A stretch of DNA of 64,000 nucleotides from contig NZ_FRCW01000007.1 in NCBI RefSeq assembly GCF_900143055.1, positions 124,001 through 188,000 of the forward strand, in the 5' to 3' direction. The stretch comes from Fibrobacter sp. UWR3 (GTDB taxonomy: Bacteria > Fibrobacterota > Fibrobacteria > Fibrobacterales > Fibrobacteraceae). Shown piece after piece: positions 1-64,000 of the stretch (within the stretch, counting starts at the first letter, position 1; every line of letters starts with the position of its first letter). The position numbers were made by a program, and so were the translations under genes. Under the pieces are notes generated by a model that had not been told where the DNA came from, did not search any database, and was given only the letters and a program-made list of their open reading frames with translations.

Positions 1-2013
1 CCAACCTTCTGGGCAAACCCCGCGCACAGGGGATTTCGGCGAACACTCCACTCCGTAGCCACATCCCTTGCCGTCCGTACTCCATGTGCCAGCACTGTCC
101 ATGGCGGCACTCCACAAGTAAAATCGTCCAAATTTTGCGCAAGACGTTTCATTATCGTCATAGCAGAAACTACTTGAGTCTAGTTCATCTGTAGGCTGCA
201 AATGGGCATAGTTCAGGTTCTGCGCCATCCACACCTGGCCACCGATTTTCACGGTTTTATAAACTTTGCCATCGCGTTCATCCACCAACTCGCCATATTC
301 GCAATTGTCTTCGGTTTTAGTCTTGCACTCCGTTGCCCAAGCTTCCGAACTGGGTTCTTCGCTGCTGGATGACGGAGTAACTTCGTCATCATCCTTTAGG
401 CAACGGACACTATACTCGTCGTACTTCGCGGAGAAGCCTAGACGCGCAATGTCGCTGTCGTAGTCAAAGGCCGCGCAGTACGCATTGCGCCAATCGTCTT
501 GGTCGGAAGTCCAAAAGTGCGCGTCCTCGCCCCTGTCGTTGAAATTTCTAGTATAGTACCCGTAGCCGGCAGGGAACACTGAGAAACCGAACGCATCTAT
601 GCCATTGCCATCTCTCGTCCAGCCGGATGTTGATTTGAGAACCTTGCCCGTAGTCGATGAATCACCGACTGCAGCGAATAGGGTGCTCCACTCCTTTCTT
701 GTCGGCAAGTGCCAACCTTCAGGGCAAACTCCGTGAACAGGAGGCGCCGGCGAGCAGTTTTTTTGATATCCGCAACCTATGCCGTTCGTACCCCATTTGC
801 CCACACTGTCCATGGCTGAACTCCATATATATAGGCGACCGTACTCGGAGCATCTGTAGAGGCTATCTTCGCCATAGCAATAGCTATGCCTAGTTTGGTA
901 ATTGAGATTTTCCGCCATCCACCATTGGTCACCAATCTTCACCGTCTTGTAAACTTGACCGTCGCGCTCGTCGACCAACTCGCCATATTCGCAATTGTCT
1001 TCGGTTTCTGACTTACAACCAATTTTTGAACTAGAAGACTGTTCCGAACTTGATGACTCCACCGAACTACTCGACTTTGCACTGCTGCTGGATACCGGAG
1101 GAACCTTGTCTTCATCCATGATGCAGCGGACAGAGTACCCGAGTTCCATATCATGCGTAGTATATGCCGCTCCATTACTTGAATAAGTGAAATAAAAGCA
1201 GGGGGCGTAACCAGCCAAGGAAACAGGTACAGAAAAAGCCCAAAACCGTGCTTCGGTCCCCATTTCGTAACCCACATGTCTTCCGTGTGTAGGGCGATAG
1301 CCGCTCGCCAAAATCGAAAAACCAGTTGAATTGGTTCTGGTGATACCTTTATAAGTTGTCCATGAGCCTGTTGCCTTAAGAGCTTTTCCTGCACCACCTT
1401 GGCCGCCAACTTCTGGTGAATAAATCAGCGTTTCCCATTCTTCGGTCGTAGGCAAGTGCCAGTCGGTAGGGCAAGCACCTCGTATATGGCTAGGATAAGG
1501 GCAACCCTCTCTACCATATGTACATCCGCCTTCTCCTTTGCCCAATGCTGCGGACCACATATATAGGCGACCATGAACATCGCAACTAGATTTACTATCT
1601 CCATAGCAAAAACTGTTTTCTACTTCGAAGTTCAGGTTCTCCGCCATCCACACTTGGTCACCAATTCTCACGGTCTTGTAAACTTTACCGTCGCGCTCGT
1701 CGACGAATTCACCATAATCAATATCAGGGTTCAAATACTCCCATGCGCTTCTCCTACTCGAAGAACTGCCGCTTGATTTTACACTGCTGCTACTCGACTT
1801 TACGCTAGAACTGGATGGATTCCCTCCGCTTTGTTCCGAGGATGACTGCACAACAGATGAAGATGTTTCAGTCGAAGAGTCATCGCCCGGGCGCGAGGTG
1901 AAACTGCTTTCGTCGTCACCACAGGCAACGAGGAAAAGAAGCAGGCTAGTAATTGCTATGGATCCTATCGCGCTTCGCGCTCCAGGATGACACTTCCTAA
2001 ACACGCACATCAT
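1..2013 (-). CDS. Multi-domain FISUMP surface lipoprotein, 3' end outside window
   Basis: The frame is open from the ATG at 2013 to the window edge, so at least 671 residues are present and the C-terminus is missing. A strong Shine-Dalgarno sequence (AAGGAG) precedes the start. The hydrophobic segment ends in a lipobox (FLVAC) followed by GDDES, which implies a lipoprotein. After a Ser-rich linker come three FISUMP domains, starting near residues 93, 334 and 568. Each has a DERDGKVYKTV strand, the WMAENLN or WMAQNLN motif, cysteine pairs and CP.[GD]WHLPT; the first two also end in SVRC(I/L)(M/K)D. FISUMP domains are abundant in Fibrobacter exported proteins and their function is unknown. The n-region of the signal peptide is made of a dispersed palindromic repeat, which is unusual. 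Lipoprotein and family assignment are secure; biochemical role is not known. Confidence 0.85.
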   Translation of the reverse strand, partial: MMCVFRKCHPGARSAIGSIAITSLLLFLVACGDDESSFTSRPGDDSSTETSSSVVQSSSEQSGGNPSSSSVKSSSSSVKSSGSSSSRRSAWEYLNPDIDYGEFVDERDGKVYKTVRIGDQVWMAENLNFEVENSFCYGDSKSSCDVHGRLYMWSAALGKGEGGCTYGREGCPYPSHIRGACPTDWHLPTTEEWETLIYSPEVGGQGGAGKALKATGSWTTYKGITRTNSTGFSILASGYRPTHGRHVGYEMGTEARFWAFSVPVSLAGYAPCFYFTYSSNGAAYTTHDMELGYSVRCIMDEDKVPPVSSSSAKSSSSVESSSSEQSSSSKIGCKSETEDNCEYGELVDERDGQVYKTVKIGDQWWMAENLNYQTRHSYCYGEDSLYRCSEYGRLYIWSSAMDSVGKWGTNGIGCGYQKNCSPAPPVHGVCPEGWHLPTRKEWSTLFAAVGDSSTTGKVLKSTSGWTRDGNGIDAFGFSVFPAGYGYYTRNFNDRGEDAHFWTSDQDDWRNAYCAAFDYDSDIARLGFSAKYDEYSVRCLKDDDEVTPSSSSEEPSSEAWATECKTKTEDNCEYGELVDERDGKVYKTVKIGGQVWMAQNLNYAHLQPTDELDSSSFCYDDNETSCAKFGRFYLWSAAMDSAGTWSTDGKGCGYGVECSPKSPVRGVCPEGW
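1960..1991. repeat. Dispersed palindromic repeat inside a signal-peptide coding region
   Basis: This 32-base element has a GCGC-GAA-GCGC hairpin core and matches, with a few substitutions, the intergenic element at 50319-50350. Here it lies within the first 20 codons of the FISUMP lipoprotein and encodes the residues CHPGARSAIGS just before the hydrophobic core. Confidence 0.7.
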
Positions 2014-2069
2014 CAGTTCTCCTTTCCCCAATACATCCAAACCTAAAATCCATCAACTCAAGTGAAGTG

Positions 2070-2405
2070 TCAGGGTCTTGCACAAGGGAAAAACATATCG
2101 AAATCGCGCTGTATTTGCTCCCCGGTGGATCTGTAGAAATTATCCCCAAGGTAGTAGTCACAGATGGTTTCTCTCATTCGCGTAAATTCTTTGAGACTAT
2201 GCTTACCACGCTGAGCCTCAATCGTAAGGTCGATTAGTTCCAGTGCCCTAAAAATAGCCCTTTCAACTTGGTTCTGGTTTCCTTTAGCCTTCCAACGGTT
2301 CGCACGCGAAATCTCGCTGCCGATATTCAGCATCTGCATCGACAATGGCATTTTTGCCCATCGTCCCGCTGCAAGTTCCTTATGTTGAGCATTCTCTACT
2401 TGCAT
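2070..2405 (-). CDS. Conserved hypothetical protein, partner of DUF5674 gene
   Basis: This 111-residue soluble, mostly helical protein contains the segment NIGSEISRANRWKAKGN and then RALELIDLTIEA. That pattern recalls a widespread small protein family of unknown function. It starts inside the end of the upstream DUF5674 gene (10-base overlap), so the two are translationally coupled. A two-gene cassette of small proteins like this could be a toxin-antitoxin or nucleic-acid-linked pair, but no catalytic motif is visible and this is only a guess. Start chosen from the overlap. Confidence 0.65.
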   Translation of the reverse strand: MQVENAQHKELAAGRWAKMPLSMQMLNIGSEISRANRWKAKGNQNQVERAIFRALELIDLTIEAQRGKHSLKEFTRMRETICDYYLGDNFYRSTGEQIQRDFDMFFPCARP

Positions 2406-2734
2406 AAGGAATAGATTATATTCTTGATTTTTTCTTGGGTGGCAGGGTTTTCGACGCCACGGCTACGATTACCCTGATTAGGACGAATATTAATCAACGA
2501 ATCAAATTCAAGGAAGTCTTCCCCTTCCATTTCTGGATAAAGGTTGAAGCCCCAAAGATCTCCTTGTTTGGACCCTTCTTGCAAAAGAAGGGTTTCCAAG
2601 TCGGCATGCATTTCCGCGTCCAAAGCAATTTTTCTTTTGGAAATATCAACAACGCCCTTGACCATATCGCCAAAGTAATGTGTCTGCAGTTCCAACAGAA
2701 TTTTCTTGTCAAACGGTTCAGAATAGATTACCAT
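2396..2734 (-). CDS. DUF5674 family protein
   Basis: This 112-residue protein matches my memory of DUF5674: a VKGVVDI strand, the acidic DAEMHADLE segment, LLLQEGSKQGDLWGFNLYPE, then EFDSLINIRPNQGNRSRGVE. The family is short and uncharacterised, and this copy is full length. The ATG at 2734 is preferred over a TTG at 2743 because a TATAAT box (2748-2743, minus strand) ends 8 nt before it, which would give a leaderless or nearly leaderless message. It is followed by the overlapping 111-residue gene. Confidence 0.75.
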   Translation of the reverse strand: MVIYSEPFDKKILLELQTHYFGDMVKGVVDISKRKIALDAEMHADLETLLLQEGSKQGDLWGFNLYPEMEGEDFLEFDSLINIRPNQGNRSRGVENPATQEKIKNIIYSLCK

Positions 2735-2781
2735 ACAACACAATTATAACAATAAAAGATTTGGTTCGTCGGTAAAAGACT

Positions 2782-4686
2782 TTAGAACATCACCCTGTAG
2801 CGGATAAGTTTCTCGTGACGGCGACCCTTCAAGTCGCGGTAGCCCTTGCCCAGCGCACGCACGTTACCCGCACGGAGGGTACGTTCGTCGCGGGTATCAA
2901 TGCGGCGGATTGCATCCGTCGAATCCTTCACGCCTTCGTCGAACTTGATGTTGCCGAGGAGCGTTTCGCCGCCTAGGCCTTCCGCCGTCAGGTAGAAGTC
3001 CTGCACTCCCTTGAGTTCCGGCATGTTGGAGCAGCGCACGTCAATCCACTTGCTCGCATCGCCTGCCGAGGGGAGTTCGCATTTTGAAATCACGTCGCCC
3101 TTCTTGCTTTCCTTACGCAGCGAAAGCGTACCGCCGGCTCCGTTCTTCACCTGCACAAGTACGCCTGGGCCCACGATGGAATCAGTAATCACGTTCTCGA
3201 AAATCGCATAGCCGCCGTCCTTGATGGCGAACTCGTCATCAGCCGTCAAACGCACGCGGATGCCGTTGTCAAAGCCGTTCGCCGGAATCGTATCGCGGAT
3301 AATGCGCAAGAAGTCGAGGCGGTCAAGTTCCGCATAGTGCTTGCCCTTCGTAATCTCGATGAAGTTCGAACCGCGCTTGAGTTTCGTGGGAATGTACACC
3401 ACCGACTTCTCGGGGAATGCGCTCCACGCGCCCGTCAGCGGCAGTTGCACTTCCTGGTTCTTGCCGTTGATGCTCACGAAGTGCGAACTTCCGTTCGCGC
3501 CGTCTTCGGTCCAGTTGTTATCGTAGCGGTAGCGAATCAGGTAGTCGCCCGCCTGCGGGATAATCATCGGCAGGCGAATCTTGCTGTCTTCGTAGTTGAT
3601 GTAGGCGCAGAACTCGCCGTTCGATGCATCGGAGCTACTCGAAATATCCACGTGCGTCAAGGCGCCATGTTCCGCCTCGGCGCTCAGGTAACGCCCGAGG
3701 AAGGGCTGCCCCAGTTCCGGCCAGCCGTCGTCGGTATAAACGATGTCGCGAACTTGTATGTAAGAATTTCCGCCGTCGTTCTTGTCGTAGTAATGGTTCA
3801 CGAAACGCTGGCGGTTCACGTCCTGGAACGCCTCGCCGCCCGCAGGCCCGTAGTAGCGCCCGTAACGGCTCAACAGAATCGTGCCGCCGCCATTCAGGAG
3901 AGCCTTGCCGCTGCGGTCCACGTATCCGCCGTCGATGCGGTTGGAGCGCCCGACCGTCGTCTTGTAGGAATTGTTCTCGAGGTCGGCACCCTTCTTGCAG
4001 CAGTTGTCCCACGCCGTAAACAGGTAGTAGTAGCCGTCGTGCTCGATGAGGCTTGCGCCCTCGATGCCCGAACCGCCGCGGTTTGCGATGTTCTGCATCT
4101 TTGCACCGTCTTTCACCTTGCCTGTTTCTTCGTCCAGTTCAAGAATGTGGATGCCCGTGCCCCACGAACCGAACGCCATCCAGACCTTGCCATCGTTGTC
4201 CTTGAGCACCGCCGCGTCAATCGCGTTGTAGGCATCGCTCTTGACCGTGTGAATCACCTCGCCCATGTCCGTCCAGCCGTAGCCGGGTTTTGTCGGGTCG
4301 ATTTCCTTGCTCGCCATGAACCCCATGCCCGACGAACGGATGCCCATCTCGGAGCCGCAATAGTACATGCGGTATTCCCCGCCGATGTAATGAATGTCCG
4401 GCGCCCAGATGTCAATCATGTTCGGCGCATACTTGTAAAGCCACTTCGAAAATTCCGGCATGGCGGGCTCGCCGTTCTTCCAGTTCAGCGCATCCTCGGA
4501 AAACTGCATGAGCATGTGGTTGTCCGTCGTGGCAAGCGCATAGCCGTCCTCGTAACGGATGATGTCCGGGTCATGCCCCGCCCAGCGCGTCTCCTTCGCG
4601 TACCAGTCGGCCGCAAAAGCCGAATAAGCCAAAGTAAGCATTGCCGCAGTCGTTACGACAGACGCCTTGCCAATCCCGAATTTCAT
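2782..4686 (-). CDS. Secreted GH43 arabinanase-like enzyme with carbohydrate-binding domain
   Basis: This 634-residue protein starts at the ATG at 4686, which follows GCGAGGAAAA; an upstream ATG at 4716 is less likely. A signal peptide is predicted to be cut after AYSAFA. The five-bladed GH43 domain covers roughly residues 20-330. Its three acidic residues lie in GHDPD (base), NAIDAAV (pKa modulator) and GIEGASLI (acid). The WAPDI and GPAGGEAF motifs fit endo-1,5-alpha-arabinanase or arabinofuranosidase. Residues about 335-480 form a CBM6/CBM35-like beta-sandwich, followed by a second beta-rich module and a basic tail ending in IRYRVMF that is shared with the enzyme at 5448-7472. Such basic terminal domains are known in F. 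succinogenes polysaccharidases. Likely role: cleavage of pectic arabinan outside the cell or at its surface. The exact substrate cannot be read from the sequence. Confidence 0.88.
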   Translation of the reverse strand: MKFGIGKASVVTTAAMLTLAYSAFAADWYAKETRWAGHDPDIIRYEDGYALATTDNHMLMQFSEDALNWKNGEPAMPEFSKWLYKYAPNMIDIWAPDIHYIGGEYRMYYCGSEMGIRSSGMGFMASKEIDPTKPGYGWTDMGEVIHTVKSDAYNAIDAAVLKDNDGKVWMAFGSWGTGIHILELDEETGKVKDGAKMQNIANRGGSGIEGASLIEHDGYYYLFTAWDNCCKKGADLENNSYKTTVGRSNRIDGGYVDRSGKALLNGGGTILLSRYGRYYGPAGGEAFQDVNRQRFVNHYYDKNDGGNSYIQVRDIVYTDDGWPELGQPFLGRYLSAEAEHGALTHVDISSSSDASNGEFCAYINYEDSKIRLPMIIPQAGDYLIRYRYDNNWTEDGANGSSHFVSINGKNQEVQLPLTGAWSAFPEKSVVYIPTKLKRGSNFIEITKGKHYAELDRLDFLRIIRDTIPANGFDNGIRVRLTADDEFAIKDGGYAIFENVITDSIVGPGVLVQVKNGAGGTLSLRKESKKGDVISKCELPSAGDASKWIDVRCSNMPELKGVQDFYLTAEGLGGETLLGNIKFDEGVKDSTDAIRRIDTRDERTLRAGNVRALGKGYRDLKGRRHEKLIRYRVMF

Positions 4687-4853
4687 TTTTCCTCGCTTTA
4701 CCCATACACCACTCACTAAATTTATACTCCCCTAAGCCTTTCGTCAACCATCCAACAATCCAATACCATTGATTTTTTCGCAATAAGAAACAGCGTTTTT
4801 CAGCATCCAACCGCTTGCGAACCCGCATAAATAAAGGTATATTCAGAAGGCAG

Positions 4854-4887
4854 TCTTATAAGGGCTCTTTATGAGTCGAGGTAAAAC
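4854..4887. repeat. 34-base start-region repeat, copy A
   Basis: This copy matches 5270-5303 at 32 of 34 positions. It covers a possible ribosome-binding stretch (AAGGG), the ATG and the first codons (MSRGKT). Confidence 0.7.
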
Positions 4888-4966
4888 TTACAACTCGTTC
4901 GATTCTCGTGAGGTGGCCGAAGCTTTTGCAAATGAAATTTTGAAAGATATAGAGGAATGGAAATAA
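4871..4966 (+). CDS. Small protein beginning MSRGKT, 31 residues
   Basis: A short frame runs from ATG (4871) to TAA (4966), abutting the ATG of the membrane protein at 4967. The protein has an acidic C-terminal half (REVAEAFANEILKDIEEW). Support for translation comes from AAGGG 7 nt upstream, direct coupling to the next gene, and the duplication of its start region in front of the ORF at 5287. Function unknown. It could act as a leader peptide controlling the downstream gene. Confidence 0.5.
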   Translation: MSRGKTYNSFDSREVAEAFANEILKDIEEWK

Positions 4967-5260
4967 ATGAAGAAGAAAAAAATCATAATAAGACTTTTGA
5001 TAGCTTTGTTGTGTGCGATTATTTTTGCGTTGTTGGTTCCTTACGTTTACGGAGAAAGATTTACGCATTGTCGCTGGGGAATGGCTTTTTTATTTTGGAT
5101 GTTTTGTTCTGCTATTGCAATATCTCCTGAAATCACGATAATTCCCATGAATTTAATAGAGAAAAAGAAACGGGAACAAACATTTGATGAAATTCTTTCT
5201 GGTAAAGAGGAGCCTAAAGAGGAGGAAGACTTTGATTCACTAATTTCCAAGAAGAAATGA
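4967..5260 (+). CDS. Small membrane protein, unknown function
   Basis: This 97-residue protein has a Lys-rich start (MKKKKIIIR), a hydrophobic segment (residues about 8-25), a second one (about 38-60), and a charged C-terminal tail ending in KKK. That suggests an inner-membrane hairpin with a cytosolic tail. The region is AT-rich compared with the flanking GH43 genes and its codon use differs, hinting at transfer. It is directly coupled to the 31-residue ORF. No family recognised. Confidence 0.6.
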   Translation: MKKKKIIIRLLIALLCAIIFALLVPYVYGERFTHCRWGMAFLFWMFCSAIAISPEITIIPMNLIEKKKREQTFDEILSGKEEPKEEEDFDSLISKKK

Positions 5261-5269
5261 GATTTGTTA

Positions 5270-5303
5270 TCTTATAGGGGCTCTTTATGAGCCGAGGTAA
5301 AAC
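5270..5303. repeat. 34-base start-region repeat, copy B
   Basis: Second copy of the element at 4854-4887. It again places a GGGG-containing ribosome-binding stretch and the codons for MSRGKT at the start of an ORF. Confidence 0.7.
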
Positions 5304-5451
5304 ATCCGAAGGCTATATTGCTCTAAATACACCAAGCCATGTAAAACGGAACCTTCATTACCCCGCCTTCAACCGAAAAATGTATCGGGTGAATTATGAA
5401 ACACCCGAACATAAGAAAAACGATAAGTCGTTTTTTTTAATAAGCCCTTAG
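5287..5451 (+). CDS. Small basic protein beginning MSRGKT, 54 residues
   Basis: The frame from ATG 5287 to TAG 5451 encodes a basic protein (KRNLHYPAFNRKMYRV) that ends converging on, and overlapping by 4 bases, the 3' end of the GH43 gene at 5448-7472. After the six shared N-terminal residues it bears no resemblance to the 31-residue ORF, so the shared part behaves like a mobile or duplicated start cassette. Function unknown; expression uncertain. Confidence 0.45.
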   Translation: MSRGKTSEGYIALNTPSHVKRNLHYPAFNRKMYRVNYETPEHKKNDKSFFLISP

Positions 5452-7472
5452 AACATCACCCTGTAGCGAATCTGCTTGTCGAAGCTACGGCCCTTGAGGT
5501 CGCGGTAGGCCTTGCGGGCGGGCACCTGCAAATCGTGGCGGACTGCGCGCGGGGCAATCGCGGTCGTTCCGCTGCTGGAACTAGACTGCGGTTCAGCGGT
5601 CCCTGAGCTGGTCGAAGGGTCGCTGGAGCTGGAAACCGGGTCGCCACACGGTGCTTGGTTGCAGACAACCTGCATCGGCTCAAAGATGAGATTCCCGAGA
5701 ATCGCCTCGCCGGAAATTCCCGATGCCGTCAGGTACAGGTCCTTGATGCCGCGCAGGCCCATATCGCCCGAGCATTTCGCCGCAGACCAGCCGCCATCCA
5801 TGAGAGATCTATTTGACAGGTCACATGTGAAGACCGCAGTCCCGTCCTTCTTGCCGTCGCGAATCACGATCTTACCCGACGAAGCATTTTTCACCTGAAG
5901 GAAAACATTGCCGATATCCTTGAGCGAATCCAGCACCACGTTCTCGAAAATCGCGTAACCGCCGTCCTTGATGGCGAACTCGTCGTCCTTCGTGAGACGC
6001 ACGCGGATGCCGTTGTCAAAGCCGTTCGCCGGAATCGTATCGCGGATAATGCGCAAGAAGTCAATGCGGTCGAGTTCCGCGAAATTACCGTTAGGCGAAG
6101 GCTCGATTTCGATGAAGTTGCCACCGCGCTTGAGTTTCGCGGGCACCATCACGACGGAGTTTTCGGGGAAAGTGCCCCAGGAACCTGTGGGCGGGAGCGT
6201 CACCGTCTGCGACTTGCCATTCACCGTCACCTTGTGCGTCGCGGCCGCATCGCCACCGTTCGCGTAGCGGTAACGCAGCAGGTAATCACCCGCCTGCATA
6301 ATGTTCATCGGCAGGCGAATCTTGGAGCCCTCGGTATTCACGTACGCGAGGTATTCCCCGTTCGAGGCCGTATTGCTGCGGGTAATCGCGAGGTCGCCCG
6401 AAACAGCGCGGGTTAGCACGCCATGCTCGACTTCGGCGCTCAAATAACGCCCGAGGAAGGGCTGTCCCATCTCAACCCAGTTATCCTCGGTGAAGACAAT
6501 ATCACGTATATGAATGTGATTGTACTTGTCTCCGTTCAAGTCGTAGTAGTGGTGCACAAATCGCACGCGGTTCAGGTCTTGGAAGGCCTCGCCGCCGCCC
6601 GGCCCCACGTAGCGTCCGTAGCGTTCCAACAGAATCGTGCCGCCGCCGTTCGCCATGGTGTAACCGGCGCGGTCCTTGTACGGGCCAGTTACTTTGTCTG
6701 CACGGCCGTAAGCCGTCTTGTACGTTGTCTGCTCGATGTTTGCGCCCTGCTGGCAGCACTTGTCCCATGCGGTGAACAGGAAATACTGCCCGCCATGCTC
6801 AATCAGGCTCGGGCCTTCTTCGGCGCCGCCGCTCGCGCTGCTGGTACGGCGCGCAATGTTGTAGACCGTCTTGTCGTCGCTCGCCTGGTAGCCTGTCGTT
6901 GCATCTAACTTAATCAGCTGAATGCCCAACCCGAACGAACCGAAAGCCATCCAGTAATTGCCCTCGGTGTCACGCACAACGTCGGCATCGATGGCATTGT
7001 ACTTGTCGCTAGTCGTCGTGTGGAAAACGTGGCCGTGGTCGGTCCAGCCGTAGCCCGATGTGCCCGGCATAATGGACTTTGTGGACTGGTAGCCGATTGC
7101 CGAAGAACGCTTGCCAAAGACGGACACGCAGTAATACACGCGGTACTCGCCGTTCATGTAGAAAACGTCGGGAGCCCAGATGCCTTCGGTGCCCGGAGCG
7201 TAAGTGTAGGCCCACTGCGGAATGGCGCTCACGGTCGACTTGTGGTCGCGCCAGGTGTATGCGTCTTCGGATGTCCAGAGCTGCAGATTGTTGTTGGTGC
7301 TCATGAGGGCGTAGCCGTCCTCGAACCGTACCATGCTCGGGTCGTGACCGGGTTGCAAATTATCCTTCGCATACCAGTCGGCAGCGGAGGAAACCGACAC
7401 TCCAAACGCAAGCCCAAGGCCAACACGCCCGAACATAGCACGCACGCCGAAGCGTGATCCCATACCAAACAT
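5448..7472 (-). CDS. Secreted GH43 arabinanase-like enzyme with CBM, paralogue of 2782-4686
   Basis: This 674-residue paralogue of the neighbouring GH43 has the same order: signal peptide (cleavage after VSSA), GH43 blades, CBM6/35-like domain, beta-rich module and basic tail (IRYRVMF). Catalytic acidic residues are in GHDPS, NAIDADV and EEGPSLI. Compared with its partner it carries an extra Ser-rich linker after CGDPV. Part of that linker (DPSTSSGTAEPQ) is encoded by a dispersed repeat at 5601-5619. The start at 7472 follows AAAGGGAGC, and a textbook sigma-70 promoter lies upstream. Expected role: extracellular arabinan side-chain or backbone hydrolysis. Sequence drift from the paralogue suggests a different chain specificity rather than simple redundancy. 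Confidence 0.88.
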   Translation of the reverse strand: MFGMGSRFGVRAMFGRVGLGLAFGVSVSSAADWYAKDNLQPGHDPSMVRFEDGYALMSTNNNLQLWTSEDAYTWRDHKSTVSAIPQWAYTYAPGTEGIWAPDVFYMNGEYRVYYCVSVFGKRSSAIGYQSTKSIMPGTSGYGWTDHGHVFHTTTSDKYNAIDADVVRDTEGNYWMAFGSFGLGIQLIKLDATTGYQASDDKTVYNIARRTSSASGGAEEGPSLIEHGGQYFLFTAWDKCCQQGANIEQTTYKTAYGRADKVTGPYKDRAGYTMANGGGTILLERYGRYVGPGGGEAFQDLNRVRFVHHYYDLNGDKYNHIHIRDIVFTEDNWVEMGQPFLGRYLSAEVEHGVLTRAVSGDLAITRSNTASNGEYLAYVNTEGSKIRLPMNIMQAGDYLLRYRYANGGDAAATHKVTVNGKSQTVTLPPTGSWGTFPENSVVMVPAKLKRGGNFIEIEPSPNGNFAELDRIDFLRIIRDTIPANGFDNGIRVRLTKDDEFAIKDGGYAIFENVVLDSLKDIGNVFLQVKNASSGKIVIRDGKKDGTAVFTCDLSNRSLMDGGWSAAKCSGDMGLRGIKDLYLTASGISGEAILGNLIFEPMQVVCNQAPCGDPVSSSSDPSTSSGTAEPQSSSSSGTTAIAPRAVRHDLQVPARKAYRDLKGRSFDKQIRYRVMF
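5601..5619. repeat. Dispersed repeat (CCTGAGCTGGTCGAAGG type) in GH43 linker
   Basis: The same family occurs at 26805-26829, 26863-26886 and 27142-27166. Here it supplies in-frame linker codons (STSSGT). Confidence 0.6.
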
Positions 7473-7504
7473 AAACTGCTCCCTTTCCGAGGTTTACACG
7501 CAGT

Positions 7505-7533
7505 AATATATATTAATTGAGAACCGTAGTCAA
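7505..7533 (-). promoter_or_regulatory. Sigma-70-type promoter for the GH43 gene
   Basis: Read on the minus strand there is TTGACT (7533-7528), a 17-base spacer, and TATATT (7510-7505). Transcription would start about 25 nt before the ATG at 7472. Confidence 0.7.
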
Positions 7534-7648
7534 CATATTTTTGCTTTAAAAGTCTACATAATTGTGCAGAAATACACTGTTGAACAATATGTCAGCGTTG
7601 TTTATGTAATAAAAAGTCTACGTTTGACTTGTTTTTTATATTTTAGCC

Positions 7649-8857
7649 ATGTTCATATTCCTGTTTATCCTTCTCGCGGGCCTCGCCCTTATATACATAA
7701 ACGTGAGTGCTGTCGCCCCGGGCAAGAAGGGCAAGCTGGTTGCGCTCGGGGTGCTTGTCGCGATTTTTGCAGGCATGTCGTTCCGCGATACGCTCGCGGG
7801 TAGTGCCGTGGTGGCGTTTACTTCGGTATGGCTGTGCCAGGCGTTGCTCGTTTATATCCCGTGGGGCATTTTCAGGGTGGTGCGGAGAATCGTGAGGCGC
7901 GCCCCGATGGAGGCGGGCATGCTTATGCGCGTGAGCCGCGGGCTGCTCGCATTTACCGTCGCGCTTACCGCGGGCCTGTTCCTTTACGGCGTTCCGCACA
8001 ATAGTGAGTACAAACTAATAGAAGCCCGCGTGGAACTGCCCGCGCGCTACTTTGCGGAGCCCCAGGCAGGCGATGCATCTGATGCAAATGACAGTACCCA
8101 GGTCGGCGATGCGCCTGACACCCTCGCGAAACCAGAAGCTGTCGCGGTTGTGGAACCTCGCGCCTTCACTGCCGTATTTTTCAGCGACATTCACGTGGAC
8201 CCGCTGTTTGACCGCGCAAAGCTTGAACGCATGATAACCCACGTGGATTCCATTGCGCCCGACTACCTGCTTTTCGGCGGCGACCTTGCCGACGTGCCGA
8301 CGCCGAAGCTGGACGAGTGGGGTTATGATAGTTTGTTCAAAACGCTGACCTCGAAGGCGAAAATCGCCGCCGTCGCCATCAACGGGAATCACGAGGGAAT
8401 GCAGGAACGCCCCGGTTCCGATCCCGATTCATGGATGCGCAAGGTCGGGTTCGTGATGCTCGACGATTCTAGCGCCTGCATCGGGCCTGCGTGCTTTACG
8501 GGCCGTACCGATTTCCAGGTGGCGCGCCACCGCGACATCGACCGCCTGCCGCTTGCGACTATCGCCCCGCGCGATACCACGCGCCCGTGGATCCTGCTGG
8601 ATCACCAGCCGAAGGGAATCGAGCCGGAATATTCCGGACGCCTGCCCGACTACGCGCTCTCGGGACACACGCACAACGGGCAGTTCTTCCCCGGGAACAT
8701 CGTCATCAATTTCGTGTGGAGGCTCGCATTCGGCGAGGGCGTGCTTGATGGCGTACGCTGGCTCGTAAGCGCCGGCGTGGATTGCTGGGGGCCGCCCGTG
8801 CGCGTAGGCACCGACGCCGACATGTGGGTCTTGCACTTTGTGGCCGGCGGGCGATAA
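7649..8857 (+). CDS. Membrane-anchored calcineurin-like metallophosphoesterase
   Basis: This 402-residue protein has three or four hydrophobic segments in its first 125 residues and then a metallophosphoesterase domain (about residues 165-400). The metal-binding motifs are all present: FFSDIHVDP (D-x-H), GGDLAD, NGNHE, LLDHQP and SGHTHNGQ. The layout, with an N-terminal membrane part and GHTHNGQ near the end, resembles the YkuE/YaeI type of enzymes, which act on membrane-lipid or nucleotide-sugar phosphates. The substrate here is unknown. A TATATTTT box ends 6 nt before ATG, suggesting a leaderless message. The gene is divergent from GH43. Confidence 0.85.
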   Translation: MFIFLFILLAGLALIYINVSAVAPGKKGKLVALGVLVAIFAGMSFRDTLAGSAVVAFTSVWLCQALLVYIPWGIFRVVRRIVRRAPMEAGMLMRVSRGLLAFTVALTAGLFLYGVPHNSEYKLIEARVELPARYFAEPQAGDASDANDSTQVGDAPDTLAKPEAVAVVEPRAFTAVFFSDIHVDPLFDRAKLERMITHVDSIAPDYLLFGGDLADVPTPKLDEWGYDSLFKTLTSKAKIAAVAINGNHEGMQERPGSDPDSWMRKVGFVMLDDSSACIGPACFTGRTDFQVARHRDIDRLPLATIAPRDTTRPWILLDHQPKGIEPEYSGRLPDYALSGHTHNGQFFPGNIVINFVWRLAFGEGVLDGVRWLVSAGVDCWGPPVRVGTDADMWVLHFVAGGR

Positions 8858-8936
8858 ACGATAAACTATAAACGACAAACCGCACACAGTAACTGCACAC
8901 AGTAAACTGCGCGCGGTTCGCCTGCGGCAAGATTCG

Positions 8937-10625
8937 CTACCACAGCATCGCTTTCGTCACGTCGCTCGCCTCGTTCTTGCCGCCGTGGGCGCTGTCGCTG
9001 CCCGAAGACGCTTCTGTCCCGAGGAACCTTTCCTGTGCATCGTTGATGAACCGGATTTTTCCGTGGTTGTTGCCCTTCTTGATGATTTCCATATTGAAGA
9101 ACTTCGCCACCCTCATGCCGTCCTTGCTCTGGACGCCTTCCTGCCGCGCCGCCATTTCGAGCTCGCGTTTTTTCGCGTCGTACTCGTTGAAGGTACGGAC
9201 CGCATCCGCGTTGGCCGCGAGGATATCCTCGATAAATGACTTTGTCCGTACCCTTGGCGACTTGTCCGTAGTGGGCACGTTCGGTAGGGCGAGCGTCAGT
9301 ATGCGCACCAGCTGGCACATGTATTCGTTCGGGTACATCTCGCTTTCGGGCGGGAGTACGAGCGGCAGGTAACGGACTCCCTTGACGTTCTTTGAATTCA
9401 GGTTCTGCCTGAGCGCATCCGATTTTGTAGACGCCTGGTGCAGCTGTTCCCTTGCATCGCGCAGTTCCTCTTCCGCCTTCTCGCGCTTTTCGTCCGCCTC
9501 CACGGCGAGGCTTTCCCAGGTGTTGCGCTCGTCCAGACAGTTGTCGTACTTTCGCTTGAGCGAATCGTATTTCGCGTGCTCGTCCTTGTACTGGTCGCGT
9601 TCCGCCGTGACGCGCTCAAGGTCGTTCATCAGCTTCTCGACAAGGCACGACATGTCCATGCGGGCCTGCCGCGCCTGCAGCCATTCCTCGCGCATCTCGT
9701 TTATGGTATTTAGCTTCTCGACACGTTCGCGCTCGACAAGTTCGTTCTCGTAGCTTTCGCGTGCCGCGAGCAGGTCGTCCCATGTGAAGTTGAACTTGAG
9801 CGAGAGATTCGCCTTGAGAATCTTGAGGAATATGTCCTGCACCAGCGTCTCGGGATTCTCGGCCCAGTCCACCACGTCGAAACGGTTGAATATGGTAATG
9901 GGCTGGCCCGTGTAGCAGATGCCGATCTCGCCACCCTGTGGTATTCGTTTGTCTGTAAATTCCTGTGCGAGGCGGTCCCTCAGCATGGGGTTCTGCTCTG
10001 CGAATACGTGCGCGACGCCGAACAGGCTTTCGGCCACCTTGCTCGGCATGAGCGCGTGAGTCTTTGCCGAACAGCTCAGGTACACGATGGGCAGCACGTT
10101 GCGTAGCCCGCCGGTCAGCGCGTTTTTCGCACGGTCAATCTCGCTCGGCTCCAGGATATGCGCCTGCCGCTTTATCTCGTCGATGGCGCCGTCGCCATCC
10201 TGGAAGTTCGTGAGCAGGAGCTCTATGACGCGCGGGCGTGCAATTCGCGGCGGCCGCTTGTCGCGCCCGAGGTCGCAGTCCAGCGAGACGAAGCAGAACG
10301 CGTGCTCCTCCGTCCTCTTGATGGCAATCTGCGTTTTCCAGATGCGGCCGGACACGGCGTCCTTGGTGGTGAACGTGAATCCGATGTAGTCGCAGAGTTT
10401 CCACGAGAAGGAGTTGTATTCCAGCTTGTCGCCCGCAAACTCAAACTTGCCGGATGGTTTCTCGTCGAAGTCGATTTGCCGGGGTAACTTCCGGAATAGG
10501 TGCTCGTAGTACCGTTTGCCACGCTCGTCCTTGCTGCTGCCGAGCCAGGCGTATATGCATTCGCGGTACAGCTCGTCCCACGGCATGTCACTACGCAGGT
10601 TAAAAGAAGTTCTGATTAACTGCAT
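8937..10625 (-). CDS. Coiled-coil orphan protein, third gene of J-domain/vWA arm
   Basis: This 562-residue protein has no confident family. The N-terminal 280 residues are mixed alpha/beta. They include PIVYLSCS, KVAESLFGVAHVFAE and GGEIGICYTG, a pattern I associate with uncharacterised proteins near NTPase conflict loci (from memory, unverified). Residues about 285-410 are a long coiled coil rich in Glu, Arg and Lys. The C-terminal 150 residues include YLPLVLPPESE and KIRFINDAQERF. No nuclease or kinase motif is clear. It follows the vWA gene on the same strand after a 139-base gap with a strong hairpin, and has its own TATCTTT box and GGGGAC ribosome-binding site, so it may be both read-through and separately transcribed. 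Proposed role: sensor or scaffold partner of the vWA/J proteins. Confidence 0.75.
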   Translation of the reverse strand: MQLIRTSFNLRSDMPWDELYRECIYAWLGSSKDERGKRYYEHLFRKLPRQIDFDEKPSGKFEFAGDKLEYNSFSWKLCDYIGFTFTTKDAVSGRIWKTQIAIKRTEEHAFCFVSLDCDLGRDKRPPRIARPRVIELLLTNFQDGDGAIDEIKRQAHILEPSEIDRAKNALTGGLRNVLPIVYLSCSAKTHALMPSKVAESLFGVAHVFAEQNPMLRDRLAQEFTDKRIPQGGEIGICYTGQPITIFNRFDVVDWAENPETLVQDIFLKILKANLSLKFNFTWDDLLAARESYENELVERERVEKLNTINEMREEWLQARQARMDMSCLVEKLMNDLERVTAERDQYKDEHAKYDSLKRKYDNCLDERNTWESLAVEADEKREKAEEELRDAREQLHQASTKSDALRQNLNSKNVKGVRYLPLVLPPESEMYPNEYMCQLVRILTLALPNVPTTDKSPRVRTKSFIEDILAANADAVRTFNEYDAKKRELEMAARQEGVQSKDGMRVAKFFNMEIIKKGNNHGKIRFINDAQERFLGTEASSGSDSAHGGKNEASDVTKAMLW

Positions 10626-10685
10626 AAAAGTCCCCTAGAAATTTTTTTTGGAAAGATAGTTGAAGGAAGGGAGGGTGTCAATGGA

Positions 10686-10757
10686 CTCCCCGGGCAACAG
10701 GACCGCTGCGCTAGTAGTCCTTGCCGATTCCAGTCTGGCGGAGCCTGGCCCGGGGAG
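10686..10757 (-). other. Strong imperfect hairpin / possible structured RNA between vWA and coiled-coil genes
   Basis: A perfect 10-base inverted repeat (CTCCCCGGGC at 10686-10695, GCCCGGGGAG at 10748-10757) is extended by CAGG/CCTG after a two-base bulge, giving about 14 pairs. The 42-base interior can form a smaller GGAC/GTCC stem. There is no U-run, so it is not a typical intrinsic terminator. It could regulate read-through, stabilise the upstream mRNA, or be an ncRNA. Confidence 0.55.
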
Positions 10758-10764
10758 CAAAACA

Positions 10765-11718
10765 TTACTTGTAGCCAAGCAATTTCTTCTTGTGCTCAAT
10801 AAGTTTCGCCTGCTCCTTGATATGGACCAACGCCGGGATTGGACGCAAGGTAATCTTCAGTTCTTCCTTTTCCAGTTCTTCAATCTTGCCCGCATCCTTT
10901 GCCGCCATGCCTTTGATGATGTCGACGATGTCGTCAATTTGTTCAACACCGATGGCTATACCTCCCGTGACATTCGCAATCCAGGAGAAAAATTCGGGAT
11001 TGCCAAGTCGGGAGACACGACGACTGAAATTGCCGATTTCTACTTCGTAGAGCGTAGATTGGCGGCGGTAATCGCAGCCTGCCGAGCAGTATACTGTGTT
11101 TATGGTGACCTGCTTTTTGAAAAGCGACTCGGTGATTTTGAAATAGTCGTGCTGGTAAGGGCATTCGCTAACTTCGTGCGGCCGGGCATCGCCGAAAAGG
11201 ACAACGGAATGCGTGTTGATTTCACTCCAGTTCATTTCGAGTGCGTCGTGAAGTGCGTCTTCCACTGCTTCGTCTTCATCACCGCCGTATCCATCGGGCG
11301 TACCCAAGATAAACGACTGCAACTGCTCGACATTGACCGTTAACGGCTGGACTTTCGTGATGTAGGGGTCTCCGCTCCCGTGATCCAGGTAAAAGATGAT
11401 GCCTATGCGCAGGTTGGGGATGAGTTGGAAAAGCGTCGTGCATATTTCGGTAAACTTACGTTTCAATATTGCGTGGTAGGCGGACATAGATCCCGTTAAA
11501 TCGCCCATCAGCACCAGGTCGAGCCCCTTGTGCGCTTGCTGTTCCTTCTGCATTTTCTGCTTTATGGAGTCTCCCTTGAGGACGTTTCCCAAAGCCCCCT
11601 GCTTTTGCACGGAGGCAATGTTGAATGTCTTGATAGGCTTGTCGTCTTTCTTAACGACAAGGCTTCCGCTAGGCTTCTTGAGGGCCGGCAGGTGGAGTTT
11701 TGTTTCTACTTTTTCCAT
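10765..11718 (-). CDS. vWA-domain protein (TerY-like) of the J-domain arm
   Basis: This 317-residue protein consists of about 60 residues of lead-in followed by a von Willebrand A domain. The MIDAS motif is DLTGSM (residues about 72-77), with Thr in place of the usual first Ser; the later GGDEDEAVEDAL and LFGDARPH segments complete the metal site. The ATG at 11718 is chosen over a longer frame because it follows GGAGAAATAACC and sits 2 bases after the stop of the J-domain gene. vWA proteins of this kind work as metal-dependent scaffolds with AAA+ or kinase partners. In this locus a MoxR ATPase is encoded divergently. No signal peptide; cytosolic. Confidence 0.8.
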   Translation of the reverse strand: MEKVETKLHLPALKKPSGSLVVKKDDKPIKTFNIASVQKQGALGNVLKGDSIKQKMQKEQQAHKGLDLVLMGDLTGSMSAYHAILKRKFTEICTTLFQLIPNLRIGIIFYLDHGSGDPYITKVQPLTVNVEQLQSFILGTPDGYGGDEDEAVEDALHDALEMNWSEINTHSVVLFGDARPHEVSECPYQHDYFKITESLFKKQVTINTVYCSAGCDYRRQSTLYEVEIGNFSRRVSRLGNPEFFSWIANVTGGIAIGVEQIDDIVDIIKGMAAKDAGKIEELEKEELKITLRPIPALVHIKEQAKLIEHKKKLLGYK

Positions 11719-11720
11719 GG

Positions 11721-13247
11721 TTATTTCTCCCGTGTTTTGTGTGAATCTCTTGATGCGACGTAGGTACTGTCGTAAGTCGCTCTCTTTTCCGCGTTGGACA
11801 GTATATCCCACGCCTCGTTCAGTTGCTTGAACCGTTCGGTGTATTCCTCGCGATTATCTTCGGTCGCCTTGTCCGGATGGAACATCTTGGCCATCTTCCT
11901 GTACTGCCTCTTGAGTTGCTTGATGTCAAACTCCGTGTAGTCTGTGGCTTCATCATACTCGTCGTCGTAAAGGACCTTGTACAGGTCGATCCATCCGTCC
12001 GATGTATCCGAGGCTTCTTCACCTGGGGCTTCCGATGCGCTTGCGTAATTATTCAAGATGGTGATGATGTCTTCGTAACCCTTGCAATAACTCAAGCCTT
12101 CGACTATGTTCCTGTAGCTTTCCGCAAAAAAGAATGATTTCAGGTACTTGTCGGCTTCGAGAACGCAGTTCTCTATTTTCCCGAGCCACACGGAAAAATC
12201 GAGGCCTGAAGATTCGGCATGCTCCTTGATGGCGGCGTATTGGCTTTTGAGTTCTTCGTAGGCAAGATTGATTTCGTCAATAGGCACAGAGAACCCTTTG
12301 AATGTTCCGCTTGCATATTTCTCGTCAAGTTCTTTGAATTTCTGTATCGATTCCTCAAGAGCCTTGATGCTGACGCGGATGGTTTCCTTGACTACAATCT
12401 TCGCCTTTTTCCCATCTTCGCTGTCATCATACTTGATGTTGTCGAAGGTTTCGGATACGGCTTCCATATCGGCCAATTTTCGGTCGTATTCCTTGATTTT
12501 CTCGTTAAGGTTGTTCTCTATCTCGGAGCGGTCCTTTTCCCAGCGCTCCTTCTCGGCTTCGAACGCTTCTCGTTTTTCGCGTTCTCGAGATTCAAACGTT
12601 CTTTCCTTTTCCTCCACTTCGGCCAATCGCGACGCGATGGAAGATTCCCTTTCGGAACATTCCTTTTCGCGGGTTTCGAGATTCGCTATTTTAGCCTTGT
12701 ATTCATCTTTGAGCGCGTCGGCTGTTTTCTGCTTTTCTTCGTAGGTTTCCTTTTCCTGATTGCACTCCTTTTCTGCTTTCTCGGCCTTTGCGACCCTGTC
12801 CTTCATGGCGGAGCGCTCGTCTTTGATGTTTTGGCGCTCGGCGTCAAGGTCGGCATCCTTGATGGCAACGCGCTGTTCATCCTTGCGGACATTTTCGCTC
12901 CTGATGTGTATTGATATTTCTTCCTTGCGGATGGCCTCCTTGCGATCCTTCAGGTCATCTTCCCAATCTGCCAGGCGGTTCTGCTGCTGTTGCAGTTCCA
13001 CTTGCAGCGAGCGGTTTTCGTCAACGGTCTTTTGGAAGTCGGCGACCTGGTTGTTGAATACGTCAATGCCTTGCCTAATTCCGTTGCTATTGAGGATGGA
13101 TTGGTTCAGCACATCGATCGCCTGAGTGTTTATGGCCGCAGACTTGGTTAGGTTTCGCTCCGTGCGCTTAATCCGCTTGGCCTGCTCACGTTCCCGCAGG
13201 GCCTGCTCTTTTTTTCGCTTTCCGAAATTGAATATCGAAAACATCAT
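11721..13247 (-). CDS. Long coiled-coil protein with C-terminal J domain
   Basis: This 508-residue protein begins FSIFNFGKRKKEQ. Residues about 60-260 form a nearly continuous coiled coil (EKEC, EEKERTFESREREKREAF and similar). A helical middle section follows, and a J domain occupies roughly residues 425-500 with the diagnostic HPD in AKMFHPDKATEDN and the FKQLNEAWDILSN helix. J domains recruit and stimulate DnaK/Hsp70. Placing one at the C-terminus of a coiled coil is unusual and implies a targeted co-chaperone. The start has a good ribosome-binding site (AAAAGGAACACT). First gene of the minus arm, with vWA 2 bases downstream and a shared regulatory region with the MoxR operon. Confidence 0.85.
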   Translation of the reverse strand: MMFSIFNFGKRKKEQALREREQAKRIKRTERNLTKSAAINTQAIDVLNQSILNSNGIRQGIDVFNNQVADFQKTVDENRSLQVELQQQQNRLADWEDDLKDRKEAIRKEEISIHIRSENVRKDEQRVAIKDADLDAERQNIKDERSAMKDRVAKAEKAEKECNQEKETYEEKQKTADALKDEYKAKIANLETREKECSERESSIASRLAEVEEKERTFESREREKREAFEAEKERWEKDRSEIENNLNEKIKEYDRKLADMEAVSETFDNIKYDDSEDGKKAKIVVKETIRVSIKALEESIQKFKELDEKYASGTFKGFSVPIDEINLAYEELKSQYAAIKEHAESSGLDFSVWLGKIENCVLEADKYLKSFFFAESYRNIVEGLSYCKGYEDIITILNNYASASEAPGEEASDTSDGWIDLYKVLYDDEYDEATDYTEFDIKQLKRQYRKMAKMFHPDKATEDNREEYTERFKQLNEAWDILSNAEKRATYDSTYVASRDSHKTREK

Positions 13248-13308
13248 AGTGTTCCTTTTTGGTGGTAAAAGTGATGCTCATAATATACTCTTGATATGCG
13301 AATTCTTT

Positions 13309-13395
13309 GTTCGTACGAACTGTATGTTCGTAAAATGAAAATTCAATGAAAAAGTTGTTTCCTTCGTGAAAAATTTTGGTTATATTTAAAACCAA
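13309..13395. promoter_or_regulatory. Divergent promoter/operator region of the MoxR and J-domain arms
   Basis: The 165-base gap between divergent genes has a perfect palindrome GTTCGTACGAAC (13309-13320), an overlapping dyad CGAAC-N5-GTTCG (13316-13330), and a TTGGTT/AACCAA dyad (13376-13381 and 13390-13395) that encloses a TATATTT -10 box for the plus arm. The WYL regulator encoded in the plus arm is the natural candidate to bind here; this is inference. Confidence 0.55.
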
Positions 13396-13412
13396 GAAAA
13401 AAGGAATCTACT

Positions 13413-15779
13413 ATGACTGAAGCCGACATCTTACAAAAACTTGACGATGCTTTTAATGCTCTCTCCCAAGAGCGAAAGACCATCGTCGTACCACTTGTGG
13501 AGATGATAAAAAAAGCGGGGCTTGACAAAAAGCAAGCCTCAAATTATGAGCGGATTCTCAGTTCTTCCGGAAATTTTAAACTGGATCACAAGAAGGAAGG
13601 CGTTCTTGTGAATCATAAAAAATTTAAACCTATGGAGAAACCCATGACCACCTCCCAAGATACGGCAATTAATAATATGAACCTCCATGACAGAATCAAG
13701 GCGTTGCGAGATGCACTTTCTGAAGGTCTTTACGAAAAGGATGAAGCGGTTCGCCTTGCTTTACTTACTGCAATTTCTGGCGAAAGTATCTTTTTCTTAG
13801 GAAAACCCGGTTATGCAAAAAGTATGATTGCCTGCCGCATTAAGGAAGCATTCAAGGCTGATGATGGCAGCGATGCAAAATGGTTCGAATATCTGATGAA
13901 CCAGTTCTCAACACCGGAGGACATTTTTGGCCCTATTTCACTAAAAGCCCTAAATGCGGAAGGTGAAAGCGAAGAGGAAGAGTACAAGCGAATAACAAAA
14001 AATATGTTGCCTGAGGCAGACATCGCCTTTTTGGATGAGATTTGGAAAGCGAGTGCAGCGATTCAGAATACCTTGTTGAATATTATAAATGAACGTAAGT
14101 TTAGCAACGGCGGTGAAAGAAAAAAAGTTCCGCTTAAAGCGCTTTTCACAGCGTCAAACGAACTTCCCAAAAAGAATGAAGGCCACGAAGCATTATTTGA
14201 CCGCTTTATTTTACGCTTAATTGTTAATCCGATCCAAAACGAAGACAATTTTTTTGAAATGGTTGATGAGTCAACATCGCACGAATTTAAAATGCCTGAT
14301 GGTGTAAAACCTATTTCTGTCGGAGAATGGAATGCTTGGAAAGAAAAAATAGATGAAGTTTCGCTTTCTGATGCCGCAAAATCTGTTATTCGCGCGGTTC
14401 GAAACGAATTGGTTCTTCGTAATGAAGCAATGAGCGAAGATGAAAAGAAAAATGACGAGTTGTTTGAAGTAAGTGACCGTCGTTGGAAAAAGATTGTTCA
14501 TATTTTGAAGACGTCTGCGTTCCTTAATGATCGTACCGAAATTGACTTGATGGACTGTCAGCTTATTGAGTACTGTATTTGGAGTACTGAGAAACAACAG
14601 AAACTCGCTCGCGAAATTGTCGAAAAATGCATTCAGCAAAATGGCTTGGATTGTGATACCGCCATAGACGAAATTAAAGAGCAAATTGAAGAATTTGAAA
14701 AGAAGGTCAATGAGCAATGGTTTTATATGGAGGGTGATAAGCCGCTGACTTACAAAATGCGAGATGGGAAGCTAGCATATAAAATTACCCAGCCTAAAGA
14801 GATTAAGAGCTATGATAGCATTACCCCTGCGTATCTTTGTAAAGAATACGAGCATTCTTCTTATGATCGTCACGGAGCATATTATGATAAAAATGGTGAT
14901 TTTATGGGCGATTATGATTATTACTTCAAAGATAACAGCTTCGTATTATATGGTAAGCATGTGAATTGGATTGATGGATATACGGACATTAGTTATTCTA
15001 CAGAAATCGCCACAAAGACCGGTGGATTAATGAAAAAAAATTTTTCTGATATAGCCCACGAAACTCTTCAAGAAAGATTCACTAAAGCGGCTTACATGCC
15101 GATTGTATCACAGATAGAATCTGAAATAACAAAACTGAATGACCAAAAAAATAGCAGTGCTATTCCATTCAAATCAAATTTATTTGCCAATCAAGAGTAT
15201 AATACAATTATCACCACAAAAATAGACGATGCAATTCGTGAACTTCAAGATGCACAGATTTCTCTTGATAAGCAGCGTAATCGCTATTTAAATACAAAGC
15301 TCAGTAGTAAATTTACCGTGGGTGATGTAATCCTCAAAAATGGAGTCGTTTTCTCCGCTACAGAAGTTGCTGCATTAACAACGGAACAGAAGAAAGATGT
15401 AATTGCTGTTGTTTGCATTACAGGCGAAAAAACATACGCAATTGGAATTGATCAGTATATGGAGAGTTGGGAGGATATTCCAGAAATTGCATCTAACTAC
15501 GCAAGCAACAACGATCTTCCAAATGAATATTCTTCTAATTGGATAGTCCCAAATAAAGATTTGCTACATATGATTTGGCAAAATAGGGAAACGATTAACA
15601 AGTCTTTGGAACAACTTGAGTCTGCATGCACATTAGACGAAGAAGAATATTGGTCTTCAAGCACAAATGGTAATTCTGCGGCATTTTATCAAATGTTTGA
15701 CGAAGATGGGCAAATAGACCATACTACAAAAGACCATGAATACTCTGTTTGCGTAATTCGCGAATGGGAAAAAGAATAA
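13413..15779 (+). CDS. RavA-like MoxR-family AAA+ ATPase
   Basis: This 788-residue protein has a helical N-terminal extension of about 90 residues, then an AAA+ MoxR module. Walker A is GKPGYAKS (about residue 130; compare GPPG.AKS in RavA) and Walker B is IAFLDEIW followed by KASAAIQNTLLNIINERKF (about 204-230). Sensor 1 (LFTASNELPK) and the arginine-finger region (ALFDRFILRL) are present. The second half is alpha-helical with a Tyr-rich insertion (about 470-540), which is larger than RavA (about 500 residues). MoxR ATPases work with vWA partners such as ViaA; that partner is the third gene of this operon. Good ribosome-binding site AAAAGGAATCT. AT-rich codon use compared with flanking host genes suggests horizontal acquisition. 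Confidence 0.88.
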   Translation: MTEADILQKLDDAFNALSQERKTIVVPLVEMIKKAGLDKKQASNYERILSSSGNFKLDHKKEGVLVNHKKFKPMEKPMTTSQDTAINNMNLHDRIKALRDALSEGLYEKDEAVRLALLTAISGESIFFLGKPGYAKSMIACRIKEAFKADDGSDAKWFEYLMNQFSTPEDIFGPISLKALNAEGESEEEEYKRITKNMLPEADIAFLDEIWKASAAIQNTLLNIINERKFSNGGERKKVPLKALFTASNELPKKNEGHEALFDRFILRLIVNPIQNEDNFFEMVDESTSHEFKMPDGVKPISVGEWNAWKEKIDEVSLSDAAKSVIRAVRNELVLRNEAMSEDEKKNDELFEVSDRRWKKIVHILKTSAFLNDRTEIDLMDCQLIEYCIWSTEKQQKLAREIVEKCIQQNGLDCDTAIDEIKEQIEEFEKKVNEQWFYMEGDKPLTYKMRDGKLAYKITQPKEIKSYDSITPAYLCKEYEHSSYDRHGAYYDKNGDFMGDYDYYFKDNSFVLYGKHVNWIDGYTDISYSTEIATKTGGLMKKNFSDIAHETLQERFTKAAYMPIVSQIESEITKLNDQKNSSAIPFKSNLFANQEYNTIITTKIDDAIRELQDAQISLDKQRNRYLNTKLSSKFTVGDVILKNGVVFSATEVAALTTEQKKDVIAVVCITGEKTYAIGIDQYMESWEDIPEIASNYASNNDLPNEYSSNWIVPNKDLLHMIWQNRETINKSLEQLESACTLDEEEYWSSSTNGNSAAFYQMFDEDGQIDHTTKDHEYSVCVIREWEKE

Positions 15780-15788
15780 GTACAAACT

Positions 15789-16070
15789 ATGACCTTGCTT
15801 GATAACGAAATAGAAATCCTTCGCCAGAAATTTCCTGACGGCACGCCGAATGTTCATTCTCTTTCGGATGAACAAAAGGCGTGGCTGCATATGAAGATAC
15901 AGTCTATTGCAGAAGGAATTGTTCCCTCTCCAGTGATAAGTCAACTTGAAAAAATCGGAAATCGTCTAACGCATGCAACGGAAGATATTCCTGATGATGA
16001 AATGCAGAAAATTGTGTCGTTTATTTTTGCAAATATGAATGAGATTGAGAACATACCGAAAAGAGGATGA
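15789..16070 (+). CDS. Small helical protein, paralogue of the vWA protein's N-terminus
   Basis: This 93-residue soluble protein has LRQKFPDGTPNVHSLSDEQ and a C-terminal helix ending FIFANMNEIENI. These align by eye with IRKKFPLGISDVSEISDES and TLFQNIQKISDDL in the first 120 residues of the next gene. It starts 9 bases after MoxR, and its stop overlaps the vWA start (ATGA). It is probably a dedicated adaptor that mimics or competes with the vWA N-terminal domain; that role is inferred. Confidence 0.7.
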   Translation: MTLLDNEIEILRQKFPDGTPNVHSLSDEQKAWLHMKIQSIAEGIVPSPVISQLEKIGNRLTHATEDIPDDEMQKIVSFIFANMNEIENIPKRG

Positions 16071-18139
16071 AAATGACAAAAAAGGATTTTCGTTCTAATT
16101 GTCGTAAGGCTCTTAATGTACTTGAAACTATACGAAAAAAATTCCCGTTAGGAATTTCGGATGTCTCAGAAATTTCAGATGAATCACGAGCCTTGATACA
16201 GGTTAAAATTCAACAATTCCGTGAATGCGTAAAAGGAGAAGGGCGACTCTTGTCCAAATATTCTTGGTGGAATCCGATGAGACTATCAAGAAATAAAACA
16301 GCCCACACAAAAAAAGACCTTTCTGATAAAGAATTCTCAGGATTATGCGACACCCTTTTTCAAAATATTCAAAAGATATCAGATGATTTATGTAAAATCA
16401 TAGGTATTCATCGTCATCATTCTAAGAAAAAACGCAAATTCGAAAACTTTGCTCCAAGTAGCGCTTTTGGTACAGAAGCGGATAGAAAACAGCTTATTGA
16501 CGCAATGGAGGATTTGGCATCACCTGTTGAGCCCACCGATATTAAGATTGAATTTCCCCAGAATGATTATGCAAAGCTTGCTGAAAAGACATTCTCAGAT
16601 ATTCTTGACCATGATGACATAAAGGATTACATCCAATCTCATGAAGGGGTCTCTGAAAATATCCAGACCGATATTCTTGAATGGCTGCAGCTAACAAAGG
16701 AAACACTTGACAAGGAAGACCCCTTCCTAGATGAATCTATTTTTATCGAACAACACAAGAAATGGTCTGCTATAGATGTAGCTACAGATTTAACGAATGA
16801 GAATTCAAAAATTCAATACCACTATAGACGATTGCCTTCTGTAAGCGAATCGAAACGGGGGGCAATCGCCCCAAGCAATCTTAATTTCAATTTCTATAAG
16901 AACCAATTTGCAGAACAGAAAAAAGAGCCAAAAAAGGATGACAAAGATAAAGCACCTATCCAATGGAAATCTTTGGAGCAACTGGAAGTTCTTCGCAGAA
17001 ATTTCATCGGCGACATGGAAGAATGCTTTATTGACCGCAAAAATAAATGGGAACAAGAACGTATTGATGAAATGCGAAAGACGTTCCTAGAAGAGCTGTA
17101 TAAAAAAATACAGAATTTCAAGCGTCTTGAAAAACTCCTTTCCCCATTCATCAAGAATTTTGGGCGGCTTTGGGATTTGTCCGAAGGATTTTTTGAAACT
17201 AGTGGCTTTGAAATTCTGGAACAATTCGCAAAACTCCTTGAACAAGATCAATCGTTGCAAGAACTTGCAGAAATCTTGGGTAAGCAGAATCGCGCACAAT
17301 CCATTTTTGAAAAGGAACTTCGCGATAAAGTTGTCATAAAGACAGAATGGCATCCCCAAAATGCCTATCGTGGAGAGATTAAAGGCATTTGTTTTTCGAA
17401 CGATATATCATCGATCTTGCCAAGTGAATTGGCATTAATGAAAAATCCGGCAACAAAGAAACTCTTCCAGCTGCGATTCGCCCAAAAGCAGCTGTTGTCT
17501 TTCGAATACCAAAGAAATGTCGAAAGGACAAGAAAAGAATCTACACAGGAAGAGGTTTCCATTGAAAAGAAGGAACCCAAAGGTCCTATTATTATCTGTG
17601 TAGACACAAGTGGTTCTATGCATGGAACACCGGAAAACATTGCAAAAACCGTGACATTCGCCTTATCCAAAATCGCACTCGAAGAAGAACGAAAATGCTA
17701 CCTGATTTCATTCTCTACAGGAATAGAAACTCTAGATATGAGAGATTTCAAAAAAGGCGATAGTTTGCAGAAACTCGTTCGTTTTCTACAGATGTCTTTT
17801 AATGGCGGCACAGATGCGAGCCCGGCATTGCAGCATGCAATAAAAATGCTTCAATCCAACGATTATAAGAATGCAGATGTCCTTATGATATCGGATTTTG
17901 TAATGGCAAATCTTCCGCGCAATTTAATTGATGCTATAGAAGTAGAAAAAGAAAAGAATACCGATTTTTACAGCCTTGTAATTGGGACAAGCGGCAATCA
18001 AGGCACAATAGATTGTTTCAATCACAACTGGTCGTATAATACAAACGATATCCATGCATCACGACATTTAGTTGAACAGTTGCATTCCATAAAAATGCGT
18101 CCCACAAGTCAAGGATTATCCGACAATGCCGACAAATAA
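16067..18139 (+). CDS. ViaA/CoxE-like vWA-domain partner of MoxR ATPase
   Basis: This 690-residue protein has an N-terminal domain (about 1-125) shared with the 93-residue upstream protein, a long helical middle, and a C-terminal vWA domain (about 500-660). The MIDAS is intact: IICVDTSGSMHG, then FNGGTDASPAL, then MISDFVM. This is the arrangement of ViaA (about 480 residues) and CoxE proteins, enlarged at the N-terminus. Known pairs such as RavA-ViaA act as ATP-driven remodelling machines. Overlaps both neighbours (4 and 14 bases), so the stoichiometry is probably controlled by coupling. Cytosolic; no signal peptide. Confidence 0.87.
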   Translation: MKMTKKDFRSNCRKALNVLETIRKKFPLGISDVSEISDESRALIQVKIQQFRECVKGEGRLLSKYSWWNPMRLSRNKTAHTKKDLSDKEFSGLCDTLFQNIQKISDDLCKIIGIHRHHSKKKRKFENFAPSSAFGTEADRKQLIDAMEDLASPVEPTDIKIEFPQNDYAKLAEKTFSDILDHDDIKDYIQSHEGVSENIQTDILEWLQLTKETLDKEDPFLDESIFIEQHKKWSAIDVATDLTNENSKIQYHYRRLPSVSESKRGAIAPSNLNFNFYKNQFAEQKKEPKKDDKDKAPIQWKSLEQLEVLRRNFIGDMEECFIDRKNKWEQERIDEMRKTFLEELYKKIQNFKRLEKLLSPFIKNFGRLWDLSEGFFETSGFEILEQFAKLLEQDQSLQELAEILGKQNRAQSIFEKELRDKVVIKTEWHPQNAYRGEIKGICFSNDISSILPSELALMKNPATKKLFQLRFAQKQLLSFEYQRNVERTRKESTQEEVSIEKKEPKGPIIICVDTSGSMHGTPENIAKTVTFALSKIALEEERKCYLISFSTGIETLDMRDFKKGDSLQKLVRFLQMSFNGGTDASPALQHAIKMLQSNDYKNADVLMISDFVMANLPRNLIDAIEVEKEKNTDFYSLVIGTSGNQGTIDCFNHNWSYNTNDIHASRHLVEQLHSIKMRPTSQGLSDNADK

Positions 18140-19169
18140 AAACGCATTCTTACGAATAAAGATTCTCGATGGACTACTTTCAGAGAGCGTAGTTCGCCGT
18201 TACACAATGAACGATTTGACAAGATTGTGCAATGAACAGCTTGAGATATCTGGCGAACGCCAAGTAGGACGTCGCTGTCTCGAAAAAGATATAGAATTTA
18301 TACAACAACAGTTTGGATTAATAGAAAGAGAACGTTCTGGTAAAAGCACAATCTTACGATATACTAATCAAACTGATAGTATCTTTAACCAAAGTATTTC
18401 TACATCGGAAAGAAAACTTCTTCAAGCAGTTTCTCAAACTTTCGGAAAAATGGATGGTGTAGAAGACTTTGAAGTATTAAATCAGTTAAAAAGCTCTGCA
18501 AACGACCAGGAACAGCCAATCATTATTTTTGAAAAAAATGAAGATTTGAACGGTCGCGACTTATTGCCAAAGCTTTTTAGACTGATTGAACGCAAAACCA
18601 CCATAGAATTGAAATATCATCGCATCAAAGACACTCAAAAACGGAACAAAAAACAAATATTCCCTCACGTTCTAAAGCAATGTAAAGGCAGATGGTTTCT
18701 GTTTGGTACTACTATTGATACAAAAGAGGTCATGTGCTATTCTATGGACCAAATAGAGGATATAAAGCCTTTACCAATAAAATACAAACCATATGATGGA
18801 AGATGGGATGAATATTTTGAAAGTGTAATTGGTGTTACAAAAAAAGCTGATGATACTCCACAGGATATTGTTTTCTGGGCCTCGCAGGATGAGTGTGCCT
18901 ATTTGGCCGGTAAACCGGTCCATTCATCCATGACACCCCTAAAAAAGAACGATGCAGAACTTCGGAGAAGATATCGTCTTCCCGATGATGGAAAACTATT
19001 CCGCATTAATTGCATCGTCAATTTTGAGTTGAAAAGAGAAATGGCTTCAAAATTTGGGGAGAGAATTGTTCTTGAACCACCTTCTCTGCGAAAAGAAATA
19101 ATTAATGATGTCAAGACAATGCTGAATCGATACAGAATGATTACTTCAAAGAGATCTAAGTTTGTTTAA
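18126..19169 (+). CDS. WYL-domain transcriptional regulator (HTH + WYL)
   Basis: This 347-residue protein has an N-terminal winged helix (about 1-80, with the RCLEKDIEFIQQQFG recognition segment), a WYL domain (about 165-240: TIELKYHRI, GRWFLFGTTIDTKEVMCYSMDQIEDI) and a C-terminal WCX-like extension (about 260-345). WYL proteins sense ligands, often nucleic acids or nucleotides, and commonly repress defence operons. It overlaps the vWA gene by 14 bases. The dyads at 13309-13395 are its likely operators. Confidence 0.85.
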   Translation: MPTNKNAFLRIKILDGLLSESVVRRYTMNDLTRLCNEQLEISGERQVGRRCLEKDIEFIQQQFGLIERERSGKSTILRYTNQTDSIFNQSISTSERKLLQAVSQTFGKMDGVEDFEVLNQLKSSANDQEQPIIIFEKNEDLNGRDLLPKLFRLIERKTTIELKYHRIKDTQKRNKKQIFPHVLKQCKGRWFLFGTTIDTKEVMCYSMDQIEDIKPLPIKYKPYDGRWDEYFESVIGVTKKADDTPQDIVFWASQDECAYLAGKPVHSSMTPLKKNDAELRRRYRLPDDGKLFRINCIVNFELKREMASKFGERIVLEPPSLRKEIINDVKTMLNRYRMITSKRSKFV

Positions 19170-19207
19170 ATGGATCTATTCGTCACCAAATTATAAGGAG
19201 TTTTTCA

Positions 19208-21904
19208 ATGAGTACAAGCTTACCGAAATTGCAAATCCTGCTAAATGATATGCTCGTTAATGCAAGAGCAAAAAGGACCCAACAGAATCTAAATATGTCT
19301 TTTGGCGAGAAAGATTACATAACGCTTTTAGATGTAAAAGCGCGTTTTTCAGAAATATGGAATGATCGCAATTTGTTCATGACTATTGATGAACTTAATA
19401 AGGAAAATGTGGGCGATTTCCTCATGAAAAACGCAATATTCTACTTCTTTATGCGAACAATACAGATTAAAGATTCTGAGTTCTTTAAATTGGAATCAAA
19501 CCAGCTGAAAGAGTTGATATTTAAAACTATTGTATATATACATTCCAACGCACTAATGGATGAAAGCCTTAAACGAGAGCGCGAGTATTTTGATAACGAA
19601 ATAAGCGAAGGAAATAAGCCCGAAATTGAAGCTTTTTATCAACTACTAGAAGCAAAAATGCCAAAAGAAGAATATTATGATTATGCACTAGGTTTTTATG
19701 TTGCTTCCGCTTCAAAATACATGGAAAAAAAGAACCCGTATTGGTATTTAAACTTCAAATCAATAATTGACTATGTAGGCAACGCACGAAATCCTGAGAA
19801 ATTCTCTGGATTAGTCAACGAAATCATTGTCAAGTACTTTTATATATTTTGCGACTTGCAAACTATTGACAAAAAGTTCATGCATACAGAACTAAACTTA
19901 ATCGAAAGAAGAATTTCTAATCAAGACTATACGCATAAAGTTTTGCTTGCTTGGAACATACAAGATATATACAATATGGTTTGCATTGATTGTCTTGTTC
20001 GTGATGACGTTAAGCAGAATATTTTTGAAGAGTTAATGGCCAAGGTGTTTTACAACGAATATTCCATCTCCTACTCCTTGCAGAGTAATAGAACTGCAGT
20101 TAAAGAAGCAAATGAATTTTGGAAAAGTAACTTGTTCAAAGACAAAATATTAAAAAATGACATTATCGGTTTCAGCAGAGACGATTACTATACTACTCCC
20201 TATCAGCTATTTAATGCAGTTTTTTATGTATTCAAAGAGGATTTCAATCAGAATCCTGGAATTATCGCATGTCTTTACTTGTTATCAACAGAAATGGATG
20301 CCGACTCATTCTTTAGTTTCTTTTCATTAGAAAAGGAAGATGAAAAAGATGGTAAACTGACTAATCATTATCTAAGGAAGATTGATGATACCCTTAAACA
20401 GGAAAGTATAATTAATCATAATTTAGAAATTAGGGGAGAACGAGGAAAAAATTATCGAAGATATCATGATATTTTCTCTGGTTACAAAGATGCAATAAAG
20501 AAGGGAAAAACGGAAGAATGCTTAAAATTGCAACAAGAAAAACAGGATTTAGAATTAGGCGTTAATCGGAACTTTGATTTAAAAAGAGATTTGCTACAAC
20601 GCTTCCTTTGGTTTACCATAGTTTTCAAATGCGGTCTCTTTTATGATAACGACGAAGATGTTTATAAAATAAATTCTGATCGCGATAAAATGCTTATTCC
20701 TTTTTGCAATGGAATGATAGGTAATGAATACGCGAACATTAAGTATGTAAATGTGAATTTTAACTCTATTTTGAAAAAGATTGGTGTGGAAAATGAAATA
20801 GATTTGTTTATAGATAAAGTAAAAGATTATAGGAGCATTGTACTTTTAGTATACAATCTTTCCCGCGCCGAATTTAATAGTAGGGAATTTCTTATCAATG
20901 AGATTAACTCAATCAGGGAAATACAAAAAGAAAAACTACATGTTGACTTAAAAGATGTTCCTAGGGGAGAAAAATTTCAAGCCAAGGCCGAGGAGATAAA
21001 AGAATATAACAAGGTTTCAAAAAGAAATCTTGAGAAACTAAAAAAGATTGACTGTGGATTTAAGTTGAATTCCTTCTCGCAAAGCTTTTATCCTTTTTCT
21101 GCAAGTTCTTTCCATTCAAAAGAAATTTGGTTAAAAGGTAATAAGCAAGGTCTGTTTTCATTTGGTTTTGAACATCGTGTTGACTGTAAATTGATTTGGG
21201 AAACAGATAATGAGTATTCCGATGGTGAATTGAATTGGCGTGTTATTAATGAAAGAGGGTTGACAACTAGATACTTATATCGAGATAGAAATTCCTATAC
21301 GCATCATTCAGAGCATTCAAGTGTAAACGCTCTTATGGAGCCCAAAAACTGGGCGAACTTGTTAAGGGCTTTATCTTATTATTATCTGTTGTTAAGATGT
21401 CGTTTCTGGAGTGAGAGAATCTGTCTTCGCGAAGGTTATAATATCCAAGAAGATGATACTTTTTTCCAAAACCTGTTCCTTCAATCAGAGGTTGAGGATA
21501 TTTATAATATTCTCGTTTCATTGGTGCAAGAATGTGCGGGCGTTATTATATCAAAACCACCGGTTATATTTGACGCTGAGAAATATAATAAGACTCAAGG
21601 TAAAGACGCCTCAACAGTTGACGACTTGTTATCCTACATACAAGAACACGGCTCGAAGAAAAGTGAGATTTCTTATTCTGAAATTCCAGAAAGGCTTGAC
21701 CCAAACTATGAATTATTTGAAATGCGTCTTGAGCGATTACTGAAAATTATGTTCATGGTAAATGATTTTGATCCTGTTGATCAGAAGCACTCTGTCAAGT
21801 TTATGGATTTTTATAGCCAATACAATACGGAAATATCCATCTATCTCATTTATATGGCGTTTGCTATGAATTACTGTGACGATGTGAAGGCTGACTCACT
21901 TTAA
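19208..21904 (+). CDS. Large orphan protein closing the MoxR operon
   Basis: This 898-residue soluble, mostly helical protein has no family I can recognise. It has a Lys/Glu-rich segment (about 425-455), a Tyr/Phe-rich composition, and a late stretch with WLKGNKQGLFSFGFEHRVD and RYLYRDRNSYTHHSEHSS. No Walker, HNH, PD-(D/E)XK or TIR motif is evident, though weak nuclease motifs cannot be excluded by eye. It starts 38 bases after the WYL gene behind AAGGAG, so it is part of the same operon. In MoxR/vWA conflict loci the large variable protein is often the substrate-recognition or effector component; that is the working guess. Confidence 0.75.
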   Translation: MSTSLPKLQILLNDMLVNARAKRTQQNLNMSFGEKDYITLLDVKARFSEIWNDRNLFMTIDELNKENVGDFLMKNAIFYFFMRTIQIKDSEFFKLESNQLKELIFKTIVYIHSNALMDESLKREREYFDNEISEGNKPEIEAFYQLLEAKMPKEEYYDYALGFYVASASKYMEKKNPYWYLNFKSIIDYVGNARNPEKFSGLVNEIIVKYFYIFCDLQTIDKKFMHTELNLIERRISNQDYTHKVLLAWNIQDIYNMVCIDCLVRDDVKQNIFEELMAKVFYNEYSISYSLQSNRTAVKEANEFWKSNLFKDKILKNDIIGFSRDDYYTTPYQLFNAVFYVFKEDFNQNPGIIACLYLLSTEMDADSFFSFFSLEKEDEKDGKLTNHYLRKIDDTLKQESIINHNLEIRGERGKNYRRYHDIFSGYKDAIKKGKTEECLKLQQEKQDLELGVNRNFDLKRDLLQRFLWFTIVFKCGLFYDNDEDVYKINSDRDKMLIPFCNGMIGNEYANIKYVNVNFNSILKKIGVENEIDLFIDKVKDYRSIVLLVYNLSRAEFNSREFLINEINSIREIQKEKLHVDLKDVPRGEKFQAKAEEIKEYNKVSKRNLEKLKKIDCGFKLNSFSQSFYPFSASSFHSKEIWLKGNKQGLFSFGFEHRVDCKLIWETDNEYSDGELNWRVINERGLTTRYLYRDRNSYTHHSEHSSVNALMEPKNWANLLRALSYYYLLLRCRFWSERICLREGYNIQEDDTFFQNLFLQSEVEDIYNILVSLVQECAGVIISKPPVIFDAEKYNKTQGKDASTVDDLLSYIQEHGSKKSEISYSEIPERLDPNYELFEMRLERLLKIMFMVNDFDPVDQKHSVKFMDFYSQYNTEISIYLIYMAFAMNYCDDVKADSL

Positions 21905-22010
21905 AATAGCCCTATTCCACATTAGACTACGTAAACAGTGGTTTACATTCGTGCGGTTTTGTACCTTGTTTAACGGGGTGGATGTCTGCCCCCACAACAA
22001 GGAGGCCATC

Positions 22011-22454
22011 ATGAAACGCGCAAACGTTATCCTGTTCATTGCCTTCGTTCTTCTCGTGACGACATCTTTTGCCGCAAGGACGGTCAAGTCCAAACAGGGC
22101 GACATAGATCTTGCCTTCGAGCGGGGCGGGAGCACCATAGTATGCACAGCAGGGTTCTACGATGAACTCACCGTCGTCAAGGAGGCAGATACGGATGTCC
22201 TCGTGCGCGGGAGTTGCGGTCAGGGTTGGGTTGACAAGGCTAAGGTCGAACTGGTGGCAAAGCCCGCGGGCGACAAGAACCTCAGCTTCAACGAGTACAA
22301 CATCGAAGGCTGGATTGATAATCTTTCGCTGATCGACGTCTTCTCGGACAACGTAGAAGATTTCGACGGGGTGAAGATTGACCGGGACTTCAAGGAGTAC
22401 CTGACTCAGACGCTGGACCGTGAACAGATGGAGATGAGCCGCGGGGAAAACTGA
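22011..22454 (+). CDS. Exported protein of unknown function
   Basis: This 147-residue protein has a clear signal peptide (MKRANVILFIAFVLLVTTSFA, split site near AARTV). The mature part holds two cysteines (VCTAGF and GSCGQG) that could form a disulfide, and an acidic C-terminal half. The start at 22011 follows AAGGAGG. Codon use returns to the GC-rich host type, marking the end of the accessory region. No family recognised. Confidence 0.65.
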   Translation: MKRANVILFIAFVLLVTTSFAARTVKSKQGDIDLAFERGGSTIVCTAGFYDELTVVKEADTDVLVRGSCGQGWVDKAKVELVAKPAGDKNLSFNEYNIEGWIDNLSLIDVFSDNVEDFDGVKIDRDFKEYLTQTLDREQMEMSRGEN

Positions 22455-22480
22455 CCCGAGGGCGCGTCCCGAAAAATACC

Positions 22481-22512
22481 AAGGCCGGGTTCCATAAACG
22501 GGGTCCGGCCTT
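22481..22512 (+). terminator. Rho-independent-type terminator
   Basis: A AAGGCCGG…CCGGCCTT stem is followed by TTTCCC, just downstream of the exported protein gene. Confidence 0.65.
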
Positions 22513-22537
22513 TCCCGTATAAAAATTTTCGCGAGGG

Positions 22538-22581
22538 GGTGACACTTTTGCCCGGGTCGGGTGTTTCAATAATGTAAATTT
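22538..22581 (+). promoter_or_regulatory. Conserved 44-base promoter element, copy 1
   Basis: Matches 24309-24352 at 37 of 44 positions by hand alignment. It holds GGTGACAC, a -35-like TTGCCC and an identical spacer core TCGGGTGTTT before an ATGTAA -10 region. Confidence 0.65.
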
Positions 22582-22591
22582 ATAGGGTCCG

Positions 22592-24286
22592 ATGAAGAGT
22601 TTCCTTAAAAAGAGTTTCGTGTCGCCGGCTGTCTTGTCGGGCTTGCTCGTGGCCATTACTGCCTGCGACTTTCACGGACCGTGGGAATATTACCCCGAGG
22701 AGCGCGAGGTCTACACGGGAATCTACACCTACGGGCACATTTCCGACTTCACTAATCCGGAAATCTGTTTCTCGAAGGTCTACGAGCTTGACGAGGCTGC
22801 GGCAGAAAACTTCGCGTTCTACGACAGTGCCTACGTGACTCTGCAGGGCAAGTTCAAGATGGGCGAGAACGAGTACGATACCACGGTTGTCCTGCAGACG
22901 TGGGGCAAGCCGAACTGTTTCAAGGCGAACGAGCGCGGAATCCTGGGCGAATCCTACACGATGGACGCTTACTTTGTATGGGACAGTGCCGGCAGTATGG
23001 TAAAGTCTAGGTACACTGCGGTGGCATCTATCCCCAAGCCGGTCAAGGTGACGGGCCTGAACGTCCCAAAGCAGGACGGCAGTTACGAATTCATGGAATA
23101 CACCGAGGGTTCCACGGTCTCCGTGGATTTTCTGGAATTCCCGATGGACATGGAGTTCGTGAAGTGCGCGCTGGATTTTGACAAGTCGATTGGCGGCGTG
23201 CTTTCGGTGCTGAACTACGACATGGAAACCGAGGAATCGGTGAACACCACCATCAACCAGATGCTTGAGGGCTTGACCGAAGCCGACGACTCGACGGGTT
23301 ACCGGGGCATCGCGATGCACGACCCGTTTGAACGCCGACAGAACCTGGGTTACTCGGAGAACCGCTGGATAGGCGGTTTCAACAACCTGGATACGCTGTA
23401 CCTAATGAACATGATGCTTCCCATCGGCAGGATTTCCGTGGATATGTACACGACAGACCGCGCGTACGTGGATTACGAGCGCAAGGTCAAGGAATCGGTT
23501 AGCGATTCGCGCGTGGTGCCGGAATCAAACATCGAGAACGGCATGGGAGTATTTTTCGGGATGTCGAGAACGTCGCTCGAACTCAATGTGCGTGGCGAGG
23601 GCGTGACCATGGAATATATCGGTTTCCATAACTGTGACTACATCGGGAACGGTGACGAGGAAAGCTGGGAAACGCGTGCCTGCAGGCTGTTCCAGGATAT
23701 CGCCTGTTCCGGGATGCCGACGGATGACTACCAGTACGACCTGGTCAGGGGCAATGCGCACGCATACGAGTACTACCGTGAAGGGACTATTACCGGATGG
23801 CCCAAGACGTGCTACCCCTCGAACGTGAAGGCTGCCATGATGCTCGATACCACTAGGTGGTCGATATTCCTGCCCGATACCATCAGCGACGCAGACAAGT
23901 CGGAAGCGTATGCCGACGGTCTCAAGCGCTACTGCGTTGCAAGCAACTTCAAGAGCAACCACATCGCGGACTGCAGTGAGCTCGAGGAACTGTGCCTGAA
24001 AAACACCGAGAAGAACTACTGCAAGGAATACCTTTGGGAATGGTGCGCCGACCGCGACTGGGATATGCTGGAATACGAGCAGTGCCGTAGCGCGTTCGTG
24101 AGCCGCTACTACCTGGAAGAGCAGAAGTCGAGCATATTGAAGCGCGAGGTGGAAGAGATTTGCAACTACGCATTCCCGAAGGTTTCCGAAGACGAAGATG
24201 TAGACGCAGAATTCCGCACCCCGATTTGTGCGAACTGGTGCAAATACCGTGACGGAAAAAGTCCCCTGCGCGTTATATGCGAGTAA
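22592..24286 (+). CDS. Large lipoprotein of unknown function
   Basis: This 564-residue protein has a lipoprotein signal (GLLVAITAC, then DFHGPWEYY). The mature protein begins with a beta-rich domain of about 160 residues (CFSKVYELD…, VVLQTWGKPNCF…, SIPKPVKVTG), loosely similar to DUF4249-type extracellular domains. It ends with a Cys-rich helical region (CSELEELCLKN, NYCKEYLWEWC, YEQCRSAF, CANWCKY). It shares a promoter element with the TonB operon that follows, so the two may be co-regulated. It could be an outer-membrane partner of that transport system; this is inference. Confidence 0.7.
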   Translation: MKSFLKKSFVSPAVLSGLLVAITACDFHGPWEYYPEEREVYTGIYTYGHISDFTNPEICFSKVYELDEAAAENFAFYDSAYVTLQGKFKMGENEYDTTVVLQTWGKPNCFKANERGILGESYTMDAYFVWDSAGSMVKSRYTAVASIPKPVKVTGLNVPKQDGSYEFMEYTEGSTVSVDFLEFPMDMEFVKCALDFDKSIGGVLSVLNYDMETEESVNTTINQMLEGLTEADDSTGYRGIAMHDPFERRQNLGYSENRWIGGFNNLDTLYLMNMMLPIGRISVDMYTTDRAYVDYERKVKESVSDSRVVPESNIENGMGVFFGMSRTSLELNVRGEGVTMEYIGFHNCDYIGNGDEESWETRACRLFQDIACSGMPTDDYQYDLVRGNAHAYEYYREGTITGWPKTCYPSNVKAAMMLDTTRWSIFLPDTISDADKSEAYADGLKRYCVASNFKSNHIADCSELEELCLKNTEKNYCKEYLWEWCADRDWDMLEYEQCRSAFVSRYYLEEQKSSILKREVEEICNYAFPKVSEDEDVDAEFRTPICANWCKYRDGKSPLRVICE

Positions 24287-24308
24287 ATGCTTTCAAATTA
24301 ATATTCGT

Positions 24309-24352
24309 GGTGACACATTTGACGGGTTCGGGTGTTTTAATTATGTAATTTT
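24309..24352 (+). promoter_or_regulatory. Conserved 44-base promoter element, copy 2, for TonB operon
   Basis: Contains TTGACG (24319-24324), a 17-base spacer and TATGTA (24342-24347), with the same GGTGACAC prefix and TCGGGTGTTT spacer as copy 1. The next ATG is at 24377. Confidence 0.7.
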
Positions 24353-24376
24353 GATACCTAACCATTGCGGAAAGTT

Positions 24377-25213
24377 ATGAAACGTTTAAGATTATTGCCT
24401 TTCGTGCTGTTGGTGCTGCTTGTTTCGGGCCCGGCCCTTGCCGACCGCGCTTCCGAAATTCAGGACCTGAAGCTTGAAAAGGAAAAACTGAATTCCGAAA
24501 TCCAGAAACTGAACCGCCAGATTTCGGCGACGGATTCGATGCTCAAGGCGGACGATTCCCGCTACAAGACTCTGCAGCAGCGCTACAAGGCCGACACGGA
24601 ACGCCGCCGTGCCGAAATCGATAGCCTGAACGCGAAGATAAAGGCGGTCGCGGGTGAACTCCAGGCGGAGCGGAACAAACAGGCCCGCGCGAAGAACCGT
24701 ACAGACAACGTTGCAGCAAAGCGCAAGGCGCTGCGTACCGAACTTGCGGGTATCAGCAAGAAGCTCGAATCGCAGGTGGCGCAGACGGTCCCGTGGGAAC
24801 TTGAAAGCAGGCTCGACCGCGTAAAATCCCTGACCCGCGATATCGAGAGCGGGAACGCAAGCGAGGAGGAAGGCTTTTCGCGCCTCAAGTCGCTCATTGC
24901 CGAAGAGACCAAGTTCGGCGACGAGGTGGCCATAATAAACAGCCCGCTCACCCGCAAGAACGGCGAACTCATCAACGCCTCTATTCTGCGCATCGGGAAC
25001 CAGTGGATGGTCTACAGCGATGACAACGGCACTGTTTTCGGTGCGCTGGTGCGCAAGGTCGTGGACGGGAAGGTCGTTTACGAATGGAACGAGGAATTGA
25101 ACCTGGAAGAACGCGCGGCGGTGAAGCTCGCGCTCGACGTGAAGCAGGCGAAGAAACCGCCCCAGATCGTGAAGTTGCCCGTAAGCCTCTCTATCGTGGG
25201 AGGTGAAAGATGA
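24377..25213 (+). CDS. DUF3450-like periplasmic coiled-coil protein of TonB system
   Basis: This 278-residue protein has a signal peptide (cleavage after GPALA) and a long coiled coil (about residues 25-140). The C-terminal domain with RKNGELINASILRIGN and YSDDNGTVFGALVRK is typical of DUF3450. The ATG at 24377 is preferred to a TTG at 24365. DUF3450 genes stand at the head of TonB2-type operons (with TtpC, ExbB, ExbD, TonB and TPR genes), and this one does the same. Its stop overlaps the next start (ATGA). Confidence 0.85.
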   Translation: MKRLRLLPFVLLVLLVSGPALADRASEIQDLKLEKEKLNSEIQKLNRQISATDSMLKADDSRYKTLQQRYKADTERRRAEIDSLNAKIKAVAGELQAERNKQARAKNRTDNVAAKRKALRTELAGISKKLESQVAQTVPWELESRLDRVKSLTRDIESGNASEEEGFSRLKSLIAEETKFGDEVAIINSPLTRKNGELINASILRIGNQWMVYSDDNGTVFGALVRKVVDGKVVYEWNEELNLEERAAVKLALDVKQAKKPPQIVKLPVSLSIVGGER

Positions 25214-26862
25214 GATTAGACGAAAGACGAATGACGAAAGACGAAAGAACTGTAAGGTTGGTGAGCCTGCCGAACCAACTTAACTGTGGACGCGTTGTTA
25301 GCACCGCTCTAATTACATTGTTTCTTGCCTCATCTGCATTTGCATGGCCGTGGTCTTCGGGCGAAAAGAAGTCTACCGCCGAGGACCAGGCACGCATCAA
25401 GGATTCCCTGCAGATGGAAGAAATGCGCAGCTTGCAGCGCGAGGTAGAAACGCTTACCCGCATTCGCCTGCAGAAGGCGGACTCGCTCGAGAAACTCGAG
25501 GCGGAACACTGGCGCAAGCGCTATGCCGAGTCGCAACTGACCGAGGAGCACCAGGCGGCATCGCGTGAACTTGACGGCCGCTATTCCAAACTCTCGACGG
25601 ATCTTGGCCGCGTGAACGAGGAGGTCATGGCGAGCAGGAGCATGACGGGCGATGCCGAGGAGAAGGCGCAGGCCGATGAATCGGCATACGATGCGCTCAA
25701 CACGCAGGTGAAGCTCTCGATTGACAAGACTCTTGGCGACGTGATGGGCGATTACCCGGTGGGCATGAACGGGCGCCTGATTCGCCTGAAGCAGGCCTCC
25801 GAGGATGCCGAGAAGAAGGTGCCGAATACGGTCGGCGCGGTGCAGAATTTTATGAACGACCTGCTGCTGCGTCATGAACTGACCTACACGCAATTCTACG
25901 GGCGCGAGACTTCGCAGGTGGGCAACCGCCCCGACGTGAACGTGAACCGCTTGCGCCTGGGTACGGTCTTTTTGGGCGAGGTCGCGCAGGATAACGGCGA
26001 GGTGCAGGCGCTGCTCCGCTCGGGTGCATTGCAGGGCAAGATATTCGAATGGAACGCGTCGCTCCCTCCGGAGATGGCCGCGAATATAAAGCAGGCCGTA
26101 TCGCAGGCCTCGGGGGCTTCCACGGTTGTCTCTATCCCGCTGGATGTATTGCAGAACAAGGCGGTCAAGAACGCGATTACCGACACGAAGGAACTTACCT
26201 GGCGCGAGGAATTCCAGGCTTTCTTCAGGAAGGGCGGTATCGTGATGTATCCGCTCATGCTGGTGGCGATTTTCGCGCTGCTGCTTTGCCTGGAACGCTT
26301 CCTGGTGCTCAGCTACCGCGGGCATCTGAGCCGCAGGTTTAACCGCAAGCTCGACGCCCTCGTGAAGGAGAACCGCTACGAGGATGCGGCTGGCCTCTGC
26401 CTCAAGAAGGAAACGAGCCTCTCGATGGTGCTCTTTGCGGTGCTGAACCGCGCCCGCGATGCGCGTGAAGATGCGGAACGTGCCCTGCAGGAGGCATTGC
26501 TCCGCGAGCAGCCGAAACTGGAACGCCGCATGGGGCTCCTTGCCGCGATGGGCTCGATTGCCCCGCTGCTCGGCCTGCTCGGCACGGTGACGGGTATCAT
26601 CACGCTGTTCACGGTGATTACCGAGGTGGGCACGAACGACGCGCGCGTGCTTGCGGGTGGCATTTCGGAGGCTCTCGTGACTACGGAAACGGGCCTCGTG
26701 ATTGCAATCCCCGTGATGATTCTGCACGGGCTGTTGAGCGAAAAAATCGAGAAGGTCACGAGCGAGATGTACGTGCAGAGCACCGCACTCCTGAACCGCA
26801 TTTTCGGCGCTTCGACGAGCTCAGCGACCGATTCAAGATCAGAAAAGAATGAGGACCAATAA
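25210..26862 (+). CDS. TtpC-like MotA/TolQ/ExbB proton channel with periplasmic coiled coil
   Basis: This 550-residue protein has a signal or anchor segment around residues 30-45, a periplasmic coiled-coil region (about 55-330), and an ExbB/TolQ domain (about 335-530) with three membrane helices and the pore motifs GSIAPLLGLLGTVTGI and GGISEALVTTETGLVIAIP. This is the TtpC architecture of TonB2 systems. The first 20 codons come from a simple repeat (AGACGAA units), so the true start may be internal. The C-terminus (GASTSSATDS) is encoded by a dispersed repeat also found in the GH43 linker. Powers outer-membrane transport using the proton gradient together with ExbB/ExbD/TonB downstream. Confidence 0.85.
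   Translation: MRLDERRMTKDERTVRLVSLPNQLNCGRVVSTALITLFLASSAFAWPWSSGEKKSTAEDQARIKDSLQMEEMRSLQREVETLTRIRLQKADSLEKLEAEHWRKRYAESQLTEEHQAASRELDGRYSKLSTDLGRVNEEVMASRSMTGDAEEKAQADESAYDALNTQVKLSIDKTLGDVMGDYPVGMNGRLIRLKQASEDAEKKVPNTVGAVQNFMNDLLLRHELTYTQFYGRETSQVGNRPDVNVNRLRLGTVFLGEVAQDNGEVQALLRSGALQGKIFEWNASLPPEMAANIKQAVSQASGASTVVSIPLDVLQNKAVKNAITDTKELTWREEFQAFFRKGGIVMYPLMLVAIFALLLCLERFLVLSYRGHLSRRFNRKLDALVKENRYEDAAGLCLKKETSLSMVLFAVLNRARDAREDAERALQEALLREQPKLERRMGLLAAMGSIAPLLGLLGTVTGIITLFTVITEVGTNDARVLAGGISEALVTTETGLVIAIPVMILHGLLSEKIEKVTSEMYVQSTALLNRIFGASTSSATDSRSEKNEDQ
26805..26829. repeat. Dispersed repeat at the 3' end of the TtpC-like gene
   Basis: GCTTCGACGAGCTCAGCGACC, same family as 5601-5619. 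It provides the C-terminal codons of the ExbB-like protein. Confidence 0.55.
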
Positions 26863-26886
26863 GTTCCCTGAGCTTGCCGAAGGGAA
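26863..26886. repeat. Dispersed repeat, left flank of GIY-YIG gene
   Basis: An element of GTTCCC…GGGAAC form with core TGAGCTTGCCGAA, just upstream of the GIY-YIG start. Confidence 0.6.
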
Positions 26887-26903
26887 CAATCAGGAAAACA
26901 ACT

Positions 26904-27203
26904 ATGAGTAGCTACATGTACATATTGAAATGTTCTGACGGATCTTACTACACAGGTAGCACAAGAGAATTGGAAAAGCGCGTTATGGAACATAATATGG
27001 GTCTAGGGGCTAATTATACTCGTAAGCATCGTCCTGTAGAACTTGTTTACTTTGAAGAATTTCAAAGAGTTGATGACGCCTATGCAAGAGAAAAACAAAT
27101 TCAAGGCTGGTCTCATTCAAAGAAAGAGGCTTTAATTCAAGGTCAGTTCGGCAAGCTCACCGACCTTTCTAAATCCAGCGCAAATAAACGCGAGTCTGCC
27201 TAG
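26904..27203 (+). CDS. Single-domain GIY-YIG nuclease inserted in TonB operon
   Basis: This 99-residue protein is a stand-alone GIY-YIG domain: YMYILKCSDGSYYTGST contains the two Tyr motifs, followed by the R in TRELEKRVMEHN, LGANYTRKHRPVELVYFEEF and REKQIQGWSHSKKEALI. It is the short type (UPF0213/YhbQ-like). The ATG at 26904 is preferred over upstream codons, which belong to a dispersed repeat. The last residues (FGKLTDLSKS) are also repeat-encoded. It separates two ExbB-type genes that normally adjoin, and has lower GC than them, so it looks like an insertion. The role could be genome mobility of the repeat or DNA repair; untested. Confidence 0.85.
   Translation: MSSYMYILKCSDGSYYTGSTRELEKRVMEHNMGLGANYTRKHRPVELVYFEEFQRVDDAYAREKQIQGWSHSKKEALIQGQFGKLTDLSKSSANKRESA
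27142..27166. repeat. Dispersed repeat, right flank, inverted relative to left copy
   Basis: GGTCAGTTCGGCAAGCTCACCGACC. Read in reverse complement it contains TGAGCTTGCCGAA, so the GIY-YIG gene is flanked by inverted copies. Confidence 0.6.
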
Positions 27204-27204
27204 A

Positions 27205-27888
27205 ATGACAAATACCCACTACATACTCATCGAGTCGCTCGAGAATACGTACCATGCCGGCGGTGTGGTAATGCTCCCGATTCTTTTGGCGGGTGTCGTG
27301 GGTTTCTACTACCTGTTTTCGAGCTGGTTCCGCATCGGGAGCGACTTTTTCCGCACCGACATCCACAAGGTCATCAAGCGCATGCGCGTGGACCTGAACG
27401 GCGGAATCGAGGAAGACGAGAAGAATGCGGAACCGCCCAGCGTGAAGAAGGCCCTCCGCAGGCTGCGCAAGCGAGGCGGGCTCCTCTCGCGGGAACTCTG
27501 CTATGCGATTGACGTCGCGAGCACCAATCCCGAGGGCTTCCGCGACTACATGCAGGTGCGTATGATGAAGACGGTGCGCTACATGGAGCAGGGCAACCAC
27601 ATCGTATCCGTGATGGCATCTGCGGCGCCGTTGCTGGGCCTGCTCGGCACGGTGACGGGAATGGTTTCTACCTTCGAGGTGATTACGTTGTACGGGAACC
27701 AGAACCCGGTGCTCATGGCCGACGGTATCTCGGAGGCGCTTATATCTACGCAGAGCGGGCTCCTGGTGGCGTTCCCGCTCACACTCCTGAAACAGCGCCT
27801 GGACGAGCGCGTAGAAATGCTGCGCCAGAAGATGGAACTCGGCGCGACCGTTATAGAGAATTATTTTGTAGAGAGGAAGTGCCCGTGA
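27205..27888 (+). CDS. exbB: ExbB/TolQ-type proton channel subunit
   Basis: This 227-residue protein has three membrane helices (about 17-37, 120-145 and 165-195) and the conserved pore motifs ASAAPLLGLLGTVTGMVSTFEVI and DGISEALISTQSGLLVAFPL. It starts one base after the GIY-YIG stop without a clear ribosome-binding site, implying coupling to that inserted gene. Works with ExbD and TonB to energise outer-membrane receptors. Confidence 0.88.
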   Translation: MTNTHYILIESLENTYHAGGVVMLPILLAGVVGFYYLFSSWFRIGSDFFRTDIHKVIKRMRVDLNGGIEEDEKNAEPPSVKKALRRLRKRGGLLSRELCYAIDVASTNPEGFRDYMQVRMMKTVRYMEQGNHIVSVMASAAPLLGLLGTVTGMVSTFEVITLYGNQNPVLMADGISEALISTQSGLLVAFPLTLLKQRLDERVEMLRQKMELGATVIENYFVERKCP

Positions 27889-27890
27889 TT

Positions 27891-27930
27891 CGTCATTGCG
27901 AGGCTTCGCAAGAAGCCGTGGCAATCTAGG
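27891..27930. repeat. Dispersed CGTCATTGCGAG-type palindromic repeat
   Basis: Element with a GGCTTC…GAAGCC hairpin in the ExbB-ExbD gap. Repeats beginning this way occur in many bacterial genomes. Confidence 0.55.
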
Positions 27931-27945
27931 AATGAAGGATTTATT

Positions 27946-28350
27946 ATGGAATTCAACTTGCCGAGAAGAAAGCAGAAGGATATGGGCATCGAGATGGGCC
28001 CGCTGATGGACATCGTGTTCATCCTCCTCATCTTTTTCGTGGTGACGTCCTCGTTTACCCGCGAGACGGGCGTGAACGTGACGAAGCCTCAGGCGCAGTC
28101 TGCAAGCCAGCTCGAGAAGGAAAACCTCCTGATTGCGATTACGCGCGAAGGGACAATCCACATGAACGAGCGACAGGTGGACCTTGCGAGCCTGCAGGAT
28201 ATCTTGAAGCAGTCGCTTGCGAAGGCGCCCGACCGCGAGGCTGTTGTGATTGCGGATAAGGGTGCCGAGACGGGCGTGCTCGTGCAGGTAATCGACATGT
28301 GCAACTTGGCCGGAGTGAAGAAGGTCTCCATCGCGGCGCAGGCGGAGTAA
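27946..28350 (+). CDS. exbD: ExbD/TolR-type subunit
   Basis: This 134-residue protein has one membrane helix (about 20-40) with the proton-carrying Asp in GPLMDIVFILLIFFVVTS, and a periplasmic domain ending KKVSIAAQAE. The ribosome-binding site is GAAGGA. Partner of the ExbB proteins upstream. Confidence 0.9.
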   Translation: MEFNLPRRKQKDMGIEMGPLMDIVFILLIFFVVTSSFTRETGVNVTKPQAQSASQLEKENLLIAITREGTIHMNERQVDLASLQDILKQSLAKAPDREAVVIADKGAETGVLVQVIDMCNLAGVKKVSIAAQAE

Positions 28351-28438
28351 TTGATGATTGATAGTTGATAATTGATGATGGATGATGGATAGTTGGTGAT
28401 TGATGATGTGGAGTGTGAGATTTGGAATGTTTTGGAGT

Positions 28439-28480
28439 GTCATCCTGAGCGACCCCTGTAAAGGGGGAGTCGAAGGATCT
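28439..28480. repeat. Dispersed GTCATCCTGAGC…GAAGGATC repeat
   Basis: Lies in the 185-base ExbD-TonB gap after a run of GATGAT/TTGAT simple repeats (28353-28408). Same family as 29244-29287. Confidence 0.6.
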
Positions 28481-28535
28481 AGATGTGAAGCGGTAATTAG
28501 AGTTTAATAGATAAAATATCAGAATAGATAGAATA

Positions 28536-29186
28536 ATGGTATTGAAGTTTTTTAAAAAGTTGCTGAAGCGTTTTGCTATCCTCATCGCGGCAATCCTCGC
28601 GAGCTGTGCGCTCGTGTTCTCCGTGACGATGGCGAACCTATTCTTGACGGGCAAGGTGTTTCACGAAAAGAAATACAACAAGACAGAAATTGCCGTGAAG
28701 AAGGTCGAGGAAGTCGAGAAGAAGGTCGAGAAGAAAAAGCCCGCGCGCAAGCCCGACCGCCAGAAATCCAATTCGCGTTCCCCGAAGGCGGGGCCGCGTT
28801 TCGCGATGAATCTCGGGACGGCATCGGGTAACGCCGGCGCCGCCGTGAGCGAGGACATGGTGGCCGATTTCCGCGGCGGGACGCTTTCGACCGAAAAGGG
28901 CGACGTGGACAAGAAGCCCGAAAGCAGGGCGTACCCGAACTTCCAGGTGCCCCCGCAGATCCGTGACCGCGAAATCGATGCGATGCTGCGGCTCAGTTTC
29001 TGTGTGGACGTGAACGGCAAGGCGTACGATATCAAGGTGCTGGAGGAATCGCCCGCGGGTTCCGGGCTCGCCGCCGCCGGCCGCGAGGCGCTATCGCGCA
29101 TGACGTTCGCGCCAGCCGAAAAGGCGGGCAAGGCGGTACCCTTCTGCGGCATGGAACAGCCTTTCGAGGTAAAGTTCAGGGACTGA
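28536..29186 (+). CDS. tonB: TonB-type energy transducer
   Basis: This 216-residue protein has an N-terminal membrane anchor (about 12-36), a Lys/Glu/Pro linker (EEVEKKVEKKKPARKP) shorter than in E. coli TonB, and a C-terminal TonB fold (about 130-216: QIRDREIDAMLRLSFCVDVNGKAYDIKVLEES, REALSRMTFAPAEKAGKAVPF). Position after ExbB/ExbD supports the call. Confidence 0.82.
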   Translation: MVLKFFKKLLKRFAILIAAILASCALVFSVTMANLFLTGKVFHEKKYNKTEIAVKKVEEVEKKVEKKKPARKPDRQKSNSRSPKAGPRFAMNLGTASGNAGAAVSEDMVADFRGGTLSTEKGDVDKKPESRAYPNFQVPPQIRDREIDAMLRLSFCVDVNGKAYDIKVLEESPAGSGLAAAGREALSRMTFAPAEKAGKAVPFCGMEQPFEVKFRD

Positions 29187-29243
29187 TGCGATGTGTAGTG
29201 TGTAATGTGAAGTGCGAAGTGTGGAATGGAAAGTAATGTATGG

Positions 29244-29287
29244 TGTCATCCTGAGCGGAGTCACGAAGTGATGTAGTCGAAGGATTC
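29244..29287. repeat. Dispersed GTCATCCTGAGC repeat supplying a ribosome-binding site
   Basis: The distal end, GTCGAAGGATTC, stops one base before the ATG at 29289 and puts GAAGGA about 5 nt upstream of it. Confidence 0.6.
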
Positions 29288-29288
29288 A

Positions 29289-30413
29289 ATGAAATTTATG
29301 AATTTGTTTAAATTGATAAATATTTTTTATGAATTGAGACGAGGCTTGCGTGGGCATCTCGCTGCCTATAATTCTCGTAGTCTCGTTGCCCGCGGTTCCT
29401 TGCTAGTCGCCTTACTCTTCGCAATACCTGCTTTCGCGGCGCAATCCGCATACGACCTGATGGAGCGCGCGAACGCCCTCTACCGCGATGGCAAATTCAA
29501 GCAGGCCATCATGCTCTACCGCAAGGCGGAATCCCGCGGCGCGGACCCCGTCGCCACCAGTTTCAACATCGCGAACAGCTACTACCAGCAAAACGACCTG
29601 CCGAACGCCGCCGCCACGTACCGCAAGGCCGTCGACTTCTCGAACGGGGCTTTTTCCCCGGCGCTTTTCAACATGGCGAGCGTGTACTTTAGGCTCAAGC
29701 AGTACCCCGAATGCGTGGCGGCGTACCACCGGGCGTTGAAACTGGAGCCCGAAAACGTTTCGGGCTGGCTTTACCTCGGCGAAGCCTACGGTAAAACCGG
29801 CGACGCGGTCGGCGCGCTGCGTGCCATCGAGAAGGCCTACCAGCTCGACAAGGAAGACATAAGCATCGTCTACCAGCTTTCAGAGGCGAACATCGCGCTG
29901 AACGATTTCGAGCGCGCCGTAGCCGTTATCCGCGAGGGCTACGCCGCGCACCCCGACGAAGTGGACTTTCTCGTGTATCTCGGCGACGTGTACCGCCTGA
30001 ACAAGCAGTTCGAGGAAAGTGCCGCTGCTTACCGCGAAGCGCTGGGCGTCCGCCCCGATGATACCGCTACCATGTACAAACTAGCAGACGTCCTCGCCGA
30101 AGACAACAAGCCGTTTATCGCGATGGACGTGCTCAACAACCTGGTACAAATCAAGCCGGATTTCAGCGATGCGGCCATATTCCTCGGGAATCTCGCTTAC
30201 GACGCGAAGTTCCTTGACCGCGCCGAATCCGCATATGAACTTGCGGCAAAGCAGGGCAACGCGGAATCCGTTTTCGGGTTCAAGAACATGGCCTACGATG
30301 CCCACGCCGAAAAGCGCGATGGAGAGGCGCTCCGCCTGCTGAAAGTTGCGCAGAAGTACTTCCTCGACGATATCACCGTGCAGGCCGACATCCTGGAATT
30401 CGAGAAGAACTAA
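29289..30413 (+). CDS. TPR-repeat periplasmic protein, last gene of TonB operon
   Basis: This 374-residue protein has about 35 unusual N-terminal residues, then a signal-like segment (RGSLLVALLFAIPAFA), then about eight tetratricopeptide repeats (for example ALYRDGKFKQAIMLYRKAE, SVYFRLKQYPECVAAYHRAL, GDVYRLNKQFEESAAAYREAL). TPR proteins are standard last members of DUF3450/TtpC TonB operons and probably bridge TonB complexes to outer-membrane partners. The real start may be internal, nearer the signal peptide. A terminator follows. Confidence 0.82.
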   Translation: MKFMNLFKLINIFYELRRGLRGHLAAYNSRSLVARGSLLVALLFAIPAFAAQSAYDLMERANALYRDGKFKQAIMLYRKAESRGADPVATSFNIANSYYQQNDLPNAAATYRKAVDFSNGAFSPALFNMASVYFRLKQYPECVAAYHRALKLEPENVSGWLYLGEAYGKTGDAVGALRAIEKAYQLDKEDISIVYQLSEANIALNDFERAVAVIREGYAAHPDEVDFLVYLGDVYRLNKQFEESAAAYREALGVRPDDTATMYKLADVLAEDNKPFIAMDVLNNLVQIKPDFSDAAIFLGNLAYDAKFLDRAESAYELAAKQGNAESVFGFKNMAYDAHAEKRDGEALRLLKVAQKYFLDDITVQADILEFEKN

Positions 30414-30416
30414 AAA

Positions 30417-30436
30417 GTCCGGCGAGTGAGCCGGAC
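30417..30436. terminator. Hairpin terminator between convergent genes
   Basis: A seven-pair stem GTCCGGC/GCCGGAC with flanking A and T runs serves the TonB operon and possibly the convergent FISUMP gene. Confidence 0.7.
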
Positions 30437-30441
30437 AAATT

Positions 30442-32853
30442 TTAATCCTTCACGCAGCGGACTGGGTTATAGCACTCTTCGTCGTTATAGTCCCATACTT
30501 CCGCTTCATTTTCTGATCCCCTTATTACAATGTAGTATTGGGTCGAGGATGCATAATATACCCATAGACGTCCATATTCACCCAAAGAATGGAATCCATC
30601 ATCGCTGCAATAGCTTCCAGTGCCCACAAAGGAGAGCCCGTATGTATCAGTCCCGGGTGTAATTCCTGTTTTCCATCCCTTTGCCGACATCAACGGGAGT
30701 GCGTGTCCGCTAGCAAGATTTACAAGGTCTTGCGCCTCCTTATTTGTCGGGATATGCCACCCGTCAGGGCAGATTCCCTGGATGTGGCCGGTACCCAGGT
30801 CGCATGAAGATTTATAGGCACAACTGGAGGAATTCATCGCCGCGCTGCGGCTATAAAAGTGACCGTATAGTTCGCAGAAACGGTCGTCGTCGTTGAAACA
30901 GGTAGATACTCCAATTTCGTTGCTGGCGTAGTTCAGGTTCTCCGCCATCCATGTTGCACTACCGACTTTTACGGTCTTGTATGTCTTATTGTCGCGCGGG
31001 TCCGTCATGGTGCCATATTCGATGTCCGGGTTGAACTGCTCGCCGGCGGTTTCCAGGAGAGGCTCGGCGTCTTCTTGCTTGGCTCTAGAAGAACTGCTCA
31101 CGGAACTACTCGAAACGCTGCTCGACGAAACCGGGCCATCCTTTATGCAGCGGACGGGGAAATATACTTCCTTACTCGAATAACTGGAAATAGATACGTC
31201 ATTATACTTAACAAGTAAGTAGTATTGATTAGAATAGCCGTTGTAATAAGTCCATGTGTATGAGAATCCGCCCCTGGAGTCGTAGTTTCCGGCCTCCCAG
31301 GATCCAGTCGCAACAAAGGAGAGTCCATAGTCATTCGTTCCCACTGCGCTTGCCCCCCAGCCGTAGTGTGACCTTATTTTGTCCTCATCACTTTCTACAT
31401 AGTTTACCAAATTTTTGGCTTCACTGTATGTCAAGACGTGCCAGCCGTCGGGGCATATTCCCTGAATGGGACCGTCACCCAAACTGCATGAACGACCGAA
31501 AGCGCAACTGGAGGAATTCATCGCTGCGTCACGGCTGTACAGGCGGCCCATGAGTTCGCATTCGCTCTCCTTTTCGTGGTAGCACGTGTTGTGCCCTTCC
31601 AGGAGCGGGACAATGCTCGAGTCGGAGAAGTTCAGGTTCTCCGCCATCCAGGTCTGCCCATTGAATTCTATGGTCTTGTATGTCTTGCCGTCGCGCGGGT
31701 CGGTCATTGTGCCGTAGGTCAGGCTTGGGTTGAACAGGTCTTCCTTGGAACTTATGGAGAAACTGCTGGAAGGGTTCTCGCTGGACCATACGCTGGTGTA
31801 GTAACTGCTCGATGACCTGTAGCTGCTGCTCGACGAACTGTAGGAACTGCTACTCGACCTTGCCGAAGAACTGGAGTAGCTGCTCGAGGAGACTGGGTTT
31901 GCCTTCCCTTTAACGCAACGCACTGAGCTATAATATTCTGAATCCTTATAACTCATTACCTCTACGATAGCGTTTGAGCCTCCGAGTAGCAGGTAATGCT
32001 GATATGTGTCCGGCGCGTAGGCCCATGTCACTTCGTACCTGTTGATGTCCTCGAAACCGTCGTCGGAATCCCAGTTCCCCGCTCCCAGGAAGGAGAGCCC
32101 GTAAGTATCTGTTCCGTCGTTATAACTCCAGGTTGATCCCATTGATTTATAACGCGGTGCATAGTCGCCTACGAAATCCACGAGGTCTTCCATTTCCTCC
32201 ACGGTCGGGATATGCCATCCGTCTGGGCAGATTCCCTGGATGGGGCCTTCACCCAGGTCGCAGCTCGACAGATATTCGCACCGTGAATCGTCCATCGCGG
32301 CATCGCGGCTGTACAGGCGACCAAACTGCGCGCAAAGCGAATCTCTGTTATTGTAGCAGGGTGCCTTTCCCACGTTATTGCCGGAGTAGTTCAGGTTCTC
32401 CGCCATCCAGAGCTGGCCATTCACGACGACAGTCCTGTATGTCTTGCCGTCACGCGGGTCTGTCATGGGGCCATAGTCGATATCCGGATTGAACACTTCC
32501 TCATAGGAATAGCTGCTCGACGAGCGGTAAGAACTGCTCGAACTTTCCGCCCGATGGAACTTGCGGCCCTCAGCGGTGAGCGTGTCAGTATCGCCGACCC
32601 AGATGTACACCGAGTCGCGGGAGTCGAACTCGCAGTAATAGCTGTCCTTGTCGCGCCCCACGATTGCCTCGCGGCCCTCACGAACGTCGTTGCAGGGGTA
32701 CTCCGCAAATTCCTTGGTCGACGTGAACGCGTAGTCATACCCGCGGTTCCTCGAAACCGGGGCAAAGTCGTCATCGCCGCAGGCAGTAAAAAAAGCCGTT
32801 GCCGCAGTCAGGGCACACAGGCCAGGTAGGTATCTAAGCACAGAATGTTTCAT
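30442..32853 (-). CDS. Three-domain FISUMP surface lipoprotein
   Basis: This 803-residue protein has a lipoprotein signal (ATAFFTAC, then GDDDF). Three FISUMP domains start near residues 130, 370 and 610, each with FNPDI.YG or FNPSLTYG, PRD.KTY.T, WMAENLN, CPDGWH(I/V)(P/L)T, and ending (S/F/N)PVRC or SSVRC. Poly-Ser/Tyr linkers (SSSSYSSSSS) join them. Strong ribosome-binding site AAAGGAGG. Possibly displayed outside the cell through the flexible Ser linkers. No enzymatic motif. Confidence 0.88.
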   Translation of the reverse strand: MKHSVLRYLPGLCALTAATAFFTACGDDDFAPVSRNRGYDYAFTSTKEFAEYPCNDVREGREAIVGRDKDSYYCEFDSRDSVYIWVGDTDTLTAEGRKFHRAESSSSSYRSSSSYSYEEVFNPDIDYGPMTDPRDGKTYRTVVVNGQLWMAENLNYSGNNVGKAPCYNNRDSLCAQFGRLYSRDAAMDDSRCEYLSSCDLGEGPIQGICPDGWHIPTVEEMEDLVDFVGDYAPRYKSMGSTWSYNDGTDTYGLSFLGAGNWDSDDGFEDINRYEVTWAYAPDTYQHYLLLGGSNAIVEVMSYKDSEYYSSVRCVKGKANPVSSSSYSSSSARSSSSSYSSSSSSYRSSSSYYTSVWSSENPSSSFSISSKEDLFNPSLTYGTMTDPRDGKTYKTIEFNGQTWMAENLNFSDSSIVPLLEGHNTCYHEKESECELMGRLYSRDAAMNSSSCAFGRSCSLGDGPIQGICPDGWHVLTYSEAKNLVNYVESDEDKIRSHYGWGASAVGTNDYGLSFVATGSWEAGNYDSRGGFSYTWTYYNGYSNQYYLLVKYNDVSISSYSSKEVYFPVRCIKDGPVSSSSVSSSSVSSSSRAKQEDAEPLLETAGEQFNPDIEYGTMTDPRDNKTYKTVKVGSATWMAENLNYASNEIGVSTCFNDDDRFCELYGHFYSRSAAMNSSSCAYKSSCDLGTGHIQGICPDGWHIPTNKEAQDLVNLASGHALPLMSAKGWKTGITPGTDTYGLSFVGTGSYCSDDGFHSLGEYGRLWVYYASSTQYYIVIRGSENEAEVWDYNDEECYNPVRCVKD

Positions 32854-32960
32854 TCATCCTCCTTTAACATCCCGCATAAAATATACCTAAAATGTCGGGT
32901 TCTCCGGTTATGCCTTGCCGTTTTTCCTATATTCATTACGTACAAATACCGGAGTTTTTT

Positions 32961-34028
32961 ATGGAAATCAAATGGCTTAATCCCGATGCAAAGTTTGACC
33001 GCCTCGTCCTTGCAGGCGACATTGGCGGCACCAACACGAACCTTGGCCTCGTAGGCTACAAAGACGGCAAGTTCACTCTGATTCTCGAAACCGTCTGCCC
33101 CTCCAAGGATATCGACGGTCTTGACGCCCCTATCCGCGAGACGCTCAAGCTTGCTGCGGAAAGCCGTGCTGACCTTAAGCCGAGCTACGTGTGCATCAGT
33201 GCCGCGGGTCCGGTGGCTGCCAACAAGTGCGTCATGACGAACCTCCCGTGGAGCGTGGATGGCGACGCCCTCACCGCGGCGACCGGCATCCCGACCCTTG
33301 TCATCAACGACTTCATGGCCATCAGCTACGGTATCCCGACCTTGGACGTGGACGACCCCAAACAGATTTTCAAGCTCTCCCATACTGACGGCAGCCAGCC
33401 CGCCCCGCAGAAGGCGACCAAGGCGGTCATCGGCCCGGGTACCGGCATGGGTGTCGGCTTCCTCGCGTTCGATGGCGAGAAGTACATCCCCGCTTCTTCG
33501 GAAGGCGGACATTCCACCTTCGCACCGTTCGACAAGGATTCGCAGGAATTCCACGACTACATGGAAAAGAAGATTGGCACCGTGCCCGGCGTGGAACCGC
33601 TCGTATCCGGCATGGGGCTCCGCAACATGTACGAATGGTGGAAGGAGACCCGCGGCGTTCCCGATAACGATGCCTTCAAGAAGATTGAGGAAACCGAACC
33701 CAACGATCGCCCGAAGTACATCAGCCGCGCGAGCGACACCGACCCGGTGGCTGCCGAGATGATGCGCCTGTTCGTGAAGATGCTCGCCCGCTTTGCAAGC
33801 GATGCCTCCACGCTGTTCTTGCCCCTGGGTGGCCTCTACCTGGCCGGCGGTACGGTGCAGAAGGACCTGCGCTGGCTCGAGCGCGACAACCTGTTCATGA
33901 AGTATTTCGAGAAGAACTACAACCCGAACATCCGTCCGTTATTGAACAAGATTCCGGTGTACATCATCAAGGATTATAGCATTAGTTTGTACGGAGCCGC
34001 AAATGCGAGCCTGAACCTGCAGAAGTAA
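32961..34028 (+). CDS. glk: Glucokinase (Glk family)
   Basis: This 355-residue ROK/Glk-type sugar kinase has the ATP-binding motif LAGDIGGTNTNLGLV, the sugar-binding segment LPWSVDG with VINDFMA, the glycine-rich IGPGTGMGVGF and the GGLYLAGGTVQKD motif. Reaction: glucose + ATP to glucose 6-phosphate, central for a cellulose-degrading organism. The start at 32961 follows CCGGAG; upstream in-frame codons are rejected. No zinc-binding Cys cluster is visible, so it is the Glk rather than the ROK-regulator type. Confidence 0.92.
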   Translation: MEIKWLNPDAKFDRLVLAGDIGGTNTNLGLVGYKDGKFTLILETVCPSKDIDGLDAPIRETLKLAAESRADLKPSYVCISAAGPVAANKCVMTNLPWSVDGDALTAATGIPTLVINDFMAISYGIPTLDVDDPKQIFKLSHTDGSQPAPQKATKAVIGPGTGMGVGFLAFDGEKYIPASSEGGHSTFAPFDKDSQEFHDYMEKKIGTVPGVEPLVSGMGLRNMYEWWKETRGVPDNDAFKKIEETEPNDRPKYISRASDTDPVAAEMMRLFVKMLARFASDASTLFLPLGGLYLAGGTVQKDLRWLERDNLFMKYFEKNYNPNIRPLLNKIPVYIIKDYSISLYGAANASLNLQK

Positions 34029-34038
34029 TCTGCTTTGG

Positions 34039-34128
34039 TTAGCCGTAGATAAAGCCAAGCGTAATGGCCACTGCGACCAGCAGCACGATTTGCTTGAGAA
34101 TATGTACTTCTTGTGAACTCATGGCCAT
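34039..34128 (-). CDS. Possible 29-residue single-pass membrane peptide
   Basis: A short frame encodes MAMSSQEVHILKQ followed by a hydrophobic helix and FIYG. A TATAAT box lies about 8 nt before its ATG. This is a candidate only: no homologue recognised, and its length makes chance possible. A second in-frame ATG lies two codons in. Confidence 0.35.
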   Translation of the reverse strand: MAMSSQEVHILKQIVLLVAVAITLGFIYG

Positions 34129-34267
34129 AAAATACAATTATAGGGTGGCAAAAAAACACCCTGTAAGAAGCAAATAATTTTACAGGGGTAAACGCGTGAT
34201 TTAGATTACGCAAAATGGGTGCTTATAACACCTTTTTGGCGAAATTGAACGAAAAATGAAGATTTTT

Positions 34268-35500
34268 TTACGTTAGGAGCTCTTCGGGGACGCATTCCGC
34301 CATGGCCTCGTAGGCCCTCGCGCTCGGGTGCAGGTGGTCTCCGGAGTCGAAACCGCTACTGAATGCCTTCGGGTTCTCGTGCCCGCGGACGGCCTTGTCG
34401 AAGTCCACGCAGCCGTCGAATTCCGGTGCAGTTCTGAGCCACTGGTTGAACGCCATGCGGATGATGTCGCGGTTCTCGTTGTAGGTGCGCCAGCCGTAAA
34501 TGGGCAGGAGGGTACCGCTATAGACTTTCAGCCCGAGTTTGCGCGCGTGCATAATGTAGAGCGAGCGCACCCCGTTGATGAGGTCGTCTGCCGTGGGCAT
34601 GTCGCTCCACGGGCGGAACCTGTTCACCTCGACTCCGACAGGGTGGATGATGTCGTTTATACCGTGTTGCACTATGACTGCGCGGGCACCTGCGACGTTC
34701 ATCTCGATGGGGAAGCGCGTGGCGCCCTTCAGGCCGTATGCCGCATACGTGATGCAGCTGTATTCCCGCAAGATGCGTGTGCCGCTTACCGCGCGCCGGA
34801 TAATCGCCACGTTGTTGAACCCCTCGCGGGCACAGCGCAGCGTGAGGTAGTCGGGCCAGTCCTGAGCGGTGATCGAATCGCCGAAGCATACGAGCGCGAA
34901 GTTCTTCTCTTCGGTGAGGATGTCGACCGTATTGAGGAAGTAAATCCAGTTCGTCTTGCGCGTGAGATTGTCGGGGAGTTCGGCAGACTTCGCGAAGTTG
35001 CCGTAGCTGTACTTGCCGCCCGAAAGCGGGCCCGTGATAGCCGTGCCCGCGTTCATCTGCGTGAAGCCCGCGAAGTACAGGCTCACGTCGAGAGTCTCGC
35101 CCGCGGTCACGTCGAATGCGATTTCGTCGCTCAGGGTTTCTTCGCCCGCAGGAATGGTGCCGGAGGTGCGCCCTCCGAACGTGATGGCGACCGGCGCATA
35201 TTCGGACTGCGCTGCGTCAAGATGCGCGGCACATGTTTCGCTGGCAGTGGACTGCGCGCCGTTTATAAACTGCGTCGAGGTTGCCGGGGAATGCGCGGCC
35301 TTTGCAACATACGCCTCGCTAATCGTCACGGGTTCCGTGCCGGTGAGGTTCGAGAAATGGAACCGCAACTTGTTGCCCGAAAAGCACGCACGTATCGGGT
35401 AACGCAGTGTCAGGTCCTTCGCGTAGGTCGCTTCCTTGCGGTCGGTAATGGAGGTCGCGTTGCCCCAGCAGGCAACCCATTTCGAATACATCTCTGGCAT
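34268..35500 (-). CDS. SGNH/GDSL-family esterase, cytosolic or unconventional export
   Basis: This 410-residue protein has an N-terminal beta-sandwich (about 1-190) and a C-terminal SGNH hydrolase domain (about 195-405). Catalytic blocks: CFGDSITAQDW (Ser), GTRIL with a Gly, HGINDII (Asn), and SGDHLHPS (Asp/His). The two-part layout recalls carbohydrate esterases that remove acetyl groups from plant polysaccharides. No signal peptide is visible from the start at 35500. A TATCTTT box lies 5 nt upstream of that ATG, so the message may be leaderless. Substrate not determined. Confidence 0.82.
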   Translation of the reverse strand: MPEMYSKWVACWGNATSITDRKEATYAKDLTLRYPIRACFSGNKLRFHFSNLTGTEPVTISEAYVAKAAHSPATSTQFINGAQSTASETCAAHLDAAQSEYAPVAITFGGRTSGTIPAGEETLSDEIAFDVTAGETLDVSLYFAGFTQMNAGTAITGPLSGGKYSYGNFAKSAELPDNLTRKTNWIYFLNTVDILTEEKNFALVCFGDSITAQDWPDYLTLRCAREGFNNVAIIRRAVSGTRILREYSCITYAAYGLKGATRFPIEMNVAGARAVIVQHGINDIIHPVGVEVNRFRPWSDMPTADDLINGVRSLYIMHARKLGLKVYSGTLLPIYGWRTYNENRDIIRMAFNQWLRTAPEFDGCVDFDKAVRGHENPKAFSSGFDSGDHLHPSARAYEAMAECVPEELLT

Positions 35501-35545
35501 GTACCAAAGATAGATATTTCGGGAGGAAAAATGTATCTTTAACGT

Positions 35546-35800
35546 ATGGCCGATTCTCTTGACGAAAAGCACATTGAAACTCGCACGAACCTTGCTGCGA
35601 CTCCTGCCGCACAAGACGCTGCCCAAGATGCCGCGGACCGTGCTGCCCGAACTTCGGCAGACCCCGCTGCCGAGGCTCGCAAGGCCCGCATCAAGAAGAT
35701 GCGCGGGTGGCTTTCTCCGCGTGATACCGTAGCCGACGATTTTGGCCCCGAAGATGCCGCCCTCTATTACGGCGAAGGGCATTCCGGCTGGAACCGGTAG
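35546..35800 (+). CDS. Small Ala/Asp-rich hypothetical protein
   Basis: This 84-residue hydrophilic protein has an Ala-rich middle (AAQDAAQDAADRAAR) and a C-terminal WLSPRDTVADDFGPEDAA. Divergent from the esterase, with only 45 bases between the two start codons and a TATCTTT box 6 nt before ATG. No family known. Confidence 0.5.
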   Translation: MADSLDEKHIETRTNLAATPAAQDAAQDAADRAARTSADPAAEARKARIKKMRGWLSPRDTVADDFGPEDAALYYGEGHSGWNR

Positions 35801-35801
35801 G

Positions 35802-36800
35802 TTAGTATCCCAAAGCCTTGGCGCGGTCGCGGATATTTTCTTTATACAGAGCCTTGCTCTTTTCGCTCATAAAAGACTTATCCAGCATTTCTTCCATGAC
35901 GGGTACGGCGTCAATCGTCTGCTTTAGGAACCTGCGGGCGCGACTTTCGACAACCCCGATTCTCCTGGCGAATTCCATAAAATCCGGAGTGCCGTAAAAG
36001 CCGTTCGCTTCGTAAAAGGGCGTCTTGAAATCGTCCTCGTCCTTGAACAAATCCAACGCCGTACGGGATTGCTCGTTAGGAATATGGAGCGACGTATTCA
36101 GCAAGTCGTACGCAGGAGTCAAATCGTACACGTCAAGATTCTCAACGCTATTTTGCAGAGAAAAATTCTTGGCATGCGCATCGCCATTGCAGACAAGATA
36201 ATTGAACAGGACTGTCCTGAAGAAGACTTCCACGGCGACATCGGCCGCGCTCACGTTCTCGCGGATCAACTCGGCAATGCGCTCGTACGAGCCCTTGTAC
36301 TTGTAGTCTTCGCCATCCCTTTCGGGTACAAGCCCCGCAATCTGGGCAAAGTCGCTCTGGCTCAGGCGGAAACCCGCATACTCGCCGCTGTCTACCACGT
36401 CGAAACGCTTGGTCACAAACACGGCGTCGCCGTTCTCGAAATAAAGCAGGGCCGATAGCGCGGTCGGGATTTTGAAAATCGTACGCGCCATCAGCATGGT
36501 TACATGTTCGTTGGCCGGAGCATCCTGGTAGTTCTCGTAATGCGAAGGCAGGATGGGCTTGAGGATGTGTGTCCCGCCCCTGTCGGCACTCGTCAGTTTC
36601 TTGTTGTCGACCCGCGCCGAAAACTTGGTCTGCACACCGGAAATCGAAATCCTCTTCACCGAACCGTCGGGGGCGAAGGCCAGCTGCGGAGCGTTATAAT
36701 CCAGATGCGCATTAAAATTCGAAACGCCGAACAGCGCCTTCGAGCAGGCGTTGCAGAAATCCCGTTCGGTCTCCTTCAGGCAGCAGTGGCAACGGCCCAT
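35802..36800 (-). CDS. hipT: HipT-like Ser/Thr kinase toxin (HipA C-terminal domain)
   Basis: This 332-residue protein is the catalytic part of HipA as a separate polypeptide. It has a Gly-rich loop region (ISISGVQTKFSAR), HILKP for ATP binding, NEHVTMLMARTIF, the catalytic NYLVCNGDAHAKNFSL (HxDxxxxN-like core) and DLTPAYDLL (metal-binding). It begins with a small cysteine motif (CHCCLKE…CNACSKA) that may bind zinc. In HipBST systems HipT phosphorylates a host protein (in E. coli, tryptophanyl-tRNA synthetase) and is neutralised by HipS. Start ATG overlaps the HipS stop (TGATG). Confidence 0.88.
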   Translation of the reverse strand: MGRCHCCLKETERDFCNACSKALFGVSNFNAHLDYNAPQLAFAPDGSVKRISISGVQTKFSARVDNKKLTSADRGGTHILKPILPSHYENYQDAPANEHVTMLMARTIFKIPTALSALLYFENGDAVFVTKRFDVVDSGEYAGFRLSQSDFAQIAGLVPERDGEDYKYKGSYERIAELIRENVSAADVAVEVFFRTVLFNYLVCNGDAHAKNFSLQNSVENLDVYDLTPAYDLLNTSLHIPNEQSRTALDLFKDEDDFKTPFYEANGFYGTPDFMEFARRIGVVESRARRFLKQTIDAVPVMEEMLDKSFMSEKSKALYKENIRDRAKALGY

Positions 36801-37138
36801 CAGCGCCCCCTCTCGCGCACGGTGACTGCGCCGATCGTCTCGTAGTTGGCAAGTTTCAAGAGCATCGTGAACTTGTCGGAATGCGGGATGCCGAGGCGCT
36901 TGCAAAAGAACGCCTTGTTCGCGCCCTCCGGCAGCAAGCCCTGAAAATACGGGAACAAAAAGGGCGAACTGAAGAAGCGCTTCTTCTTGGGCATGTCCAG
37001 GGCGATGGACGGATTCTTTGACGCGATGTATTGCGGGGTATAGAGGAACGCGAAGCGCCTCCCGTTTTGCAGAAGGTACCCCGCCAGAATGTCGTTGTAG
37101 TACACGCAGGCGCTACGGACTTTCGCTACGCTATTCAT
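36800..37138 (-). CDS. hipS: HipS-like antitoxin (HipA N-terminal domain)
   Basis: This 112-residue protein corresponds to the HipA N-terminal subdomain: VYYNDILAGYLLQNG, FAFLYTPQYIASKNPSIAL, FFSSPFLFPYFQGLLPEGA, DKFTMLLKLANYETIGAVTV. In the E. coli O127:H6 HipBST system this small protein is the antitoxin. Here it stands between hipB and hipT and overlaps both (8 and 3 bases). Confidence 0.85.
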   Translation of the reverse strand: MNSVAKVRSACVYYNDILAGYLLQNGRRFAFLYTPQYIASKNPSIALDMPKKKRFFSSPFLFPYFQGLLPEGANKAFFCKRLGIPHSDKFTMLLKLANYETIGAVTVRERGR

Positions 37139-37337
37139 GCCTTACCCGCTCGCTCAAGGTGACTACGAAACCGAGAGGCCTAACCATCTTGTTCAGCACG
37201 TTTATGGACGGGTTCGCCTTTCCCTGCTCGACAGAGTTGATGGTTCTGGGAGAAATGCCGGACATTTCGGCCAGGTCCTGCTGGGACAGCCCCTTTTTCT
37301 TCCGCCTTTCCGCGATCTGTTTGCCGATTTCTTCCAT
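37131..37337 (-). CDS. hipB: HipB-like Xre-family DNA-binding protein
   Basis: This 68-residue helix-turn-helix protein (IAERRKKKGLSQQDLAEMSG, ISPRTINSVEQGKANPSI) represses and augments antitoxin action in HipBST modules. First gene of the operon. Two copies of a palindrome lie upstream, at 37354 and 37416, as expected for autoregulation. Confidence 0.9.
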   Translation of the reverse strand: MEEIGKQIAERRKKKGLSQQDLAEMSGISPRTINSVEQGKANPSINVLNKMVRPLGFVVTLSERVRHE

Positions 37338-37353
37338 TTAATGAGCCTCGATA

Positions 37354-37369
37354 CCGCAATATATTGCAG
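37354..37369. promoter_or_regulatory. HipB operator, site 1
   Basis: CCGCAATATATTGCAG contains the perfect palindrome GCAATATATTGC, 17 bases upstream of the hipB ATG and repeated at 37416-37431. Confidence 0.75.
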
Positions 37370-37415
37370 TTTTTAGGTTAAAATATATAATTGCCGGCCT
37401 TTTGTCAATAGAAAA

Positions 37416-37431
37416 CCGCAATATATTGCAG
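37416..37431. promoter_or_regulatory. HipB operator, site 2
   Basis: Identical 16-base site, 62 bases from site 1. A TATATTTT box on the minus strand lies between the two, so HipB could occlude the promoter. Confidence 0.75.
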
Positions 37432-37468
37432 GATTTTCATTGAAGCGGATTTTTGTATATTTAAAACA

Positions 37469-37539
37469 GCCGGTCAGGTGGCCGGCCCCGTATTATTAGA
37501 TCGTCTATCCGCGTTTGTCGCGGAGACGGTCTTTTTTTT
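37469..37539 (+). terminator. Leader with two hairpins, second one terminator-like
   Basis: GCCGG…CCGGC (37469-37486) is followed by a long GATCGTCTATCCGCG hairpin (37499-37531) ending in eight T. It sits after a TATATTT box and before the DprA-like gene, so it may be an attenuator for that gene. No upstream plus-strand gene needs it. Confidence 0.55.
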
Positions 37540-37577
37540 ATGCGGTAAAAATGGAAATGCCCAAAAAAGGAGTACAG

Positions 37578-38063
37578 ATGAAGGAATTCGATATGGTCGG
37601 AATGCGCACGATAGGCAATGTGGAACTGCTGCAGAAACCGCATGCGCGCATCGGTGTTTTCGCGTCGCGGCAGCTGGATAGCGTGGGGAGCATTATCAAG
37701 GAGCAGTGGTCGGTAGCGAAGGGGAGGCAACGCAAGTGCATTGTCGGCACGTTCCATTCGCGCTCGGAATGCGAGATACTTTACCTTGTTCTGAAATATG
37801 GCGGCTCTGCCGTGTGGTTCATGGGCTGCAAGCTGCCGGATACCCTGCCCGATTTCTGCAAGAAGGCCGTGAAGAGCGGGCGCCTGCTGATGGTGTCGTG
37901 CTTCAACCGCGAACGGCACAACCTCGCGACCGCCAGGTACTGCATGCACATGGTCGATCTCGCATCGAGCTACCTCGTGTTCTGGGCGCTGGAAGGCAGC
38001 CGGATGCTCGGGCCCATTCACGCCCGCGCCGTCGCCCGCGGCAAGTGGGTGGAATGCTTTTGA
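37578..38063 (+). CDS. DprA/LOG-like Rossmann-fold protein
   Basis: This 161-residue protein resembles the DNA-processing DprA/Smf or LOG-type Rossmann domain: RIGVFASRQ, TFHSRSECEILYLVLKYGGSA (the GS…E/GG pattern), LPDFCKKAVKSGRLLMVSCF, and LVFWALEGSRMLGPIHARA. Only the core fold is present, so it is shorter than full DprA. Start chosen at 37578 behind AAAGGAG. Role may be nucleotide binding or DNA uptake; uncertain. Confidence 0.6.
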   Translation: MKEFDMVGMRTIGNVELLQKPHARIGVFASRQLDSVGSIIKEQWSVAKGRQRKCIVGTFHSRSECEILYLVLKYGGSAVWFMGCKLPDTLPDFCKKAVKSGRLLMVSCFNRERHNLATARYCMHMVDLASSYLVFWALEGSRMLGPIHARAVARGKWVECF

Positions 38064-38170
38064 GGGAAACTAGGCGGGAAAATGTGTAACATCCCATGAA
38101 AATTGGGCAGGAAAATGTGTTTTTTGCCTGATGTTTGTAGCGGTTTGCTATATATTTAGCATAAAGTCCT

Positions 38171-39436
38171 ATGAGTAAATTTGCTTGTAACGAAAACGGA
38201 TTGAGCAAAAAGAATCGGCTCCTCTTTGCCCTTGCGGTTGTGGTGTCGCTTTGCTTTGGCTACGGTTACTGCTGGGAACAGGACCTGATGCTTAACGTCA
38301 ACGTGCGCGATGACTATCTTGTTGTCGGTGCCCTTGGCTGGTTTCCTATCCCGAATGTGTATTATAAGGTTCTTGATTATCCGTACGCACATCGCTATGC
38401 GGCAATCGAGAAGGATTTCGAAGAGGATCCGGGGCGTCTCCTTTGGGCGGTCTATTATCCGTTCCCCCGTTATATGTATTCGGCACTGGTCGCGACGCCG
38501 GATAGCGTCTATGTTGATGGCAAAGGCGATTTTCTCAGCATGGAGGGGGAGGGCGACTTGGGCATGATTCCGCCGAAGGATTTGAAATTGCCTGCCGAAG
38601 GGGATTCGCTTGCTACGCTTTCTCCGAATTCTATGCGAAGGATATGGCGGGGAGATGCCGCTATCGCTCCGCTTTCTGCGTTTGATGTTATTGTCAGCAC
38701 ATTGATTCGTGTTCGCGAGGCGTATGCTGACAGGTGGGACGCTGACAGGATTACTTTATGCATCGATGGCAGTTTCTTTAGGCGGAATAGGTTCCATGAA
38801 TTGACCCCCTTGATAATTGCGTTGAAGGAAATAGGATTCAAGTACGTCTGGGTCAATGTTTATGAGCTGGATGAAGATTTTCGCCTTCGCTCGATAAAAA
38901 TGGCCTATCGGGAAATTTACCGGTTGACCGGTCTCAAACCTTCAATGTCCCTTCCTCGCGGTTTTAGGGTGGCCTCCAGCTCGAGGGCGATATTTAAGAA
39001 ATTGGTCGGGATGGAAAAGTCTAAAGAATTCAAAAAGAATATTGACAAGCTGCTTGAGGAAGCAGCTGGTTCGTCAAAAGCCGAAAGTACTAGGCCATCC
39101 GGCAAAGTCTTGATTCCGTCATGGGCCGATGATATCAAGGTGCGTGGCTCCCGTTCCGCCAAAGATGTCCTGGAAATCATGCACCAGCGAGAGCCAGGAT
39201 TGCGTCATGTTTACAATAAGTTCTTGAAGAAGAAACCCGGATTCGAAGGCCGCGTTGTCCTGAGACTGGAAATTGCTCCGAGCGGTGAAGTTCTCCATAC
39301 AGCCGTCGCATATTCCTCGACCGGTTACAAGGAGTTCGATAATGCGGTCAGTGACTATGTCGGTGGGATACCGTTTGGAGAGGTGGAGTCCGGAAGCACG
39401 AAGGTGACGATCCCGCTCACGTTTTATCAGCGGTGA
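38171..39436 (+). CDS. Membrane-anchored protein with AgmX/PglI C-terminal domain
   Basis: This 421-residue protein has one N-terminal membrane segment (about 17-34) and a middle domain with paired strands (LCIDGSFFRRN, FKYVWVNVYELD). The C-terminal 90 residues (IMHQREPGLRHVYNKFLKK, GFEGRVVLRLEIAPSGEVLH, SGSTKVTIPLTFYQ) match the AgmX/PglI-C, TonB-like fold. Such domains act in energy-coupled or motility complexes. It may be an extra TonB-like partner. A TATATTT box lies 19 nt upstream. Confidence 0.7.
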   Translation: MSKFACNENGLSKKNRLLFALAVVVSLCFGYGYCWEQDLMLNVNVRDDYLVVGALGWFPIPNVYYKVLDYPYAHRYAAIEKDFEEDPGRLLWAVYYPFPRYMYSALVATPDSVYVDGKGDFLSMEGEGDLGMIPPKDLKLPAEGDSLATLSPNSMRRIWRGDAAIAPLSAFDVIVSTLIRVREAYADRWDADRITLCIDGSFFRRNRFHELTPLIIALKEIGFKYVWVNVYELDEDFRLRSIKMAYREIYRLTGLKPSMSLPRGFRVASSSRAIFKKLVGMEKSKEFKKNIDKLLEEAAGSSKAESTRPSGKVLIPSWADDIKVRGSRSAKDVLEIMHQREPGLRHVYNKFLKKKPGFEGRVVLRLEIAPSGEVLHTAVAYSSTGYKEFDNAVSDYVGGIPFGEVESGSTKVTIPLTFYQR

Positions 39437-39637
39437 TTCGGGGTGAAATGATTTCCGATTTAGCCAAGTTCAGGCGCTCTAGGATGAAGGGCTAATGCGC
39501 ATATCAGGGCGTTGTCCAAACCATTTTTTTTGCTATTTTTTTAGACAATAGAGTTTTAACTTATAGAAAGAAAAAAGTTCTGACAAAAAAAGATGAATAA
39601 GACCAACCCTAGGTAGCAAAGGAGCCGGGAATCACTT

Positions 39638-40321
39638 ATGCAATTGAATTTGAAGTTTCACAAGTTTTTTCCAGAATTAATTATATCGGCTTTCTTTTTT
39701 TCTGCCTGCGGTGATAACGGGAGCGACTCTCAATCCGAAGAGCCTATAATACCTCAAATAGATATACAAACAAATATTGGAACGTTTACTGATGAACGAG
39801 ACTCTCAAGTTTATGAAACAGTACAAATTGGAACGCAAACTTGGATGGCTGAAAACCTTAAATTTTTCGTCAATGATGTAAATAGTGATATTCTTTTTAA
39901 GTGTTACAATGATGAAGAGGTCAATTGCGAGAAATACGGATTCCTATATACTAGGCCTGCCTTATCTATCTTTCAATTGTGCCCAAATGGATGGCATTTA
40001 CCTTCATTAGACGAATGGAAAATGCTCATAAATCTAGTAGGCGGTGAGCAATTTGCTGGAGCCAACTTAAAATCTAAAGAAGGCTGGAGTAACGAAGCGG
40101 ATGGGTTAGACATTGCTGGATTTTCAGTTTTGCCTGCAGGAATCTTTAATCCCCATAGGGGATATTTGGCTATAAACGAGCAATCCACTTTTTGGGCTGA
40201 CGACGAACAAGACGGACTTTATTGCGCAATTAGATTTTATACAAATAATTCAACATACATGTCTTGCCATCATGAGGGTCATTTTGGCTATTCTGTTCGT
40301 TGCATAAAGAATTTTGATTAA
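39638..40321 (+). CDS. Single-domain FISUMP lipoprotein
   Basis: This 227-residue protein has a lipobox (AFFFSAC, then GDNGS) and a short acidic linker, then one FISUMP domain (DERDSQVYETVQIG, TWMAENLKF, CPNGWHLPSLDEW, GYSVRCIKN). It is the simplest FISUMP in the window and AT-richer than the others. The 200 bases upstream contain nothing recognisable except an AAGGAG 14 nt before the ATG. Confidence 0.85.
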   Translation: MQLNLKFHKFFPELIISAFFFSACGDNGSDSQSEEPIIPQIDIQTNIGTFTDERDSQVYETVQIGTQTWMAENLKFFVNDVNSDILFKCYNDEEVNCEKYGFLYTRPALSIFQLCPNGWHLPSLDEWKMLINLVGGEQFAGANLKSKEGWSNEADGLDIAGFSVLPAGIFNPHRGYLAINEQSTFWADDEQDGLYCAIRFYTNNSTYMSCHHEGHFGYSVRCIKNFD

Positions 40322-40363
40322 GTTAGGCTCAATAGTATAGATTACTAAAAGTAGAATAATGCC

Positions 40364-40396
40364 AAAAATCCCCCGGCGAGTGCCGAGGGATTTTTG
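40364..40396. terminator. Bidirectional terminator
   Basis: AAAAATCCC…GGGATTTTT stem around CGGCGAGTGCCG, placed between the convergent FISUMP and ahcY genes. Confidence 0.75.
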
Positions 40397-40461
40397 CTAA
40401 AAGGAGACCCCCGCTCGGAGGCAGGGATGACATGTAAGGCGCGGGGGCGCGACTCTCGCGA

Positions 40462-41922
40462 TTAGTACCTGTAATGATCCGCCTTGTACGGGCCTTCCAC
40501 AGGCACGCCGATGTAGTCGGCCTGGGCCTTGGTGAGGGTCGTCAGGTGGACACCGAGCTTTTCGAGGTGGAGACGTGCGACCTTTTCGTCGAGGATCTTC
40601 GGGAGCGTATAGACGACGCCGCTTTCGTACTTGATGCCGGCGACAGTCTGCTTGCCCTGGGCATTGAGCCAGAGGTCGATCTGAGCGATGGTCTGGTTCG
40701 TGAAGCTTGCACTCATCACGAAGCTCGGGTGGCCGGTAGCGCAGCCGAGGTTGAGCAAGCGGCCTTCGGCGAGCACGAGGATGCTGTGGCCGTCGGGGAA
40801 AATCCATTCGTCGTACTGCGGCTTGATTTCGTTACGCTTGATGCCCGGAACCTTCTTGAGGCCGGCCATGTCGATTTCGTTGTCGAAGTGGCCGATGTTA
40901 CCGACGATGGCGCGGTGCTTCATCTTGCCCATCTGCGCGGCGCTGATGATGCCGGTGTTGCCGGTGGTGGTCACGAAGATGTCGGCCATGCTCACGACTT
41001 CGTCGAGGGTCTTGACTTCGTAGCCTTCCATGGCGGCCTGGAGTGCGCAAATCGGGTCGATTTCGGTGATGATCACACGGGCGCCCTGACCGCGGAGGGA
41101 CTGGGCGCAGCCCTTACCCACGTCGCCGTAGCCGCACACGACTGCAATCTTGCCTGCCATCATCACGTCGGTCGCGCGGTTGATGCCGTCGATGAGGGAG
41201 TGGCGGCAGCCGTAGAGGTTGTCGAACTTGGACTTGGTCACGGAATCGTTCACGTTGATTGCCGGGAACTTGAGGCGGCCGGCCTGGGCCATCTGGTAAA
41301 GGCGATGCACGCCGGTGGTGGTTTCTTCGGAAACGCCGCGGAGAGTTTCGCGGGCGCGGGTCCACTGCTTCGGGTCCTTCTCGAAAATCTTACGGCAGGT
41401 GGCGAGGAACACGCCCCATTCTTCGCTGTCGGTAGCGGGGTTGAATTCGGGCACCTTGCCGGCGTCTTCGAATTCGGCGCCGCAGGTCACGAGCATGGTG
41501 GCGTCGCCGCCGTCATCCACGATGAGGTCAGCAGTCTTGCCGTCCGGCCACACGAGGGCGCGGGCGGTGTTTTCCCAGTATTCTTCGAGGGTTTCGCCCT
41601 TCCAGGCGAACACGGGCACGCCCTGCGGGTTTTCCACAGTGCCCTTCTTGCCCACCACCACGGCGGCGGCAGCGTTGTCCTGCGTGCTGAAGATGTTGCA
41701 GCTGACCCAGCGCACGTCGGCACCGAGGTCCACCAGCGTTTCAATCAAGATGGCGGTCTGCACCGTCATGTGGAGGCTACCCATAATACGGGCGCCAGCG
41801 AGCGGCTTCTTGCCTGCATATTCCTTGCGCAGCGCCATCAGGCCCGGCATTTCGGTTTCGGCGAGGTCGAGTTCCTTGCGGCCTTCCACAGCAAGGTTGA
41901 TATCCTTAATTTTGTATTCCAT
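40462..41922 (-). CDS. ahcY: S-adenosyl-L-homocysteine hydrolase
   Basis: This 486-residue NAD-dependent enzyme splits S-adenosylhomocysteine into adenosine and homocysteine. Visible motifs: [30 protein letters not shown] (substrate pocket), the NAD-binding [15 protein letters not shown], the [13 protein letters not shown] region and HYR-type C-terminus (YKADHYRY) with the conserved Lys-Tyr end. Start at 41922 follows AAAGGAAAC; the longer frame is rejected. Metabolic role: recycling of the methylation by-product. Confidence 0.95.
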
Positions 41923-41987
41923 AATGTTTCCTTTTGGCGCGGGTTTTGCAACCATCTTATAGTGGTTGTCGGTCGCACATCCTTATT

Positions 41988-42013
41988 TATGCATAAATAT
42001 AGTTTTATGCATA
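41988..42013. promoter_or_regulatory. Inverted repeat over the ahcY promoter
   Basis: TATGCATAA (41988-41996) and TTATGCATA (42005-42013) are exact inverted arms flanking a minus-strand TATATT box; likely an operator. A smaller CAACCA/TGGTTG hairpin follows in the leader. Confidence 0.5.
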
Positions 42014-42070
42014 TTTTACGTCAACGAGAACCGTGCGGAAAGTGTATACGTGCAGGCATTTTTGGGAAAA

Positions 42071-42300
42071 TGGCGGTGAAATTGAAATTTTTTTGATGTT
42101 TTCACCGCCACTTTGCTATGTTGTGTGTAAAGAAACATGGCGATGGAGGTTACTTTGTAACTTTTGGGCGGTGAAAATCGTTATTTTTATTGCGTTTCAC
42201 CGCCGGGCGGCGAGAAAATACTTCTCAAATAGCGACTTTTTATACATATAAAGTAATTTCTGGCGGTGAAATTGGAAACTTTTTGTCGTTTTCACCGCCA
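42071..42300. repeat. Three hairpin elements with GGCGGTGAA…TTCACCGCC arms
   Basis: Near-identical inverted repeats lie at 42071-42110, 42167-42204 and 42261-42300. The loops differ in sequence but have similar length. They occupy most of the 419-base gap between ahcY and the DUF4153 gene, and I see no gene in that gap. Confidence 0.75.
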
Positions 42301-42341
42301 TTTTTCAATTTGCCGCATTAATCCGCATCAACCAGCGTCAA

Positions 42342-44186
42342 CTATTCCGTAAACAATATTCCCCGGATGCGTAGCGTCTTGCTGCTTTTCGACTCTTCTT
42401 CCGCATGCAGGTATTTTATCCCGAACGTGGCCCCGTCGGTCTTGATTTGCCTTGTGGAGTCCTGCTTGAGCGTCTGCCTGTCGACGGTAAAGCTGTAGAC
42501 GGTCCTGGTTGCGCTTTCGCCTGCCGGGCCTGCGGTGCTGTCGGCGCATGCGTCACTCTCGTCGCTGTTGCAACTGCAGCCGCTGTCTTCTTTCAGCGAA
42601 ATCCGGAAGGTGAGCGTGTCGCCCGCGAATTCGAACTCATCGTTGTTGAAGTAATGGTCTATGGCGACGGCGCCCTTCGTGCCGCGGGGTACCTGGAGCA
42701 CCGCCTTGTCGGGGTACTCTATGCTGACCTCGAACTGATCGAACGGCTCTGCATCCGTGCTGTCCGAATCCTCGCAACATTCGTCTTCGGCGAGGTCGTT
42801 GGTGAATGCGTAGTCGTATCCTGTGATGGGGAGATATCCGGTGAATTCCGGGTTGTGTGCTTCGGCAAGCTCGAGCATTCGCGAAACAAGTAGCTTCGAG
42901 TTCTCGTCATCTTTTTTCCGCAGGTCGATAACGAATTTCCGGGCGTCATCCTTGCTGAGCGGGAACTCCGTGTAGCCCGCTTCGGCAAGGGCTTCCCTGA
43001 TGCTCCCCATCCAGACGCGCTGCGAAATGCTGTATGCGCTCAGCGGGGTATCGGTGATGACGAAGAAGAGCGCGCAGAATATGACGGCGATGTAGCGTGA
43101 CTTGCACTTGATTTTGTCGATGAGGAAGACCGCGATGATGACGTAGAAGTAGATGTTGATGGTCGCGGCGTAGATGCGTTCTGCCGAGATGCCGTAGTCG
43201 CTGATTCTGCGGATAAGGCCGACGGACATCATGGCCACGAGCGGGATGCACGCTGCGGGGAAAACCTTGAGGAGTTTTTTCTCGAACGTGTTGCCGGGAG
43301 CAAGGCGCGTGGGGTACAGGATGGTGACGAGCGCGAGCATGTACAGCATGAATCCCGAGACGAAATACGATACCATTCCCTGCGGCATATCCCACAGCAC
43401 GATGAACTTGACGATGTAGGCGTAAAAGAGGAGTATGGCGAGCGAAAGTACCGGCACGAAGAGGAACCGGATAGTGCTCGTGGCGAACTTGTTCAGCGCG
43501 GGTGTTTCGCTGTGGCATTCCTCGATGGCGGGGATGCCGCTGAAGTAGAGTATGGGGAAGACGGCACTTGCGCAGAAGTAGAAGATGTAGAAATAAACCT
43601 TCTCGTCGAATTCATGTTCGAAAAGTGCGCCAAAACAGAAGACGAGCGCTTCTACGGATGCGAGCAGGAGTGCTGTGACGAGCGCGGCGACAACTAGCGC
43701 CTTGAGGTTCTTGAATAGGAAAATCCAGAATGCGTTTTCGTCTTTGTTTTTCCAGAACGGGGCGATAAATATGCCGAGCGTGGCGGTCACGTACACAAGC
43801 GCGGTACTTGCAATAAAGTAATATGTCAGCGTGGAGTAATGTGCCAGCAATGAAAACTGCATCGCAACGCTGGAGGTGATACCGAAGGCAAGTATAATTG
43901 AAAGCGCGAGCCATGCTGCGCCCGAGATTGCCTGCGGCAACTTGCTTTCGTTTTTCAGGGATTCCTGCACGAGCGATGTCGTGAGGGAAATGAGCATCGC
44001 TGCGACAGGGTAGATACCGAGCCACGCGAGGAATCTCATTCCGGCGAGTCTTTCAAAGATTTCTGTATGTTCCGTGTTGTAAACAAGCGCGAAGAATGTG
44101 AAGAAGGCGAGTGCCGATGCGATGGGGAACCGCCTGAACGCGCTCGAAATCTGGCTCGGGTATTTTTTGAAAGCGTCAAGTACCAT
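42342..44186 (-). CDS. DUF4153 multi-pass membrane protein
   Basis: This 614-residue protein has about 11-12 predicted membrane helices in its first 420 residues, arranged as in DUF4153 (for example SVEALVFCFGALFEHEF and LALVTILYPTR). A soluble C-terminal domain of about 190 residues contains an acidic, Cys-containing stretch (LAEDECCEDSDSTDAEPFD and DSGCSCNSDESDAC) that is not typical of the family. A TATATTT box ends 5-6 nt before ATG. Function unknown. Confidence 0.75.
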   Translation of the reverse strand: MVLDAFKKYPSQISSAFRRFPIASALAFFTFFALVYNTEHTEIFERLAGMRFLAWLGIYPVAAMLISLTTSLVQESLKNESKLPQAISGAAWLALSIILAFGITSSVAMQFSLLAHYSTLTYYFIASTALVYVTATLGIFIAPFWKNKDENAFWIFLFKNLKALVVAALVTALLLASVEALVFCFGALFEHEFDEKVYFYIFYFCASAVFPILYFSGIPAIEECHSETPALNKFATSTIRFLFVPVLSLAILLFYAYIVKFIVLWDMPQGMVSYFVSGFMLYMLALVTILYPTRLAPGNTFEKKLLKVFPAACIPLVAMMSVGLIRRISDYGISAERIYAATINIYFYVIIAVFLIDKIKCKSRYIAVIFCALFFVITDTPLSAYSISQRVWMGSIREALAEAGYTEFPLSKDDARKFVIDLRKKDDENSKLLVSRMLELAEAHNPEFTGYLPITGYDYAFTNDLAEDECCEDSDSTDAEPFDQFEVSIEYPDKAVLQVPRGTKGAVAIDHYFNNDEFEFAGDTLTFRISLKEDSGCSCNSDESDACADSTAGPAGESATRTVYSFTVDRQTLKQDSTRQIKTDGATFGIKYLHAEEESKSSKTLRIRGILFTE

Positions 44187-44214
44187 ATGTTAAATATAAT
44201 ACTGTCGTGACTTT

Positions 44215-44366
44215 GTCATCCCCGCGGAGGCGGGGATCTTCCTTGCAGTTATGAATTTACGGGGGCTAACCGTTCGTCATCCCCGCGGAGGCGGGGATCT
44301 TCCTTGCAGTTATGAATTTACGGGGGCTAACCGTTCGTCATCCCCGCGGAGGCGGGGATCTTCCCT
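44215..44366. repeat. Tandem repeat, 61-base unit, about 2.5 copies
   Basis: Units start at 44215, 44276 and 44337. Each begins GTCATCCCCGCGGAGGCGGGGATC, a GC-rich hairpin, followed by a TATGAATTTACGGGGGCTAA segment. Located between DUF4153 and the next FISUMP gene. Confidence 0.8.
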
Positions 44367-44386
44367 TCATATCAGGAATCTTTGTA

Positions 44387-46450
44387 CTACTTCTTCACGC
44401 AGCGCACCGCGAGGAAGGTCTGGTCGGTGAATGCCGTCGGGTCCGTATCGGGGTAGGTATTCCGGTAGGTTTGCGGATTGGTGTAGTATCCCCAGAATTC
44501 AACTTCGTAGTACCCTACCTTGGCGATAAGTCGTTCTCCTTTTTCGTTGGACTCGTTCATCCATAAGAGGGCGGTGTACCCTTGCCAGGGTGAATAGGGC
44601 TGGTCGGTGTCAATGATTCTTCCGCTCAGTATAAAACTCAGTCCGTAGGTGTCGGGCGCTGAATAACTGCTCCCTGTACCGCCCAGTTGCGAAATGTTGT
44701 GCGGGGTTTCCGGTTGCCTTGTCCCGAGCGTGAGTATGTCGCTGGAATCGGGGAGGTTCCACCCTTCGGGGCATACCTTGGCCGCGACGTTCACGCTGTA
44801 GTACCTTCCGATATTCTTGCAACTGTCATCGAGGCAGCGTGTTTCCTTCGCGAGTTCGCTTTCGGTAAATCCGGCGTACTTCATGTTCTCCGCAATCCAT
44901 GTACGGCCCTTGTATTCTATCGTGTGATAGACGTAGTTGTCGCGCGGGTCCTTGAAACTTCCGTAATCAATTTCGGGGTTAAAGTAGTATTCCGCCGGAT
45001 AGTCGGTATGCCATTCGTACGTGGGGCGCCATGTCTTGTTGAAGCAGATGTATTCGGTGAAGTTTGTCCAGACTTTTTCGTTGACGATTTTGATGCGTTG
45101 GTTGTCGGTATCGCAGGGCCTGTTGTAGAACTCGCTCCATCTCCCGTCCTGGCAAACGTAGTACATGTTCGGATCGTTTTCGCTCTGTTGCGTCTGCCCG
45201 TCGGTAGTGCATTCCGTCTTTGACATTTCGATGTCGTTCTGGTTCGCGTAATCCCAGCCTTCGTCCATGCAGGGGGCGTCAGCATTGTAGAAGTCGTAAC
45301 TCCTGCAGAAGTGTTCCTTGCGGCACACATAGGTTTTGGCCGGGTTATTCGGGCTTGTGTACAGTTTACCGTGCTTGTCGCAGGGCACGTCGAAGGTTTC
45401 TGCATCGATGGTTTCTGCTTCGTACCAGCCCGAGTCGAGACTGCATACAAATGATTTGCTGATGGGCTTGCCCCCGTATAAGATGTACTTGCCTTCCCTG
45501 TTGCAGGGTTGATTGTACGTGTAGACCTCTTTGTCGGTGGGGATGTCCCAGCCGGTTTTGCGGCATATAAAGCGGATATTCCCGATGCCGATGGAATCAG
45601 TCATGTATTCCCCAATGCGGATGGAATCCTTCAGGTCGGTAGTGCAATAGGGAATGTCAAAGCACTTACGTGCAACGTTGTTCACGATGAACTTGGGTAC
45701 GGGGCGCGAAAAGCCTCCAGCACATCCCTTGGGTGTGTATGCCGTATTGTCGTAGAGGATGTAGTTGGGGAATGCACTTGCCGAATATATGGTGGAAACG
45801 TCGTTTTTCCGGAATTGAAACAGGTCGCTAAAGTTGCAGTAGTATTTTTTCTCGAGGGTGCCGGTCCTTGCGAATGTTTCTGCCACTTCCTTGAAGAACT
45901 CGGATTTCGTGGTCCCTCCGAAAATGTAGTCAAGCGCATAGTCGATGAACTTTGTATCGACGCCCGGGTGCTCGCGGAGTATGCTGTCTACGCCGATGAC
46001 GCCGAGCAGTTCCCACTTGGCGGTGGTATCTGCCGCATCTTTGGACAATCCGCCTTGGGTCAGTACTTCGATGCGGCCCGCAAGGACGCTGTCGAGCGTG
46101 ATGAGGTTCAGCGTGGTGCTTGTCGTGGCGGTGTCTATGCCGCCTATGCCACCGCAGCCGATTCCGCCTATACCGCCGTATTCGCCGCCAATTAATATGT
46201 CGCGTGTGTTGGTGTCGATGATGGCGTAGATGTGCTGTTCAATGGTTTCTGGGTTGTTCGGAGTTTTGCTCGCGGAACTCGAGGATTCCGGTTCGCCCGG
46301 CTCGGGTTCGCCGACGACTTCGCTTGAGGAACTTTCGCCCTGCGCGATGACCGTGTTCTCGTCTTCGGTGGTGCCCGTCACCTTCTCCGAACAGGAGCAG
46401 GCGAAAAACGCAATGAAGCATGCGGGTAGAATTAGCTTAATCTTGCTCAT
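44387..46450 (-). CDS. Cys-rich FISUMP lipoprotein paired with TIGR02147 gene
   Basis: This 687-residue protein has a lipobox (FIAFFACSC), a Ser/Pro/Glu linker, and a Gly-rich patch (GGEYGGIGGIGCGGIGGID). A helical region follows, then about six small modules of the form C…W…C (for example RFICRKTGWDIPTD, FVCSLDSGWYEAE, YVCQDGRWSEF). It ends with one FISUMP domain (about 545-687: WIAENMKYAG, VCPEGWNLPD, LAVRCVKK). Its start overlaps the TIGR02147 stop by 14 bases, so they form one transcript. Confidence 0.85.
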   Translation of the reverse strand: MSKIKLILPACFIAFFACSCSEKVTGTTEDENTVIAQGESSSSEVVGEPEPGEPESSSSASKTPNNPETIEQHIYAIIDTNTRDILIGGEYGGIGGIGCGGIGGIDTATTSTTLNLITLDSVLAGRIEVLTQGGLSKDAADTTAKWELLGVIGVDSILREHPGVDTKFIDYALDYIFGGTTKSEFFKEVAETFARTGTLEKKYYCNFSDLFQFRKNDVSTIYSASAFPNYILYDNTAYTPKGCAGGFSRPVPKFIVNNVARKCFDIPYCTTDLKDSIRIGEYMTDSIGIGNIRFICRKTGWDIPTDKEVYTYNQPCNREGKYILYGGKPISKSFVCSLDSGWYEAETIDAETFDVPCDKHGKLYTSPNNPAKTYVCRKEHFCRSYDFYNADAPCMDEGWDYANQNDIEMSKTECTTDGQTQQSENDPNMYYVCQDGRWSEFYNRPCDTDNQRIKIVNEKVWTNFTEYICFNKTWRPTYEWHTDYPAEYYFNPEIDYGSFKDPRDNYVYHTIEYKGRTWIAENMKYAGFTESELAKETRCLDDSCKNIGRYYSVNVAAKVCPEGWNLPDSSDILTLGTRQPETPHNISQLGGTGSSYSAPDTYGLSFILSGRIIDTDQPYSPWQGYTALLWMNESNEKGERLIAKVGYYEVEFWGYYTNPQTYRNTYPDTDPTAFTDQTFLAVRCVKK

Positions 46451-47294
46451 TGCTTGTCTCCTTTTTTACAACCCTATTATTTACTTTGTCCGAAAGCGGG
46501 AAAAGCTGCAGGTTCACGCGATACACCTGGTTGATGTTCTCGCATTCGCGCGCGATGTCGATAATTTTTTTGCGGCAGTCGTTTATCGTTTCTACGATTC
46601 GGGCGTAGGCGGCCTCGTCGATTCCCATGGTGACGCCCGTAATGTTGCGCTCCTCGGGGCTATCCGTGTCGATGGATTGCATGGCGAGGCCCGCCATTTC
46701 GCGGTTCATGGACCGGATGGCGAGCGGGATGGCCTCTTTCGAGCCCTTCACGGATTTTTCCGTCTGCTCGTAGGTTCCCTTGCCCGTCTTTACGAGAAAC
46801 CCCGCCTTCACCAGGAACTGGAGCGCATCCTGCACGTCGAGTGCCGATGTCTTGTTCCTGATGCTCGCTGCGATTTCGCCCGGTGCCGCTCCTGGCATTA
46901 TCGGGGCGAGTTCGCGCACGATGGGGCAGGCGGGCGTTTCGTAGTAGTGGAAGGCTTCGGCATCGACGATGCGTATCTTGTTGAGCCTGGCCTCCTGTTC
47001 GAGTTCGCGAAGTGCCGCCTCCTTCTCCGCGGCACTTTTCGCGTTCCCGAATTTTACGAGCAGCCCGAAATAGGTGTAGTCGAACCCCTCTAACCCCATG
47101 GCTCGCGCAACCTTCGCTATTCCGGGCTTGCTCAGGCGCGTCCCCCCGTCGCAAACCAGCTTGAGGTATGTCGGTGAGACAAAACCGGCGAGGCTTGCGA
47201 ATTCGCGCCATGTGAAATAAGAAACCCTCTTGCGCTCCTCGTAGAAGTCGCGCATGTAGGTACGGTAGTCACTGTACTCGGTTATTGGCTTCAT
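46437..47294 (-). CDS. TIGR02147 family protein, likely regulator
   Basis: This 285-residue soluble protein has the family's N-terminus (ITEYSDYRTYMRDFYEERKR, YFTWREFASLAGFVSPTYLKLVCDG), which resembles a helix-turn-helix, and the C-terminus with YRVNLQLFPLSDK. The family is largely restricted to Fibrobacter and relatives, and its members are presumed transcriptional regulators. It heads an operon with the Cys-rich FISUMP lipoprotein. A TATTAT box sits about 10 nt before ATG 47294. Confidence 0.85.
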   Translation of the reverse strand: MKPITEYSDYRTYMRDFYEERKRVSYFTWREFASLAGFVSPTYLKLVCDGGTRLSKPGIAKVARAMGLEGFDYTYFGLLVKFGNAKSAAEKEAALRELEQEARLNKIRIVDAEAFHYYETPACPIVRELAPIMPGAAPGEIAASIRNKTSALDVQDALQFLVKAGFLVKTGKGTYEQTEKSVKGSKEAIPLAIRSMNREMAGLAMQSIDTDSPEERNITGVTMGIDEAAYARIVETINDCRKKIIDIARECENINQVYRVNLQLFPLSDKVNNRVVKKETSNEQD

Positions 47295-47494
47295 GTGAGT
47301 AAAAATAATACAAATTAGGCGAAAAAGCAACAAAAAAACGCAATTTTTATAAAAATAATTTGTGTTTTGAAAAATATGATACAAGATGCAACGTATATGA
47401 TACGCGGGTGTATTATATGCGGGCCGGGGGCGTGTTGCGGGGTTGCGCTCGGGTCGCGTTGCGGGTTGCGATTAAAAAAATGTATCTTTACTGC

Positions 47495-48625
47495 ATGGCG
47501 ATGGTAACAGAAGTTTTCACTCCGGCAATGTTCCGGGCAATGGCCGCGAAGGGCTACACGCAAGAGGATTTGTGCTTGCGTGTCGGCTGGTCGCGCCGCA
47601 AGATTGTGGACAACTTCACGATGGAACTTGCCGCGGCCATCGAGTTTCTGCTCGACACTCCTGCGAAGGAACTGTGGAATTTCCGGAAGGGCGAATTGCG
47701 TGCTTTGCAGGCGGGCCGCAGGGAATTCAACCGCATGCTGTGCTCGCGCGAGGTTATCGCGTGGGCGCGCCGCTTCCCGGTGCGTGAACTGGAATCGCGC
47801 GGGCTTATTGCGAGCGCCGCCGGCATGGGCACCGCTGGCATGGGTGCTATCGGCCACAACGAGGCCTCTGCGACTGCTGCGACCACTGCGTGCAATTCGC
47901 ATGCGCAGCGTTACGAATCGGGGCTCGTTCCCCGCGAGGTAATGAAGTTCATGGGCGTCGCGAGTATTGCCGGCTGGCAGAAGGCCTACGCGATTGCGCA
48001 AGATACGCTCAACCCGCACGCCTATTCCGCATGGCTGCGCGTCGGGGAACTCCAGGTGAGCCGCCCTCCCGCAGATTTCGAGATCGACCGCGGGTGCATC
48101 GCGCGTAACCTTGCCTTCTTGCGGAACAATGCGGTGCCTTACAGGGCCGGACTGCGGCGCGTATTTGTGGAAACTCTCCGCAAGTGCGATGTCGCCGTAT
48201 TGCAGGTGCCCGCGTTCCTTGCGGCGCCAGCCCCGCGGGCGGCGTGCTTCTGGAAGGGTGCGCGCCCGGTACTGCAACTGCCCACGGGTACGGCAAGCGA
48301 TGGCGACTTCATGGAATCCGCATACGGCGCGATGGGGCATATCCTGTATAACCGCAAGAGGCTCTCGTGTCTCGTGACTGCGGATAAAGTAATTTCGAGC
48401 GATCCCGCGCGGGGTGTTGCCGCAATGCGCATCGCAGAGAACCTACTGCTCACCGAAGCCGAGGAATGCGAGATTATTTGCTGCGGGCGATTCGAGGAAC
48501 CGCGCTGCATCGAGTATTTTTCACGTGCGTTCCACGTGCGCCCGGGTATCATCGTCACGCGCCTGCAGGCCCAGCGGAAAATCCCCGCGATAAGCCCGCT
48601 GAACGCATTTAAAATAGCGGTTTAG
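47495..48625 (+). CDS. HTH protein with degenerate ImmA/IrrE-like domain
   Basis: This 376-residue protein has an N-terminal XRE-like segment (FRAMAAKGYTQEDLCLRVGW), a helical middle, and a C-terminal region (about 175-376) that follows the ImmA/IrrE peptidase pattern: GLRRVFVETL, ACFWKGARPVLQLPTG, then SAYGAMGHILYNRKRL where active members have HELGHILLH. The zinc-binding HExxH has become GAMGHI, so proteolysis is unlikely. Start may be 47495 or 47501; a TATCTTTA box lies about 6 nt upstream, suggesting a leaderless message. Probably a regulator or antitoxin derived from a HigA/ImmA protein. Confidence 0.6.
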   Translation: MAMVTEVFTPAMFRAMAAKGYTQEDLCLRVGWSRRKIVDNFTMELAAAIEFLLDTPAKELWNFRKGELRALQAGRREFNRMLCSREVIAWARRFPVRELESRGLIASAAGMGTAGMGAIGHNEASATAATTACNSHAQRYESGLVPREVMKFMGVASIAGWQKAYAIAQDTLNPHAYSAWLRVGELQVSRPPADFEIDRGCIARNLAFLRNNAVPYRAGLRRVFVETLRKCDVAVLQVPAFLAAPAPRAACFWKGARPVLQLPTGTASDGDFMESAYGAMGHILYNRKRLSCLVTADKVISSDPARGVAAMRIAENLLLTEAEECEIICCGRFEEPRCIEYFSRAFHVRPGIIVTRLQAQRKIPAISPLNAFKIAV

Positions 48626-48636
48626 CACCCGCTGGC

Positions 48637-48657
48637 ATCCCCGCTTTAGGTGGGGAT
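48637..48657 (+). terminator. Hairpin terminator
   Basis: ATCCCC…GGGGAT stem followed by TTTCCCTTTT, 11 bases after the stop of the preceding gene. It also resembles the ATCCCCGC hairpin of the 61-base repeat. Confidence 0.5.
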
Positions 48658-48754
48658 TTCCCTTTTATACAGACCAAATGGCTACGTTTTGCCGATTTAG
48701 TCTGCTTTTAGAGATGGGTTTCCCGCCCTTAAATGTGAAAAAAACGAATTTCGG

Positions 48755-49064
48755 CAGACTAAATGGCTTTGAATCCTTGCTTTGGTCTGCTCGCCAGCCG
48801 TAAAACCATCCAAATTGTTGCATACAAACTAAAAATCGGCAGACTAAATGGCTTTGAAACCTTGCTTTGGTCTGCCCGCCAACCGTAAAACCATCCAAAT
48901 TGTTGCCTACAAACTAAAAATCGGCAGACTAAATGGCTTTGAAACCTTGCTTTGGTCTGCCCGCCAGCCGTAAAACCATCCAAATTGTTGCCTACAAACT
49001 AAAAATCGGCAGACTAAATGGCTTTGAATCCTTGCTTTGGTCTGCCCGCCAACCGTAAACCAGC
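48755..49064. repeat. Tandem repeat, 85-base unit, about 3.6 copies
   Basis: Units start with CAGACTAAATGGCTTTGA at 48755, 48840, 48925 and 49010, and differ at only a few positions. A degenerate copy lies at about 48671 and an 18-base GCCGTAAACCAGCTTGG repeat follows to about 49100. Situated in a 512-base gap between convergent genes; no gene seen in it. Confidence 0.85.
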
Positions 49065-49137
49065 TTGGCCGCCGTAAACCAGCTTGGCCGCCGTAAAACA
49101 GCTCGCCCTAGTCCATGCGCCGCACGCGGCGCCCACG

Positions 49138-49788
49138 CTACCCGTTAACTAATTTCACGAACTCGCGGCATACCGCCTCGGGGTCGCTCTTCCCGAAAAT
49201 CGCGGAGCCCACCACGAACACGTTCGCGCCCGCTTCCTTGCAGGCGAGGATATTGTCGAGCTTCACGCCGCCGTCAATCTGGATGTCGAGTTCCGGCTTC
49301 ATCGCGCGCAGTTCGCGGATTTTGTCGAGGCAGTACGGGATAAGGCTCTGGCCACCAAAGCCAGGGTTCACCGACATGATGAGCACCATGTCCACGATGT
49401 CGAGCACGTACTTTATGCTTTCTAGCGGGGTCGCCGGGTTGATAGCCACCGCGGGCTTCACGCCGAGTTCCCTAATCTGGTGCAGCAGGCGGTCGAGGTG
49501 GTTTGTGGTTTCGGCGTGCACGCTGATGATGCTTGCACCCGCCTTCGCAAATTCGCCCACGTAGTTTTCGGGATTCTCGATCATCAGGTGGCAATCGAGC
49601 GGGAGCTTGGTGCCCTTGCCCACGCATGCGGAAATCCCCGGGCCGAAACTGATGTTCGGCACGAAGTGTCCGTCCATGATGTCGAGGTGCACGAGGCCTG
49701 CGCCGCCGTTTTCGATGGCCTTGAGGCCGTTACCGAGTTCGAGGAAGTTAGCGTTCAGCACGCTGGGGGCGATAATTTGTTTGAGCAT
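49138..49788 (-). CDS. rpe: Ribulose-phosphate 3-epimerase
   Basis: This 216-residue TIM-barrel enzyme has complete motifs: IAPSVLNANF, HLDIMDGHFVPNISFGP, LDCHLMIENPE, ILIMSVNPGFGGQ-type loop (VLIMSVNPGFGGQ) and IQIDGGVKLDN. Interconverts ribulose 5-phosphate and xylulose 5-phosphate in the pentose phosphate pathway. Full length; standard start. Confidence 0.95.
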   Translation of the reverse strand: MLKQIIAPSVLNANFLELGNGLKAIENGGAGLVHLDIMDGHFVPNISFGPGISACVGKGTKLPLDCHLMIENPENYVGEFAKAGASIISVHAETTNHLDRLLHQIRELGVKPAVAINPATPLESIKYVLDIVDMVLIMSVNPGFGGQSLIPYCLDKIRELRAMKPELDIQIDGGVKLDNILACKEAGANVFVVGSAIFGKSDPEAVCREFVKLVNG

Positions 49789-49979
49789 ACGCCAAAATTA
49801 GCAAAAAGCAAGGCCCGGCGCATCACCAAACCAGAAATACACTTCTTCAAACCCAAAATAAACATCATCAAGCCGGAAATACGCATCGTCAGCCCCCAAA
49901 ACGCCTTCATTTTACATCTAGCCACGAAACTTATTTTTTACTAACTTTGAACCCGAACTTAACATTAGGAGATAAAATC

Positions 49980-50306
49980 ATGGCTAAGACTACTGCAAAC
50001 AAGGTCGCAAAGGCCCCCGCAAAGAAGGCCGCCGCCAAGCCGGCCGCCGAAAAGAAGGCCGCTCCGAAGGCCGCCGCCGCGAAGAAGGTCGCCGTCGAAT
50101 TCGTCGCCGACTGCCCGCTCGCAACGACCGTTTCCGTCGCCGGTTCCTTCAACAACTGGGCTGTCGACAAGGACATGCTCAAGAAGGACAAGAAGACTGG
50201 CCTCTGGACTGCGAAGATTTCCCTCGCCGCTGGCGACTACGAATACAAGTTCGTGTGCGACGGCAAGAACTGGGACGCAGGCGACAACAAGATCAAGCAC
50301 GTCTAA
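49980..50306 (+). CDS. Glycogen-binding (CBM48/AMPK-beta-like) domain with H1-like tail
   Basis: This 108-residue protein has an N-terminal 35-residue tail of Ala/Lys/Pro (KAPAKKAAAKPAAEKK), like bacterial histone H1 proteins, followed by an early-set glycogen-binding domain: TVSVAGSFNNWAVDKDML, GLWTAKISLAAGDYEYKFVCDGKNWDAGDN. That domain binds alpha-glucans in branching and debranching enzymes and AMPK; here it stands alone. Fibrobacter stores glycogen, so a role on glycogen granules is plausible. Ribosome-binding site TTAGGAG. Confidence 0.8.
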   Translation: MAKTTANKVAKAPAKKAAAKPAAEKKAAPKAAAAKKVAVEFVADCPLATTVSVAGSFNNWAVDKDMLKKDKKTGLWTAKISLAAGDYEYKFVCDGKNWDAGDNKIKHV

Positions 50307-50318
50307 TTAACGTTCTTT

Positions 50319-50350
50319 GTCATTCTGGAGCGCAAGGCGCGATAGAATCC
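50319..50350. repeat. Dispersed palindromic repeat
   Basis: GTCATTCTGGAGCGCAAGGC… type element, the same family as the one inside the signal peptide at 1960-1991. Confidence 0.6.
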
Positions 50351-50361
50351 ATATAGAAATT

Positions 50362-50390
50362 ACGCCGGGCTAATCGCTCGGCGTTTTTTG
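50362..50390 (+). terminator. Rho-independent terminator
   Basis: Nine-pair stem ACGCCGGGC/GCTCGGCGT followed by six T after the glycogen-binding protein gene. Confidence 0.8.
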
Positions 50391-50763
50391 CTAGATATCA
50401 TATTATGGTGTGTAAAGATGCGTTTGCTCACATTTCTGGTGCGACCCTATTGCGCCAGCGTCTTGGTTTAATTATATTTACACTTACATAGCGGGGTAAC
50501 CTGCGTCCGGATTTATGGAGCTTTGCTTCTTATTATCTTCTTGACTGGAATCGGCAAAATTCAAACGCGGAAGGTAATAGGCAAACGCTCACGTCCCGTT
50601 CGGGGCGTGGGTTGTTGATTTTTGTTTGTGCGTTATGGCTTTGCCGAGCCTCAGTCTGCAAGCAATCGATTGGCAACACACGCCTTTTTCTATGCAATGA
50701 CCGCCTTTGATTGGCCCTCCGTTTTTTCGCCGCTTTCCTCCCCGCAAAAAAAACGGAGACTCT
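50391..50763. other. 373-base gap without recognisable gene; promoter/leader of following operon
   Basis: Holds a TATATTT box near 50477, a CACGTCCCG…CGGGGCGTG hairpin near 50600, and pyrimidine-rich sequence up to ACGGAG before the next start. Short frames here lack a convincing ribosome-binding site. An untranslated leader or small RNA is possible. Confidence 0.35.
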
Positions 50764-51243
50764 ATGGAAATCAAAGCGCGTTTTTCCCGATACGTTCCTG
50801 CATGCGCCGCCCTTGCTACTGCGGCAATCCTCCTGTGTTCGTGCGCGACAAACCCTCCCGCATGGTACAAGGCGGGTTACTCCAAGTACGAAACTGATAA
50901 TGCGCTTGCCCAGTGCGAATACGACGTGAGCATGCAGATGCTGCCCGACGACAAGCAGGGCCGCGCCGTGAACAACTGCATGATTCGCCAGGGCTTCCGT
51001 TTTGTGGACAACCCGCCCGACGACCCGGAAATGGACCACTACGTACCCCCCGCACAGCAGCCTGCACATGCGGCGCCGCAACCCGCTCAACCTGCACCTG
51101 CATCGCAACCCGCATACCAGTCGCCCGCCCAGCCTGCTCCGGCCCCGCAGCCTGCATACCAGCAGCCCGCCCAACCCGCTCCTGCACAGCCTGCGCGCAA
51201 CCAGATGATCGATGAATCCGGGGATAACCAATGGTGGAAATAA
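50764..51243 (+). CDS. Lipoprotein with Pro/Ala/Gln-rich repeat tail
   Basis: This 159-residue protein has a lipobox (AAILLCSC, then ATNPPAWYK), a small conserved domain with Cys residues (ALAQCEYDVSMQ, VNNCMIRQGFRFVDN), and a C-terminal tail of imperfect PAQPAPAPQPAYQ repeats likely to span the periplasm or peptidoglycan. The conserved part resembles small outer-membrane lipoproteins seen in many Gram-negatives. First gene of a five-gene run; overlaps the next by 13 bases. Confidence 0.75.
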   Translation: MEIKARFSRYVPACAALATAAILLCSCATNPPAWYKAGYSKYETDNALAQCEYDVSMQMLPDDKQGRAVNNCMIRQGFRFVDNPPDDPEMDHYVPPAQQPAHAAPQPAQPAPASQPAYQSPAQPAPAPQPAYQQPAQPAPAQPARNQMIDESGDNQWWK

Positions 51244-51737
51244 GGACATTGAAGGCGCTATTTGTCGCATGCCATCTCGTGGCCGGTATGGCGCTTATGG
51301 GGTGCGCAGGCAAGACTGTGGTTATCGGGCAACAGACCTGGATGACCGACAATGCGAATGCGCCGGTCGAAGGTGCAAAATGTTACAGGCAAGGTAATAA
51401 TGGCCAGCAGTGTGCCGACAACTTCATGGTCTATGACTGGCAAGGTGCGAACAGCGCGTGCCCCGAAGGTTTTCACTTGCCGAGTCTCCAGGAATTCTCG
51501 ACTCTCGAAAGTGCGCGCAAGGCGAAGAACGATGTCGTGAACCTGGCATGCCATGATGATGGCAAGACGTTCGATAACGGGCTCTGCTACGAAACAGCCT
51601 TTTCCGCATTCTGGACAAGCACGCAGGCCGACAATAAAACCGCGTTCGTGTGGGACGTGGAACTCGACTACACGAACCTCGCCCCGCGTGCTGCCGGGAA
51701 AAAAGAACTCTTTGCCGTGCGCTGCATAAAGGACTAG
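51231..51737 (+). CDS. Small truncated-FISUMP lipoprotein
   Basis: This 168-residue protein has a lipobox (AGMALMGC, then AGKTV) directly followed by QQTWMTDNAN, a shortened FISUMP with CPEGFHLPSLQEF, FWTSTQ and LFAVRCIKD. The usual N-terminal strands and the linker are missing, so it is a minimal form. Start codon lies inside the preceding gene. Confidence 0.8.
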   Translation: MVEIRTLKALFVACHLVAGMALMGCAGKTVVIGQQTWMTDNANAPVEGAKCYRQGNNGQQCADNFMVYDWQGANSACPEGFHLPSLQEFSTLESARKAKNDVVNLACHDDGKTFDNGLCYETAFSAFWTSTQADNKTAFVWDVELDYTNLAPRAAGKKELFAVRCIKD

Positions 51738-51740
51738 CCC

Positions 51741-53120
51741 ATGCTTAAACGAACCGCCATCACGCTTATTGCCGCATGCGCATCCGTTTTCGCAGGCGAC
51801 ATCTCTATATCGCTCCCCTCGTCCGAGAACTTGGGTGAAAAAATCAGCTTCTTGAAAGACCTTCGCGAAAATGCAAATCTCGACGCCACGCAACAGAAGA
51901 ATTTCAACGACCTGTGGACACAGGCGAATAATGTCGCCGCCATGAACAATCGCTGTGGCTCGATTCTTTTGAACGATATCCCCGACGAGGCGTGCCAGCA
52001 CTTTTACGAGGTTGAACTCCCTGCATTCGAGGCGAAGTTTTTTGAACTCACCGGCGAATTCAAGCTGAATGCGGTCAAGGCTTCCAACGCGCTCTCGGAT
52101 AAGCGTGCGATGATCGAGGCGTGTGCTGCTGCCCTCACTCCGGAAACATACCAGGTCTCCAATATAATGACGGTCATTGGCGAAGTTTCTCCCGAGCCTC
52201 TCGATGACGGAATGGCGATGATCAGGTATAACCTGGCGCTTGCAATCAACAGGGCGAAGCGCGAGGCTATTGAAGCGCAGCTTTCCAAGTGGTACGAGGC
52301 CTGTGGGGAGGGTGTCCTGAGTCAGGGGGACTATTCGCCGCTGTTTGTACAGAGAATCAAGAAGCAGGTCTCGCGGGCCGGTAACTATATCGACATTATT
52401 GGCGGCAAGATTGTGGTGGTACAGGCCAAGCAGGAACGCTTCAGTTACTACGTGAACGACCGATTCCTTTTCGGCAAGTCCATCCTTGCGGGTGCGAAAC
52501 TCCTTTCCATTGACAAGGCGGGCGTAGTGCGTTTCATAAACACGTCGGGTATCCAGTGGAAGGATTACGCCATCTTCAATGAGGAAGAAATCCAGAAGAG
52601 AGGGTTCAACGGCCGCATGCTTTGGGGCGACCGCACTGCCCCGCTCCGCACGGTCCGTGCGTTCAAGAGCGGGAGGATTTTCAAGAGCGTCATTATCGGC
52701 AAGCAGGAATGGAGTGCGGTGGATCTAGGTGCTGGTGATTGGAGGCGCGCCGTGCAGTCTTGCCCGGCGGGCTGGCACCTGCCCACGGATGACGACTGGA
52801 AAGAACTCGGGAATTTCGTGAATGCTAATAGCTATGGCGCCCCTATCCCGCCCATGCTCAAGGCCGCCCGCGGGTGGGCTAATCCGGGCATCGACCTTTA
52901 CGGATTCAGTGCGAGGTTGGCTAAGTACACGGAATACGGGACACAGGCTCCACCGCAAAAGAAGGAATGTGCCAGGTACTGGAGCAATACGCAAGTGAAT
53001 AACATGGTTGCAAGTTACTGGGAACTTTGTGACGATAAACTCCGTTTGGGCGAGTCCGACAAGCGGAGTACATATTCTGTCCGTTGTGTACAGGATGGCA
53101 ACCTTTCTTTCAAGAAATAA
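51741..53120 (+). CDS. Exported protein with C-terminal FISUMP module
   Basis: This 459-residue protein has a signal peptide (cleavage after SVFAG region), a helical domain (about 20-200, with Cys pairs CGSILL…CQHFYE), then KVVVVQAKQERFSYYV-like strands, and a FISUMP module (about 330-455: SVIIGKQEWSAVDLG, CPAGWHLPTDDDW, SVRCVQD). Lacks a lipobox, so it may be periplasmic. Three bases after the previous gene. Confidence 0.78.
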   Translation: MLKRTAITLIAACASVFAGDISISLPSSENLGEKISFLKDLRENANLDATQQKNFNDLWTQANNVAAMNNRCGSILLNDIPDEACQHFYEVELPAFEAKFFELTGEFKLNAVKASNALSDKRAMIEACAAALTPETYQVSNIMTVIGEVSPEPLDDGMAMIRYNLALAINRAKREAIEAQLSKWYEACGEGVLSQGDYSPLFVQRIKKQVSRAGNYIDIIGGKIVVVQAKQERFSYYVNDRFLFGKSILAGAKLLSIDKAGVVRFINTSGIQWKDYAIFNEEEIQKRGFNGRMLWGDRTAPLRTVRAFKSGRIFKSVIIGKQEWSAVDLGAGDWRRAVQSCPAGWHLPTDDDWKELGNFVNANSYGAPIPPMLKAARGWANPGIDLYGFSARLAKYTEYGTQAPPQKKECARYWSNTQVNNMVASYWELCDDKLRLGESDKRSTYSVRCVQDGNLSFKK

Positions 53121-53134
53121 CGGTCGGGCGAGCT

Positions 53135-54472
53135 ATGAATAAATTAGTTTTATTGTTTTTGATATTGCCTTTTGTCGTCGGATTGTGCTTTGCACAGGAT
53201 AGTGTGTCGGCTGTTACTGAACCTGCTCCCGTTTTCGTAGATGAGGCGGTCTCGCCGGAATCTCCTGAAGAATCGGCTGCACCTGCTTACGACAAGCGTA
53301 TTTTTGAAGACCTCGGTAAAATTTGTAGCAAGCGCTTCTGTGCTGTAGAGATATTCTTCAGGAACGGAACCTATTCGCAGATGACAAAGTCCAGGTCACT
53401 GCTATCGAATAAGGAACTTCTGGATTATGATTCTAGCCACAAGGCTCCCGGTACGGATGTAGAAGGCGATTCGCTAGAACTCGGCGTTGAAAGCGCGGCT
53501 CCGCTTGACAGGGATGCTCAAAAAATGCAAATTGCGGATAAACTTGCAAAAATGTGCGCGGGCAAGGAATTCTGTACTCTCGAGGCCACGTTGCACGGGC
53601 CCTCCTTCACGTTTGCATCGCTCAGGAACGTGACTACGGATATTCGCCCCAGGAGCCAGGAAATCCCGCGCTACGCCGAGATACACTATTCTTCCGATAC
53701 CGAGGTAAAGCCTTTCGCGGTTCAGGCAATCGCCATGCCACGCAAGTCTACAAGGCAGGCTCCGCAAGATGTTTCGCCGGCATCAAGCGATGATTCCTCT
53801 CCCGTCGCGAAGAAACCCGCAAGGCGCTTCAAGAACAAGAAGTTTTCGCATGCAATCGCGTTCTCGCTCGGCTTCCTGGCCGAAGATGAATACGGTTATA
53901 TTGGTGGACTGGATGTTACGCAGGCGCTGGAACTTTTCCCGCGATATACGTTCAAGTGGGTGTGGCACGACTACGTTACGTTTGCTCCCGGTATAGGCAT
54001 CGCGTTCCGGAACAATACTCTCAACATTGATGACGAAATGACTGTATACGGGAATACCTATGATTATTACTATGGCTATAGCTACACCACAGTTAGTGAG
54101 GATGGCTCGATCAGTTACCAAAACATCACGCTGGACATCCCCATTGAATTTCGGTTTGGTAGCATGTTCTTCGGGAGTGTCACGCTTGACCTGCGCAAGC
54201 CTATAGCCGAGTGGTACGATTACGAGGTAGATTTTTACCGGAACTATTCTTACAGCAGTTTTGATTACGATAATGGTGACGGGTTTGATTTCTTTGCGGC
54301 GGAGGATGCTGAAATTGGCCTCTGGCTTGGTGTGGGCGTCCAGCACAACGGATTTGGTTTTGAATTTCAGGCTTTGCTCGCAAATGATGGCTCAAGCAAT
54401 GGAACTCATCAATACGAATATCTTTTCGACGGATATTTCTCCTTCCGGCTCTTGGCTGAATACACTTTCTAG
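53135..54472 (+). CDS. Exported protein with C-terminal outer-membrane beta-barrel
   Basis: This 445-residue protein has a signal peptide (LPFVVGLCFA), a periplasmic domain with two paralogous cysteine motifs (LGKICSKRFCAVEIFFRNG and LAKMCAGKEFCTLEATLHG), and a basic linker. The last 190 residues alternate in beta-barrel fashion and end in LLAEYTF, with the terminal Phe typical of BAM substrates. Probably a small barrel carrying a duplicated disulfide domain. Start at 53135 after GGCGAG. Confidence 0.72.
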   Translation: MNKLVLLFLILPFVVGLCFAQDSVSAVTEPAPVFVDEAVSPESPEESAAPAYDKRIFEDLGKICSKRFCAVEIFFRNGTYSQMTKSRSLLSNKELLDYDSSHKAPGTDVEGDSLELGVESAAPLDRDAQKMQIADKLAKMCAGKEFCTLEATLHGPSFTFASLRNVTTDIRPRSQEIPRYAEIHYSSDTEVKPFAVQAIAMPRKSTRQAPQDVSPASSDDSSPVAKKPARRFKNKKFSHAIAFSLGFLAEDEYGYIGGLDVTQALELFPRYTFKWVWHDYVTFAPGIGIAFRNNTLNIDDEMTVYGNTYDYYYGYSYTTVSEDGSISYQNITLDIPIEFRFGSMFFGSVTLDLRKPIAEWYDYEVDFYRNYSYSSFDYDNGDGFDFFAAEDAEIGLWLGVGVQHNGFGFEFQALLANDGSSNGTHQYEYLFDGYFSFRLLAEYTF

Positions 54473-54481
54473 GGAGGCCCC

Positions 54482-55318
54482 ATGAATTGTAGACAAGTTT
54501 ATAAAAAATGGATTCACACCCTTCTTGTCGCACTAGCGGCCTGCCTTGCTATGGCGTTCCTCACTGCATGTGGAGATAGCCCGCTGAAAGCGGCCAGTGA
54601 GGATATTGACGATGCCGAAGATTGGGCACGCAATGACACGTATTATTCTATGGAACGTGAAGCGAAGATCAAGGCGTCGAGCAGTTCGATGGCGCAAGCC
54701 CTCAGCGTGTGCGAGGCACGCTATAACTACACTTGCTGCAGCAACTGCTACTATGCCTACGGGTACTACGAATGCTCTTACTGCACCAATAAGTGCTATG
54801 ATGATTACGGATACTATATCTGCTACTCAAGTTCGAGTTACCGCTACAGTTCCTCAAGTTATTACTCGTACTACAGTTCTAGCAGCTCGGCTCCTGCCAA
54901 GACATATTACCTAAAGACCTCGAAAACGATGAAGTTCTCGCTCACCTATTACAAGCAGGTGTCGAGTGACTGGGACATATTTGATAACGCGGGCGATCCG
55001 GAGGTGAGTTTTACGGTCTATTGCTATTCGGAGGGTTCGCTGTTGAAATCCCTGTCGACGGGTCTGCTTTTGGACAAGGTCGATATCACGTCGTGGAGCG
55101 GTACAAGCAGCAAGGCGCTGACTATTCCTGTAAATACGGACGAAATAAAAGTCTGCCCGAAGGTCGTAGACGATGACCCCTCCAGCGATGACGAGAAGAC
55201 CGTGTCGGGCGGGTGCAAGACAGTTTCTGAAGTGGGTTACTTGGCCGATTACAGCGTGCAGGCGCAGTACCAATACACCAGTGTCTACAAGATTGATTGG
55301 GAATGGTATCTGTATTAG
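54482..55318 (+). CDS. Tyr/Cys/Ser-rich surface lipoprotein
   Basis: This 278-residue protein has a lipobox (MAFLTAC, then GDSP) and an odd segment (about 78-140) dominated by Tyr, Cys and Ser (YNYTCCSNCYYAYGYYECSY, then SSSYRYSSSSYYSYYSSSSS). A beta-rich C-terminal domain with TYYLKTSKTMKFSLTYYK resembles a pre-peptidase C-like sandwich. Tyr/Cys clusters suggest cross-linking or adhesion; unproven. Ribosome-binding site AGGGAGG. Confidence 0.75.
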   Translation: MNCRQVYKKWIHTLLVALAACLAMAFLTACGDSPLKAASEDIDDAEDWARNDTYYSMEREAKIKASSSSMAQALSVCEARYNYTCCSNCYYAYGYYECSYCTNKCYDDYGYYICYSSSSYRYSSSSYYSYYSSSSSAPAKTYYLKTSKTMKFSLTYYKQVSSDWDIFDNAGDPEVSFTVYCYSEGSLLKSLSTGLLLDKVDITSWSGTSSKALTIPVNTDEIKVCPKVVDDDPSSDDEKTVSGGCKTVSEVGYLADYSVQAQYQYTSVYKIDWEWYLY

Positions 55319-55341
55319 GGAGATTTACTATCTTTCCCCCC

Positions 55342-56601
55342 ATGAATTATTCCATCCCCCAAGAAGTTTTCGTGAAGGCTGCCGAACAGTACGGCACCCC
55401 CCTCTGGCTCTATGACCGCGCGACGATTGAAAAGCGCGTGAAAGAGGTCCAGGTTTTCGACACCGTGCGTTTTGCCCAGAAGGCTTGCCCGAACCTCTCC
55501 ATCGTAGCGCTGGTGCGCAAGCTCGGTGGCGTGGTGGATGCAGTCTCTGCAGGCGAAATCGTGCGCGCGTTGAAGGCGGGTTTCAAGGGTGGTCAGCAGA
55601 AGGGCAAGGCTCCCGAAATTGTCTACACCGCAGATATCTTCGACCGCGACGCGCTTGAACTCGTGAAGAAGTACGACATCGCGGTGAACGTGGGTTCGCC
55701 CGACATGATTCAGCAGCTTGCCGATTTCGGCGTGAAGTCGGAACTTACGCTCCGTGTGAACCCGGGCTTTGGTCACGGGCATTCGAGCAAGGTGAATACC
55801 GGTGGCCCGCTCAGCAAGCACGGCGTGTGGCACGAACAGATCAAGGACTGTGTCAAGCTCGCGCAGGCAAACGGGATGTGGATTACAGGGCTCCACATGC
55901 ACATCGGTTCCGGCTCCGACTTCGAACACCTCTCGCAGGTTTGCGACGCGATGGTCGATGCTAGCCGCCGCCTGGGCTCTCATTTGCGCACCATCAGTGC
56001 AGGGGGCGGCCTCCCGATTCCGTACCACGAAGAAGACAAGGACAACCGCATCGACATGCAGGCCTACTACGACCTGTGGGACAAGGCCCGCAAGAACATC
56101 CAGCAGAGCATCGGCCACGAGGTTCACCTGGAAGTCGAACCCGGTCGCTATCTGGTGGCCGAAAGCGGTTACCTGATGGCCGAAATCCGCGCCGTCAAAA
56201 AACAGGGCGACAATTTATTCTACCTGCTTGACGCCGGCTTTACCGACCTGGTGCGCCCGAGCTTTTACGGCAGCTATCACGGCATTTCCATCATCGCCCG
56301 CGACGGTCGCGAAATGAACGAGATGGTCGATGCCGTCGTGGCAGGCCCGCTCTGCGAATCCGGTGACGTGTTCACGCAGGAAGAAGGTGGCTTCGTGGTG
56401 ACCCGCAAGCTCCCGAAGGCGAAGGTCGGCGACCTTTTGATTCTCCATGACGCAGGCGCCTACGGTGCAGCCATGAGCAGCAACTACAACAGCCGCCGCT
56501 ACGCTGCCGAGACCATGTACACGAACGGCGAGCTCAAGGTCATCCGCGAAAGGCAGACTTTCGAACAGCTGTTGCAGAACGACCGCGTTATTGACCTATA
56601 G
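55342..56601 (+). CDS. lysA: Diaminopimelate decarboxylase
   Basis: This 419-residue PLP enzyme has VRFAQKACP (PLP-binding Lys), GGVVDAVSAGEI, GLHMHIGSGS, ISAGGGLPIPY, VEPGRYLVAESG and GPLCESGDVF. It makes lysine from meso-diaminopimelate. Start at 55342 (MNYSIPQ); the upstream in-frame ATG would lie in the preceding lipoprotein gene. A TACTATCTTT box is 7 nt upstream of ATG. Confidence 0.93.
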   Translation: MNYSIPQEVFVKAAEQYGTPLWLYDRATIEKRVKEVQVFDTVRFAQKACPNLSIVALVRKLGGVVDAVSAGEIVRALKAGFKGGQQKGKAPEIVYTADIFDRDALELVKKYDIAVNVGSPDMIQQLADFGVKSELTLRVNPGFGHGHSSKVNTGGPLSKHGVWHEQIKDCVKLAQANGMWITGLHMHIGSGSDFEHLSQVCDAMVDASRRLGSHLRTISAGGGLPIPYHEEDKDNRIDMQAYYDLWDKARKNIQQSIGHEVHLEVEPGRYLVAESGYLMAEIRAVKKQGDNLFYLLDAGFTDLVRPSFYGSYHGISIIARDGREMNEMVDAVVAGPLCESGDVFTQEEGGFVVTRKLPKAKVGDLLILHDAGAYGAAMSSNYNSRRYAAETMYTNGELKVIRERQTFEQLLQNDRVIDL

Positions 56602-56632
56602 TTCTGTAAATTTTCTAAATAAATTTTCTTAT

Positions 56633-56662
56633 AAAAAAAGCGGAATTCTCCGCTTTTCTTTT
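56633..56662 (+). terminator. Rho-independent terminator after lysA
   Basis: AAAAAGCGGA/TCCGCTTTT stem with ATTC loop, followed by a T-rich tract. Confidence 0.8.
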
Positions 56663-56788
56663 ATTTCAGGCTATTTTGTATCATACAAAAGTAAATTTTT
56701 GTGATATTGTTAAAAATTAGACGTTATTTGGCGTTTTTGTATCTATCATCACGCCATTTTCAGCAACGAGCGTATATATTCCTAGTAT

Positions 56789-57622
56789 ATGGATTCCGTA
56801 ATCACATACCAGGACTATCATGCCTTCATGCGCGACTGGTTCAGCGACAAAAAAACGCATACGGCGATGACGTGGCGCGAGTTCTCGAAACTTGCGGGCT
56901 TCCGCTCGCCGGTTTACCTGAAGCTGGTATGTGAGGGAAAGTCTGGGCTTCGCGGGCCCGGAATCTTGCGTGTTGCGCACGCCATGGGGCTGGACGGTTT
57001 CGAACTTGCGTATTTCAGGTCGCTTGTGGCGTTCAACCAGGCGAGGCGCGAAGCCATAAGGCAGAAGCATTTCGAAGAGATGCAGGCTTTATCTAAGGCG
57101 CACTGCGTCAATGTGCTTGGGCAGAAATCCATGGGGTATTTCGAATCGTGGCTGAACCCCGTGCTCAGGGAGCTGGTGCCCCACATGCCCGGCAAAAAGC
57201 CGAAGCAGGTGGCGGTACAGTGCATGCCGAAAATCACCGCGAAGCAGGTGTCTGCGACTATAGAGTACCTGACGGCTATGGGGCTCCTGAAAAAGTCCGG
57301 CAAGAATAAGTTTGAACAAACTAACAAGACGGTTTCTACGGGCAAGATGGATTTTGTGCCTCTCGCGGTACAGCAGATGCACCTGCAGATGGGAGCCTTC
57401 GCGCTTGACGCTATCAAGAACGTGCCGCTTTCCGAGCGCTCTGTTTCGGGCCTTACGCTAGGGCTCACGCAGAAGTCGTTCCAGAAGATAGTGAAGGAAC
57501 TCGCGGATTTTAGAAGGCGTATTATCGCCATCGCTACCGAAGACGACGACATGGAACGCGTCTATCGACTGAACTTGCAACTTTTCCCGCTCACGTGGAG
57601 CGTGAAGCCGAAGAAGGATTAA
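56789..57622 (+). CDS. TIGR02147 family protein, second copy
   Basis: This 277-residue paralogue of 46437-47294 has ITYQDYHAFMRDWF, MTWREFSKLAGFRSPVYLKLVCEG, VPLAVQQMHLQMG, and the end VYRLNLQLFPLTWS. It directly precedes a lipoprotein gene, as the first copy does. A TATATT box lies 8 nt upstream of ATG. Confidence 0.85.
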   Translation: MDSVITYQDYHAFMRDWFSDKKTHTAMTWREFSKLAGFRSPVYLKLVCEGKSGLRGPGILRVAHAMGLDGFELAYFRSLVAFNQARREAIRQKHFEEMQALSKAHCVNVLGQKSMGYFESWLNPVLRELVPHMPGKKPKQVAVQCMPKITAKQVSATIEYLTAMGLLKKSGKNKFEQTNKTVSTGKMDFVPLAVQQMHLQMGAFALDAIKNVPLSERSVSGLTLGLTQKSFQKIVKELADFRRRIIAIATEDDDMERVYRLNLQLFPLTWSVKPKKD

Positions 57623-57627
57623 ACTTT

Positions 57628-59376
57628 ATGAAGAAGTTTTTTGAAATAGCCTGTTACACTGCCCTTGCGTTTACCGCGTTCGGATTGGGCGCATGCTCCT
57701 CCGACGATAAAGACAAGCATACGGGCGGTGCTACCGAAGAGACGCAGATTGCCATCGAGGACAAGACCATTGCGGGCGTGTCCGAGAAGGGGCCTTTCGT
57801 GAAGGGTTCTGCGGTAAGGCTCTACGAACTGAACGTGGATAACTTGGGGCAGACCGGTCGTGCCTTTACGGGAAAGATTGCGAGCGATCGCGGTGACTTC
57901 CGCTTCACGCATCTCAATCTGGAAGCGCAGTATGTGTTGCTGGAGGCAAACGGTTTCTACCGCAACGAGGTGAGCGGCAAGAATTCAGTGGCATCCATCT
58001 CGCTCAATGCGCTGGTGGACGTATCCGACAGGGAGACGGCGAACATCAACCTGCTCACGCACCTTGCCTACGAACGCATGCAGCACCTGGTAGATGACGG
58101 TTCCTCCGTGGCCGAGGCGAAAAAACAGGCGGAACAGGAAATCCTCAAGGCGTTCCAAGTCGCAGATGAATCAATCGAGGGGTTCGAAGGCCTGTCTATA
58201 TTTGAGTCCGGCAAGGGGAACGCGGTCCTGCTCGCCATCAGCATTCTTATGCAGGGAGAACTTTCCGAGGCGGAATTTTCGGAGAGACTTGCGGATTTTG
58301 CATACGACATCGAGAATGACGGCGTGTGGGACGACAGCGTGACTGCGACGAAGATTGCGGACTGGGCAAGCGCACGGAGTGAGGGGGACTACTATGCCTC
58401 CATTCGCAAGAACATGGAGGACTGGGAACTCTCCGATACGATTCCGGAATTCGAGAAGTCGGTTGACAAGTTCTGGTGGGAAAACTACGGACTCGGCGAT
58501 TGCGACAAGAAGGCTGAAGGCGAATTGAAGGAAAACATGAACAGCATGAGCGAACTTGCACATGCGACATTCAGGTGCAAGGATGGCCGCTGGCTCAAAA
58601 AAGTCTATGATGATTGGACACCTTATACGGACTCGGCGGACGGAGGTGTCTCCGCTATTTCGTATAGGAACGCTGGCGATACCATCAAGGCGACGTTTGA
58701 TATCGGGAAAAAGATAGGTTACGACTATGCGGGCTTGGGCTATTGGCTGAACGAGCGCGGTGAACCGGAGGACTATTCTGATTGCGAAGTCATAAAATAC
58801 TCCTACAAGGGGAACGGCCACAAGTTTGTCGTGGGATCGCCCTTGGGTGGCGAAGATGGCGACTACTACATGTATATTACGGACAGTGATGAGTGGAAAA
58901 CTGTCTATATTCCCTGGGATTACTTGCAATACGAATGTTGGGGCCGTGTTTGCGGCGAAGGAACTATCGAAGGGGTCAACGGGCAGGTGACGAACTTTAC
59001 CTGGCACTTCGAGCAAACGGGTTCTATCGAGATTGTGGGAATCGGTTGCATAGATAGAAAGGGATACCTTGAAGCTGAAAAGCTCGAGGAGCCTTGTGAA
59101 ACAGGCGAGATGAAAATAGCTGCCGCCAGCGAGAGGATGGTTCTTTGCACGGATAAGGTGTGGAAGCCTGCCAGGTGTGGTGACGAAGGGACAGAAGGCA
59201 AGGTTCTGGAAGATCAGATCTGCCTTGGTTCCAATTGGTATGAGAAGGACTGCGACAAGTACTTGGAACAGAATCCGGATGGAAGCATGCCCGATGGATA
59301 TTGCTGCACTGAAGGTGAATGGACCAGCATGATCCTTGCAGAAGATGAAAAGAGCTATATCTGCCCGGAAAAGTGA
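57628..59376 (+). CDS. Large Cys-rich lipoprotein paired with TIGR02147 gene
   Basis: This 582-residue protein has a lipobox (AFGLGAC, then SSDDK), a beta-sandwich beginning TIAGVSEKGPFVKGSAVRLYELN, a helical domain (about 115-290), a CBM-like beta domain (about 330-480: TIKATFDIGKKIGYDYAGLG, YMYITDSDEWKTVYIPWDYLQ), and terminal C…W…C modules (VLCTDKVWKPARC, ICLGSNWYEKDC, YCCTEGEWTSM). Modules of the last type are shared with 44387-46450. Follows the TIGR02147 gene by 5 bases. Confidence 0.78.
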   Translation: MKKFFEIACYTALAFTAFGLGACSSDDKDKHTGGATEETQIAIEDKTIAGVSEKGPFVKGSAVRLYELNVDNLGQTGRAFTGKIASDRGDFRFTHLNLEAQYVLLEANGFYRNEVSGKNSVASISLNALVDVSDRETANINLLTHLAYERMQHLVDDGSSVAEAKKQAEQEILKAFQVADESIEGFEGLSIFESGKGNAVLLAISILMQGELSEAEFSERLADFAYDIENDGVWDDSVTATKIADWASARSEGDYYASIRKNMEDWELSDTIPEFEKSVDKFWWENYGLGDCDKKAEGELKENMNSMSELAHATFRCKDGRWLKKVYDDWTPYTDSADGGVSAISYRNAGDTIKATFDIGKKIGYDYAGLGYWLNERGEPEDYSDCEVIKYSYKGNGHKFVVGSPLGGEDGDYYMYITDSDEWKTVYIPWDYLQYECWGRVCGEGTIEGVNGQVTNFTWHFEQTGSIEIVGIGCIDRKGYLEAEKLEEPCETGEMKIAAASERMVLCTDKVWKPARCGDEGTEGKVLEDQICLGSNWYEKDCDKYLEQNPDGSMPDGYCCTEGEWTSMILAEDEKSYICPEK

Positions 59377-59427
59377 AGGGGCTTAATACAAGGACATGAA
59401 GAAAATCGATGAAAGTCTAACTTCGTT

Positions 59428-59454
59428 TAACATTTTGTATATTACAAAATGTTA
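59428..59454. promoter_or_regulatory. AT-rich palindrome downstream of lipoprotein gene
   Basis: TAACATTTTGT…ACAAAATGTTA, perfect 11-base arms. Could be an operator or a weak terminator. Confidence 0.4.
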
Positions 59455-59508
59455 ATTGGGTGTGTCGAGTCGACAAAAGGTGTGGGGAATGGTCAAGGCT
59501 GTACCGGC

Positions 59509-59787
59509 TCATTTCCCCAGGTAGTATTCCTTTACAAGTGCGTCCCAGGCGGAGGCTCCTTCCTCGATTTTAATGCTCCTGATGGTGTCGATGACAAAAT
59601 CCATGCCGTAATCATCGATGAATGGGTAGACGGAAAATTTGATATTCTTCCGGACCTCGTCAATGGGCGGATTGCAGCGTGCTCCACAGAAGGGGCAGTA
59701 CTGTATTGTCTTTGCAAGAAACTTGGGGAGTTCGGTTTCAACTTGGCATTTGCCGCAGACGAATGTGGTGGTTTCAGATTTTGCCAT
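59509..59787 (-). CDS. Small zinc-ribbon protein
   Basis: This 92-residue protein has paired Cys motifs FVCGKCQVE (C-x2-C) and YCPFCGARCN (C-x2-C) separated by about 20 residues, a classical zinc ribbon, then an acidic helical tail ending EYYLGK. Probably a nucleic-acid or protein-binding accessory; no specific family recognised. Confidence 0.65.
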   Translation of the reverse strand: MAKSETTTFVCGKCQVETELPKFLAKTIQYCPFCGARCNPPIDEVRKNIKFSVYPFIDDYGMDFVIDTIRSIKIEEGASAWDALVKEYYLGK

Positions 59788-60052
59788 AGGGTATCCTATT
59801 TAAGCAAATATACTCTTGACGAAATCTTCTCCACAGGTTGAAAATTTCGAGGTTCCAGAAAGTGGAACTTTGGGAAAAATTTTTCATTTACGTTGATATT
59901 CCAAGTTGGAATAATAGACGCTCTTTTTTTTTCAGTAGAACTGTCAAAAAAAATATTTTTTCTGTTATATTAGAAAACAAACCTTAACCTTCAACTATAC
60001 AGAGATTCGAATTTAAAGCGAAAACCTGCTTGTTTTTTTTAAGGAAACACCT

Positions 60053-62098
60053 ATGATAACGAGTTATAAAAAAGCAAAAGATGATGTCTTGACCTGCTAT
60101 AATGAATTTCTTCAGGTCGCAAATCAAGTCAATGGAATAAAAGATGATCGTTCCTTACAAATTCTTGCAGAACAAGCAAAAAAAATAAAAGAAGACAAAT
60201 TTTGCTTAATGATTGCAGGTGAAGCGAAGAGCGGAAAGTCAACTTTTATAAATGCATATCTTGGTGTTGAAATTCTACCAATGGATGTTAGACAATGCAC
60301 AAGTTCAGTTGTAGAGATTCGTTATGGTGAAGAATTTGTCTTGTATGCTAAATTTGCGGATGGACGAGAGCGGGAATATCGTGGAGAAGATACCATAAAA
60401 GATTTTCTCGTTGCAAATGCTGCTTTAGATGATGAATATAGGGATATTCCTGTAACAACGATTAATAATGAAATTATTGTTAAGTATAAGGACAAAAGAA
60501 TTCCTGAAGAAATTATAAGAGATCTTTTAAAGGGTGTGGAACGAGAAAATATTCATAGATTGCCCCGAGATGAATATGAAAAGAGGATAAGAACGTACAT
60601 CAAAAAGAAACAGCCTGATTGGAAGAATGTGGTTGAAAAGATTGAAATTCAATACCCCTTTGAAGATAAAAGTATGAGGGGCGTTAGAATCATTGATTCT
60701 CCGGGTGTAAATGCTGCAGGACGAGTTGGAAATGTTACGGCGGCATATATTGAGTCTGCTGATGCAATCATGTTTTTGCGACCTATTACTGGAGTTGCTA
60801 TTGAAGCTGAGAGTTTTAAAGAATTTTTAGAGTCTAAAAGTGTTGACCGAAATAAAAATGCAATGTTTTTAATTTTGACGCGCGCTGCTGCGGAGTCTAA
60901 TGAGACCATTGAAAGGGCTCGTGATGAATTTGTTAATATGTTTGGAGTTCAGAAGGCTGAAACTCGCCGTGGAATAGTGAATGAACAGATTATTTCTGTA
61001 GATAGTAAAGCCGAATTATACCATAACTCTTTTCAAAATTTATCTACAGAAGAAATTAAAGCTCAGATGAAAAATCTGACGGCAGAAAAAAGAATAGAGC
61101 CTTTTTTGACAGCGGCATGGTTTAATGCGGAAGGAGAGAAAGAAGCGTTTCTTCGTGAGCTAAAAAAATATTCCAATTTTGATAAAATTGATCAGTCTTT
61201 AAATCGTTTTGGACGAAAGGCTCAGTTTCTTGCTTTAAGTGAATTTCTGGGAAGAATTTTGAAAATGTACGCGAAGATTGCGGCGAATCTAAGAGAAGAA
61301 ATTGAAAACTATAAATTGAAGGCTAAAAATCCTGCGAAATTAGCGGTTAAAGTCGAGGAAACAAAAGCGGCTCTTACTGATATAGAAAATAAAATGAACG
61401 AGACTGTAGATAATATTGCTGCAAAATATGCTGGGTCTAAAACTAATGGGATTATCGCAAAGACTGCAGAAAAAGTGATGAATGCTTATCTTGAAGAAAT
61501 TGAATGCATTGAAGGTGAGGGTGACTCCAGCTTGGACAAATTGGAAAAAATTTCGTATTGTCAGGTTGACAAGTTTGTTGAATTTGAAGATGATTTGCAA
61601 AAAAAAGTCGTTGCTGAGTGTAATGAGGCTCTAGTTGCGCTCAGTGATAAAAATTCTATAGAGTTTGTAACATTGGAGCCTGATTTTTCGAAAGAAGTTG
61701 TTGATGAAATTAAAACTTCTATGCGTGATGAAGCTAAAGAGACTGAAAGCTATACAGAAGGGGTTACGTTTAAAAAAACTCGTTATAGATCAGTTTTTTC
61801 GCAGCATAAGTTTTATCATCTTGTGAAGAATAGTATTCTCGAAAGAATGGATGGTATAAAACAACAGGCGGTAAAAGATCTTCGTTCTTTTGTTCGACAT
61901 ACTGTTATTGCGTATACCAAAGAACTTGCAAGGAATGCTGATGCTAAGAGGGATGAATTGACAAGGATAAAAAAAGAAAAGAAAACTGCTGATGAAATAG
62001 CAATTATTCTAAATGAACTGAACGGACTCCTTGGGGTAATAAATCCGAATGAGAACCTTGTTAAAGAACTAAAAGGAGGAATTGATGGAAATGTGTAA
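60053..62098 (+). CDS. Dynamin-like GTPase
   Basis: This 681-residue protein has a G domain with P-loop GEAKSGKSTF (about residue 57), switch Thr in the CTSSVVEI segment, G3 DSPGVNAAG (about 215), and a G4-like LILTRAA. Around it are coiled-coil helices (about 400-470 and 560-680) of the bundle-signalling-element/stalk type. Bacterial dynamin-like proteins of this size act in membrane protection and anti-phage responses. The next gene overlaps by 14 bases and encodes a membrane protein. AT-rich, codon use unlike the host neighbours, which points to acquisition. Confidence 0.85.
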   Translation: MITSYKKAKDDVLTCYNEFLQVANQVNGIKDDRSLQILAEQAKKIKEDKFCLMIAGEAKSGKSTFINAYLGVEILPMDVRQCTSSVVEIRYGEEFVLYAKFADGREREYRGEDTIKDFLVANAALDDEYRDIPVTTINNEIIVKYKDKRIPEEIIRDLLKGVERENIHRLPRDEYEKRIRTYIKKKQPDWKNVVEKIEIQYPFEDKSMRGVRIIDSPGVNAAGRVGNVTAAYIESADAIMFLRPITGVAIEAESFKEFLESKSVDRNKNAMFLILTRAAAESNETIERARDEFVNMFGVQKAETRRGIVNEQIISVDSKAELYHNSFQNLSTEEIKAQMKNLTAEKRIEPFLTAAWFNAEGEKEAFLRELKKYSNFDKIDQSLNRFGRKAQFLALSEFLGRILKMYAKIAANLREEIENYKLKAKNPAKLAVKVEETKAALTDIENKMNETVDNIAAKYAGSKTNGIIAKTAEKVMNAYLEEIECIEGEGDSSLDKLEKISYCQVDKFVEFEDDLQKKVVAECNEALVALSDKNSIEFVTLEPDFSKEVVDEIKTSMRDEAKETESYTEGVTFKKTRYRSVFSQHKFYHLVKNSILERMDGIKQQAVKDLRSFVRHTVIAYTKELARNADAKRDELTRIKKEKKTADEIAIILNELNGLLGVINPNENLVKELKGGIDGNV

Positions 62099-62717
62099 CG
62101 CAGAAATAAAAAAACAAGTAGAGAAGATGTTTTGTGACCTGCATTCTAAATCAGACGATATCGTGGCGATGTCTTCTGTATATAAGAGTGCGTTGGATAG
62201 AATAATGAAACTAGTTTCTTCACGGATAGCTGCAGAAAGTGAAGGGTATATTGTTGATATGTACACCGCCTTGGTCGAACAGATTAAACAGGAATCTTTT
62301 TTTCAAGATCCGAATCATTTGAATGCTTTCTATAGGTTGAATTTAAGGGAAAAACTAAATGACAAATATCATTTTGAAATTGATTCCTTGGATGCATTTC
62401 AGAAGGGCATTGATTATAAAGAAATTAATCAGTTGTACGTCTCGCTGGGAACTGCTGCGGGAACACTTGCCGTGGGTGGAATTCTTAAATTTGCGATATC
62501 AGGTGTTGTAAATATTCCGTTTGCTGTGATTGTTGCTGGTGCGGCAACTGTTGCTTGTTCGTCATATTTCAAAATAGTTCCTTCTCGAAATAAAGCAGCC
62601 TTTAAAAAGGCTGTGGATAATTTTTTATTAGATATGGAAAGTGATATATTGAATTGGCTCGCTGATGTTGAAAACTTCTTTGAAAGTCAAGTCAAAACAT
62701 TGTATTCGCAAGACTAA
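62085..62717 (+). CDS. Membrane partner of dynamin-like GTPase
   Basis: This 210-residue protein has helical N- and C-terminal parts flanking a Gly/Ala-rich membrane hairpin (about 125-165: AAGTLAVGGILKFAISGVVN, IPFAVIVAGAATVACSSYF). Start at ATG 62085 with AGGAGG 8 nt upstream. Overlap with the GTPase gene suggests one complex. Paired dynamin-like and hairpin membrane proteins are common in bacteria. Family not named. Confidence 0.75.
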   Translation: MEMCNAEIKKQVEKMFCDLHSKSDDIVAMSSVYKSALDRIMKLVSSRIAAESEGYIVDMYTALVEQIKQESFFQDPNHLNAFYRLNLREKLNDKYHFEIDSLDAFQKGIDYKEINQLYVSLGTAAGTLAVGGILKFAISGVVNIPFAVIVAGAATVACSSYFKIVPSRNKAAFKKAVDNFLLDMESDILNWLADVENFFESQVKTLYSQD

Positions 62718-62737
62718 TTTATGCAGAGTGATTAAAA

Positions 62738-64000
62738 ATGTTGAGAAAAGGTTCATCAGAAGATATGGCAAATCCAGAGAATTTGAAAAGACAATTTGAA
62801 GAAGATACGGCTAATGTTGCTGAACAGACTGTGTTGTTTTTGCAAACAATGCATCCCGCTTATATGGTGTCATCGTCTAAGGATGAACTGAAAAGAATAT
62901 CGTATTCGGATTCAAATGTTATCTTAGATGCTTTTACTTATTACAGAATTGCAAGTTGTTCTGTTGAGAATATTGATGATTTATATTTGTATCTAAATGA
63001 AAAAATGGTCAATGTTTTTACAGCTTTATATTCTTTTGAGAAGCCTGTTCTTTATGGAATAATTTCATATGAAGGTCAGGCTAATCTTGTTATTGGTATT
63101 TATGACGATGCTGATGAAGATTACAAAATAAGAAACATTGTAGAAGGGCTTCTTAATGGCATAGAATTGAATCCGTATGTGCCATCTTTCTCAAAACGAA
63201 AGGAATGCGAAAAAAATGTTGGTTTTATTTCTGCAATTCCTTCTGTAAAAATTGGCGAGGAAAAGCCGAAATTTAGCATATCTGCATTGATGAAAAGCCT
63301 TAATGGTCAGAATTATACAATGTTGTTTGTTGCTAGACCCATTTTACAAGATACTATTTCTCATAAATATGGTGAAATTATCAATATCAGAGATGCTTGC
63401 TTTGCCGTCAGCAAAAGGAATGTTTCTCGTCAACGCGGTTTTACGCGTACGGAAGGTGAAACTAATGGAAAAACGATTACCGATTCGCATACTGTTGGAA
63501 AATCGAGTTCTACAAGCAGAAATGTGGGGCTGAGTTTTGTTCTGTCTGCTGGTAAATCGTGGAGTAGCTCACAAAGTTCATCCGATAGTCATTCTGTCTC
63601 GCAAACCTATAGTAAGTCAATTTCTGAGGCTGTTAATCGAACTGAGGGGATTTCCTCAGAGGTGCAAAATGGATTTGCTTTGGAAATGATGGAATATGCG
63701 AATAAAGCGATAGAACGGTTGAAGCAAGGTAGATCAAACGGAATGTGGGAAACCGTAATTTCTTATTCCGCGGAATCACCTTTTGTTGCTGGGGTCATTA
63801 AAGCCTGTATTTCAGGAGAAATTGCTAAACCGAATCCGGACATATTACCTTTAGTTTCACGAGAATATCTTCTATCAAAAGAAGAAGCGCGGAAGAATTC
63901 TTTAATTCTTCCTAAAATAATCAAGGGCGAAAAAGAATGCTCTTCTTTATGTACTGCGTTGACATCTGAAGAATTGGGTATGATTTGCTCAATACCAACA
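62738..64000 (+). CDS. HerA/VirB4-like ATPase, N-terminal part (gene runs off window)
   Basis: The frame is open from ATG 62738 to the window end, giving 421 residues. It has an N-terminal domain of about 170 residues, then a VARPI segment, a Ser/Thr-rich stretch (SSQSSSDSHSVSQTYSKSIS) and LTSEELGMICSIPT at the edge. This sequence order precedes the Walker A of HerA/FtsK-like, VirB4-type ATPases in conflict systems. The ATPase core itself lies outside the window, so the call is by analogy only. Same operon as the GTPase (20-base gap). Confidence 0.55.
   Translation, partial: MLRKGSSEDMANPENLKRQFEEDTANVAEQTVLFLQTMHPAYMVSSSKDELKRISYSDSNVILDAFTYYRIASCSVENIDDLYLYLNEKMVNVFTALYSFEKPVLYGIISYEGQANLVIGIYDDADEDYKIRNIVEGLLNGIELNPYVPSFSKRKECEKNVGFISAIPSVKIGEEKPKFSISALMKSLNGQNYTMLFVARPILQDTISHKYGEIINIRDACFAVSKRNVSRQRGFTRTEGETNGKTITDSHTVGKSSSTSRNVGLSFVLSAGKSWSSSQSSSDSHSVSQTYSKSISEAVNRTEGISSEVQNGFALEMMEYANKAIERLKQGRSNGMWETVISYSAESPFVAGVIKACISGEIAKPNPDILPLVSREYLLSKEEARKNSLILPKIIKGEKECSSLCTALTSEELGMICSIPT

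What the first reader, a model, noticed from the sequence alone, without database searches (positions are those of the whole stretch)
60053..64000. Dynamin-like GTPase, membrane partner and HerA-like ATPase in one AT-rich operon
Seen: intact GTPase motifs, a hairpin membrane protein overlapping it, and a third gene whose N-terminal part and edge motif TSEELG resemble HerA/VirB4-type conflict ATPases. Established: bacterial dynamins can protect against phage. Inference: coupling a membrane-remodelling GTPase to a DNA-pumping ATPase would be a novel combination.
Basis: partly seen in the sequence, partly recalled or inferred. Interest (0 to 1): 0.85.

Follow-up and report, generated by a model that had tools for sequence, protein, structure and literature searches.

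The report
Dynamin–HerA operon carrying swappable nuclease toxins
A mobile gene cluster, found in unrelated bacteria, ties a membrane-remodelling dynamin and a secretion-type motor to an interchangeable DNA-cutting toxin and its antidote, which suggests an undescribed way for bacteria to deploy toxins.

Summary
Beyond the window edge the third gene is a complete 1,048-aa HerA/VirB4-type ATPase with intact Walker A and B. It overlaps a WHH/colicin-type nuclease gene, which is followed by a SUKH immunity gene. The order dynamin – membrane protein – HerA ATPase – toxin – immunity (often led by a WYL regulator) recurs in Fibrobacter, Clostridia, Negativicutes, Bacilli, Halomonas and Bacteroidales. 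A version with two dynamins sits on Treponema, Lactococcus and E. coli plasmids. In the close clade the dynamin is present in 24/24 loci with enough flank, and a toxin gene follows the motor in 26/26. The toxin is polymorphic: WHH, LHH, NucA-like, PoNe and others, each with its own immunity family. Near-identical operons differ only in the C-terminal toxin domain plus immunity gene, while the toxin N-terminus is kept. This is the signature of a polymorphic toxin system whose carrier machinery (dynamin + membrane anchor + VirB4/HerA-like motor) matches no trafficking mode I found described. Most likely the motor and dynamin export or deliver the toxin to competitors (about 0.55). Intracellular defence with a leashed nuclease is the main rival. 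No experiment exists, and the delivery step is inferred.

The parts
60053..62098 (+). Dynamin-like GTPase, 681 aa
   Evidence: Pfam Dynamin_N 4.4e-17; nearest solved structure BDLP1 2J68, 3.4e-14; G1/G3 residues conserved at 95% or more in 26 homologues
62085..62717 (+). Membrane-anchor protein, 210 aa, helical with one hydrophobic hairpin region; overlaps the dynamin gene by 14 bp
   Evidence: AGGAGG before the ATG; TM segment at 133-151; conserved in 20 of 24 close-clade loci; AlphaFold model is helical, pLDDT 72.7, hairpin poorly modelled
62738..64000 (+). N-terminal part of the HerA/VirB4-type motor ATPase; the gene continues beyond the window to the equivalent of 65884 (1,048 aa). Followed by WHH/colicin-type nuclease toxin (equivalent of 65875-66627, 250 aa) and SUKH-1 immunity protein (equivalent of 66629-67033, 134 aa)
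   Evidence: structure of the 82%-identical orthologue, pLDDT 83.5, motor core like VirB4/DndH/HerA

Best explanation
The operon is a polymorphic toxin-immunity system with its own deployment machinery. Shown by sequence: a dynamin-like GTPase, a small membrane-anchored protein and a HerA/VirB4-family hexamer-type motor are encoded as a fixed unit, and behind them sits an exchangeable cassette of a toxin C-terminal domain plus a matching immunity gene. The toxin N-terminus stays with the machine while its toxic domain is swapped. Inferred: the short toxin N-terminus is the tag that loads the toxin onto the motor. The motor sits at the membrane through the anchor protein and pulls or pushes the toxin out of the cytoplasm. 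The dynamin reshapes the membrane (vesicle, tubule or fusion) so that the toxin leaves the cell or enters a neighbour, where the WHH nuclease cuts nucleic acid. The SUKH protein neutralises the nuclease in the producer and its kin.
For: Conserved order WYL-Dyn-Mem-HerA-toxin-immunity: dynamin in 24/24 and an effector gene in 26/26 close-clade loci with enough flank. In an independent set of 299 genomes of one family, the motor and the dynamin occur in the same 2 genomes, adjacent, with toxin and immunity. Six of seven genomes tested hold exactly one dynamin of this family, and the seventh (a two-dynamin locus) none. Effectors come from the repertoire of delivered polymorphic toxins: of 77, WHH 29, LHH 24, NucA-like 7; immunities SUKH about 38, DUF6985 10, YezG 7, PoNi 1. 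Toxin class and immunity family match almost one to one. Cassette swaps: L067/L077 share 95-97% DNA through the motor and the toxin's first ~47 aa, then an unrelated toxin domain and immunity, then homologous flank again. Between two Fibrobacter strains the machinery is 82-86% identical (dynamin/motor third positions 66-69%), but toxin and immunity are 97%/95% (third positions 94%/91%). Shared N-terminal tags on toxins with unrelated C-termini: 'YKNIxPENG', including two successive effectors in one locus, and 'MIE' in 12/77 effectors, against 13 of 1,127 ORFs of these loci, most of which are the effectors themselves. [quoted passage not shown] Dynamins LeoABC of ETEC promote vesicle-associated toxin release (PMC4159319).
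Against: No secretion or killing data exist. No outer-membrane or channel component is visible, although the operon occurs in Gram-negatives. WYL regulators and HerA ATPases are frequent in anti-phage systems. No orphan immunity gene was found in 78 other Fibrobacter genomes. The N-terminal tags are short and differ between subclades. The membrane protein has no significant structural match.
Confidence: 0.55

Rival explanations
1. Intracellular defence: motor, dynamin and anchor sense an invader (phage or plasmid DNA entry, membrane damage) and free the nuclease from its immunity protein, so the infected cell or the invading DNA is destroyed.
For: HerA-nuclease and HerA-SIR2 complexes are anti-phage systems and match the motor. 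A WYL regulator often precedes the operon and matches CRISPR/defence-associated WYL models. The two-dynamin variant weakly resembles Eleos LeoA/LeoBC. Some flanking genes are defence candidates. DndH-C matches the motor as well as VirB4 does.
Against: The listed HerA defence systems carry no immunity gene of this type (own knowledge). Toxin domain and immunity are swapped together while the toxin N-terminus is kept, as in toxins aimed at competitors. Flanking genes were mostly ordinary or mobile-element genes, though no control set was run.
Confidence: 0.3
2. Plasmid or mobile-element maintenance or transfer module: the toxin-immunity pair is an addiction unit, and the motor and dynamin help DNA transfer or partition.
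For: Found on Treponema, Lactococcus, E. coli and Exiguobacterium plasmids and near integrases, resolvases and DUF932 genes; AT-rich, and present in only 2 of 80 Fibrobacter genomes.
Against: Many copies are chromosomal; addiction needs neither a conserved toxin tag nor a three-protein machine; toxins are swapped while the machine is kept.
Confidence: 0.08
3. Chance neighbours in a defence or mobile island with no joint function.
For: All components occur separately elsewhere.
Against: Overlapping genes and fixed order across distant phyla; strict co-occurrence.
Confidence: 0.01

Closest known systems
Polymorphic toxin systems (T5SS/CDI, T6SS, T7SSb effectors; Zhang et al. 2012, PMC3482391)
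   Same: Swappable C-terminal WHH/LHH/NucA toxin domains, each with a cognate SUKH/YezG/PoNi immunity gene, and a conserved N-terminus
   Different: No known carrier (no CdiB, VgrG/PAAR, WXG/LXG or EssC seen in the operons read); instead a dynamin, a membrane anchor and a HerA/VirB4-type motor
Eleos / LeoABC dynamins
   Same: Bacterial dynamins encoded in operons, often in pairs; LeoABC is linked to vesicle-borne toxin release
   Different: Eleos has no HerA motor or toxin-immunity cassette (own knowledge); the window dynamin has no LeoA/LeoBC match, and plasmid relatives match only weakly
HerA-SIR2 / HerA-DUF4297 (Nezha) anti-phage complexes
   Same: HerA-family ATPase working beside a toxic enzyme
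   Different: Here the motor has long extra N- and C-terminal regions, dynamin and membrane partners, and the nuclease carries its own immunity gene
VirB4 / TrwK of type IV secretion
   Same: Best structural match of the motor core (Z 31.2, 347 residues)
   Different: No relaxase, pilin or channel genes in the operon
NCBIfam NF033849 'serine-rich protein' of anaerobes
   Same: The family to which the motor gives its best NCBIfam match (8e-39), spanning the ATPase region
   Different: Well below that model's cut-off; the model carries no function

Membership tests
Polymorphic toxin system | Variable C-terminal toxin domain behind a conserved N-terminal region | tested here: met
   L067/L077 and L086/L096 swaps and shared tags
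Polymorphic toxin system | Cognate immunity gene directly downstream, of matching family | tested here: met
   LHH with one SUKH group 22/22, WHH with another 16/16, WHE with DUF6985 10/11
Polymorphic toxin system | Trafficking domain of a known secretion pathway | tested here: not met
   The Pfam scan of 77 effectors listed no trafficking domain, LXG/WXG included
Polymorphic toxin system | Toxin is delivered to other cells | not testable with these tools
   Needs competition and secretion assays
Eleos (LeoA/LeoBC) | Match to the PADLOC LeoA and LeoBC models | tested here: not met
   Window dynamin has no such match; plasmid DynA/DynB reach only 3e-14 or weaker over part of the models
HerA-FtsK superfamily ATPase | DUF87/HerA core with Walker A and B | tested here: met
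   DUF87 above cut-off; Walker residues invariant in alignments; Z 27-31 to HerA/VirB4
HerA anti-phage systems (PADLOC/NCBIfam) | Passes a HerA_antiphage model cut-off and has a SIR2/DUF4297/nuclease partner without immunity gene | tested here: not met
   38 bits against a cut-off of 800; the partner is a WHH nuclease with an immunity gene
Type IV secretion | Other T4SS genes beside VirB4 | tested here: not met
   None among the operon genes or immediate neighbours read
Bacterial dynamin-like proteins | Dynamin_N domain with G1-G3 motifs and stalk | tested here: met
   stalk inferred from length only

The most novel reading that the evidence does not exclude
A new type of protein secretion or toxin delivery system in which a dynamin-like GTPase and a VirB4/HerA-like motor, tethered by a small membrane protein, deliver polymorphic nuclease toxins to neighbouring bacteria, working in both Gram-positive and Gram-negative hosts.
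Probability: 0.45. Interest if true: 0.95.

Novelty: new variant of a known kind. Interest (0 to 1): 0.87.

Why it matters
Bacterial dynamins have few known jobs, and no polymorphic toxin carrier I found uses one. The toxin-immunity swaps give a ready readout (killing of siblings that lack the immunity gene), so the function of a bacterial dynamin and of an orphan HerA/VirB4-like motor becomes directly testable. The system occurs in gut, rumen and dairy bacteria and on plasmids, so it may shape competition there. If it is a defence system instead, it would be an unusual one that keeps its nuclease leashed by a dedicated immunity protein.

Tried and rejected
Chance ORFs or chance neighbours: rejected. 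Eleos membership: rejected for the window dynamin. T7SS effectors: no WXG/LXG. Conjugation cluster: no T4SS genes seen nearby. Orphan immunity genes in sister genomes, as a sign of competition: none in 78 other Fibrobacter genomes. Viral contigs: only distant relatives. Structure of the membrane protein: no significant fold match, so no function claimed. Defence-island test with PADLOC on 122 flanking genes: a minority of strong hits, no control, not decisive. Blast clustering of immunities merged SUKH and YezG by a spurious link; Pfam was used to separate them. Literature: eight searches of the open-access library found no paper with this combination; subscription papers and most preprints are not covered.

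Full report
WHAT IS THERE. The window is bases 124001-188000 of contig C7 of a 3.5 Mb Fibrobacter-type genome (the nearest locus outside is a Fibrobacter succinogenes MAG). Reading past the edge gives a five-gene operon on the + strand: dynamin-like GTPase (681 aa), membrane protein (210 aa), HerA/VirB4-type ATPase (1,048 aa), WHH/colicin-type nuclease (250 aa) and SUKH-1 immunity protein (134 aa). The genes overlap or abut (14 bp overlap, 20 bp gap, 10 bp overlap, 1 bp gap). Pfam: Dynamin_N 4e-17, DUF87 1.4e-6, Colicin-DNase 1e-23, WHH 2e-17, SMI1_KNR4 3e-13. The operon is 35.4% GC in a ~51% GC window.

IT IS A CONSERVED, MOBILE UNIT. In Fibrobacterota 6 of 168 genomes have a motor relative; one same-genus genome (G122) carries the whole operon, and the window's toxin and immunity genes occur in only 2 of 80 genomes of the genus. 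Plasmid copies with the same plan occur in Treponema, Lactococcus and E. coli (two dynamins) and Exiguobacterium (a dynamin relative that gives no recognisable GTPase motif); the E. coli copy is in 1 of 5,426 complete genomes. A scan of 84,980 species genomes confirmed 522 relatives and returned the best 80 loci. In the 28 close-clade loci, dynamin is present in all 24 with enough upstream sequence, the membrane protein in 20 of these 24, and an effector gene directly behind the motor in all 26 with enough downstream sequence (23 WHH or LHH nucleases). Many distant-clade loci show WYL-DynA-DynB-Mem-HerA-toxin-immunity, but others lack dynamin, so the motor family is broader than this system. 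In an independent sample of 299 genomes of one family, motor and dynamin each hit the same two genomes, next to each other, and the new one also has an LHH toxin and immunity gene.

THE EFFECTOR IS A POLYMORPHIC TOXIN. Of 77 effector genes 29 match WHH/Colicin-DNase, 24 LHH, 7 NucA-like endonuclease, and single ones a papain-fold toxin, a peptidase and an ADP-ribosyl cyclase. The 66 immunity genes are SUKH (~38), DUF6985 (10), YezG (7) and PoNi (1). Class and immunity family go together. On the motor tree the toxin type changes at least 28 times (FastTree, six coarse classes, so a rough figure). Two near-identical operons (L067, L077) share 95-97% DNA through dynamin and motor into the toxin's first ~47 codons, then have unrelated toxin domains (WHE with DUF6985 against NucA with YezG), and are homologous again just behind the immunity gene. 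Between the window and G122 the machinery is 82-86% identical but toxin and immunity are 97% and 95%, with dynamin/motor third positions at 66-69% against 91-94%, which indicates recent exchange of the cassette. Effectors with unrelated C-termini share N-terminal tags: YKNIxPENG (twice in successive genes of L086 and L096), MIE (12 of 77) and FDPDKR (8 proteins against 0.3 expected).

THE MACHINE. AlphaFold of the 82%-identical motor (pLDDT 83.5) gives a core nearest VirB4 of T4SS (Z 31.2, rmsd 3.0, 347 residues) and DndH (31.0), then HerA (27.1). Foldseek also aligns TrwK/VirB4 over most of the protein, though with poor rmsd. The N-terminal half carries a serine-rich loop (model residues ~229-300, disordered). 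The membrane protein has one hydrophobic hairpin region here, but a single C-terminal (tail) anchor in the Treponema and E. coli versions. The dynamin is nearest BDLP1 among solved structures.

MECHANISM. Shown: the fixed machine, the exchangeable cassette, the conserved tags and the intact catalytic motifs. Inferred: the tag loads the toxin, the motor moves it, the dynamin reshapes membrane, and immunity protects kin. Dynamins that promote vesicle-borne toxin release are known (LeoABC, PMC4159319). WHH and LHH domains are described as largely confined to polymorphic toxins (PMC3482391), and the carrier modes listed in the passages I read from that review include no dynamin. The rival, a nuclease leashed by its immunity protein and released on infection, is kept alive by WYL regulators, HerA defence systems and DndH similarity.

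VERDICT. The system is real, conserved and unreported as far as the open-access library shows. The cassette is a known kind (polymorphic toxin-immunity) on an apparatus I could not match to any known carrier. I file it as a new variant of a known kind, with a sizeable chance that it is a new secretion type.

Noticed in passing
window 10765-21904: A second AT-rich island (35-38% GC): VWA protein, DnaJ-like protein, MoxR-type AAA ATPase, second VWA protein, WYL regulator and an 898-aa protein; looks like another conflict-type cluster.
   Followed up: no
L013:4314-11044 and L014:5421-14242: Other motor relatives in Fibrobacterota sit beside a ZorA/ZorB-like pair or an Hsp70-like protein, and are followed by proteins with Gly/Ala/Ser-rich hydrophobic N-termini; similar proteins follow the motor in Acinetobacter (L017) and Photobacterium (L024).
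   Followed up: partly
L086:12418-14084, L096:12358-14441, L085:12364-14272: Loci with two successive effector-immunity pairs; in L086 and L096 the two effectors share an N-terminal tag.
   Followed up: partly
L016:5827-7803, L023:5397-7028: The Exiguobacterium and Ruminococcus albus plasmid copies carry a DynB-like protein without recognisable GTPase motifs in place of the dynamin.
   Followed up: no
L002:11535-12497: A 320-aa protein with WYL-like C-terminal wording but no Pfam match lies near the operon in G000 and G122 and near the different HerA cluster of G117, suggesting a shared accessory-gene neighbourhood.
   Followed up: no
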